Shown: positions 1 through 36,048 of the stretch, piece after piece | Layout of the letters: each line of letters starts with the position of its first letter | Numbering within the stretch: position 1 is the stretch's first letter | Assembly (NCBI GenBank): GCA_002011745.1 | Contig: MTOU01000033.1 | Coordinates: 1 to 36,048, forward strand | Direction: 5' to 3' | DNA: 36,048 nt | Origin: Nitrospirae bacterium JdFR-85 | Lineage (GTDB): Bacteria > Nitrospirota > Thermodesulfovibrionia > Thermodesulfovibrionales > JdFR-85 | The notes under the pieces: model-generated | What the model was told of the DNA's origin: nothing | Database searches by the model: none | The model's input: only the letters and a program-made list of their open reading frames with translations | Program-made: the position numbers and the translations under genes

Positions 1-11
1 TATTCCTCCTT
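1..11 (-). promoter_or_regulatory. Shine-Dalgarno of a gene lying off the left edge
   Basis: Read on the minus strand, these bases are AAGGAGGAATA, a near-perfect ribosome binding site ending at the window edge. The start codon of a minus-strand gene should lie immediately outside the window. A TATAAT hexamer on the same strand at 35-40 could be its -10 box, but I see no convincing -35. The gene itself is not visible. The upstream remnant at 111-290 is a nucleotidyltransferase, so a HEPN partner is possible, but that is speculation. Confidence 0.55.
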
Positions 12-110
12 CCTTAAAGTTTTAAAACCTATAAATTATATGGAGGATACACCCTCTTTTCTTTGAATTTCAATTTTACACAGAAGATTTTACATTACCC
101 TGTTCCGAAT

Positions 111-290
111 TCAAATTCTGAAGTGCTGATAAATATCATATATCTTTGCCTTATATCCTTTGGAGGGCTTATTACTGAGAACAAAAAGCAGATTCATATA
201 GAGTCTTCTGTAAACTCATCCCTTGCCTTTGAACCAAAGAGGTAAACCTTCTGTATCATGTGATCAGAAACAACCAGCTTATTAAGCTTA
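111..290 (-). pseudogene. Remnant of an MNT-type nucleotidyltransferase (toxin-antitoxin antitoxin-like)
   Basis: No intact gene exists here, but the minus strand reads MIQKVYLFGSKARDEFTEDS and then hits TGA at 194-196. A shift of one frame continues with NLLFVLSNKPSKGYKAKIYD before a stop at 111-113. Joined, these match the start of minimal nucleotidyltransferases of the MNT/MntA kind (VYLFGSRARG..EDSDIDLLFVLS), including the GS of the nucleotide-binding motif. The frameshift falls where the catalytic DxD should be, and the DxD is not preserved, so the product would be dead. Family identity rests on the LFGSKAR signature and spacing; MNT proteins usually pair with HEPN toxins. No start codon with a ribosome binding site is visible, so the 5' end has decayed too. 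Confidence 0.6.
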
Positions 291-369
291 TTAATTTAAT
301 AATCTCTTAAGCAATTGTATCTCATTATAATTCAAAAGCGAGACAACGGCTGATGAGAGAAACATATTT

Positions 370-941
370 ATGTTACCCTATATGCTGATGTGGTCTGTTC
401 CAGTCATGGGCTTTGTAGCTAGTCTGCTTGCAGGTATGGCTACTGGTGTAGGAGCACTTCCTGTACTCTTCTGTAGAGATCTTTCTCCAAGAATACAGGA
501 CATTATGATGGGATTCGGTGCAGGCGTGATGCTTGCAGCCACCTCATTCTCCCTTATAATTCCCGCCACAGAATATGCAGGGGGAGGCTTCAGTGGTGCC
601 CTTACAGTCGCCTTCGGAATGCTTCTCGGAGCACTGTTTCTCTATCTGAGCGACAGATTCTCACCTCATGAACACTTTATAAAGGGACCTGAGGGAGCCA
701 ATATTAAAAATCTCAAAAGGATCTGGCTCTTTATCATAGCAATCACAATACACAACTTCCCAGAGGGACTTTCTGTAGGTGTCTTCTTCCTTTAGGTATG
801 GGCTTTGCAGCAGGTGCAATGCTCTTTGTGATAAGTGATGAAATTATTCCAGAGTCTCATAGAAAGGGGTTTGAGAAAGAGGCGACCTTTGGAGTCATGA
901 TCGGATTTATTGTAATGATGATCCTTGATGTAACTCTCTAA
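370..941 (+). pseudogene. ZIP-family metal transporter, internally deleted and frameshifted
   Basis: The first 141 codons (370-795) encode an ATG-initiated ZIP/GufA-like membrane protein with N-terminal membrane segments, a His-containing loop (FSPHEHF) and the metal-site motif HNFPEGLSVGV. The frame then stops at TAG 793-795. A second frame covering the same junction reads LLPLGMGFAAGAMLFVISDE, continues with the family's IPESHRKG ending, and stops at 939-941. In intact family members roughly 70 residues, including a second HN/QN-x-PEG helix, separate these two parts. The likely event is therefore an internal deletion of about 200 bases that also changed frame. The missing segment normally carries part of the transmembrane metal site, so activity is unlikely. 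The 3' end overlaps convergent hisH by 35 bases. Confidence 0.75.
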
Positions 942-1557
942 GGGATTTCCCCTCTGCCATCATGGCAAAGTTTCTAATTATCTGTAGTCCAAGCCTCTGA
1001 CTCTTTTCTGGATGAAATTGAGTAGCCACGACATTGTCTTTACATACTGCAGAGACAAACTCCACACCATAGTCTGTGGTTGCAGCTATAACATCTGGAT
1101 CCTCCGGCACCACATAGTAGGAGTGTACAAAATAGAAGTAGCTGTTATCCGGAACCTGATTGAACAGAGAAATCTCTTTTTTAAACCTTACATTGTTCCA
1201 TCCCATGTGGGGTACTTTTAGACCATTAACCTTAAACCTCACCACCTTGCCTTTAATTATATCAAGACCCTTTGATGCCCCAAACTCCTCTGATTCACTA
1301 AACAGTATCTGAAGCCCCAGACAGATACCGAGATAGGGTTTTCCTTCATTGATTATATGAAGGATTGTATCAAGTAGATTCAGTCTTTCAAGGTTCAGCA
1401 TACAGTCTCTGAAGGCACCCACCCCTGGCAAAACCACTCCCTTTGCATCTTTAAGTCTTTCAGGCTTACTTGTTACAATCACATCAAATCCCACTTTTTT
1501 AAATGCCTTCTCAACGCTTCTTAAATTTCCCATCCCATAGTCAACTATAGCGATCAA
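907..1557 (-). CDS. hisH: Imidazole glycerol phosphate synthase, glutamine amidotransferase subunit
   Basis: HisH hydrolyses glutamine and channels ammonia to HisF to form IGP and AICAR in histidine synthesis. The 216-residue protein shows the class I glutaminase signature: DYGMGNLRSV at the N-terminus, nucleophile Cys in GICLGLQ (about residue 78), and the His-Glu pair in FHPEKSQ near residue 182. The start is TTG at 1557, whose TTGA overlaps the stop of the upstream zinc-ribbon gene, implying translational coupling. HisF and the other his genes are not in the window, so this is an isolated hisH. The last dozen or so residues (about RELHQGSSLQ) extend past the usual HisH end and are read from DNA antisense to the ZIP pseudogene tail, so the original stop may have been lost. 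Confidence 0.93.
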   Translation of the reverse strand: MIAIVDYGMGNLRSVEKAFKKVGFDVIVTSKPERLKDAKGVVLPGVGAFRDCMLNLERLNLLDTILHIINEGKPYLGICLGLQILFSESEEFGASKGLDIIKGKVVRFKVNGLKVPHMGWNNVRFKKEISLFNQVPDNSYFYFVHSYYVVPEDPDVIAATTDYGVEFVSAVCKDNVVATQFHPEKSQRLGLQIIRNFAMMAEGKSLRELHQGSSLQ

Positions 1558-1877
1558 ACCTCTTCTTCCTCCTCATCATCCTCTATGATTTGCCCTTTAA
1601 GACCATCATAGGAGAGTACACATATAGCCCCTGTCTCACCGTTGTCGGGGAAGCACATGTATCTGTAAGAGGCTGTCTTACCATAATTGACCCTCATATG
1701 TTCCCATCCTTCAACAAAAAAGGAACACTCATCATTGAAGCATACCCATAGATATCTTACACCCCAACCAAGACCATCTCCTATGTTATAGGGAGGTGGC
1801 TCAATTTTAGTCATCTTTACTCCACAATGTGGACAAGTCGGTGCCTTCTTAACCTTGTAATTCTTGGTCGCATACAT
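1554..1877 (-). CDS. Zinc-ribbon protein of unknown function with acidic tail
   Basis: This 107-residue protein starts at ATG 1877, seven bases after a strong AGGAGG; a longer in-frame reading from 1910 is less likely because it would include that site. Residues 13-16 form CPHC, and a second pair CFNDEC follows about 36 residues later, giving a four-Cys zinc ribbon reminiscent of Ogr/Delta-like zinc fingers. The middle is rich in aromatic residues (LGWGVRYLWVCF, FFVEGWEHM). The C-terminus is a run of Asp/Glu. It is the first gene of a two-gene unit with hisH, coupled by TTGA, behind a good promoter at 1930-1959. I do not know its function; nucleic-acid or protein binding is plausible from the zinc ribbon alone. 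Confidence 0.75.
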   Translation of the reverse strand: MYATKNYKVKKAPTCPHCGVKMTKIEPPPYNIGDGLGWGVRYLWVCFNDECSFFVEGWEHMRVNYGKTASYRYMCFPDNGETGAICVLSYDGLKGQIIEDDEEEEEV

Positions 1878-1929
1878 CTTTAAACCTCCTAAAAGGAAAA
1901 TTAGTTTCACTCTTTTAAGATTGATATAT

Positions 1930-1959
1930 ATTATGACATATTCAGCACAGCTTTGTTAA
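1930..1959 (-). promoter_or_regulatory. Promoter for the zinc-ribbon-hisH unit
   Basis: On the minus strand TTAACA (1954-1959) and CATAAT (1930-1935) are separated by 18 bases. Each matches the sigma-70 consensus at five of six positions. The predicted start near 1923 leaves a leader of about 45 bases holding the AGGAGG site. Confidence 0.5.
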
Positions 1960-2022
1960 AATTACTTTATCAATAAAACTACCTTAAATCAATCCTATCC
2001 ACAAAGAAGCGACATTTTTGGG

Positions 2023-2052
2023 TTGACTATCATTGAAGTTTTAAAGCAAAAT
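2023..2052 (+). promoter_or_regulatory. Promoter for the SDR-oxoamine synthase-acyltransferase operon
   Basis: TTGACT (2023-2028) and CAAAAT (2047-2052) lie 18 bases apart. Transcription would begin near 2059, only about six bases before ATG 2065, and there is no Shine-Dalgarno, so a nearly leaderless message is predicted. The TTG at 2023 is then the start of the -35 box, not a start codon. The -10 match is only four of six. Confidence 0.4.
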
Positions 2053-2064
2053 AACTCATCTACT

Positions 2065-3030
2065 ATGAAAGTACTTGTTACAGGCGCTACTGGTTTTATA
2101 GGAAGTCACCTTGCAGAGACACTGCTTTCCAGGGGATATGAGGTTAGATGTCTGGTTCGCTCTGGCTCAAACAGGAGATGGCTTGAGACTCTCTGTGTGG
2201 AATTTACAGAGGGTGACTGTCTTGATGAGAAGAGCTTGGAGAAGGCTGTAAAGGACTGTAGTTATATCTTCCATGTAGCTGGTATCACCAAGGCATGTAG
2301 GGAAAACGACTTTTTTTGTGTTAATGTGGATGGCACAAGAAATCTGGTAAATACCGTTATTAAACACAACAGTAATATAAAAAGATTTGTATTTATTAGC
2401 AGCCTTAGTGCTGTAGGTCCAAGTTTAGATGGTAAACCAGTAAATGAACAGACAGAACCGCATCCGGTCTCTGTGTATGGTAAGAGCAAACTGGAGGCAG
2501 AGAAGGTGATCCTTGGTATCACTGATCAGATACCAATAACAATAATAAGACCTCCTGCAGTATATGGTCCAAGGGACAGAGATTTTTACTTCTTTTTTAA
2601 ACTGATAAAGAGAGGGATTTTCCCTTACTGGGGAAAGGCAAGGTATTCCCTTGTTTATGTAGATGACTTAATTAATGGTATAATAATGGCAGCAGAGAGT
2701 CCTCAAGCGGTGGGACAGACATATTTTATAACGGATGGAGAGGTTCACAGTAATGAAGAAATCGCATATGAGATATCACGGATACTCAATAGAAACATCA
2801 CCAAAGTGCATTTACCTAAGAGTATGATGCCTTTTCTTGCGAGTATAGGGGAGAGGTTCAGTAAAGGACCCAGCATATTCAACAGGGATAAGATAAGGGA
2901 ACTGAGGTATCGGTATTGGATCTGTGATCACTCAAAGGCCGAGAGAGAACTGGGTTATAACCCAAAGGTTAAACTGAACGAGGGGTTAAGATGGACAGCA
3001 AATTGGTACAAAATAAACAGATGGCTATGA
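2065..3030 (+). CDS. Extended SDR / NAD-dependent epimerase-like reductase (candidate ceramide reductase, CerR-like)
   Basis: The protein begins [20 protein letters not shown], the classic Rossmann fold with GxxGxxG, so ATG 2065 is preferred over an in-frame TTG at 2023. Catalytic Tyr and Lys are in YGKSK (about residue 140), followed by [10 protein letters not shown], typical of extended short-chain dehydrogenases (NDP-sugar epimerase, 3-beta-HSD type). The 321 residues are full length. The gene stops in an ATGA shared with a possible start of the next gene. In Caulobacter an epimerase-like protein, CerR, reduces the keto group of 3-ketosphinganine or ceramide and is encoded beside serine palmitoyltransferase. 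The same order here suggests that role by inference. A sugar-nucleotide or other lipid ketone substrate cannot be excluded from sequence alone. Confidence 0.85.
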
Positions 3031-4214
3031 AGAGATCTGATCTTTTTGAGAAGTGCCTTAAGTTTACAAAGGCCAAGGAGGCTATGGCTGCAGGGCTTTA
3101 TCCCTACTTCAGGGTGATAGAGAGTGCCCAAGACCCAGTTGTATATATGAATGGCAGAAGAATGATAATGGTGGGCTCTAATAACTACTTAGGACTCACC
3201 AATGACCCAAGGGTGAAGGAAGCTGCTAAAAGGGCTATTGACAAGTATGGTACAGGCTGTGCAGGTTCCAGATTTCTCAATGGCACCCTTGATATCCATG
3301 TGGAACTTGAAGAGAAGCTTGCAAGATTTATGAGAAAAGAGGCGGCTCTTATATTCTCCACAGGCTTCCAAGTCAACCTGGGTGTCATCTCTGCCCTTGT
3401 GGGGAAAGACGATCTGGTGATAATTGACAAGATGGACCATGCCAGCATAATCGATGGATGCAGACTCTCTTTTGGAGAAACGAGAAAGTTTAAGCACAAC
3501 GACATGAATGACCTTGAAAGAATCCTCAAAACCGCCGAGGCCCGAGGAATACTAATCGTGGTTGACGGCGTCTTCAGCATGGAGGGTGATATAATCAACC
3601 TTCCTGAGGTGGTAAAACTGGCGAGACAGTACGGGGCAAGGGTGATGGTGGATGATGCCCATGGAATTGGAGTGCTTGGCGCCACTGGTAGAGGGACCTG
3701 TGAACACTTTGGTCTGGAGAAGGAGGTTGACCTCATTATGGGTACATACAGTAAGTCCCTTGCCTCAATAGGGGGGTTTGTTGCGGGTGACGCGGACATA
3801 ATTCACTATATAAAACACTTTGCCCGTTCTCTAATATTCAGTGCCTCTCCTCCTCCTGCATCTGTTGCTGCTGTGAGTGCTGCAATAGACATAATAGAAC
3901 AGGAACCAGAAAGACTTGAGAGACTGTGGAAGAATACCCGAAGGATGCTGAAGGAATTTAAGGAGATGGGATTTGAAGTAGGACCAAGCCAGACCCCCAT
4001 AATCCCTGTAATCGTTGGAGAGAATGAGACAGCCTTCAAGTTTGCGATGATGCTTCAGGAAGAGGGGGTTTTTGCCAATGTGGCAGTAAGCCCTGCAGTA
4101 CCAAACGGAAGGGCACTTATCAGGACGAGCTACATGGCAACACACACGGACGAACACCTTGATATTGTCTGTGATGCCTTCAGAAAGGTGGGTAAGGCAC
4201 TCGGAATAATTTAG
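2991..4214 (+). CDS. spt: Alpha-oxoamine synthase, serine palmitoyltransferase-like
   Basis: This PLP-dependent enzyme joins an acyl thioester to an amino acid with decarboxylation. Family motifs are clear: SNNYLGL, the [13 protein letters not shown] segment, the PLP-ring His in [16 protein letters not shown], and the Schiff-base Lys in GTYSKSLAS. The following SIGGFVAGD and [15 protein letters not shown] resemble bacterial serine palmitoyltransferases more than BioF or Kbl, and no bio genes are near. It is encoded between a CerR-like SDR and a BcerS-like acyltransferase. The start at 2991 is supported by GAGGGG six bases upstream and overlaps the SDR gene by 40 bases; ATG 3027 in the ATGA junction is an alternative. 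No acyl carrier protein gene is visible in this operon. AONS or aminoketobutyrate ligase are the alternatives. Confidence 0.8.
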
Positions 4215-5318
4215 ATGATAGAAATCCATGAGGTTAAGAATAAAAAAGATCTTAAAACCTTTGTAAAATTTCCCTTTGAACTGTACAGAGGTGATCCCCT
4301 CTTTACACCTGAGCTGATTATAGAACAGATAGCACACTTCAGTGAAAAGAATCCCTTTGTAAGGCAGGCAACCGTAAGGTACTTTATTGCAAAAAAGAAA
4401 AACACCATCCTTGGAAGAATAGCAGCAATAGTGAACCCTGCACATATCCAATATCACAATGAAAAAGCGGGCTTTTTTGGTTTCTTTGAAGCTGTGGATT
4501 CTCAGGAGGTTGCAGGCAGATTGTTTGCTGCGGTGGCAGATTTTCTTAAAAAAGAGGGTATGGTATTGATGAGAGGTCCGATGAACTTTTCAACCAATGA
4601 ATACTGCGGCATCTTGGTTGAGGGATTCCAATACCCCCCCACAGTAATGACCCCTTACAACCTACCCTATTATCAGAAACTTCTTGAGAATGAAGGCTTT
4701 AGAAAGGCCAAGGACCTCCTTGCATACACCAAAGAAGTGCCCAAGGAACTGCCAGAAAAGGTATTAAGAGTGGCACAGATAGCTGAAAAGAGGGGCATCA
4801 GGGTGAGAAAGGTGAATATAAAAAAGCTATATGAAGAGTTACAGGTATTCAAGAGTATATACCATGAAGCATGGAAGGATAACTGGGGGTTCGTACCAAT
4901 GAGTGACGAGGAGTTGAAGTACATGGCAAAGAGACTGAAACCGATTGTGGTACCTGAGCTGATGCTGATAGCAGAGAAGGCTGGGGAGTCTGTTGGATTT
5001 CTTGGGGTGGTGCCTGATTTCGGATTGGTTCTTAGAAAGATGCGAGGAAGGATCACTCCCTTGAGTATATTAAAGGCACTCTATTATAAAGGAAAGATTA
5101 AAGATCTGAGGCTTCTACTTCTGGGAGTGAAATCCGACTACAGACTAAAAGGAGTAGATGCACTTCTTTTCAGAGAAGGATTCAGGGAAGGAAGAAAATA
5201 CCACAGGGTGGAGTTTTCGTGGATTCTGGAGGACAACCTTCCTGTTATTCGGCTCGTTGAGATGATAGGAGGCAGGCTTTACAGACGTTTCAGGGTTTAT
5301 GAGAAGTCCCTAATCTAA
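4215..5318 (+). CDS. YghO/BcerS-like GNAT-fold N-acyltransferase (candidate bacterial ceramide synthase)
   Basis: The 367-residue protein begins directly after the upstream stop (TAG then ATG). It has the features of the YghO/BcerS-like group as I recall them: an N-terminal segment with FPFELYRGDPLFTPEL, then GRIAAIVNPAH, GFFGFFEAV, MRGPMNFSTNEYCGILVEGF, and a second GNAT-like half with FKSIYHEAWKDNWGFVPM and ending near VYEKSLI. BcerS of Caulobacter belongs to this fold and N-acylates the sphingoid base. Co-transcription with an SPT-like enzyme and a CerR-like reductase gives three candidate steps of ceramide synthesis. The family assignment is from motif recognition; the ceramide role is inference from context. 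It overlaps the convergent ketoacyl synthase gene by nine bases. Confidence 0.72.
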   Translation: MIEIHEVKNKKDLKTFVKFPFELYRGDPLFTPELIIEQIAHFSEKNPFVRQATVRYFIAKKKNTILGRIAAIVNPAHIQYHNEKAGFFGFFEAVDSQEVAGRLFAAVADFLKKEGMVLMRGPMNFSTNEYCGILVEGFQYPPTVMTPYNLPYYQKLLENEGFRKAKDLLAYTKEVPKELPEKVLRVAQIAEKRGIRVRKVNIKKLYEELQVFKSIYHEAWKDNWGFVPMSDEELKYMAKRLKPIVVPELMLIAEKAGESVGFLGVVPDFGLVLRKMRGRITPLSILKALYYKGKIKDLRLLLLGVKSDYRLKGVDALLFREGFREGRKYHRVEFSWILEDNLPVIRLVEMIGGRLYRRFRVYEKSLI

Positions 5319-6506
5319 TTGCTTAATTCTGGACAGTACAACAGCAGCATTTACTCCTCCAAAACCGAAAGAGGTGGTTAAGGCGGTCTGGATACCTTCT
5401 GTCCTTTTAATATTGGATATATTCAGCTTAAATTCAGGCTCTTTAGTGTTTATAGTAGGTGGAATAACACCGTCCCGAAGACTTACAGCGGTCACCCCCA
5501 CCTCAAAAGCTGAAGAGCCTGCGAGCATGTGACCTGTCATTGACTTAACCGCAGTCAGAGGAATCTGAGAGAACCTTTTGCCAAAAATCCTCTCTAAGGC
5601 TGCTGCTTCAACAGAGTCTCCGAGTCTTGTTGAAGTGCCGTGGCAGTTTATATGGTCAATATCTGAAGGGCTCAAAGATGCATCTTCAAGAGCCTGGCGT
5701 ATCACCTCCTCTTCTGCCTCAACTACAGGCTCTATCTGTCTCCTTACCATTGTCAAGGTGGCATATCCCACAATCTCAGCATATATCTCAGCTCCCCTTC
5801 TTAACGCATGCTCAAGCTCTTCAATCACCATCATACACGCCCCCTCAGAAAGAACAAACCCGTCTCTTCTTCTGTCAAAGGGACGACTTGCCTCAGAAGT
5901 AGAGACAGTTGAGAGGACTCCCATCCTTCCGTACCCTTCAAGACAGACCCTTGTTATAGGAGCCTCTGTTCCTCCGCATATGGCAACCCTTGCTTGAGAG
6001 CTTTTTATAGCCCTGTAGGCCTCACCTATGGCAACTGCACCAGAAGCACAGGCAGAAGATAGGGTATGAGAAGTACCAGAAATGCGCCATCTTTCAGAGA
6101 TCGCTGAGGCTGCCATATTGTGTGTGGTTGCAGGCATTAGATAAGGAGAAAGTCTTTTCTGCTGAAGAAACGCTCTTTCGATTTCGTATATTCCACCACG
6201 ACTGGTCCCCACAACAACAAGTGTATCTGGCGGGGGAGAAAGTCCTGCATCCTCTATTGCCTCCTGGACAGCTACCAGTGAGTATTGAACAAAAAGCCCC
6301 AGACGGGCTATCTCTTTTTTACTCAGAACCTCTCCAGCAGAAAAACCCTTTACTTCACCAACAACCTTCCACGGCAACCCATCCAGTAGAGACCTGCTAC
6401 AAACACCAAGACCACTTCTACCTTCAAAAACTCCTCTAAAGCTCTCCTTAAAACTACATCCAAGGGGGGTTACTGCACCTATTCCTGTTATAACTACCCT
6501 TCTCAC
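5310..6506 (-). CDS. Beta-ketoacyl-ACP synthase, FabF-like
   Basis: A 398-residue condensing enzyme with the full KAS I/II catalytic set: nucleophile Cys in SSACASGA (about residue 153), first His in NCHGTSTRLGD, second His in KSMTGHMLAGSSAFE, and a C-terminal FGFGGVNA loop. It starts with GTG whose GTGA overlaps the stop of thiC, so translation is coupled to the thiamine operon. The stretch around YATLTMVRRQIEPVVEAEEE differs from the usual FabF sequence (AxxMSxDAYHxTAP), suggesting altered substrate preference. Its 3' end overlaps the BcerS-like gene on the other strand. A housekeeping fatty-acid role or supply of acyl chains for another lipid are both possible; nothing in thiamine synthesis needs a KAS. 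Confidence 0.88.
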   Translation of the reverse strand: MRRVVITGIGAVTPLGCSFKESFRGVFEGRSGLGVCSRSLLDGLPWKVVGEVKGFSAGEVLSKKEIARLGLFVQYSLVAVQEAIEDAGLSPPPDTLVVVGTSRGGIYEIERAFLQQKRLSPYLMPATTHNMAASAISERWRISGTSHTLSSACASGAVAIGEAYRAIKSSQARVAICGGTEAPITRVCLEGYGRMGVLSTVSTSEASRPFDRRRDGFVLSEGACMMVIEELEHALRRGAEIYAEIVGYATLTMVRRQIEPVVEAEEEVIRQALEDASLSPSDIDHINCHGTSTRLGDSVEAAALERIFGKRFSQIPLTAVKSMTGHMLAGSSAFEVGVTAVSLRDGVIPPTINTKEPEFKLNISNIKRTEGIQTALTTSFGFGGVNAAVVLSRIKQLD

Positions 6507-7798
6507 TTCTTTGAGGACTTACTTCTCAGTGCCCTCTCAACAGTCTTAATAGCACAGAACTCTCCGCACATACTACACACCTCTGACTCCTGAGGAGGGG
6601 CCTCAGAACGGTAGCGATACACCTTTTCAGGGTCAAAGCTGAGCCTCATCTGACCCTCCCAGTCAAGTGCCTTTCTGAAACGGGCCATCTGGAGGTCTTT
6701 GTCTGCTGCACCTGGAATACCCTTTGCAATGTCTGCTGCATGGGCAGCAATCTTTGATGCTATCACACCTTCCTTCACATCCTCAAGGGAGGGGAGTCTT
6801 ATATGTTCTGAGGGAGTGAGATAACAGAGGAAATCCGCACCTGCCCAGGCAGCCAGTGCACCCCCAATAGCACCAGCTATGTGGTCATAACCCATTGCGA
6901 TGTCCGTTACCAAGGGACCAAGTACATAAAAAGGGGCACCCTTGCAGAGGTCCTTCTGGATCTTGATATTTGTTTCTATCTGGTGTAGTGGTACATGTCC
7001 TGGCCCTTCAATCATGCTCTGCACACCCGCATCAAGGGCCCTCTGGTGAAGTTCACCAAGGGTTATAAGCTCCTGTATCTGGGCTCTGTCAGTAGCATCT
7101 GCAAGACAACCGGGCCTCAGGCCATCGCCAAGGCTGAGGGTCATATCATATCTGTAGGCAATCTCTAAGAGTCTGTCATAATACTCGTATAGGGGGTTCT
7201 CCTTCTCATTGTATATCATCCATTCTACAAGGAAGGCTCCTCCACGGCTTACTATATCAAGTATTCTGCCTTCTTCTTTCAGATGCTCAACCGCCTTCAG
7301 AGTCAGTCCAGAGTGGACTGTTATAAAATCTACTCCTTCACTACCATGTTCCTCTATCACCTGAAAGAGTTCATCAACTGACATCCTAACAATACTGCCG
7401 TGGGTCTCTGCTGCTCTTACGGCTGCCTCATATATAGGCACCGTGCCTACAGGTATAGGAGAACTTTTCAGCATCAGCCTCCTTATATCCCTAATAGGTC
7501 CTCCTGTGGAAAGATCCATAACAGTATCTGCTCCATACTTGATTATAATATCCAGTTTCTCCATCTCATCCTGCAGAGACATCCTGTCCTTAGATGTACC
7601 TATATTTGCATTCACCTTGGTACGGAGTCCTCTGCCCACTGCAACAGGTTCGATATCATGGTTGATATTTCTGAGAATAACGGTCACTCCTTCAGCAATA
7701 TCCTTGCTAAGCCTCTCAGGAGAAGTCCTTTCCCTTTCTGCGCACCTTTTCACCTCGTCTGTAATTACACCTTTTTTTGCTAATTCTACTCTTGTCAT
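6503..7798 (-). CDS. thiC: Phosphomethylpyrimidine synthase
   Basis: ThiC is a radical-SAM enzyme that converts aminoimidazole ribotide to HMP phosphate, the pyrimidine of thiamine. The 431 residues include GADTVMDLSTGG, VHSGLTLKAVEHL, DGLRPGCLADATDRAQIQEL, EGPGHVPLHQIETN, GPLVTDIAMGYDHIAGAIGG and a C-terminal Cys cluster CSMCGEFCAIK that binds the [4Fe-4S] cluster. That cluster is CX2CX3C here, one residue tighter than the longer CSMCGPKFC form, and the protein is the short variety lacking the long N-terminal extension. The start ATG overlaps the thiE stop (ATGA at 7795-7798), and its own stop overlaps the KAS start. It lies third in the TPP-riboswitch operon. Confidence 0.97.
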   Translation of the reverse strand: MTRVELAKKGVITDEVKRCAERERTSPERLSKDIAEGVTVILRNINHDIEPVAVGRGLRTKVNANIGTSKDRMSLQDEMEKLDIIIKYGADTVMDLSTGGPIRDIRRLMLKSSPIPVGTVPIYEAAVRAAETHGSIVRMSVDELFQVIEEHGSEGVDFITVHSGLTLKAVEHLKEEGRILDIVSRGGAFLVEWMIYNEKENPLYEYYDRLLEIAYRYDMTLSLGDGLRPGCLADATDRAQIQELITLGELHQRALDAGVQSMIEGPGHVPLHQIETNIKIQKDLCKGAPFYVLGPLVTDIAMGYDHIAGAIGGALAAWAGADFLCYLTPSEHIRLPSLEDVKEGVIASKIAAHAADIAKGIPGAADKDLQMARFRKALDWEGQMRLSFDPEKVYRYRSEAPPQESEVCSMCGEFCAIKTVERALRSKSSKK

Positions 7799-8406
7799 TG
7801 TAGTAACCTCACAAATTTTTTAGTTTCTTCATCTATATTATATGCCCCGAGTATAGCTGACACCACAGCCACCCCGAAGGCACCTCTCTGTCGCACTTCC
7901 TCAACCCTATTTAAGGTTATACCTCCAAGGGCAAAAACAGGGATTGAGACTGCCCTGACCGCAGCCTCCAGCTTATCAAGCCCTTGAGCCTTGACACCAG
8001 GTTTTGAACTGGTCTCATAAACAGGACTAAAGGTTACAAAATCAGCACCCTCTACCTCTGCCCTTGCCGCCTCCTCAGGACTGTGAGCAGAATATCCTAT
8101 AAGAAACCCTCTGTCTCTAATCTTTCGGACTGCCTTAATTGGTATCCCCTTTGCACCGAGATGCACTCCATCAGCATCCACAGCCATGGCTATATCTGCC
8201 CTCTCATTTATAAATAATTTTGCCCCGTATCTTCTTGTCAGTTCTCTCATCCTGTACGCCATATCAAGCAGTGGCCTTGTCTGTAGATCCTTCTCTCTTA
8301 ACTGCACAGCCTTTATACCTGCTCTCAGGGCCTCTTCTACTGCATCAAAGAGAGACCTTTCTATTCTCTTTCTATCAGTAATAAGATAGGCCCTAAAATC
8401 TATCAT
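7795..8406 (-). CDS. thiE: Thiamine-phosphate synthase
   Basis: ThiE joins HMP pyrophosphate and thiazole phosphate to thiamine monophosphate. The 203-residue TIM-barrel protein shows VQLREKDLQTRPLL for pyrimidine pyrophosphate binding, FINERADIAMAVDADGVHLG, IGYSAHSPEEA, the FSPVYETSSKPG loop, and ALGGITLNRV near the C-terminus. It starts at ATG 8406 after GGAG, 14 bases beyond thiSG, and ends in an ATGA overlap with thiC. The HMP kinase ThiD is not present here, so it must be elsewhere or supplied by another enzyme. There is no sign of fusion or truncation. Confidence 0.97.
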   Translation of the reverse strand: MIDFRAYLITDRKRIERSLFDAVEEALRAGIKAVQLREKDLQTRPLLDMAYRMRELTRRYGAKLFINERADIAMAVDADGVHLGAKGIPIKAVRKIRDRGFLIGYSAHSPEEAARAEVEGADFVTFSPVYETSSKPGVKAQGLDKLEAAVRAVSIPVFALGGITLNRVEEVRQRGAFGVAVVSAILGAYNIDEETKKFVRLLQ

Positions 8407-8420
8407 CTATCTCCAGTCTT

Positions 8421-9395
8421 CTATGCTAACATCCCTTCCAAGGGACTACTCGCAGAGGCATAGAGTTTCTTTGGAATTCTACCCGCCTTGTATGCCAGTC
8501 TTCCAGCTATAACAGCATGTTTCATTGCCCTTGCCATCGAGATAGGGTCTTTGGCCCCGGCAATGCCTGTATTTATCAGAACAGCATCACACCCCAACTC
8601 CATAGCTATTGTAGCATCCGAAGCAGTACCTACTCCTGCATCCACAATAACAGGTACATCCACAGATTCTAAAATTATTTTTATATTGTAGGGATTTCTT
8701 ATCCCTAGTCCTGAACCGATCGGGGCACCAAGGGGCATAACTGCTGCTGCACCTGCATCAACCAGTCTTTTAGCAGTAACAGGATCGTCATTCGTATAGG
8801 GAAGTACAATAAAACCCTCTTTTGCGAGTATTTCTGTTGCCTCCAGTAGTCCACAGACATCAGGAAACAGGGTCTTCTCATCACCTATCACTTCCAGCTT
8901 TATCATGTCTGATATACCTGCCTCACGGGCAAGACGTGCATACCTCAATGCCTCTTCAACAGTATAACAGCCTGCTGTATTAGGAAGTATTTTGTACTTC
9001 TTTGGATCAATATAATCCAAGAGATTCGGAGACTTTCTGTCAAAGATATTAACCCTTCTTACTGCCACTGTTACACAGTCAGTTCCAGAGGCCTCAACAG
9101 CCCTTGCAGTTTCTTCAAAGTCCTTGTACTTTCCAGTTCCCACCCAGAGTCGAGATGAGAACTCTATTCCCCTTATTACCAGTTTGTCATCTTCCATTGT
9201 TCCTCCTCCTACAAAACTGACGACCTCTACTGTGTCGCCTTCTTTTATTGGAAACTTTTCATATTCAGCCTTCTTAACAATATGTAGGTTTACCTCAACA
9301 GCCACCCTTTCAGGATGTATCTTAAGCTCCTTCAGAAGCTCGGCTACTGTTGCTGCTTCTGTGTTGTATTCATTTCCATTCAGTTTTATCTTCAT
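8421..9395 (-). CDS. thiSG: ThiS-ThiG fusion: sulfur carrier protein plus thiazole synthase
   Basis: Residues 1-65 are ThiS ([13 protein letters not shown]..., [22 protein letters not shown]). Residues from about 67 are ThiG ([37 protein letters not shown] with the Schiff-base Lys, [25 protein letters not shown]). The frame is open throughout, so the ThiS C-terminal glycines, which must be free to carry thiocarboxylate, are buried in the fusion. The linker codons GTAGGAGGAGGAACAATG themselves form a Shine-Dalgarno before ATG 9197 ([10 protein letters not shown]), so a separate 258-residue ThiG may also be made. Fused ThiS/ThiG proteins are known in bacteria. First gene of the TPP-riboswitch operon. 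Confidence 0.95.
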
Positions 9396-9407
9396 TGTAA
9401 TACAAAT

Positions 9408-9438
9408 AAAAAAGCCGTATCCCTGGATGGTATACGGC
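9408..9438 (-). terminator. Intrinsic terminator of the TPP riboswitch
   Basis: On the minus strand GCCGTAT (9432-9438) and ATACGGC (9414-9420) pair perfectly around an 11-base loop and are followed by TTTTTT. The hairpin lies between the aptamer and thiSG, so ligand binding probably ends transcription rather than blocking translation. Confidence 0.88.
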
Positions 9439-9449
9439 CCTCCTTCCCT

Positions 9450-9546
9450 TTCCCTACGCCGGCATTACCCGGATCAGGTTCAAAGGGTCCCTCTGCACTC
9501 ACCATGAGCACAGAGGTTCTCAGGCTCAAAGGCCTCCCCCAGGGAA
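9450..9546 (-). ncRNA. TPP riboswitch aptamer (THI element)
   Basis: The minus strand carries the conserved TPP-binding core: CTGGGGGAGGCC at the 5' side, CTGAGA, then ACCCTTTGAACCTGATC, GGGTAATGCCGGCGTAGGGAA. A long P3-type stem (CCTCTG...CAGAGG with an inner GCTCA/TGAG) fills the variable arm. It precedes thiSG-thiE-thiC-KAS and is followed by a perfect terminator, so high thiamine pyrophosphate should shut the operon off, including the ketoacyl synthase. Confidence 0.97.
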
Positions 9547-9571
9547 TTTCACAAAATAACTCCTTTTTTCA

Positions 9572-9601
9572 AGTATAGATTATAAAAAAAACCTTTGTCA
9601 A
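9572..9601 (-). promoter_or_regulatory. Promoter of the thiamine operon
   Basis: A perfect TTGACA (9596-9601) and TATACT (9572-9577) are separated by 18 bases on the minus strand. The predicted start near 9565 is about 20 bases before the riboswitch aptamer. Confidence 0.75.
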
Positions 9602-9649
9602 ATTGTTCAGCCAGGAAGCCACTTTAAGTTTGAAGGTTTTCCTAAAAGC

Positions 9650-10348
9650 CTATCCCTGTATGCTTAGGTTGTTTATATACTGACGAAGTTTTATCACAGA
9701 GACCTGCCCAGGGGCCTTAGGTTCTCCCACTGCCCCAAAGGTAAAGAGGGAACCGATGAATGGAAAGAATATCCTGCTTATCAAGGACATCTTTCCCATG
9801 CAGAGTGTCACTACTCTCTGGGCATGATTAAGGGTAAATTGTGTCATCCTTTTTAGGTCTTCTACTTTATCAGCCATGACGGCTATTTTGACAATATCTG
9901 CTCCCTCAGAACTGGCTTTCATGTAGAGAGCTTCCATTTTATCCAATTCAGGCGTGCCACTGAAATCATGAAACGAAGCAATAAGGGTCTTCCTCTCATT
10001 TTTTACAATCTCTCTGACCTGATTAAATATCTCTGAAAGCATCTCAATATCAATCAACTCTGCCAGTGGAATGACTTTTTGAAAGAGAAAGAGTCTTTCT
10101 TTATTTGATAGTTTTACCATCCCACCCTCAGCATAATCTCTAATAGTAGCTATCAGTGGTTTTCCAAAATCTTGAGCCTTCCTGAATACGCTCTCAACCC
10201 CCTCTGGTGACAGATCTCTAAAGAGGTCAACCCTGAGTTCTATAATGTCTATATGTTCCAAGATCTGAGCATCTACCAAAGAAAGGTCTTTATCTGATAA
10301 AGAGGCTGCTATTGCGGGTCTTGAAAAACTGAGGGTACTATTTTCCAT
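9650..10348 (-). CDS. aroD: Type I 3-dehydroquinate dehydratase
   Basis: AroD dehydrates 3-dehydroquinate to 3-dehydroshikimate in aromatic amino-acid synthesis through a Schiff base. The 232-residue protein has IIELRVDLF with the conserved Glu/Arg, IATIRDYAEGG, catalytic His in ASFHDFSGTP (about residue 125), Schiff-base Lys in ADIVKIAVMA (about 153), and the C-terminal GEPKAPGQVSV that contacts substrate. It is last in a unit with the TPR and roadblock genes, 15 bases after the roadblock stop and with only a weak ribosome site. Other shikimate genes are not present. Co-transcription with signalling-type genes is unusual but may be only positional. Confidence 0.95.
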   Translation of the reverse strand: MENSTLSFSRPAIAASLSDKDLSLVDAQILEHIDIIELRVDLFRDLSPEGVESVFRKAQDFGKPLIATIRDYAEGGMVKLSNKERLFLFQKVIPLAELIDIEMLSEIFNQVREIVKNERKTLIASFHDFSGTPELDKMEALYMKASSEGADIVKIAVMADKVEDLKRMTQFTLNHAQRVVTLCMGKMSLISRIFFPFIGSLFTFGAVGEPKAPGQVSVIKLRQYINNLSIQG

Positions 10349-10363
10349 TTCAGATTTGGAAAC

Positions 10364-10726
10364 TCAGGTCTTAAATTCTTCTTCGATCCTGGGCACTACG
10401 CTTCTCAGCACAAACCTCGCTTTTCCATAATTACCATCAGGTCTTATAACAACAGTGATATAGTATTCATCTGTGATTTTTCTGGTGATTATTCCACAGG
10501 CCTCTGCAATTACTGCAAACTCTTTTGCCTTTCCAAGTTTGAGGTCTTCTGAGGCAACCTCAATATCCCTTATAAGGGTCGAGATTTCGGCTGACAGATC
10601 ATTGAAATCAATAAGATTCTCTACAGAATACTCTTCTACAGGGATACCATCAGCCGCGAGGATTATACAAGACACCGCCCCGTCAACTCTTTCTACTACC
10701 TCTTTAAGCGCCTCTGAAAAACTCAT
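10364..10726 (-). CDS. Roadblock/LC7-domain protein (MglB-like)
   Basis: The 120-residue protein is a single roadblock/LC7 domain. It has an N-terminal helix (FSEALKEVVERVDGAVSC), strand and turn ILAADGIPVEEY, a long helix (FNDLSAEISTLIRDIEVASEDL), then strands EFAVIAEACGIITRKI and EYYITVVIRPDGNYGKARF. Such domains dimerise and act on small Ras-like GTPases; MglB for MglA is the best known case. No GTPase gene is visible nearby. Its start lies inside the end of the TPR gene (22-base overlap) after AGAGG, so the two products are probably made together and may interact. The precise partner is unknown. Confidence 0.85.
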   Translation of the reverse strand: MSFSEALKEVVERVDGAVSCIILAADGIPVEEYSVENLIDFNDLSAEISTLIRDIEVASEDLKLGKAKEFAVIAEACGIITRKITDEYYITVVIRPDGNYGKARFVLRSVVPRIEEEFKT

Positions 10727-11774
10727 CCTGCCTCTTTTTTATTCCTGAAAGGAGTTGTTCAAGATTATTTATAAGTTGATCTGGATCTTTACCAAGGAAT
10801 CTTATATAATATCTTAATTCTTCAAATCTCTGACGGACCTTTCTGTTGTCAGGTTCTTTTTCGAGTATTTTCTGATAAATCTCAGCAGCATTGATGTATC
10901 TATCAGCCCTTATAAGCTCGTCCGCTTCAGAAAGCATAGATTCTACATCCTCAGGAAGTTCTCCAAATGGAAACACAGGACTTGGACCTTTGAATTCTTC
11001 TTTTTCTTCTTCAAAGGAAGTCTCCTCATATGTTTCTACAGATGCGAACATGGCACTACTGTCTGTTTCGACATTTCTGTCTTCAAACTTTTCAGGTTCA
11101 TGTATCTCTTCTTCCACAAATTGCGAGAATTCTTTATACTCCTCAAATGCCTTGTCTTCTTCCTCTGTCTCTACAAGGTCTTCTTCAGGTTCAGATATCT
11201 CCTCTGCCTCTGCAGCAGGCACCTCCTCAGCACCTCTAAACTCCTCTACTATTACTTCTTCATCCTCTTCTTTAATAGTTTCATCTACTGATGGTTGTAT
11301 CTCTTCCTCCTCCTCACCCTCTAAGGGGAATACATCCTCTGTCTCTACAAGGTCTTCTGCCTCCTGTTCAGGTGTCTCTGCTTTTAGTTGCTTTAGAATA
11401 CTAAGTGTCTCTTCATCTAAGGGATTTAACTCTATCACCTTCTCATAATGCAGCAGGGCCTTCTGAATATTACCAATATCCCTGTATATCTCTGCAAGCT
11501 TCTTATGGGCAAATAGATTATCAGGAATTATCTCAACAACCTTTTCAAATTCATCACGTGCCTTGTCTACCTCTCCCTTTTCAAGATAGATCTTACCCAG
11601 TGCAACCCTTGCACTGGTATAGTTCGGATGTTTCTCGAGCCCTTTTATAAGAACATCAATAGCCTCTTCATACATACCAGCCATTCGATACTCTTCTGCT
11701 AAGGGGACAAACAACTTAGAAGAAGGGTCCTTTTTAAGCCTTTCTTTCAGTTTTTCAATCTCTTCAAGGCCCAT
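10704..11774 (-). CDS. TPR protein with long acidic linker
   Basis: I place the start at ATG 11774, five bases after GGAGG; further upstream in-frame ATGs exist but lack spacing. The 356-residue protein has about three to four N-terminal tetratricopeptide repeats (roughly residues 10-135: AEEYRMAGMYEEAIDVLIKG, GKIYLEKGEVDKARDEFEKV, AEIYRDIGNIQKALLHYEKV). A 140-residue Glu-rich, probably disordered stretch follows, and then a C-terminal TPR (residues about 285-320, INAAEIYQKILEKEPDNRK). No signal peptide or membrane segment is evident, so it should be cytoplasmic. It overlaps the roadblock gene, suggesting a scaffold for a GTPase-control complex. That role is inference. Confidence 0.85.
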   Translation of the reverse strand: MGLEEIEKLKERLKKDPSSKLFVPLAEEYRMAGMYEEAIDVLIKGLEKHPNYTSARVALGKIYLEKGEVDKARDEFEKVVEIIPDNLFAHKKLAEIYRDIGNIQKALLHYEKVIELNPLDEETLSILKQLKAETPEQEAEDLVETEDVFPLEGEEEEEIQPSVDETIKEEDEEVIVEEFRGAEEVPAAEAEEISEPEEDLVETEEEDKAFEEYKEFSQFVEEEIHEPEKFEDRNVETDSSAMFASVETYEETSFEEEKEEFKGPSPVFPFGELPEDVESMLSEADELIRADRYINAAEIYQKILEKEPDNRKVRQRFEELRYYIRFLGKDPDQLINNLEQLLSGIKKRQDEFFRGA

Positions 11775-11837
11775 CATTACCTCCATTAACAAATAAAACA
11801 AAAAATGTCATTATACTGACAGAAGATGACACCATTT

Positions 11838-13028
11838 TTACGCCTTCTCTAATAAAGTTAAAGCATGGTTAAATATCTCTTCTGCACATTCTTCTTTGCT
11901 TATTAAGGGTAATTCTTTCACAGTATTTCTGTCAATAATAACTATCCTGTTCGTGTCCGTACCAAACCCTGAACCCTCTTCCAGGACATTATTAAACACA
12001 ATCATATCCATCCCTTTTTTCGCCATCTTTCTTTTTGCTCTTGCAATATTTGGGCCAGTTTCTGCAGAAAATCCTATTATAAATGGCCTCTTAGGCAAAG
12101 AAGAAACCGTTTTTATAATATCTACTGTTGGTTTTAATTTTAATGACTGCAAACGGTCTCTCTCGTACTTTTTATCTGAATATCTTTCTACAGTAAAGTC
12201 AGCTACTGCAGCTGCCATAACAAGAATATATGCATTCTTTATTGAACTGACCACAGCATCAAGCATCTGTTCTGCCGTCTCCACATAGATTGTCTCAACA
12301 CCATCGGGAGAGTTTATTTCTGTAGGACCAGTTATAAGAACCACCTCTGCCCCTCTCCTTCTGGCAACCCTTGCAATCGCATACCCCATTTTACCCGAAG
12401 ATCGGTTGGATATATACCTTATAGGATCGATTGGTTCCACTGTAGGTCCAGCAGTCACAACAATCTTCTTGCCTTTAAGGTCTTTGGGAGAAAGGGCATA
12501 CTTCAATGTCTCCACTATTCTTTCAACAGATGCCATCCTGCCTCTGCCTTTTTCACCACATGCAAGTATCCCTTCCTCAGGCACAACCTCTATGCAGCCT
12601 CTGTCTTTAAGAATCTGGATATTCCTCTTAACAGAAGGATGCTCATACATTCTCCAGTTCATCGCAGGCACCAGGATTACTGGACCCTTAAAGGCAAGAT
12701 AACTTAGAGTGACAATATTGTCTGCCATGCCCGAGGCCATTTTAGCAATAGTGTTTGCAGAGGCAGGGGCAATCAACAGGGCATCTGAGACAACAGCCAA
12801 TTCAATATGAGACAATGGTGCAGAGAATATATCAGTATAAACAGGATTGGAGGAAAGAGTCTGCAGTGTAAGGGGGGTTATAAACCTCTGTGCTGCCTCT
12901 GTCATTAAAACAGTAACAGATGCATCTTCCTCTTTTATCCTCTGTATGAGCTCTGCACTCTTGTAAGCTGCGATACCCCCCGTTACAGCAAGCAGAATCT
13001 TTTTATTCTTCAGAATCGAAGATTTCAT
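11838..13028 (-). CDS. coaBC: Phosphopantothenoylcysteine decarboxylase / phosphopantothenate-cysteine ligase
   Basis: CoaBC makes 4'-phosphopantetheine for coenzyme A. The N-terminal CoaC flavoprotein half shows KILLAVTGGIAAYKSAEL, the His of SHIELA, APASANTIAKMASGMADN, PAMNWRMYEHP and the substrate-lid Cys in ILACGEKGRGRM. The C-terminal CoaB half shows VVTAGPTVEPIDPIRYISNRSSGKMG, AAAVADF and KLKPTVDI. I choose ATG 13028, which overlaps the end of rpoZ by 26 bases; a longer frame to 13082 would add an unconserved N-terminus inside rpoZ. The order remA-gmk-rpoZ-coaBC is common in several bacterial phyla. At 396 residues the protein is full length. Confidence 0.96.
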   Translation of the reverse strand: MKSSILKNKKILLAVTGGIAAYKSAELIQRIKEEDASVTVLMTEAAQRFITPLTLQTLSSNPVYTDIFSAPLSHIELAVVSDALLIAPASANTIAKMASGMADNIVTLSYLAFKGPVILVPAMNWRMYEHPSVKRNIQILKDRGCIEVVPEEGILACGEKGRGRMASVERIVETLKYALSPKDLKGKKIVVTAGPTVEPIDPIRYISNRSSGKMGYAIARVARRRGAEVVLITGPTEINSPDGVETIYVETAEQMLDAVVSSIKNAYILVMAAAVADFTVERYSDKKYERDRLQSLKLKPTVDIIKTVSSLPKRPFIIGFSAETGPNIARAKRKMAKKGMDMIVFNNVLEEGSGFGTDTNRIVIIDRNTVKELPLISKEECAEEIFNHALTLLEKA

Positions 13029-13377
13029 CCGGTGAGATTGATTCTTCTTTGTCCTGCATATAGATCTGTAGATCCTTCTCAAGCTCTGTGAGATCCTCGG
13101 GTTCTCTCTCTTCTTCTCTCATCTCAAGGAGTTTTCTGATATCAAGTTTCTTCGCCTCTTCTTTTGCCTTTGCAGCCTCTTCACCAATAAGGAATTCCAG
13201 TTTGTTCTGTATAGCCTCTTCAAGGGCTATTGTTGTGACTTTTTTAGACTTTGTCTGTATATATGGTTCTACACCTGCAGCAAGCTCCTTAGCCCTCTGT
13301 GCAGCTATATTGACAAGCCTGAATCTACCATCAATCTTCTCCTCATCAAACTCAATAGGAAGAGAAATTATATCCAT
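13003..13377 (-). CDS. rpoZ: RNA polymerase omega subunit
   Basis: Omega helps assemble RNA polymerase by latching the beta-prime subunit. The 124-residue protein has the omega core in its first 65 residues: FRLVNIAAQRAKELAAG, then KVTTIALEEAIQNKLEF. The tail after residue 70 is long, charged and helical (KAKEEAKKLDIRKLLEMREE...) and ends DSEE, longer than the roughly 90-residue E. coli protein. It starts at ATG 13377 behind GGAGGTGAGAAG. It lies between gmk and coaBC, its usual place. Confidence 0.92.
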   Translation of the reverse strand: MDIISLPIEFDEEKIDGRFRLVNIAAQRAKELAAGVEPYIQTKSKKVTTIALEEAIQNKLEFLIGEEAAKAKEEAKKLDIRKLLEMREEEREPEDLTELEKDLQIYMQDKEESISPDEIFDSEE

Positions 13378-13403
13378 ACTCTTCTCACCTCCAAGATCGG
13401 TTT

Positions 13404-13420
13404 AGGCTACCATGTAGCCT
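13404..13420 (-). repeat. Perfect 7-bp inverted repeat between gmk and rpoZ
   Basis: AGGCTAC and GTAGCCT flank a three-base loop immediately after the gmk stop. On the coding strand no T-run follows, so it is not a terminator. It may be an intercistronic mRNA hairpin that protects the upstream message or separates translation of the two genes. Confidence 0.45.
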
Positions 13421-13422
13421 CT

Positions 13423-14028
13423 TTATTTAAGGAACTCCCTTTCTATGATTTTATGATCAATACGGTTAATACTCAGCCTCTTGGCTATAACGATTGAACG
13501 TAACTGCTCTACTGCTTCATCAACCCTAATATTAAATATAACATAATCATACATCTTGTAGTCACTAATCTCCTTCTTTGCCTGCTTCAGTCTTCTACGA
13601 ATCGTTTCCTCTGGGTCTGTACCTCTCTTTCTCAATCTTTCCTCAAGTGCCTTTAGAGAGGGAGGCAGAATAAAAATAAAAGTTGCTTCTATTCCAGAGT
13701 CTCTGATCTGTCTCGCTCCCTGGGTATCAATATCAAGGATAACATCTGTACCTGTATTAATTATTTCTTGAATGTACCTTTTGGAGGTCCCATAGAGGTT
13801 TCCATGAACCTCTGCCCACTCAAGAAATTCTCCTCTTCTGACCATCTCCATAAACTTCTCTTCACTCACAAAAAAATAGTCTCTTCCATCTTTCTCACCT
13901 TTCCTGGGTTCCCTGGTGGTATATGATACAGAATGTCTTATTCCTTCAGTTGTCTCAGTCAGCTTCTTACAAAGAGTTGTCTTTCCAGCACCAGAGGGTG
14001 CAGAAACAATAAATATAGAGCCTTTCAT
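13423..14028 (-). CDS. gmk: Guanylate kinase
   Basis: Gmk phosphorylates GMP to GDP. The 201-residue protein starts with IFIVSAPSGAGKTTLCKKL (P-loop) and has the GMP-binding segment SVSYTTREPRKGEKDGRDYFFVS, FLEWAEVHGNLYGTS, the VILDIDTQGARQIR strand, and the lid RKRGTDPEETIRRRL. The ATG at 14028 immediately follows the remA stop codon, so the two are tightly coupled. A conserved neighbour order (remA, gmk, rpoZ) supports the call. Nothing is unusual in length or motifs. Confidence 0.97.
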   Translation of the reverse strand: MKGSIFIVSAPSGAGKTTLCKKLTETTEGIRHSVSYTTREPRKGEKDGRDYFFVSEEKFMEMVRRGEFLEWAEVHGNLYGTSKRYIQEIINTGTDVILDIDTQGARQIRDSGIEATFIFILPPSLKALEERLRKRGTDPEETIRRRLKQAKKEISDYKMYDYVIFNIRVDEAVEQLRSIVIAKRLSINRIDHKIIEREFLK

Positions 14029-14313
14029 TTAGGTTTCTTTTTCTACAGAAACACTTTCTTCCTTGCCAGAGAATCTCTGGGTTATGGTTTCTGGTTGTAG
14101 TGCAGACAGCACTATATGATCACTATCCATAACAATTATTGACCGGGTCTTTCTACCCTCAGTTGCATCAATGAGCTTCCCCTTTTTCTTTGCCTCTTCT
14201 TTTAATCTTCTAAGGGGAGCAGAATTGGGAGATACTATAGCAATAACTCTTGAAGAAGACACTACATTCCCAAAACCAATATTTATCATTGCTGGAGCAG
14301 TATCACGCTTCAT
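14029..14313 (-). CDS. remA: RemA/DUF370 family protein
   Basis: The 94-residue protein has the DUF370 signature: [59 protein letters not shown]. In Bacillus, RemA is an octameric DNA-binding regulator of matrix genes; in other phyla its role is unknown, and the constant place before gmk suggests a conserved function. The start at ATG 14313 is set by AAGGAGGGTTA just upstream; an internal ATG before INIGFG would match the usual family start but lacks such a site. A TATAAT at 14343-14348 on this strand may be its -10 box, with no good -35. Confidence 0.9.
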
Positions 14314-14466
14314 TAACCCTCCTTAAAAATTTTTTAGTCTTAATTATAGGTCTTATTAATTTTACCCTACCCAACCCCCTATTTACAATCTTTCGATTGT
14401 GAAAAAACAGAACTTCAGCGACATTGATATTATCTCTATACTTTGAATTCGAGTTAGACAGCAATC

Positions 14467-14922
14467 TTAAGGTTTTCTTTTCTCTTTTGAATCTATCATA
14501 ATAGTGACAGGACCATCATTTACAAGAGAAACCCTCATATACCTTCCAAAGACCCCTTCTAAGGTTTTTATCCCTTGTCCTCTAAGAGCTTTTATACATT
14601 TTCTATAAAGTTCTTCGGCCCTTTCAGGGGCTTCTGCATCATCAAAGGAAGGTCTTAATCCCTTGCGAGTCCTTGCAGCAAGGGTAAACTGAGATACAAC
14701 CAGAACCTCTCCCTCAATATCTATCAATGAGAGGTTCATCTTTCCTCTGTCATCCTCAAAAACTCTTAATCTCGGCACCTTTTTTACAATATAATCAAGG
14801 TCTTCCTCTGTATCACCTCTAAGGACGCCAAGAAAGAGGAGCAGCCCTCTTCCAATCCTTGAAACCACCTTCCCATCCACTTCAACCGAAGCAGATAAAA
14901 CTCTCTGAATAAGTGCCTTCAT
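14467..14922 (-). CDS. dtd: D-aminoacyl-tRNA deacylase
   Basis: Dtd removes D-amino acids (and glycine from tRNA-Ala) from mischarged tRNAs as a proofreading step. The 151-residue protein has the hallmark active-site motif SQFTL (about residues 79-83), the cross-subunit NDGPVTI motif near the C-terminus, and LRPSFDDAEAP. It is full length and begins MKALIQRVLSASVEVDG, a typical start. Its ATG follows directly on the stop codon of the upstream exported protein, so the two form a unit. No nearby tRNA-processing genes are visible. Confidence 0.96.
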   Translation of the reverse strand: MKALIQRVLSASVEVDGKVVSRIGRGLLLFLGVLRGDTEEDLDYIVKKVPRLRVFEDDRGKMNLSLIDIEGEVLVVSQFTLAARTRKGLRPSFDDAEAPERAEELYRKCIKALRGQGIKTLEGVFGRYMRVSLVNDGPVTIMIDSKEKRKP

Positions 14923-15261
14923 TTAGTATATAGAACGCACTCTCCCTGTTTTTCTGTCAAATATTATTCTGTCCACAACTCTACCGTCCTCGAGAATCTC
15001 AGCTATAACAAATCTACCCTCCGTTGATCTAATCACTGCCTTAAGATTCTTTTTCCCATAGTATGCTTCAAGGGCCTCAACAGCCTCTTTAATTGAGAGC
15101 ATCCTGGGACAGACACCATATCTGGTGCACCTGCGACAGAAATCACCATAAGGTGTAACAGGTCTGTCTCTCTGCCAGCCTGCTGCTGTTGCTGGAATAA
15201 ACATTGTCAGGATTACCAATACAATAAATAGTGACTTAAAGGACCCCTTTATATAACCCAT
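14923..15261 (-). CDS. Exported small protein with CxxC motif, unknown function
   Basis: The 112-residue protein starts with a positively charged end and a hydrophobic helix (SLFIVLVILTMFIPATAAG), a probable signal peptide cleaved after TAA or TAAG. The mature part opens with a Cys cluster, FCRRCTRYGVCP (C-x2-C-x5-C), and then a PepSY-like alpha/beta segment: SIKEAVEALEAYYGKKNLKA, FVIAEILEDGRVVDRIIFD. The Cys cluster may bind a metal or form disulfides; the rest suggests an inhibitor-like or binding fold. I do not recognise the family. Its stop abuts the dtd start. The ribosome site is weak. Confidence 0.7.
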   Translation of the reverse strand: MGYIKGSFKSLFIVLVILTMFIPATAAGWQRDRPVTPYGDFCRRCTRYGVCPRMLSIKEAVEALEAYYGKKNLKAVIRSTEGRFVIAEILEDGRVVDRIIFDRKTGRVRSIY

Positions 15262-15345
15262 AACCCAATTCTACTCAGAAAAGATGAAGAAATTATGAAC
15301 CTCTTACATTTTATCACAAAAAACCTCTAAGTGAGCGTTATTCAG

Positions 15346-15921
15346 CTAAATCGGTCTTCTAAGATAGAGATAGGCTCCCAATAGAAAAGGCTCAAACCTA
15401 ATAATCATATTATCAGTAAACTGCCATAAGAACTGCCATAAGAATATTCTAATAAAACTTTTGGATTCATATCCCCGGAGCATCATCACCCTTGTTATAT
15501 TCTCTCCTTCTAAAGAGAAAACATATATAAAATGTACTACAATTAGAAGGCATAACCCCTCAATATATACCCTAAAAAGTCTTTTGTGCTTTCTTTTAAG
15601 ATAAGAAAACATTGCTACCATAATTGCGAGACTGAGAGGGGTATTAAAAGTATATACCGATGTTTTCACATTTATCTCAATGGCAATTCTTGATCTAAAT
15701 CTCTCCGGGAAAAAAGACACTACTGTAGTGTCTCCTTTCTGTTTCATACCTATAACTTCAACATCTTTTAACATACTTATCAGATGAGAGGCTACTGTAG
15801 TGACGCCTTTTGCATAGAAATCCTTTGTTTTTATCCATATACCAAGAAATATAAAATAGGATATGAAGAAAATCAATCCAGTCTTAAGCAGTGGTCTGAG
15901 TGTGCTTTTCTTTTGTTGCAT
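15346..15921 (-). CDS. Exosortase H-associated membrane protein
   Basis: I place the start at ATG 15921 (MQQKKSTLRPLLKTG), which overlaps xrtH by 38 bases; a start at 15948 would extend further into it. The 191-residue protein has an N-terminal membrane helix (TGLIFFISYFIFLGIWI), a periplasmic region (FYAKGVTTVASHL, DTTVVSFFPERFRSRIAIEINV), and two or three further helices (LSLAIMVAMFSYL, LCLLIVVHFIYVFSL, plus a C-terminal hydrophobic WQFLWQFTDNMI region). XrtH genes are often followed by such an associated membrane protein; I infer that identity from position and architecture rather than a diagnostic motif. Its function in sorting is not known. Confidence 0.65.
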   Translation of the reverse strand: MQQKKSTLRPLLKTGLIFFISYFIFLGIWIKTKDFYAKGVTTVASHLISMLKDVEVIGMKQKGDTTVVSFFPERFRSRIAIEINVKTSVYTFNTPLSLAIMVAMFSYLKRKHKRLFRVYIEGLCLLIVVHFIYVFSLEGENITRVMMLRGYESKSFIRIFLWQFLWQFTDNMIIRFEPFLLGAYLYLRRPI

Positions 15922-16390
15922 AATATAGATAGAGGACAAATATGGCAAGAGCTATAGCAATCATTATTCCCTGTGCAATATACAGATGTATTATTTCAAA
16001 CATTTCCTTCATATGGACACCAGCGTATCCCAATGCTACAATTCTTATAATATTCAGTACCTGTATTACTATAAATCCTACAACTATTCCTGCTGCCCGT
16101 ATTCTCCATCTTGCAGGATAACTGATCACCGCCACTGTATAAATCATCACTGCTTCAAGCCCATTACAGCCAAATCTCACATCTAGGGCTATTGAGGGTA
16201 GATAGATAATCGAACCATTTACAGAAGACTGGATACCCACGGTCTGAAGAATCTTAGATGTTATTTTTACAATAGAGTTTGTGTATATTCCATTAATATC
16301 TATAATATCCTGTACAGGCTTTAAACCAATAAGGAGAAAAAAAATTCCCATTAGTATAAGATAGGTTAAGAGAAAACGTCTAAGACTCAT
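15884..16390 (-). CDS. xrtH: Exosortase H (IPTL-CTERM-specific sortase)
   Basis: The 168-residue integral membrane protein has four to five helices and the exosortase catalytic set: Cys in RFGCNGLEAV (about residue 75), Arg in LNIIRIVALG (about 116), and His in EIIHLYIAQG (about 139). These are thought to cleave C-terminal sorting signals and transfer the protein to the cell surface. Its substrate is encoded immediately upstream and carries a PTLEQWG signal, which is the specificity of XrtH. It follows that gene after nine bases and overlaps the associated membrane protein, so all three should be co-expressed. The start ATG 16390 lacks a clear ribosome site and probably relies on coupling. 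Confidence 0.88.
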   Translation of the reverse strand: MSLRRFLLTYLILMGIFFLLIGLKPVQDIIDINGIYTNSIVKITSKILQTVGIQSSVNGSIIYLPSIALDVRFGCNGLEAVMIYTVAVISYPARWRIRAAGIVVGFIVIQVLNIIRIVALGYAGVHMKEMFEIIHLYIAQGIMIAIALAIFVLYLYYATKEKHTQTTA

Positions 16391-16398
16391 TTGCTTGT

Positions 16399-17109
16399 TT
16401 ATTTAAACTCTTCCTGCTGTCTTTTTCTCAGCCTCATAGCTGCAGCACCTGCAAGAAAGGCAGCCATTGCAAGGGTACCCCACTGTTCAAGAGTTGGTAC
16501 AGCAGTAGGCTGACCTCTGTCTCCAGCAAGAATCGGTGTATTACACTGGTCCTCGTATGCCCAGTCTATTATGGTGCCTGAAGACGCATCAGCAGCTCCT
16601 TCAAACTGTATCCATCCATAGTGGTAGTTGCCACTGTTGCATTGAGCACTGATAAACCTCACCCCAATGTAGCCCCTCTGGCCAACAAAATTACCATCAG
16701 TACTCCCATATTTATTAGAGTATAAAGCAAGTATATCACGGCTCTCATAATCCCAAGAAAAAGAAGGATTTACCAAAGTAGCCCTGATAGGATAACTTGT
16801 AGGAAGTCTCGCAGGGTCACCATTAGCAGTAGTATCGATCCAGCTATCTCCTAGAGTAAAGGGATTAATGGCCAATGTGTTTATTATGTAACCATAATAA
16901 TATGAGTAAAAAAAATAAAATCTAAAATCAACCACTCCATCTCCATTGAGGTCAACATCTACTGGAGTATTAAATGCATCCACTGTCAAATTCTGCAGAC
17001 CACTGTACTGTACTGCAGCCTCTGCCTGTGAAGCCACTACAAGGGCACCTGTTGCCACCGCCGTGTAGGCTTTAAGTCTCCTTTTAGTAGATTCTTTCAT
17101 GCTTTTCAT
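16399..17109 (-). CDS. IPTL-CTERM surface protein, exosortase H substrate
   Basis: The 236-residue protein has an N-terminal signal peptide (KAYTAVATGALVVASQAEA). The C-terminal sorting module VPTLEQWGTLAMAAFLAGAA is followed by a basic tail (MRLRKRQQ), which is the IPTLxxWG-CTERM pattern with V for I. The mature part is rich in Tyr, Asn and Gly and contains DVDLNGDGVVDF, a calcium-loop-like D-x-N-x-D, and two Cys (AQCNSG, DQCNTP) that could pair. No enzymatic domain is recognised; a secreted surface or matrix protein is likely. Start at ATG 17109 follows GTAGGAGGTTTATT. First gene of the operon with xrtH. Confidence 0.88.
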   Translation of the reverse strand: MKSMKESTKRRLKAYTAVATGALVVASQAEAAVQYSGLQNLTVDAFNTPVDVDLNGDGVVDFRFYFFYSYYYGYIINTLAINPFTLGDSWIDTTANGDPARLPTSYPIRATLVNPSFSWDYESRDILALYSNKYGSTDGNFVGQRGYIGVRFISAQCNSGNYHYGWIQFEGAADASSGTIIDWAYEDQCNTPILAGDRGQPTAVPTLEQWGTLAMAAFLAGAAAMRLRKRQQEEFK

Positions 17110-17141
17110 AATAAACCTCCTACAAAAAATTAAATATTACT

Positions 17142-17169
17142 ATTATCACAAAACTATTTAAAATGTCAA
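17142..17169 (-). promoter_or_regulatory. Promoter of the IPTL-CTERM/xrtH operon
   Basis: TTGACA (17164-17169) is followed by GATAAT (17142-17147) after 16 bases on the minus strand, or by TAATAG two bases further. Start near 17135 leaves a short leader with the GTAGGAGG site. Confidence 0.55.
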
Positions 17170-17209
17170 ATCAACCGCAAAGGTTTATAGTTATATTTTC
17201 TCCTATAAA

Positions 17210-17692
17210 TCAAAACCTTATATACCACACATCTTGTCCTCTAAGGTTCTTTCCATAATATCTTAATCCTTTCCGTTGGAGCCACCTTCTGATCCCTTTT
17301 CTGTAAAACTTTGGATTTTCCATTATCATGACTATCCCTTCAGGCCGGGGATTATATTCATAATCCTTCAGAAACAGATAGGTCTGTTCTGCTATAAAAC
17401 TGATAAGACCAAGATTTCTGCGGTCCTCGGGACGGATAAACATTCTATAAAAATAGAAGGGTTTCTCAAAATCCACTAACTTCCTTATATGTACTGTATT
17501 AACTCCTATGATATCTCCCCTTTTGCTCCTAATAATAAATACCACCTGATGTACTCTTTGTTCTGCTATTTCCTTAGACAAAGCCCTATGGGTAAGCCAA
17601 AATCTTATCACCTCCTCCCGTATCTGCTCTGACATACTCTGATAAACATTCTCAAGTATATAATCTCTATAAAAAAACCTTGTCCTTAGCAT
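17210..17692 (-). CDS. GNAT-like protein coupled to the phosphodiesterase-sulfotransferase gene
   Basis: Start chosen at ATG 17692 (MLRTRFFYRDYILENVYQS), which overlaps the upstream stop by seven bases; an upstream in-frame start at 17740 would lie deep in that gene. The 160-residue protein looks like an acyltransferase fold: QVVFIIRSKRGDIIGVNTVHI (beta strands), then FYFYRMFIRPEDRRNLGLISFIAEQ, where the family's acyl-CoA loop lies, and a C-terminal segment NPKFYRKGIRRWLQRKGLRY typical of GNAT ends. No classical Q/RxxGxG/A loop is clean, so the call is tentative. Coupling to the upstream giant gene suggests modification of the same product, such as a polysaccharide or lipid. That is inference. 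Confidence 0.6.
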   Translation of the reverse strand: MLRTRFFYRDYILENVYQSMSEQIREEVIRFWLTHRALSKEIAEQRVHQVVFIIRSKRGDIIGVNTVHIRKLVDFEKPFYFYRMFIRPEDRRNLGLISFIAEQTYLFLKDYEYNPRPEGIVMIMENPKFYRKGIRRWLQRKGLRYYGKNLRGQDVWYIRF

Positions 17693-20502
17693 TTTATCCC
17701 TCTGCCCTGTCTCTTCAGAGAGGGGTCCACTGCTCTGCACATTCTTTCTTCATCGAGTCTTCCATTCAAGAATTGATTTACCCTCTTTGCCGTTTCTTCA
17801 GGCCTCAGCAGTGTCTCATTGTAGTCCACATACAAGGTGGGTATCTCCCTGGCGGCCAGCATCAGGCGGGCCTGTGTCAGTTGGTGTGAGAATATCTTCT
17901 TAAGTGTCTCGTCTGATAGTGTTGCTCCCTTTTTCCCCTGTCTCTGGAGCATTCTCCTTTGTGAGGCAACTACCTCGTCAAGGTTTCTCAACATGAAGAT
18001 GATTCTGTAATTTATATCCTCCTGTCTCGGTAAATAATACAGAAGTTGTGTCACAATCTTTACCGCCTTACCCTTTGCATCAGGAAGCCACGAAGCGTCT
18101 CTTTTGAGTTGTTTTGCCTTCTCAAATTCTAAGTACCCCTTTGGGTTGTCCTCGTCAGGTTTCCGCAAATCATCGGTAAGTATGGGAAAGCCTCCCTCTT
18201 TTAACATCTGCATCATCATGGAGGTGCCTGATCGGGGAAGTCCTGATACTATCACCACCGTGGTATCAGGTTCAAAGGAACTGCTGAGAAGGGCCTGCTG
18301 TGCTTCAAGCAACCCTACCTGGTCAGAGGTTATTGAACGGGTAGCTTCCTCTGTCTTGTCAGCAGTTACAGAAAGCTTGCCTTCCTTTATGAGCTTGAGT
18401 CTTCTTGCTGCTTCCTCAGCAAGCCTTTTATGTCTGTCTGCTAATAGCTCGTCCTTTAAGCGGTTCCTGTAAATATAGGCTAATCTCCTGTGAGCCTCTG
18501 GGAAGTTCGGGTTCTGATGAACAGCCAGTTTCAGTGCCTGGACAGCCTCATAAAGCCTGCCTGTACGGTGCAGAGCTACTCCGAGAAAGTAATGTGCCCT
18601 CGGATTGTGAAACTGCAGTCCCACTGCGTCAAGTCCTGCCTCCACAGCCCTCTCATTCTCCCGTCTGCCAAGATATACTCTGCACAGACCGAGACATGCC
18701 TCAGCACTTTCAGGGTCTATCTCCGATGCCTTCCTGTAACACCTTTCAGCCTTATCCCATCTCTTTATCTTGAGATACACCTCTCCAAGTTTGGTATAGA
18801 GTGCAGGTTGAGACCTTTCCGTCCTTTCTGCTGCTTTAAGGTGTTTAAGTGCCTCCTGCAGCCTGTCTTCTTTAAATAACAGACTCCCCATCAAAAATTC
18901 CATTGTGTAAGGGTTTCTGCCTGCCTCAGCCCTGAGCTTTCTCAGTCTTCTGTGGTCCTCCTGAGTCCACTCCTCTGGAGACTTGTCCTTCATCTTTTCT
19001 CTGAACCCTTTCAACTCCAACCTTGCCTTCCTGGTGTTCTTCCTCTTCCTCTCAAATACTTCTTCAAGCACTCTTCTCGCCTTTACAGTCTGCTCAATAG
19101 CCTGATAACAACTGACCAGTTGGATTCCGAAACGGTACTCATCAGGGTATCTCTCGTACAGGTCCTCCAGCATCGGTATCGCCTTTGAGTACAGTCCAGC
19201 GTCCATGTATGAGCGTGCCTCGTTGTAATGGAGTTCTCTTACGCAGTCTTCCACAGCCTTCTGTTTATCTTTATCAGGCTCTTCTATATAGCCCAATTCA
19301 ACCAGTTGTTTGATAGCCTCCTTTGTTTCTATAGGATCTATCCTCCAGTCGGGTGGATGACTGCCGTCCTCTCCTGGCACATCGTCCCAGCTCGGTATGA
19401 CCCTTATCTTAGGAGGCTGTTCAAATATGTTTACCAAAGGTTTACCGTCCATGTCTTCACCCACGGGAAGTCCCAGAATAGTAAGCACAGTAGGACATAC
19501 ATCAAGCAGACTCGCTCCGTAGATTATCTCGTCCTTTTTTATCCCTGGCCCTTTTGCAACGAATATCCCGTAGTGGCGGTGCTGTAGAGCAGGCCCTGCC
19601 GGTTCCATTGGAATATGTCTTGGCCTCATTTGGTCAGAGTGAAAACCGTGGTCTGAGACAAGAATCACCACAGTGTCATCACCTGCCCTCTTCAGAAGGG
19701 TACCCAGGAGAAGATCGTGGTAGATATAACCACTCTCTACTATATTTTTATATAATTCATAATCCCTTTCATTTATCCATGGCAATTTTGGCGGGTGGTA
19801 GTTTATAAAGCCGTGGCAGAAGTGGTCTATTGCATCATAATACACTGCAGCAAAGTCCCATGGTTCATGGTCAAGTATGGCAGTGGCTGCTCTGTTGATG
19901 GTGGTACAGTCTGCAATAATCTTGGCTATGTTCTCTACCCTGCGGTCTTTTTCCTGGTCAATCTCAGACAGTTTGGGCAGAAATTTCAGAATGAGTCCCA
20001 CATCCAGTTCTTGAGGATGGAGCCTGAGTTGAGCAAGAGGGCGAATGAGTCTTTCTGGATATATAGAGCCCGGCCTCACAGGCCAGGGCTTTCCATAAGG
20101 TACCACAGCCCTCTGGTAGTGGTTTGAGACCATTACACCATTGATAGGCTCCACAGGATGGGAGGGCCACCAGCCAACCACCACACATTTCTTTCCTACA
20201 AGTGTGAAAATGTTCCAGATTGCTCGTGTCTTTCTTGAAAGAGTGGTTATAGGCCGAACGCCCTCACCTGAAGGATCAGGTTCTATAAAACCAAGCACTC
20301 TGTGCTTGTACGGACGCTTCCCAGTGGCTATTGAGGTCCAGAGCATTGGAGAAAGAGAGGGATAAAGGGTGGCAAGATTACCCATCACTCCTTCATTGAT
20401 AAACCTCTCAAGATTGGGCATCTTGCCTGCTTCAATCAGGGGATGGATAATCTTCCAGTCAGCCCCATCCCATCCGATTAATAGAACTCTTTTTACCCTC
20501 AT
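17686..20502 (-). CDS. Three-domain fusion: alkaline-phosphatase-superfamily phosphodiesterase, TPR, sulfotransferase
   Basis: Residues 1 to about 380 are a type I phosphodiesterase/nucleotide pyrophosphatase domain: metal Asp in LIGWDGADW, a Ser/Thr nucleophile region in TLYPSLSPMLWTSIATGK, DAIDHFCHGF, and metal Asp-His in VSDHGFHSD. Residues about 400-690 contain tetratricopeptide repeats (LYTKLGEVYLKIKRWDKAER, AEACLGLCRVYLGRRENERA, AHYFLGVALHRTGRLYEAVQ). Residues about 750-938 are a sulfotransferase-like domain with the PAPS phosphate loop VVIVSGLPRSGTSMMMQML and the RNLDEVVASQRRM 3'-phosphate motif. No signal peptide is seen. It starts at ATG 20502 without a Shine-Dalgarno, just after a promoter, and is followed by a coupled GNAT-like gene. 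Substrates are unknown; an envelope glycan or lipid is plausible beside the exosortase operon. Confidence 0.85.
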   Translation of the reverse strand: MRVKRVLLIGWDGADWKIIHPLIEAGKMPNLERFINEGVMGNLATLYPSLSPMLWTSIATGKRPYKHRVLGFIEPDPSGEGVRPITTLSRKTRAIWNIFTLVGKKCVVVGWWPSHPVEPINGVMVSNHYQRAVVPYGKPWPVRPGSIYPERLIRPLAQLRLHPQELDVGLILKFLPKLSEIDQEKDRRVENIAKIIADCTTINRAATAILDHEPWDFAAVYYDAIDHFCHGFINYHPPKLPWINERDYELYKNIVESGYIYHDLLLGTLLKRAGDDTVVILVSDHGFHSDQMRPRHIPMEPAGPALQHRHYGIFVAKGPGIKKDEIIYGASLLDVCPTVLTILGLPVGEDMDGKPLVNIFEQPPKIRVIPSWDDVPGEDGSHPPDWRIDPIETKEAIKQLVELGYIEEPDKDKQKAVEDCVRELHYNEARSYMDAGLYSKAIPMLEDLYERYPDEYRFGIQLVSCYQAIEQTVKARRVLEEVFERKRKNTRKARLELKGFREKMKDKSPEEWTQEDHRRLRKLRAEAGRNPYTMEFLMGSLLFKEDRLQEALKHLKAAERTERSQPALYTKLGEVYLKIKRWDKAERCYRKASEIDPESAEACLGLCRVYLGRRENERAVEAGLDAVGLQFHNPRAHYFLGVALHRTGRLYEAVQALKLAVHQNPNFPEAHRRLAYIYRNRLKDELLADRHKRLAEEAARRLKLIKEGKLSVTADKTEEATRSITSDQVGLLEAQQALLSSSFEPDTTVVIVSGLPRSGTSMMMQMLKEGGFPILTDDLRKPDEDNPKGYLEFEKAKQLKRDASWLPDAKGKAVKIVTQLLYYLPRQEDINYRIIFMLRNLDEVVASQRRMLQRQGKKGATLSDETLKKIFSHQLTQARLMLAAREIPTLYVDYNETLLRPEETAKRVNQFLNGRLDEERMCRAVDPSLKRQGRGIKC

Positions 20503-20514
20503 TAAGGCAATAAA

Positions 20515-20544
20515 ATTTTAAAAAACTTTTAAGAAATTTGTCTA
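20515..20544 (-). promoter_or_regulatory. Promoter of the phosphodiesterase-TPR-sulfotransferase gene
   Basis: TAGACA (20539-20544) and TAAAAT (20515-20520) are 18 bases apart on the minus strand. Start near 20508 leaves about five leader bases before ATG 20502 and no ribosome site, a nearly leaderless arrangement divergent from dnaE. Confidence 0.5.
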
Positions 20545-20574
20545 TTACAGTAAGGCTTATGTTAGACCAATAAA

Positions 20575-20604
20575 TTGACTTACCTTTATACCTAAGGTTA
20601 ATAT
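20575..20604 (+). promoter_or_regulatory. Promoter of dnaE
   Basis: TTGACT (20575-20580) with TAATAT (20599-20604) at 18 bases, or TTAATA at 17. Start near 20611 is two bases before the ATG at 20613, and the upstream AT-rich bases have no Shine-Dalgarno. Confidence 0.55.
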
Positions 20605-20612
20605 TAAAAATC

Positions 20613-23600
20613 ATGAAAAGACATGCTGAGTATGTGCCTCTGCATCTTCATACCGAGTACAGTCTCCTTGATGGGGCAATCCGGATTGACGAGCTTGTCC
20701 GGAAGGCGTCCGAGTACAGGATGCCCGCCATTGCTATTACTGATCACGGTAACCTCTTCGGAGCCATAGAGTTCTATAAGAAGGCTGTTAAGGCCGGCCT
20801 GAAGCCGATAATCGGCTGTGAGGTCTATCTTGCCCCAGGTAGCCGATTTAGCCGTAAAGTGCTACCCACTGGAGAGAAGGCATTCCATCTGATACTGCTT
20901 GCAAGGGATATGGATGGCTATAAGAACCTGATGCAGCTGTCAAGCAAGGCGTATATTGAGGGATTCTACTATAAACCACGGATAGACATAGAGCTTCTTC
21001 AGAGCCACAGCAAGGGGCTTATAGGCCTCAGTGCCTGTATGCATGGAGAGGTGCCCTATTATATAGGGCTCGGGGATATTGACAGGGCAAGAGAAGCAGC
21101 CCTCAGATACAAACAGATCTTTGGAGACAGAAATTTCTATCTGGAACTCCAGGACAACGGTCTTAAGGAACAGGAAGAGATCAACAGGACACTTGTGGAA
21201 CTTTCAAAGGAACTTCAGATCCCTCTAGTAGCTACAAATGACTGTCATTACTTAAGACAGGAAGACCACAGAGCGCACGACATCCTGTTATGCATACAAA
21301 CAGGTAAGTCCGTGCATGCAAAGGACCGTTTGAGGTTTGAGACAGATCAGCTGTACTTCAAGTCTCCCGAGGAGATTAAGAGGAGCTTTTCTGAGATACC
21401 AGAGGCGGTAAAAAACAGTGTAGAAATTGCTGAGAAATGCAATCTGGATTTGAGGCTTGGTGAACCCCTTCTGCCAACTTATAAACTACCTGAGGACAGA
21501 ACAGCAGAACAGGAACTCGAACGATTGGCTGAAGAAGGGCTGAGAAGAAAGTTAGGGGGTGATCCCCCTGAGGAGTACATGAAGCGGCTCCAGTATGAGG
21601 TGAGGATAATCAACAAGATGGGATTTGCCCCGTACTTTCTGATAGTCTGGGATTTCATAAACTTTGCAAAGAGCAGGGGAATACCTGTTGGTCCTGGCAG
21701 AGGCTCTGCAGCAGGCAGTCTCGTTGCATATTCCCTGAATATAACAGAGATTGACCCTATAAAGTACAACCTCTTCTTTGAGAGGTTCTTGAATCCTGAC
21801 CGTATAAGTATGCCTGATATAGATGTAGACTTCTGTAAGGACAAAAGGGATGAGGTGATCCATTATGTGGCAGAAAAGTACGGAGTGGATCAGGTTGCCC
21901 ATATAATCACCTTCGGTACCATGAAGGCGAGGGCTGTGATAAGGGATGTGGGCAGGGCACTTGATATACCTTATTCAGATGTTGACAGAATAGCAAAAAT
22001 GGTTCCTGCAGGTGTAAATGTCACCATAGATTATGCACTCCAGACAGAACAGAGGCTGAGAGATGCCTACGAGAAGGACCCACGAATAAAGGAGCTTATT
22101 GATATAGCCAGAAGACTGGAAGGACTCTGCAGACACGCCTCAACCCATGCAGCAGGGGTGGTGATCTCACCCTCACCCCTCACAAACTACACACCTCTTT
22201 ATAAAAATCCTTCTGAAGATACCATAACGACCCAGTTTGATATGAAGTCTGTTGAGGCTATTGGACTTCTTAAGTTCGATTTTCTTGGACTGAAGACACT
22301 TACTGTAATTGAAGAGACCCTTAGGTATCTCAAGGAGTCGGGCAAGAACTTTGACCTAAGCAGCATACCCTTAGATGACCCCAAAACTTACCAACTCCTG
22401 AGCAAAGGGCAGACAACAGGGGTGTTCCAGCTTGAAAGCTCGGGCATGAAAGACCTCCTTGTAAGACTTGAGCCAGGCAGGTTTGAGGATCTCATAGCCC
22501 TTGTGGCTCTGTTCAGGCCAGGCCCCCTTGGAAGTGGCATGGTAGAAGACTTTATTCAGAGGAAAAAGGGACATAGAAAGGTGGAGTATGATATCCCACA
22601 ACTGAAGGAAATCCTTGATGAGACCTATGGGGTAATACTCTACCAAGAACAGGTGATGAGGATTGCCCATAAACTCGCTGGCTTCAGTATGGCAGAGGCG
22701 GATATCCTCCGTAAGGCAATGGGGAAGAAACAGAAAGAGCAGATGGAGGCCCTCCAAACAAAATTTGTCAGTGGTGCAGTGAAGAATGGAATACCTGAAG
22801 AGAAAGCAAAGAGGCTCTTTGAGGTGATGTCTCATTTTGGAGAGTATGGCTTTAATAAGTCCCATTCTGCTGCCTATGCCTATCTCGCCTACCAGACCGC
22901 CTATCTGAAGGCACACTTCCCAGTAGAATTTATGGCCGCAAACCTGTCAAAAGAGGAGAACTCTGATAAAGTGGTCCTCTTTATAAAAGAATGCAGGCAG
23001 ATGGGTATCCAGGTTCTGCCGCCTGACATAAACCTGAGTGAGAGCAATTTCAGGGTTATAGGGAACTCCATCCGCTTCGGGCTTGAGGCTGTAAAGGGGA
23101 TTGGAGAGGCAGCGGTCTCAGAGATACTTAGGGCGAGAAAGGAGGGGCCCTTTAGAGATATTGAAGACCTTCTGCAAAGAGTTGACACCAGGAAGGTAAA
23201 CCGTAAGGCACTTGAGAGCTTAGTGAAGGCAGGGGCCCTTGACAGTCTTGTAGATTTAGACGCTCCTGTGGTACTAAGAAGGGCAAAGGCGATGAAATTG
23301 ATAGAAGAATTGATGGATAGGCGTAGCAGCCCAGGGTTGTTTGGACAGCAGAGTCTCCTGTCATCTGAGAAAGAGGATACTGTGGAACCATGGAGCGAGG
23401 AGGAGCTCCTTGCAGCAGAGAGAGAATCCCTCGGATTCTACATCACAGGCCATCCAATAGACAGATACAACCCCTTTCTACAAGGCACAGGTGTAAGAAA
23501 GACAAGGGTACTGGAGGAGCTACCTGACACCACAGAGGTGACTGTTGCAGGTATAATAAGTACAATAAAAAGGACCACCACCAAGACGAAGGAGAGGATG

Positions 23601-24032
23601 GCTATCTTTACCCTGGAGGATGATGAGGGTTCTGTGGAGTGTATAACCTTTCCAGACACTTATAGTAGAAAGGCAGATATAATTGTAAAGAACAACCTTG
23701 TCTTCATAGATGGTACTACAGATAAGTCTGAAAAGGGTGTAAAGATTATAGTAAGAGACCTCTGGAGTATTGATGATGTATTCTCTGTAAAAAGGTTTAA
23801 GGTGGAGTTGACCCTTGCATCGGAGACACTAAACAGTGATAAACTAAGAGAGGTTAAAGAGACTTTTGTATCCTCAAAAGGAGATGCACCGGTGTATATA
23901 AGGCTCAGAAACAATGGATACGAGACAGTGATACTTACTGACTACAGCATCAGTCCCTGTTTTGAGACCCTTGAGAGGCTTTCAAGCCTGCTCGGGAGCA
24001 ACTCTATCCGGCTTATTCCAGTAAACAATTGA
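20613..24032 (+). CDS. dnaE: DNA polymerase III alpha subunit
   Basis: The replicative polymerase subunit, 1139 residues. The N-terminal PHP domain begins HLHTEYSLLDGAIRI and continues ITDHGNLFGAIEFYKKA. The catalytic palm has GPGRGSAAGSLVAYSLNI and the acidic PDIDVDFC. The fingers and tau-binding parts follow, with ALFRPGPLGSGMV, YGVILYQEQVMRIAHKLAGF, HFGEYGFNKSHSAAYAYLAY and TAYLKAHFPVEFMAANLS. A helix-hairpin-helix (GLEAVKGIGEAAVSEIL) and an OB fold (TVAGIISTIKR, FTLEDDEGSVECITFPD) come after. It begins a dense plus-strand operon with accA 13 bases on. Start at ATG 20613 matches the family and coincides with the predicted transcription start. Confidence 0.98.
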   Translation: MKRHAEYVPLHLHTEYSLLDGAIRIDELVRKASEYRMPAIAITDHGNLFGAIEFYKKAVKAGLKPIIGCEVYLAPGSRFSRKVLPTGEKAFHLILLARDMDGYKNLMQLSSKAYIEGFYYKPRIDIELLQSHSKGLIGLSACMHGEVPYYIGLGDIDRAREAALRYKQIFGDRNFYLELQDNGLKEQEEINRTLVELSKELQIPLVATNDCHYLRQEDHRAHDILLCIQTGKSVHAKDRLRFETDQLYFKSPEEIKRSFSEIPEAVKNSVEIAEKCNLDLRLGEPLLPTYKLPEDRTAEQELERLAEEGLRRKLGGDPPEEYMKRLQYEVRIINKMGFAPYFLIVWDFINFAKSRGIPVGPGRGSAAGSLVAYSLNITEIDPIKYNLFFERFLNPDRISMPDIDVDFCKDKRDEVIHYVAEKYGVDQVAHIITFGTMKARAVIRDVGRALDIPYSDVDRIAKMVPAGVNVTIDYALQTEQRLRDAYEKDPRIKELIDIARRLEGLCRHASTHAAGVVISPSPLTNYTPLYKNPSEDTITTQFDMKSVEAIGLLKFDFLGLKTLTVIEETLRYLKESGKNFDLSSIPLDDPKTYQLLSKGQTTGVFQLESSGMKDLLVRLEPGRFEDLIALVALFRPGPLGSGMVEDFIQRKKGHRKVEYDIPQLKEILDETYGVILYQEQVMRIAHKLAGFSMAEADILRKAMGKKQKEQMEALQTKFVSGAVKNGIPEEKAKRLFEVMSHFGEYGFNKSHSAAYAYLAYQTAYLKAHFPVEFMAANLSKEENSDKVVLFIKECRQMGIQVLPPDINLSESNFRVIGNSIRFGLEAVKGIGEAAVSEILRARKEGPFRDIEDLLQRVDTRKVNRKALESLVKAGALDSLVDLDAPVVLRRAKAMKLIEELMDRRSSPGLFGQQSLLSSEKEDTVEPWSEEELLAAERESLGFYITGHPIDRYNPFLQGTGVRKTRVLEELPDTTEVTVAGIISTIKRTTTKTKERMAIFTLEDDEGSVECITFPDTYSRKADIIVKNNLVFIDGTTDKSEKGVKIIVRDLWSIDDVFSVKRFKVELTLASETLNSDKLREVKETFVSSKGDAPVYIRLRNNGYETVILTDYSISPCFETLERLSSLLGSNSIRLIPVNN

Positions 24033-24045
24033 TTAGGGGAGGACA

Positions 24046-25023
24046 ATGCCGAAAGTATACCTTGAATTTGAAAAACCACTACAGGAACTTGAGCAGAGAA
24101 TAGAGGAACTCAGAAGGCTCACCAATGGCCAAGGACCTGATATTGAGCTTCGTCAGTTGGAGGAGAGGGCGAGAAAACTTCGTAGACAGATATTCTCTAA
24201 TCTTACACCTTGGCAGAAGACCTTGATTGCGAGACATCCTGACAGACCCTATACAATGGACTATATAAAACTGATAACAGATGACTTCATTGAACTGCAC
24301 GGTGACAGGAGATTCTCAGAGGATCCCTCTGTAGTAGGGGGGATAGGGAGTATTGATGGGATGACGGTCTTCATTATAGGCCATCAGAAAGGGCGCGGGA
24401 CGAGAGAAAGAATAGAAAGAAACTTTGGACAGCCCCATCCTGAAGGATACAGAAAGGCTCTCAGACTGATGAAAATGGCTGAAAGGTTCCGTAAACCTGT
24501 ATTAACCCTTATAGATACTCCAGGTGCATACCCTGGCATAGGTGCAGAAGAAAGGGGACAGGCAGAGGCGATAGCCACTAACCTAATGGAAATGTCCATG
24601 CTGAGAGTCCCCATTATTTCAGTGGTGATAGGTGAGGGTGGAAGTGGGGGTGCTCTGGCCCTCAGTGTTGCAGACAGACTCTATATGCTCTACTACTCCA
24701 TATATTCAGTCATATCTCCTGAAGGATGTGCTGCGATTCTCTGGAAGAAGGATGGAGAGGTGACTACTGTGGAGTTTGCAAAGGCTGCCGAGACCCTGAA
24801 GCTCACTGCAGATGACCTTAAAGGATTCGAAATTATTGATGATATAATACCCGAACCTGAGGGAGGTGCCCATAGAGACCCTGAGACAACGGCAAGGAAT
24901 ATCAAGGAGAAGGTGATGGAGAGTTTTGAGGAACTCTCAAGGCTTCCTACAGAGGAGCTTCTCCAGAAGAGATACGAAAAACTGAGAAAAATCGGTAAAT
25001 TCAGAATAGGACAGAAGCAATGA
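24046..25023 (+). CDS. accA: Acetyl-CoA carboxylase carboxyltransferase alpha subunit
   Basis: AccA with AccD transfers carboxyl from biotin to acetyl-CoA, committing carbon to fatty-acid synthesis. The 325-residue protein shows [110 protein letters not shown] and [14 protein letters not shown]. Ribosome site GGGGAGG lies six bases before ATG 24046. Its stop overlaps the next gene in ATGA. Placement after dnaE is a known gene order in many bacteria. accD is not in the window. Confidence 0.98.
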
Positions 25024-25283
25024 TCAGATTTAAATTATTGCTTCTGACAGTGGTATTTCTTATTCTGTCCTGTGACAGAGGCAACTACATAGACAGCGGT
25101 TTCAGAGAAGAGACAAAAGAGGAGATTGTCCAGATAACACCGGAGAAGCCTGTGAGGGTAGAGTTGAGAAAGACCACAAAGGGATATACATGGGTACTGA
25201 GGGGCGAGGATGTGAAGAAGGTGATAGAGACAGACAGAGCCCTGAGAAGGTATATGGAAGAAACCAGGACCAAAAAAGAGTAA
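25020..25283 (+). CDS. Small lipoprotein, unknown function
   Basis: The 87-residue product has a lipoprotein signal peptide ([15 protein letters not shown], lipobox LILSC with Cys at residue 18), followed by a short charged mature part rich in Lys, Arg and Glu ([37 protein letters not shown]). It is therefore likely to be anchored in the membrane. The start overlaps the accA stop in ATGA, so it belongs to the dnaE operon. No family is recognised. I take the coupled start and the lipobox as good evidence that it is real. Confidence 0.72.
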
Positions 25284-25311
25284 TAACCCTTAACCAAATA
25301 AGGAGGGAAAG

Positions 25312-25788
25312 ATGGAGAGATTCTCTGTAAGAGAAGTGCTGGAGCAGGCTATAAGAACAGAAAGACTCGGATATGAATACTACAGCAGTATGGCAGAACG
25401 ATTCAAACATACAGAGGAATTCAGAGACCTCTTTGAGACACTGGCAAAAAAAGAACTAACCCATGAACAACGATTCAGGGAGCTTCTTGAGACACTCAAA
25501 GATGAGGAGCCCGAGGGATGGGATGAAGTATCAGAGTATATGAGAGCCTTTGTAGAATCAGAGTTTTTTCTCGGTTCAGATAAGGCACTTACAAGGATGA
25601 AAGATGTAAAAGATACAGAAGAGGCCATTGAGTTTGCAATCGGATTTGAGAAAGAAACGCTCCTCTACTTTAATGGCTTAAGAAGTATTGTCAAAGAGAA
25701 AGCAGTTGTGGATGAGATCATCACTGAAGAACAACATCATATAGCATGGCTCAACAGATTTAAAGAGAGATTTACAGGTACAAAGTGA
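25312..25788 (+). CDS. Ferritin-like diiron protein (rubrerythrin-type helical domain)
   Basis: The 158-residue protein is a four-helix bundle. Conserved ligands sit in EQAIRTERLGYEYY, KKELTHEQRFRELL (E-x2-H), AIGFEKETLLYFNGL and ITEEQHHIAWLNRF (E-x2-H), giving a carboxylate-bridged diiron site. Unlike the rubrerythrin at 33330-33914, it has no rubredoxin domain. Such proteins often reduce peroxide or handle iron; the substrate is not fixed by sequence. The ribosome site GGAGGG precedes ATG 25312, and its stop overlaps the rsmI start (GTGA). It is fully open and unremarkable in length. Confidence 0.85.
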   Translation: MERFSVREVLEQAIRTERLGYEYYSSMAERFKHTEEFRDLFETLAKKELTHEQRFRELLETLKDEEPEGWDEVSEYMRAFVESEFFLGSDKALTRMKDVKDTEEAIEFAIGFEKETLLYFNGLRSIVKEKAVVDEIITEEQHHIAWLNRFKERFTGTK

Positions 25789-26615
25789 GAGGTATACTTT
25801 ATATAGTTTCCACCCCCATAGGAAATCTTGAAGACATAACCCTGAGGGCATTAAGGGTCTTGAAGGAGGTTGACCTGATTGCTGCAGAGGATACCCGTCA
25901 TACCCAGAAACTCCTTACACACTACAGTATATCAAAACCCCTGATAAGCTACTGGGGAGCAAAAGAGAAGGTAAAGGCAGAGGAGGTTCTGAGGCATCTT
26001 GCAGAGGGGAAATCGGTCGCACTTGTTACCGATGCAGGTACTCCGGGTATCTCTGACCCAGGGGTCCAGGTGGTAAAAAGGGCTACTGAGGAGGGGTTTG
26101 AGGTGATACCTATTCCGGGGCCTTCTGCAGTCACTGCAGCACTGTCTGTATCTGGACTCTCCGGAGAGTTTCTTTTCATAGGATTTTTACCTCCCAAAAG
26201 GACACAGAGAATAAAAAAACTGGAGGAGTTGAAATACGAAAGACGCATCCTCCTGTTTTATGAGGCACCACACAGGCTCCTTGACACCCTTGCTGATATG
26301 CTTGATGTCTTTGGCAACAGGTATACTGTCCTCTGTCATGAGCTAACAAAACTGAATGAGAGTATATATAGGGGAGACCTTAAGGATGTCTACGAGAGCC
26401 TGCTTGAGGAACCCATTGCTGGTGAGTATGTACTTGTGATAGAAGGAAGAGTCGATAGCACAGAGGCAGAATCAGATGCAGTACAGGAGGTGCTGAAGCT
26501 GATGAGACAGGGGATGAGGAGAAAGGATGCTGTAAAGAAGATAGCACGGCAGTATGGGATAAGCCAGAAGAGCCTTTATGACCAGAGCCTAAAGGAGGTG
26601 ACCAATGAGACTTAA
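25785..26615 (+). CDS. rsmI: 16S rRNA (cytidine-2'-O)-methyltransferase
   Basis: RsmI methylates the ribose of C1402 in the decoding centre with SAM. The 276-residue protein has YIVSTPIGNLEDITLRAL, the AAEDTRHTQKLL loop, VALVTDAGTPGISDPG, IPIPGPSAVTAALSVSG, and the C-terminal helix-turn-helix-like end KKIARQYGISQKSLYDQSL. It starts with GTG that overlaps the ferritin-like gene's stop. It ends overlapping the small membrane protein by 11 bases. Length and motifs are normal. Confidence 0.97.
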   Translation: MRGILYIVSTPIGNLEDITLRALRVLKEVDLIAAEDTRHTQKLLTHYSISKPLISYWGAKEKVKAEEVLRHLAEGKSVALVTDAGTPGISDPGVQVVKRATEEGFEVIPIPGPSAVTAALSVSGLSGEFLFIGFLPPKRTQRIKKLEELKYERRILLFYEAPHRLLDTLADMLDVFGNRYTVLCHELTKLNESIYRGDLKDVYESLLEEPIAGEYVLVIEGRVDSTEAESDAVQEVLKLMRQGMRRKDAVKKIARQYGISQKSLYDQSLKEVTNET

Positions 26616-26853
26616 ACCTCTCTCCTTGGGCATAGCCATAGGTACTGTGTGGGGTGTCTCTCTTTTCATTACCACATGGCTCTCCTATTATACAGGCTAC
26701 GGCAGGCTCTTTTTACAGACAATGGCAGAGTCAATATATCCTGGATACAGTATAACACCCCTTGGAAGTCTGCTTGGACTCGTCTATGGCTTCATTGATG
26801 GTCTTGTCAGTGGTGCCCTGGTAGCTATAATCTACAACAGACTCCAGAGATAG
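26605..26853 (+). CDS. Small two-helix membrane protein (holin-like conserved hypothetical)
   Basis: An 82-residue protein with two hydrophobic helices (residues about 6-25: LSLGIAIGTVWGVSLFITTW, and about 52-75: GSLLGLVYGFIDGLVSGALV), separated by a Gly/Tyr-rich stretch SIYPGYSITPLG. The pattern SIYPGYS...GS..GLVYGF.DG is one I associate with chromosomal proteins loosely annotated as bacteriophage holin; no phage genes are near and there is no lysis cassette. It overlaps the rsmI end by 11 bases and is last in the dnaE operon, nine bases short of convergent trmB. Function unknown. Confidence 0.72.
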   Translation: MRLKPLSLGIAIGTVWGVSLFITTWLSYYTGYGRLFLQTMAESIYPGYSITPLGSLLGLVYGFIDGLVSGALVAIIYNRLQR

Positions 26854-26862
26854 GCTCCTCTG

Positions 26863-27534
26863 CTAAGGTTTAATAAACCTGAAGAAATATATCTCTGCGT
26901 GTGCTGCTCTTGCCTTCTCTGCATATTTTGTATAGCTGATCTCATCTAAATCTGTATGCTTTGACTTTTCAAAACCTGCGTTCCTGAAGGACTCCTCAAT
27001 CACCTCTGCGTAACCTTTGTGGTCTGTTGCTACAAGGACGAAGCCACCCTTCTGGAGCTTTCTGAGAAGAACCTTTGCAAACTCAGGATTGATGAGCCTC
27101 CTCTTGTGGTGTCTCTTTTTGGGCCAGGGATCTGGGAAGAGGATGTATACCCCTGTGACTGAGCTGTCAGGAATATACTCGGTGAAAACCCTTCTTGCAT
27201 CCTCAAGGATTATACGGATATTGGAAGGAGTGGGCTCCTTAGTGTTGTCATAACCTGTCATCTTCCGTATGAGCTTGGCTGCACCTGTAATGTAGACCTC
27301 AATACCGATAAAATCCGCATAGGGCATGGAAAGGGCCTTCTGATAGAGAAATGAACCATTACCAAAACCGATCTCTACAAACAGAGGTGCCTTCCTGCTA
27401 AACTCCTTCTCATGGTTAATTATCCCTTTCAGGGGTATCTGGAGCATGGGTAGGAACCTCTCCAGCGCCTCTTTTTCAGCCTTGCTCATTCTACCCTTTC
27501 TTCTGCCGTAGGTCTTCGTCTTCAGTTCATACAT
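26863..27534 (-). CDS. trmB: tRNA (guanine-N7)-methyltransferase
   Basis: TrmB makes m7G46 in tRNA. The 223-residue protein shows the SAM-binding LFVEIGFGNGSFL, FIGIEVYITGAAKLIRKM, IRIILEDARRVF and the family's substrate motif ILFPDPWPKKRHHKRRLINPEF, with the C-terminal ATDHKGYAEVI and YTKYAEKARAAHAEIYFF. It begins two bases after the stop of the efflux permease gene, so it is probably transcribed with the TetR-regulated pump operon. That linkage may be only read-through. An N-terminal extension of about 30 basic residues precedes the core. Confidence 0.96.
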   Translation of the reverse strand: MYELKTKTYGRRKGRMSKAEKEALERFLPMLQIPLKGIINHEKEFSRKAPLFVEIGFGNGSFLYQKALSMPYADFIGIEVYITGAAKLIRKMTGYDNTKEPTPSNIRIILEDARRVFTEYIPDSSVTGVYILFPDPWPKKRHHKRRLINPEFAKVLLRKLQKGGFVLVATDHKGYAEVIEESFRNAGFEKSKHTDLDEISYTKYAEKARAAHAEIYFFRFIKP

Positions 27535-27536
27535 TC

Positions 27537-29054
27537 TTAGTGTCCCATTATACTGATACTTTGTTTGGCCCTTTTCATTATCAATATCAAAGGTAAAATC
27601 AGCACCATCATCAGAGAGAGGAGATAGAACGCATCATTGAAGGCGAGCATGTGAGACTGTCTCAGCAGTTCCCTGTATATCAATGCATCTGGTGGTATGT
27701 TATGGATACCTACAAACTTCAGGACCATATGTATCTTTTCTTTCACGAACTGGTAGGTACTATCAAAAGGGGTGAGGTGTTCTACAAGTCTGAACTGGTG
27801 CATCTGGGCACGTCTGGAAAGCACTGTGGTCACAAAGGCCACCCCAAAGCTCCCTCCAATATTCCTCAGCAGATTATACATCGCTGTTGCCTCTGTCATC
27901 CTCTCTTTCGGGATATGAGACAGTGTGAGTGTTGTGAGAGGGATAAAAAGAAAACCCATACCAACCCCGAGCACCACCCTCGGCCATACAAAGCTCCAGA
28001 AGTCTGTCTGTAGGTTAAACTGGGCCATCATGTATGTGGAGAGGGCACACACGAGTATCCCGAATGCCAATATCCCTTTTGGATTGGTTTTGTGCACCAG
28101 TCTGCCAGCCACAGGCAATGCAATCATAGTGGCTATACCACCTGGTCCAAGCACTAGGCCAGCAAGAAAGGCAGTGTATCCCATCAGTGTCTGTAGCAGT
28201 ATAGGCAGAAGCACAATGCTGCCAAACAGGTTAAAGAAGGCAAAGAACATGAGTATATTACCCGTGGTGAAGGTCCTGTCCCTGAAAAGCCTCAGGTCTA
28301 TTACTGGTTTTGAAGAGAAAAGCTCCACAATGACAAAGAGTGCAAGGCAGACCACAGCCACTGTTGAGAATGTTACTATCAGGCTGGAGGAGAACCAGTC
28401 CTCGCGCTGACCTTTGTCCAAGACAAACTGGAGTGAACCCAGTCCAAGGGCAAGCAGGGCAAGCCCAGCATAGTCTATCTTCATCTTTATCCTCTTCATG
28501 TAAGGAGGATCCTGGATAACGAATATGGTAAGCAGTATTGATATTATACCAATAGGCACATTGATATAGAATATCCATCTCCATGACCAGTTGTCTGTTA
28601 TCCATCCACCAAGAAGTGGTCCTACAATCGGTCCGAACATTATCCCTATCCCGAATATAGCCATGGCCATCCCGTGCTGCGATGGTGGAAATGCCTCAAG
28701 GAGGATTGATTGACTCAGAGGTTGCAGTCCCCCACCTCCTATGCCCTGTATAATTCTGAATATTACAAGACTCCTGAGGCTCCATGCAGAGCCACACATA
28801 AAAGAACTGACAGTAAACATCACTATTGAGGCTATAAGATAGTTCTTCCTCCCGAAAAGCCTGCTCAGCCAGCCTGTGATAGGGATGACTATCGCATTTG
28901 ATACGAGGTAGGCGGTTATCGCCCATGTTGCCTCATCAATGCCTGCACTGAGGGAGCCCCTGATATGATCAAGCGAGACATTCACCACCGAGGTGTCAAT
29001 AATCTCAATCAGGGTAGGAAGCATTACAGTTATTGCTACAATCCAGCGGTTCAC
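27537..29054 (-). CDS. DHA2-family multidrug efflux permease (EmrB/QacA type)
   Basis: The 505-residue inner-membrane protein has about 14 hydrophobic helices and the DHA2 motifs: TSVVNVSLDHIRGSL, GWLSRLFGRKNYLI, FRIIQGIGGGGLQPLSQSIL, FGPIVGPLLGGWITD. The C-terminal part continues with PKERMTEATAMYNLLRNIGGSFG. It uses proton motive force to expel drugs through the adaptor and TolC-type proteins encoded upstream. It starts with GTG overlapping the adaptor stop (GTGA). Substrates cannot be inferred. It is followed by trmB after two bases. Confidence 0.95.
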   Translation of the reverse strand: MNRWIVAITVMLPTLIEIIDTSVVNVSLDHIRGSLSAGIDEATWAITAYLVSNAIVIPITGWLSRLFGRKNYLIASIVMFTVSSFMCGSAWSLRSLVIFRIIQGIGGGGLQPLSQSILLEAFPPSQHGMAMAIFGIGIMFGPIVGPLLGGWITDNWSWRWIFYINVPIGIISILLTIFVIQDPPYMKRIKMKIDYAGLALLALGLGSLQFVLDKGQREDWFSSSLIVTFSTVAVVCLALFVIVELFSSKPVIDLRLFRDRTFTTGNILMFFAFFNLFGSIVLLPILLQTLMGYTAFLAGLVLGPGGIATMIALPVAGRLVHKTNPKGILAFGILVCALSTYMMAQFNLQTDFWSFVWPRVVLGVGMGFLFIPLTTLTLSHIPKERMTEATAMYNLLRNIGGSFGVAFVTTVLSRRAQMHQFRLVEHLTPFDSTYQFVKEKIHMVLKFVGIHNIPPDALIYRELLRQSHMLAFNDAFYLLSLMMVLILPLILIMKRAKQSISIMGH

Positions 29055-30226
29055 TTCACCAGTACTGTTGGCACCACTGACATCCCTATCCTCAAGACAT
29101 GTTCAGGGTCTGCCCCATCTTCAAGCAGGATCTTCACCGGAATCCTCTGGACCACCTTTACATAATTACCCGTGGCATTCTCCGGTGGAAACAGTGAAAA
29201 CACAGCTCCAGTGCCTGCCATGATACTGTCTACCCTTCCCCAGAAGGTTTTATCAGGATAGGCATCCACCTTGATCTTCACTCTCATGCCTGGTTTTATC
29301 TTCCTGATCTTCGTCTCCTTATAATTAGCCACAATATAGAGATCCCTTAATGGGACAACAGCCATAAGGGGCTGGCCAGCCTGAATCTGCTCTCCCACAT
29401 CAACCGCCTTTTTGGTAATATACCCATCTGAAGGGGAATAAACCTTTACATAGGAGAGCTTGAGCCTTGCTGTCTCCAGAGCAGCCTCCCTGGTTTTTAC
29501 CTTCTCGCTCTGCGTCTCCATGGCTGCCTCAAGCTGCAGAAGCACTGCCTTCTCAGCCCTTAAAGCTGCTTCTGCCTCCTGTATGGTGCTCTCCTGTGCC
29601 CTGAGTGAAACCTCGGCATGAGTCTTAAGTGCCTGGGATGCCTTCATTGCTGCAAGGGCTGAGCTGTAGGCAGTCTCTGCCTTCTCGTACCTGTCTTTTG
29701 GGATAACCCCTTTTTTGTAGAGGTTTTTAGCCCTTCTAAGGTCTGCCTCTGCCTGCTGAAGCAGGGCCTTCTTGGCGAGCAGGTCCGCCTCCTGTGCCTT
29801 AAGAGATGCCAGAAGTGACTGCCGAGCCATCTCTGCCCTTCTCAAGGTAGCACCTCTTGCCCGTATCTTCTCTTTCTGCACCTGAATCATTGTTTTAATC
29901 TCATAAAGCCTCTTTTTTTCTGCCTCCAAGGCAGCCTCTGCCTTCCTAAGTGCCTGTATGTAGAGTTCTGGATCAAGCTCAAGAAGTAGCTCACCCTCCT
30001 TCACCCACTGGTTATCCTTAACATAGACCTTCAGCACCGTGCCTGAGACCTTGGACGCTATGGTATGTATTGTACCCTCCACAAAGGCATCGTCAGTACT
30101 TATGTGGGTCTGCTTGTAGCGGATGTAAAATGCCCCGACAACTGCCCCTGCAACAAGGACTATGAAAAATACGAGAAATGCAGCCTTCTTTTTTCTATTG
30201 TTGTCTCCTCTGCTCCTCTCCTCCAT
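29051..30226 (-). CDS. Membrane fusion protein of the efflux pump (EmrA/HlyD type)
   Basis: The 391-residue adaptor has one N-terminal membrane helix (FLVFFIVLVAGAVVGAFYI), a lipoyl-like domain (KVSGTVLKVYVKDNQWVKEG), a long Ala/Glu/Lys-rich coiled-coil hairpin (about residues 80-250), a second lipoyl half (VYSPSDGYITKKAVDVGEQI) and a beta barrel (IVANYKETKIRKIKPGMRVK). It links the permease to the outer-membrane channel. The AAGGAGG ribosome site lies seven bases before ATG 30226. It sits 24 bases after the TolC-type gene and overlaps the permease start. Confidence 0.94.
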   Translation of the reverse strand: MEERSRGDNNRKKKAAFLVFFIVLVAGAVVGAFYIRYKQTHISTDDAFVEGTIHTIASKVSGTVLKVYVKDNQWVKEGELLLELDPELYIQALRKAEAALEAEKKRLYEIKTMIQVQKEKIRARGATLRRAEMARQSLLASLKAQEADLLAKKALLQQAEADLRRAKNLYKKGVIPKDRYEKAETAYSSALAAMKASQALKTHAEVSLRAQESTIQEAEAALRAEKAVLLQLEAAMETQSEKVKTREAALETARLKLSYVKVYSPSDGYITKKAVDVGEQIQAGQPLMAVVPLRDLYIVANYKETKIRKIKPGMRVKIKVDAYPDKTFWGRVDSIMAGTGAVFSLFPPENATGNYVKVVQRIPVKILLEDGADPEHVLRIGMSVVPTVLVK

Positions 30227-30250
30227 CTTTAGGCCTCCTTATGCAAAGAA

Positions 30251-31534
30251 TTAGTAGACAGTGGTAAGGTCTACACCCATGGAATAAAATAGCCTCGCCT
30301 CAGCCTTCCTCCGTTCATACAAGGCACTCCAGTAATTGGTTTCAGCCCTGGTAACAAGCACCACTGCGTCAGTGACCTCTGTGGCAGTCCCAACCCCTTC
30401 TTTGTATCTAAGTCTCTGGAGCCTCAAATTCTCTTTTGCCTGCTCCACTGCCTTCTCTGCCACCTTAACCCTGTGTATTGCTGACAGAAGCTGAAGATAG
30501 GCGTTCTTTATCTCAAGCCTTATGTTATCCATCAGTATCTGCCTCTTCAGCTCCAGTGCCCTTAGCTCTGCATTAACCTGTCTAATCTTTGCCTTTGTGG
30601 AGCCTCCTGACAGTAGATTAAAACTCAGCCCTGCTATCAATGACCAGTTGCCCTCATGAACCATATACCTATTCTCCTGATACTCATACCCCCCTGATAC
30701 AAACACATCTGGTAAATACTCTGCCCTGAGTGCTTTAAGCCTCTTCTTCAGCGCCTTCCTCTGTGCATCAATCAGGACCAGCTCAGGCCTAAGTGTCTCT
30801 GCCTTTTTGTAAGCCTCCTGTAGGCTTACATCTACAGAGGGAAACTCAGCCACCTCGTCCAGTTCTACCGGCTCATCAAGCCCTCTCATGAGTAGGCTGT
30901 TTATCCTCGCCTTTGTAATCTTCGTATAGTTTTCTGCATTTATCCTCCTCTGTCTTGCATCAGCCAGAAACACCTCAGCCTGAAGCAGGTCGTTCTTTGT
31001 GATGAGTCCTTCTTCATACATCGCCTCTGTGTCTTTCAGATGTGCCTTGTATCTCTTTACCTCTTCCTCTGCCACTTCAAGCATCCTTTCTGCTTCAAGT
31101 GCCTCAAGATAGGCAACAACAAACTGGAGTGCTACTTGATTTTTTATCTTTTTCACCTCTGTCTTCTTCGCCTTAAGAGCATACTCCGCAGCCTCCACCA
31201 ATGATCCCACCTTACCAAAATCATATACCAACTGATTAACTCTGAATCCGTAGGTGAGAAAGCTCTTTTCACTGAGGGGTACTGGTCCGAACGGGGCAAA
31301 ACGTGCCTGGGGTTGATATCTGAGCCATGTCTGACTCGCATATATATCTACCCTTGGCAGTCTCTTTGCCCTGATGATTGAGATATCCTCTGCCACAGAG
31401 GTCTTCTCAGCTTCTGAGAGTTTGACTGCTCTGCCCGATTCGGTTACAATTTTTAGACCTTCCTTTAATGTAAGCCCTGTGGCAGTGCTACTGAAAAAAA
31501 GTACTATTAGTATTGTTAATCTTAATATTCTCAT
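30251..31534 (-). CDS. TolC-type outer-membrane efflux protein
   Basis: A 427-residue outer-membrane protein. It has a signal peptide (RLTILIVLFFSSTATGLT), two repeated coiled-coil halves (FVVAYLEALEAERMLEVAEE, EVKRYKAHLKDTEAMYEEGL; IKNAYLQLLSAIHRVKVAEK and AVEQAKENLRLQRLRYKEG), and beta segments such as VDIYASQTWLRY and DVFVSGGYEYQEN. It provides the exit duct for the adaptor and permease downstream. Its ATG overlaps the TetR-family gene's stop (ATGA at 31531-31534), so the regulator gene and pump form one message. Confidence 0.93.
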   Translation of the reverse strand: MRILRLTILIVLFFSSTATGLTLKEGLKIVTESGRAVKLSEAEKTSVAEDISIIRAKRLPRVDIYASQTWLRYQPQARFAPFGPVPLSEKSFLTYGFRVNQLVYDFGKVGSLVEAAEYALKAKKTEVKKIKNQVALQFVVAYLEALEAERMLEVAEEEVKRYKAHLKDTEAMYEEGLITKNDLLQAEVFLADARQRRINAENYTKITKARINSLLMRGLDEPVELDEVAEFPSVDVSLQEAYKKAETLRPELVLIDAQRKALKKRLKALRAEYLPDVFVSGGYEYQENRYMVHEGNWSLIAGLSFNLLSGGSTKAKIRQVNAELRALELKRQILMDNIRLEIKNAYLQLLSAIHRVKVAEKAVEQAKENLRLQRLRYKEGVGTATEVTDAVVLVTRAETNYWSALYERRKAEARLFYSMGVDLTTVY

Positions 31535-32136
31535 CTGTTGTCCCTCCTTTCGGTTCCATTTATAAAAAGGTCAACAAAACCGTCTATCACCCTTTTTGTT
31601 TCCCTCTTAGAAACATCTCTGTCCTTTACTACCTCCTCCACCAGAAAATAAGAAAAGACCATACCAAGAAATCCCCTTGCACCTGATTCTGGATTAAAAT
31701 TTCTCAGTCTCCCCTTCTTCTGAAGCCTCCTCAGGTATCCTGCCAGTGTCCTGATCATCTCAGTGATGAATGCATCATATACTCTACGGAGCTTCTCTGG
31801 ATGCAGGCTAATCTCTGAAAGCATAATTCTTATAATATGTTTTCTCAGCTTAAGGGTCTCAAAATACCTCAGTCCCACCTCCAAGAGCGCATCTCTGTAG
31901 GAATAGCTATCAAGAAGGGGAATGAGTTCTCTGAGTTTTGGCAGAAAAGAGTATCTCCTCAGAATCTCTTCAAACAGTCTCTCCTTTGAGCCAAAGTGTC
32001 TGAAAAGGGTAATCTCTCTAAACCCTGCTTTTTCTGCAATCTCCCTTGTGGTTGCACTGATATAACCTTTCTCAGACATCAGTTCAAGAGCAGATTGCAG
32101 AATCTTCTCTTTTGTATCCAACTCTTTCTTCCTCAC
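31531..32136 (-). CDS. TetR/AcrR-family transcriptional regulator
   Basis: The 201-residue protein has the N-terminal TetR helix-turn-helix: KILQSALELMSEKGYISATT, REIAEKAGFREITLFRHFGS, KERLFEEIL. The C-terminal ligand-binding half is helical (SYRDALLEVGLRYFETLKLR, IRTLAGYLRRLQKKGR). It starts with GTG 32136 behind AAGGAGG. It is the first gene of the pump operon and most likely represses it; a near-palindrome lies over the predicted transcription start (32157-32170). The inducer is unknown. Confidence 0.93.
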   Translation of the reverse strand: MRKKELDTKEKILQSALELMSEKGYISATTREIAEKAGFREITLFRHFGSKERLFEEILRRYSFLPKLRELIPLLDSYSYRDALLEVGLRYFETLKLRKHIIRIMLSEISLHPEKLRRVYDAFITEMIRTLAGYLRRLQKKGRLRNFNPESGARGFLGMVFSYFLVEEVVKDRDVSKRETKRVIDGFVDLFINGTERRDNR

Positions 32137-32156
32137 GGCCGGGCCTCCTTAATGTT

Positions 32157-32170
32157 AGTTAGTACTTACT
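32157..32170 (-). promoter_or_regulatory. Candidate TetR-family operator
   Basis: AGTTAGTACTTACT is symmetric at 12 of 14 positions around AGTACT. It lies just downstream of the -10 box, over or next to the predicted transcription start of the pump operon, where a bound repressor would block transcription. Autorepression by the TetR protein encoded first is the natural inference. Confidence 0.5.
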
Positions 32171-32171
32171 T

Positions 32172-32200
32172 ATTTTATTTTTTAAAGAAAGACAAGTCAA
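32172..32200 (-). promoter_or_regulatory. Promoter of the TetR-efflux operon
   Basis: TTGACT (32195-32200) and TAAAAT (32172-32177) are 17 bases apart on the minus strand. Start near 32165 gives a leader of about 29 bases containing AAGGAGG before GTG 32136. Confidence 0.65.
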
Positions 32201-32234
32201 GGGTTGTAAAAGGGCCGATCGTGAATACACATTA

Positions 32235-32243
32235 TGGTATAAT
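32235..32243 (+). promoter_or_regulatory. Extended -10 promoter for the coiled-coil nuclease-like gene
   Basis: TGGTATAAT is a perfect extended -10 (TGN-TATAAT) with no good -35. It ends only five bases before ATG 32249, so the transcript would start at or about the start codon. No ribosome site precedes the gene, so a leaderless message is expected. Confidence 0.5.
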
Positions 32244-32248
32244 TAATT

Positions 32249-33028
32249 ATGCCCTTTAGTGTAGATCTGATAAAGAAACTTGAAAGGGTCTCACCCGAAC
32301 TCAGAGGTGTGCTTATAGCCCTGCTTGAAGAAGTGGAGAAGCAGAGAGAGGAGTCTGTAACCAAACGGGAGTTCCAGGAGTTCACCAGGCGGACGGAAGA
32401 AAATTTTCAGAAGCTCTGGCAGGTAATAAGGGAACTCGGCGAGGCCCAGAAGAGAACAGAAGCAAGGATAGAAGAGCTGGCTGAAGCCCAGAAGAGAACC
32501 GAGGTAAGAGTATCCCGACTTGAGAAGGTGGTAGAAGAGCTGGCTAAGGCCCAGAAGAGGACCGAAGATGAGTTGAAAAGCCTTATAAAGGAGCACAAGA
32601 AGACGAGGGATTTGGTATCTGGACTCTCAGACACGGTTGGTTATGGTCTGGAAGATAAAATCTTTCCTTATATAGAAGACTTTGCAAGAAGAGAGTACGG
32701 GGTAGAGGTAGAGGTGCTTGACAGGAGAAATGTAGTGTATCCTGACGGAGGTTTTGATCAAGTGAACATATACATAGAAGGACGAAAGGGAAAGAAGAGG
32801 ATTTACATAGTGGGTGAGTGTAAGGCCCAGCCCGGCAAGAGGGACATCAAGAGGTTTGTTCAGATACTTGAACGCCTAAGAGGATACTTCAAGGCTCCCG
32901 TAGAAGGATTTATAGTAGGGTATTATTACACTCCTGATGTGGAGAGGTATTTAAGGGAGAGTCATCCAGAGATAAAGGTGATGAAAAGTTTTGAGTTTGA
33001 AATGAAGTATAAACCGGTTTTCTCGTAG
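32249..33028 (+). CDS. Coiled-coil protein with C-terminal PD-(D/E)xK nuclease-like domain (DUF3782-type)
   Basis: The 259-residue protein has two parts. Residues about 10-125 are a heptad coiled coil with three AQKRTE units spaced by 14 and 21 residues, exact multiples of seven; the DNA repeats too (32444, 32486, 32549). Residues about 130-245 form an alpha/beta domain with DKIFPYIEDFARREYGVEVE, an Asp in YPDGGFDQVNIYIEG, then RIYIVGECKAQPGKRDIKRF, giving a D...ExK pattern like PD-(D/E)xK nucleases. Proteins of this kind are common in thermophiles and cyanobacteria; their role is unknown. It is a single-gene unit divergent from the TetR operon, with a predicted leaderless transcript. Confidence 0.82.
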   Translation: MPFSVDLIKKLERVSPELRGVLIALLEEVEKQREESVTKREFQEFTRRTEENFQKLWQVIRELGEAQKRTEARIEELAEAQKRTEVRVSRLEKVVEELAKAQKRTEDELKSLIKEHKKTRDLVSGLSDTVGYGLEDKIFPYIEDFARREYGVEVEVLDRRNVVYPDGGFDQVNIYIEGRKGKKRIYIVGECKAQPGKRDIKRFVQILERLRGYFKAPVEGFIVGYYYTPDVERYLRESHPEIKVMKSFEFEMKYKPVFS

Positions 33029-33132
33029 TAGGTGATGAACTCTTTTGTTATAGTTTATTTTTAGCGTAGAGACTATAATAGGTGGATAAAACTGCCAAAA
33101 GCTCTAATGTTGGACACAATAAGGCATAAAAC

Positions 33133-33162
33133 TTGACAGATTTCAGGAACAAATCCTAAAAT
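33133..33162 (+). promoter_or_regulatory. Promoter of tRNA-Asp
   Basis: A perfect TTGACA (33133-33138) and TAAAAT (33157-33162) are 18 bases apart. The predicted start near 33169 is about four bases before the mature tRNA. Confidence 0.65.
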
Positions 33163-33172
33163 AAAGTACACC

Positions 33173-33250
33173 GGGGTGGTAGTTCAGCACGGTTAGAACG
33201 CCGGCCTGTCACGCCGGAGGTCGCGGGTTCAAGTCCCGTCCACCCCGCCA
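33173..33250 (+). tRNA. tRNA-Asp (GTC anticodon), CCA encoded
   Basis: The acceptor GGGGTGG (33173-33179) pairs with CCACCCC (33240-33246). The D-arm is GTTC/GAAC, the anticodon stem CCGGC/GCCGG encloses the loop CTGTCAC with anticodon GTC, and the T-arm GCGGG/CCCGT encloses TTCAAGT. The discriminator is G, an identity base for aspartate, and CCA is encoded at 33248-33250. It is a single tRNA behind its own promoter. Confidence 0.97.
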
Positions 33251-33284
33251 GTGGAAAATCCTTCCTTAGAGTTAAGAAAACACA

Positions 33285-33307
33285 AAGGGACACAACGAAT
33301 GTCCCTT
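33285..33307. terminator. Bidirectional terminator between tRNA-Asp and rubrerythrin gene
   Basis: AAGGGACA (33285-33292) and TGTCCCTT (33300-33307) form a perfect 8-bp stem with a seven-base loop. A T-rich stretch (CGTATTTTG) follows on the plus strand, and TGTGTTTTC follows on the minus strand. It can serve both the tRNA transcript and the convergent rubrerythrin gene, whose stop is 23 bases away. Confidence 0.65.
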
Positions 33308-33329
33308 CGTATTTTGATGTTGTTAAAGA

Positions 33330-33914
33330 TTAATACTCCTCACACTTCACCTGAAAATATGCTGCCTCGTGGTTACAAGAGGGACACTTCTCGGGTGGTG
33401 TTTCTCCCTCATGGACATAACCGCATTTTCTACATACCCAGACCACCTTTCTGTCCTTCTTGAAGACCGTCCCGTTCTCCACCTCTCTGAGTAATTTCTT
33501 GAATCTCTCCTCATGGTGTTCCTCTGCCTTGGCAATTGCCCTCAGTCGGGTAGCAATCTCAGGAAAACCTTCCTGCTCAGCCACATCCGCAAACTCAGGA
33601 TACATCTTGGTATACTCGTAATTCTCACCCGAGATAGCAGCTTTCAGATTCTCCACAGTGGTACCGAGAGTTGTAGGAGCTGCTGCCTCAACCACTATCT
33701 CATCAAGGCTTTCATTGCCCTTTTTCTTGAGCTCATTAATGAGCCGGAACAGCCACTTAGCATGCTCTCTCTCGTTGTCTGCTGTAATAAGAAATACTTC
33801 GGCTATCTGTTCATACCCCTCCTTCTCTGCTACCTTAGCGTAAAAGGTGTAACGATTCCTCGCTTGACTCTCTCCTATAAATGCTTTGGTGAGATTCTCA
33901 ACCGTCTTTTTCAT
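33330..33914 (-). CDS. rbr: Rubrerythrin
   Basis: Rubrerythrin reduces hydrogen peroxide in anaerobes. The 194-residue protein has the diiron four-helix domain with [31 protein letters not shown] (E-x2-H), [20 protein letters not shown] and [15 protein letters not shown] (E-x2-H). The C-terminal rubredoxin domain has CRKCGY and CPSC Cys pairs (about residues 161-183) for one Fe. Start at ATG 33914 follows AAGGGGGG. It is a monocistronic unit ending at a hairpin terminator. It supports an anaerobic or microaerophilic host. Confidence 0.96.
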
Positions 33915-34072
33915 TACTACCCCCCTTACAGAATTTTTTTAATTTTTATATTTTAAACTATCATATCTTCGTACTTCAACTCAGCAGGTCAAACCCAAAA
34001 TATCGTTACTTTTGGTTAAAAGAGGAGGTGAGGATAAGGCGGGACAAATTTTCACTTAAGTGACTAAAGGTT

Positions 34073-34819
34073 TCACCTTCCCTCTACATGAAGCAACCTG
34101 GTCTTCTTTTTTAGCGTTCTCAATGTGAGGTATGCTACCAAGCTAATGCCAAAAAATACGAGCCATCCCATCTCAATTTCCAACGCCCCTTCGGACACAA
34201 AGTCTCCTGCTGTCTCAAGAAGAGTAAAGGACGATGAGATTACGAAAAGTCCCGTGTATTCTCTCTTTAAGACCGTTTTTAGAGAGAAAGGTAGGTCAGG
34301 TTTACGCCAATTCCCTAGTCTGGGTAAAAAGGCCGGTGTTGTCCTTGCCCACTCAACGAATGCATCTCCAAACTTCTGGCGCAAAAACTCCTCTTCTTTG
34401 AAGATTATCCTCTCATAGTATATCCAAAATGCCAGTACAGCGATTAAGACGAACCACCACACTTGAGTAAACATCGCCATGCCTAACATAATAAAGAAGT
34501 TGCCCAGATAAAGCGGATGTCTTACAACTGAATACATACCTGTAGTGTTGAGACGCTCTGCTATCTGGTCTTTGGTATTTCTACCTGAGGTGCCCTTAGG
34601 CACATGTCCGACGGTAAAGCAACGAATAAAGAAACCAAAGAACGAGACACCTATGCAGAAGAACTCCCACAGGTCCTCTGCCCCGTCTCCCAATAGGGGT
34701 TCTAAACATTCTGAATCCCTTAAGGCTACAAGCAGTACGGGAAGAATTAGTAAGGGAAGGTAACTTCTGCGTCTGAAGAGCCATGCACCTTGTCTTTCTA
34801 ATTCTTCTCTTAATGCCAT
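34073..34819 (-). CDS. ICMT/PEMT-like membrane methyltransferase (LmtA-like candidate)
   Basis: The 248-residue protein has about six hydrophobic helices and the C-terminal SAM-binding signature of isoprenylcysteine/phospholipid methyltransferases: NTTGMYSVVRHPLYLGNFFI, then WIYYERIIFKEEEFLRQKFG and WARTTPAFLPRLGNW. The GTSGRNTKDQIAERL block and the KKKTRLLHVEGR end resemble proteins annotated as lipid A 1-phosphate O-methyltransferase (the Leptospira LmtA group); I hold that as a candidate only. The natural substrate could be any membrane lipid or prenyl compound. It is monocistronic on the minus strand, with no strong ribosome site immediately upstream. Confidence 0.75.
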   Translation of the reverse strand: MALREELERQGAWLFRRRSYLPLLILPVLLVALRDSECLEPLLGDGAEDLWEFFCIGVSFFGFFIRCFTVGHVPKGTSGRNTKDQIAERLNTTGMYSVVRHPLYLGNFFIMLGMAMFTQVWWFVLIAVLAFWIYYERIIFKEEEFLRQKFGDAFVEWARTTPAFLPRLGNWRKPDLPFSLKTVLKREYTGLFVISSSFTLLETAGDFVSEGALEIEMGWLVFFGISLVAYLTLRTLKKKTRLLHVEGR

Positions 34820-34856
34820 CTTTTATGCTTTTTTATTGTTGATACAACTAACCCAT

Positions 34857-35342
34857 TCATGAGCCACGATTAATAGACTCCTTAGCAGCATTCCACTGTC
34901 TAAGGGAAAATTCCTGGAGTATACAGCAAAGGTCTTCCACTCCTTCAATATATATCATAGCCTTTAGTATACCATCTTCCATAACAGCATGAGGATACAA
35001 TACAATGGCTGCCTTTCCCTGCTTTTTACCTAAGAAGAAGGTATATCCTCCCACCTCAGAGGCATTTTCCCAGAAAATCTGCTCTATATACCTGTCAACC
35101 TTTTCCTAACCAATCTCTTTTGCAAGCTCCTCAAAAATCGGGTTGCATTTCCATAGCTTCTGTTGTCAAAAAACAGATAATGACTTGAAACATCTGACTC
35201 ATATGCCTCTTATAGGTCTTTAATGATTCTTTAAGAATCCTTTTGCCCGCATGTTCTACCTGAAAGGGTGGATTAAAGGCATAAAAATATACTCTGAGAA
35301 ATTGTCAAAAAGTTGATTATAACGATCCTTCTCAGTTCTAAA
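34857..35342 (-). pseudogene. Decayed gene downstream of the response regulator, three frameshifts and one stop
   Basis: Four segments on the minus strand join into one reading with small shifts. Segment one, 35342-35283, is in frame with and directly after the response regulator stop (TEKDRYNQLFDNFSEYIF). Segment two, 35283-35182, reads YAFNPPFQVEHAGKRILKES and on. Segment three, 35185-35135, reads SHYLFFDNRSYGNATRF. Segment four, 35135-34857, reads FEELAKEIG, then TAG at 35106-35108, then EKVDRYIEQIFWENASEVGG and on to TGA. A 65-codon fragment from 34857 to about 35054 is therefore only the tail of a dead gene. I do not recognise the family. The continuity with the regulator frame suggests an adjacent gene, or possibly an effector part of the same protein. 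Confidence 0.6.
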
Positions 35343-35783
35343 TTATTCCAATTTAGATACAGTCTTAGGAAAATTTGACAGCTTTCTGTTAGGATCTGTA
35401 TTCTTTTCACATTCATTAAGCCATCTATCAATCTCAACAATCCTGAGTGGCTTTTTAAAGACTTTACATCCGAGACTTTTAGCTTGTTCAAGGTCAGCAT
35501 CTGTCCATAATCCTGACATTATCGCCATATTCGGAACTTTACACCCATTTTTCTTCTGATTTTCTACAAATTCTATTCCTGTCATGTTAGGCATATTAAT
35601 ATCAGTAATAATAATATCACAACAGGGCTGATATTGAGGACAGGGACAGCTAATGTCCAGATAAATGGGACAGAAAAGTGGCTCAGAACAGGATATAACT
35701 TCATATTCTCTGATCTCTAAAATAGAAGAGATCAAAGACCTCACCAACTCTTCATCATCAACCACAACTGCTCTTAATTTCAT
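35343..35783 (-). CDS. Response regulator receiver protein with Cys-rich insert
   Basis: Start at ATG 35783 (MKLRAVVVDDEE), behind GGGAGGGAGAG; a longer frame from 35828 is unlikely. The 146-residue protein is a stand-alone CheY-like receiver: acidic pocket Asp9/Asp10, phosphoacceptor Asp61 in ITDINMPNMTG, Ser in AIMSGLW, and Lys in FKKP. Six Cys fall at residues 32, 38, 46, 48, 54 and 55, just before the phosphorylation strand (FCPIYLDISCPCPQYQPCCD). No output domain follows; the C-terminal 25 residues are charged. No kinase is nearby. The Cys set may bind a metal or sense redox, which is inference. Downstream lies a decayed gene. Confidence 0.85.
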   Translation of the reverse strand: MKLRAVVVDDEELVRSLISSILEIREYEVISCSEPLFCPIYLDISCPCPQYQPCCDIIITDINMPNMTGIEFVENQKKNGCKVPNMAIMSGLWTDADLEQAKSLGCKVFKKPLRIVEIDRWLNECEKNTDPNRKLSNFPKTVSKLE

Positions 35784-35828
35784 AATACTCTCCCTCCCTT
35801 CCACTGCGAACAGCCTTTGGCTATTCAC

Positions 35829-36048
35829 AGTAAAAAATTTTACGGTACCAAGTTATATTGGATTCGGCTCCCTCCTCCAATAAAATTGTAAAAACTCAAA
35901 TTCATTTTAGATCGAAAGAAGCAATTTTTGCAAATTTATATTTATAGCCTAAACTCCTCGCTTTTAGGCACATAATCTTAGAGACTTAAGTATGTCTTTC
36001 TGTTTTTTTGTTAATTCTGTTGTCATTCGTTCTCCATTGGAGAGTTCT
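35829..36048 (-). other. Right-edge intergenic DNA with a possible decayed small ORF
   Basis: No intact gene is evident. On the minus strand a 20-codon frame, MTTELTKKQKDILKSLRLCA (36026-35964), has GGAG five bases upstream. It resembles the start of a small LexA-like or winged-helix protein, then stops. A second frame beyond it reads YKYKFAKIASFDLK. These may be fragments of one dead gene, but the evidence is thin. The AT-rich stretch at 35880-35950 could hold the response regulator promoter; I find no clear hexamers. Confidence 0.25.

Follow-up and report, generated by a model that had tools for sequence, protein, structure and literature searches.

A predicted AlkP-TPR-sulfotransferase fusion enzyme is linked to a family of exported, C-terminally sorted proteins that carry an N-terminal leader

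The stretch of DNA that was analysed (36 048 nucleotides of contig MTOU01000033.1 of Nitrospirae bacterium JdFR-85, hereafter the window) encodes a protein in which an AlkP-type hydrolase, a TPR solenoid and a PAPS-type sulfotransferase are fused. In several phyla, the gene of this fusion is adjacent to and co-occurs with that of an exported beta-rich protein (the cargo), independently of the system that sorts the cargo. A leader motif at the cargo N terminus, LxxxLxxY[ST]xxA, was in Bacteroidia specific to genomes that contain the fusion. The link between fusion and cargo is well supported. We give about an even chance to the reading that the fusion is a dedicated cytosolic enzyme which modifies exported, C-terminally sorted beta-sandwich proteins before their export and is guided to them by the leader. 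The features of the window are collected in Table 1.

Table 1. Features of the fusion locus in the window, with the evidence for each.
Feature	Position	Strand	Evidence
AlkP-TPR-sulfotransferase fusion gene, 938 aa	17686..20502	minus	ORF list, Pfam, 13 full-length relatives
AlkP/NPP-type hydrolase domain, residues 6-365	19408..20487	minus	Pfam, invariance, nucleophile alignment, fold
TPR solenoid, fusion residues 413-706	18385..19266	minus	Pfam and predicted structure
PAPS-type sulfotransferase domain, residues 748-932	17707..18261	minus	Pfam, invariance, SULT1/TPST profile match
176-aa ORF, earlier labelled GNAT-like	17210..17740	minus	No family match
Cargo, 236-aa exported beta-rich protein	16399..17109	minus	Neighbourhood comparison; model pLDDT 81.5
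Cargo N-terminal leader (KESTKRRLKAYTAVATGALVVASQAEA; Tyr15)	17005..17100	minus	Leader profile match E 2.6e-12; occurrence with the fusion
Cargo core domain (YGWI...DWAYE)	16513..17013	minus	Comparison of cargo sequences
Cargo IPTL-CTERM sorting signal	16420..16506	minus	PF18203 and TIGR04174
Exosortase H (XrtH)	15884..16390	minus	TIGR04177, 91.6 bits (cut-off 86)
Exosortase H-associated membrane protein (XrtH_assoc)	15346..15948	minus	NF041730, 48.3 (cut-off 35)

The first-pass annotation had described the three-domain fusion with exact coordinates and length; the strand, which it had not given, is minus, and the ORF starts with ATG. All three domains exceeded their Pfam cut-offs: PF01663 matched residues 6-289 (91 bits, cut-off 23), several TPR families matched residues ~425-690, and the C-terminal part was matched by Sulfotransfer_3 (33.4 bits, cut-off 27) and, at residues 750-926, by Sulfotransfer_1 (22.4, cut-off 22). 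The predicted structure of the whole fusion had a mean pLDDT of 79.2. Scanning of the genome collection yielded 13 more full-length copies of the architecture (34-69% identity) from Nitrospirae, Bacteroidales, Saprospiraceae, other Bacteroidetes, Opitutae/Verrucomicrobia and one deltaproteobacterium. Conservation over the full length of the architecture thus extends to five lineages, and the architecture occurs in Nitrospirota, Bacteroidota, Verrucomicrobiota and one deltaproteobacterium. Since the same full-length protein, with its conserved residues, recurs in other genomes, misassembly or chance fusion was ruled out. No hydrophobic segment of the signal-peptide type was seen in the first 60 residues, where the highest 19-residue hydropathy was 0.72. 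Because the N terminus also opens straight into the AlkP fold, the fusion is apparently cytosolic. In the freely readable literature, our search returned no paper combining a sulfotransferase with an exosortase or T9SS and none on the fusion architecture.

Every catalytic position expected in the two end domains was invariant in the alignment of the 14 fusions. In the hydrolase these are D12, S51, D226, H230, D284, H285 and H308, that is, the nucleophile and two-metal ligand set, so the metal ligands, whose completeness had been left as a question, are all present. In phosphonoacetate hydrolase and Xac NPP, the residue that aligned with S51 is the nucleophile Thr. In fold searches with the predicted model, the first domain matched PafA (Z 24.7) and ENPP/NPP structures (Z ~23). 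The fusion therefore has its fold (Z 23-25) and two-metal residue set in common with the NPP/ENPP and PafA hydrolases of the AlkP superfamily, from which it differs in its apparently cytosolic location, in Ser at the nucleophile position and in being joined to TPRs and a sulfotransferase. Type I sulfatases, which use formylglycine, have the motif C/S-x-P-x-R. The nucleophile sequence of the fusion is S51-P-M-L-W and the family context is S-P-x-L-W, which excludes a formylglycine sulfatase that would reverse the transfer.

In the sulfotransferase domain, GLPRSGTSMMMQ occupies fusion residues 754-765. Its 5'-phosphosulfate (PSB) loop GLPRSGTS (residues 754-761), earlier described as an intact PAPS loop, was invariant in 14/14 fusions. 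Equally invariant were R839/S847, the 3'-phosphate pair that is a feature of PAPS-dependent sulfotransferases (PF13469/PF00685), and E792, a candidate catalytic base judging from the alignment. The domain was compared by sequence profiles only, fold searches with the whole model being filled by TPR and AlkP matches; its profile matched SULT1 structures and, across a short segment, those of TPST. A look for PAPS-synthesis genes, suggested by the first-pass annotation, detected APS kinase in 18/18 fusion genomes, the window's genome among them, although 11/14 controls have it too. More telling than this count is one Bacteroidia genome (G591), in which the APS kinase gene (L145:7644-8237; TIGR00455, 246.7 bits) overlaps the fusion stop codon. 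At another locus (L121) an APS kinase gene lies ~1.1 kb from the fusion gene. A supply of PAPS for the fusion is plausible.

The cargo gene, which the first-pass annotation did not include, was the recurring partner across the fusion neighbourhoods; in the window it is two genes downstream of the fusion. The cargo combines a signal peptide with a beta-rich core, marked by (Y/F)GW[IV]...DxAY[EN], and a C-terminal sorting signal. Its core had no family match in Pfam or NCBIfam, and its fold no confident match in the PDB (best Z 6.7, BfrB of B. fragilis). The fusion family was represented by 65 genes, a set that includes some split or shortened copies and one duplicate record. A cargo gene lies no more than 1.3 kb from 49 of them and no more than 600 bp from 43; in 48 cases it shares the strand of the fusion gene, and it is upstream about as often as downstream. 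Leaving aside alternative reading frames of the fusion gene, the neighbourhoods had no other gene family widely in common. Co-occurrence was pronounced in each group surveyed, with Fisher p-values that overstate independence because the genomes are related: among 245 Nitrospirota, six have a full-length fusion and exactly those six have a cargo (p 4e-12; two of them, G209 and G234, had been left out of profile building); among 188 genomes of the verrucomicrobial class of G265, 21 have the fusion, 26 the cargo and 13 both (p 3e-8); and among 295 Bacteroidia the figures are 24, 59 and 22 (p 2e-15). An independent-pairs test on the cargo core tree had no power, the tree being too poorly resolved. 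No recognisable cargo was found beside the fusion gene, or at all, in G656, G577, G442, G346, G376, G413 and G338. Three fusion neighbours that did not match the cargo profile (L024:10569-11747, L118:3976-4830 and L146:7699-8901) have N termini that look leader-like by eye (LSDRIKAY, NQWTNYVTS and WMDLYCAI, respectively). Nitrospirota cargos end in IPTL-CTERM, those of Verrucomicrobia and the deltaproteobacterium in PEP-CTERM, and those of Bacteroidetes in a T9SS signal (Por_Secre_tail). As the C-terminal signal changes with the phylum, the fusion is tied to the cargo and not to a sorting enzyme.

Most fusion-linked cargos have the leader motif in common, located before or inside the signal peptide; KRRLKAYTAVATGAL from the window and KKLKSYSALAGS from Bacteroidia are examples at the signal-peptide border. 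A strict regular expression retrieved it from 31/43 fusion genomes versus 1/29 non-fusion genomes. A 32-row profile matched 20/20 fusion genomes and 0/20 controls (the cargo core is present in most of these controls); many of its rows came from the surveyed genomes and all were picked with the Tyr, so its sensitivity is partly circular, whereas its specificity is not. Of the 295 Bacteroidia, the profile picked out 22 genomes; every one of these belongs to the 24 that have the fusion, and the 271 fusion-free genomes gave no match. The two fusion genomes that the profile did not match, G577 and G656, are also the two that gave no cargo matches. The cargo core is as well conserved in genomes that lack the fusion as in those that have it, so it is the leader that varies with the fusion; for the same reason the Tyr of the DxAYE core motif was rejected as a fusion-specific acceptor. 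Unlinked cargo paralogues also carry the leader in fusion genomes (G472, G501, G626, G684, G731, G016 and G234). G485 (L135, L236-L246) gave up to ~26 leader matches; most are divergent paralogues of the cargo, spread over numerous contigs, which makes this a large cargo expansion served by one fusion gene. As the full-length matches of this genome are almost all cargo paralogues, the idea that the leader tags a wide range of unrelated proteins was rejected. As exceptions, a few of the cargos in fusion genomes have no leader. Its Tyr is missing from Opitutae cargos (L027-L031) and from some other verrucomicrobial cargos, and thus cannot be a universal acceptor.

The fusion had been placed beside the exosortase H operon and coupled to a GNAT-like protein. 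The operon is present in the window, and the exosortase H/IPTL-CTERM system is expected to process and sort the cargo in the window genome, but among ~60 fusion neighbourhoods, some cut by contig ends, an XrtH homologue was found only in the window and in its sister genome (L018). Exosortase H was therefore rejected as a functional anchor. The end of the operon contains a 112-aa ORF (14923-15261) that matched no Pfam or NCBIfam family. As for the second statement, the 176-aa ORF does overlap the fusion 3' end (17686-17740), but the GNAT label was not supported: searches returned only chance matches in Pfam (E up to 10) and none in PDB sequences (E up to 5). The only relative found, in G014, is truncated. 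In Opitutae, unrelated small ORFs overlap or closely trail the fusion 3' end. Related verrucomicrobial ORFs overlap or lie just past this end (L027:5590-6045, L028:10871-11302, L029:4616-5539, L031:10498-11313 and L122:4126-5190). These seem acetyltransferase-like by eye, and the three checked had no Pfam/NCBIfam match. In two verrucomicrobial genomes (L112:3115-5073 and L113:2106-4070), the gene overlapping the fusion 3' end encodes a TPR membrane protein, that of L112 being weakly similar to PrsT.

In the proposed mechanism, the TPR arm, alone or together with the sulfotransferase domain, would recognize the leader on the cytosolic precursor. The C-terminal domain would then move sulfate from PAPS onto the precursor, either onto the leader Tyr or onto a hydroxyl residue of the core. 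If the Tyr lies in a signal peptide that is cleaved off, the exported protein would no longer have it, which argues against the former. The AlkP domain might perform a linked hydrolysis, such as clearing PAP, an inhibitory by-product, or taking off a phospho- or sulfo-group, and the modified precursor would pass Sec and be sorted by exosortase or T9SS. What we infer beyond the observed adjacency, co-occurrence and leader specificity is leader binding, sulfation, the acceptor residue and the hydrolase substrate. The full export-coupled system, in which the fusion reads the leader in the cytosol, sulfates the whole family and passes the proteins to the sorting machinery of the phylum, is put forward tentatively, at somewhat less than even chances.

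Sulfation by the fusion of a glycan or lipid that holds exported proteins (an exopolysaccharide or an LPS-like anchor), with an indirect link to the cargo, is unlikely but deserves the most weight among the alternatives. Exosortase systems have been linked to exopolysaccharide (PMC1569441), and split forms of the fusion keep this explanation alive. Sister genomes from the window's family (G003-G007) have a stand-alone sulfotransferase relative, ~50% identical, beside an AlkP protein. At L036:2387-9310 (also L037 and L039) this pair, with a short AlkP protein, is clustered with PEP-CTERM proteins and PrsR, a PEP-CTERM-box response regulator (TIGR02915, 674 bits). In G577 and G672 the sulfotransferase is encoded as a separate neighbouring gene. 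These split forms indicate that hydrolase and sulfotransferase go with each other, and with sorted exported proteins, also where they are not fused. Against an indirect link, it is the cytosolic N-terminal leader of the cargo that tracks the fusion and not the C-terminal anchor signal, the same fusion is found alongside three different sorting signals, and the cargo has no rival as a widely common neighbour.

The large TPR arm, the position of the leader in the signal-peptide region and its co-occurrence with the fusion would also suit a dedicated factor for export chaperoning or quality control; it would bind the leader, and its catalytic domains would sense PAPS/PAP or nucleotides by acting on small molecules. 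We consider this quite unlikely, because two complete active sites are strictly conserved, the loss of which a non-catalytic scaffold would tolerate; catalysis is accordingly favoured over a scaffold. The presence of both enzymes in one chain had led the first-pass annotation to propose successive editing of one substrate; spelled out, both domains would edit the same group in sequence, within the exosortase H pathway. Both sites are intact in one chain, but this version is very unlikely: nothing points to a common substrate of the two domains, S-P-x-L-W is not a sulfatase motif and the fusion is not bound to exosortase H. Joint inheritance of a two-gene cassette, with no direct contact between enzyme and substrate, would fit the adjacency of the genes and a core tree that does not resolve independent gains, but is highly improbable given that unlinked paralogues in fusion genomes carry the leader, which is missing where the same core occurs in genomes without the fusion.

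The enzymatic reading of the fusion, as a leader-guided modifier of the cargo, has a partial precedent in RaxST of Xanthomonas (raxSTAB), for which sulfation of a leader-bearing molecule ahead of its export has been proposed (PMC4216712). RaxST is likewise a bacterial PAPS-dependent sulfotransferase with a proposed cytosolic action on a leader-bearing precursor and a dedicated PAPS synthesis (PMC4216712). It is, however, a stand-alone enzyme encoded beside a peptidase-type ABC exporter, whereas here the sulfotransferase is joined to an AlkP domain and TPRs, and no exporter gene family of this type was common to the fusion neighbourhoods. The likely substrates are Sec-type precursors of ~200-500 aa with C-terminal sorting signals and a different leader. 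Since exporter, leader type and architecture differ, the fusion was not classed as a member of the RaxST system. A second likeness is to the YSIRK signal peptides of Gram-positive bacteria, whose conserved motif, within or adjoining the signal peptide, labels one class of surface proteins with C-terminal sorting. The cargo leader is similarly a conserved motif by the signal peptide of such proteins, but it occurs in diderm bacteria and is tied to a modifying enzyme and not to a sortase. Its consensus, LxKKLKxYSAxA, has no IRK and does not contain the YSIRK-x-G motif.

To our knowledge, bacterial protein sulfation has been documented in very few cases. The evidence presented here ties a sulfotransferase to a large family of exported proteins in several phyla and names its likely substrates. 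These results suggest that the fusion and the cargo family, in at least four bacterial phyla, form an undescribed system that modifies proteins before export. An N-terminal signal tracks the modifying enzyme in this system while the C-terminal sorting signal varies freely. The leader motif predicts the likely substrates genome by genome, which makes the substrate question directly testable.
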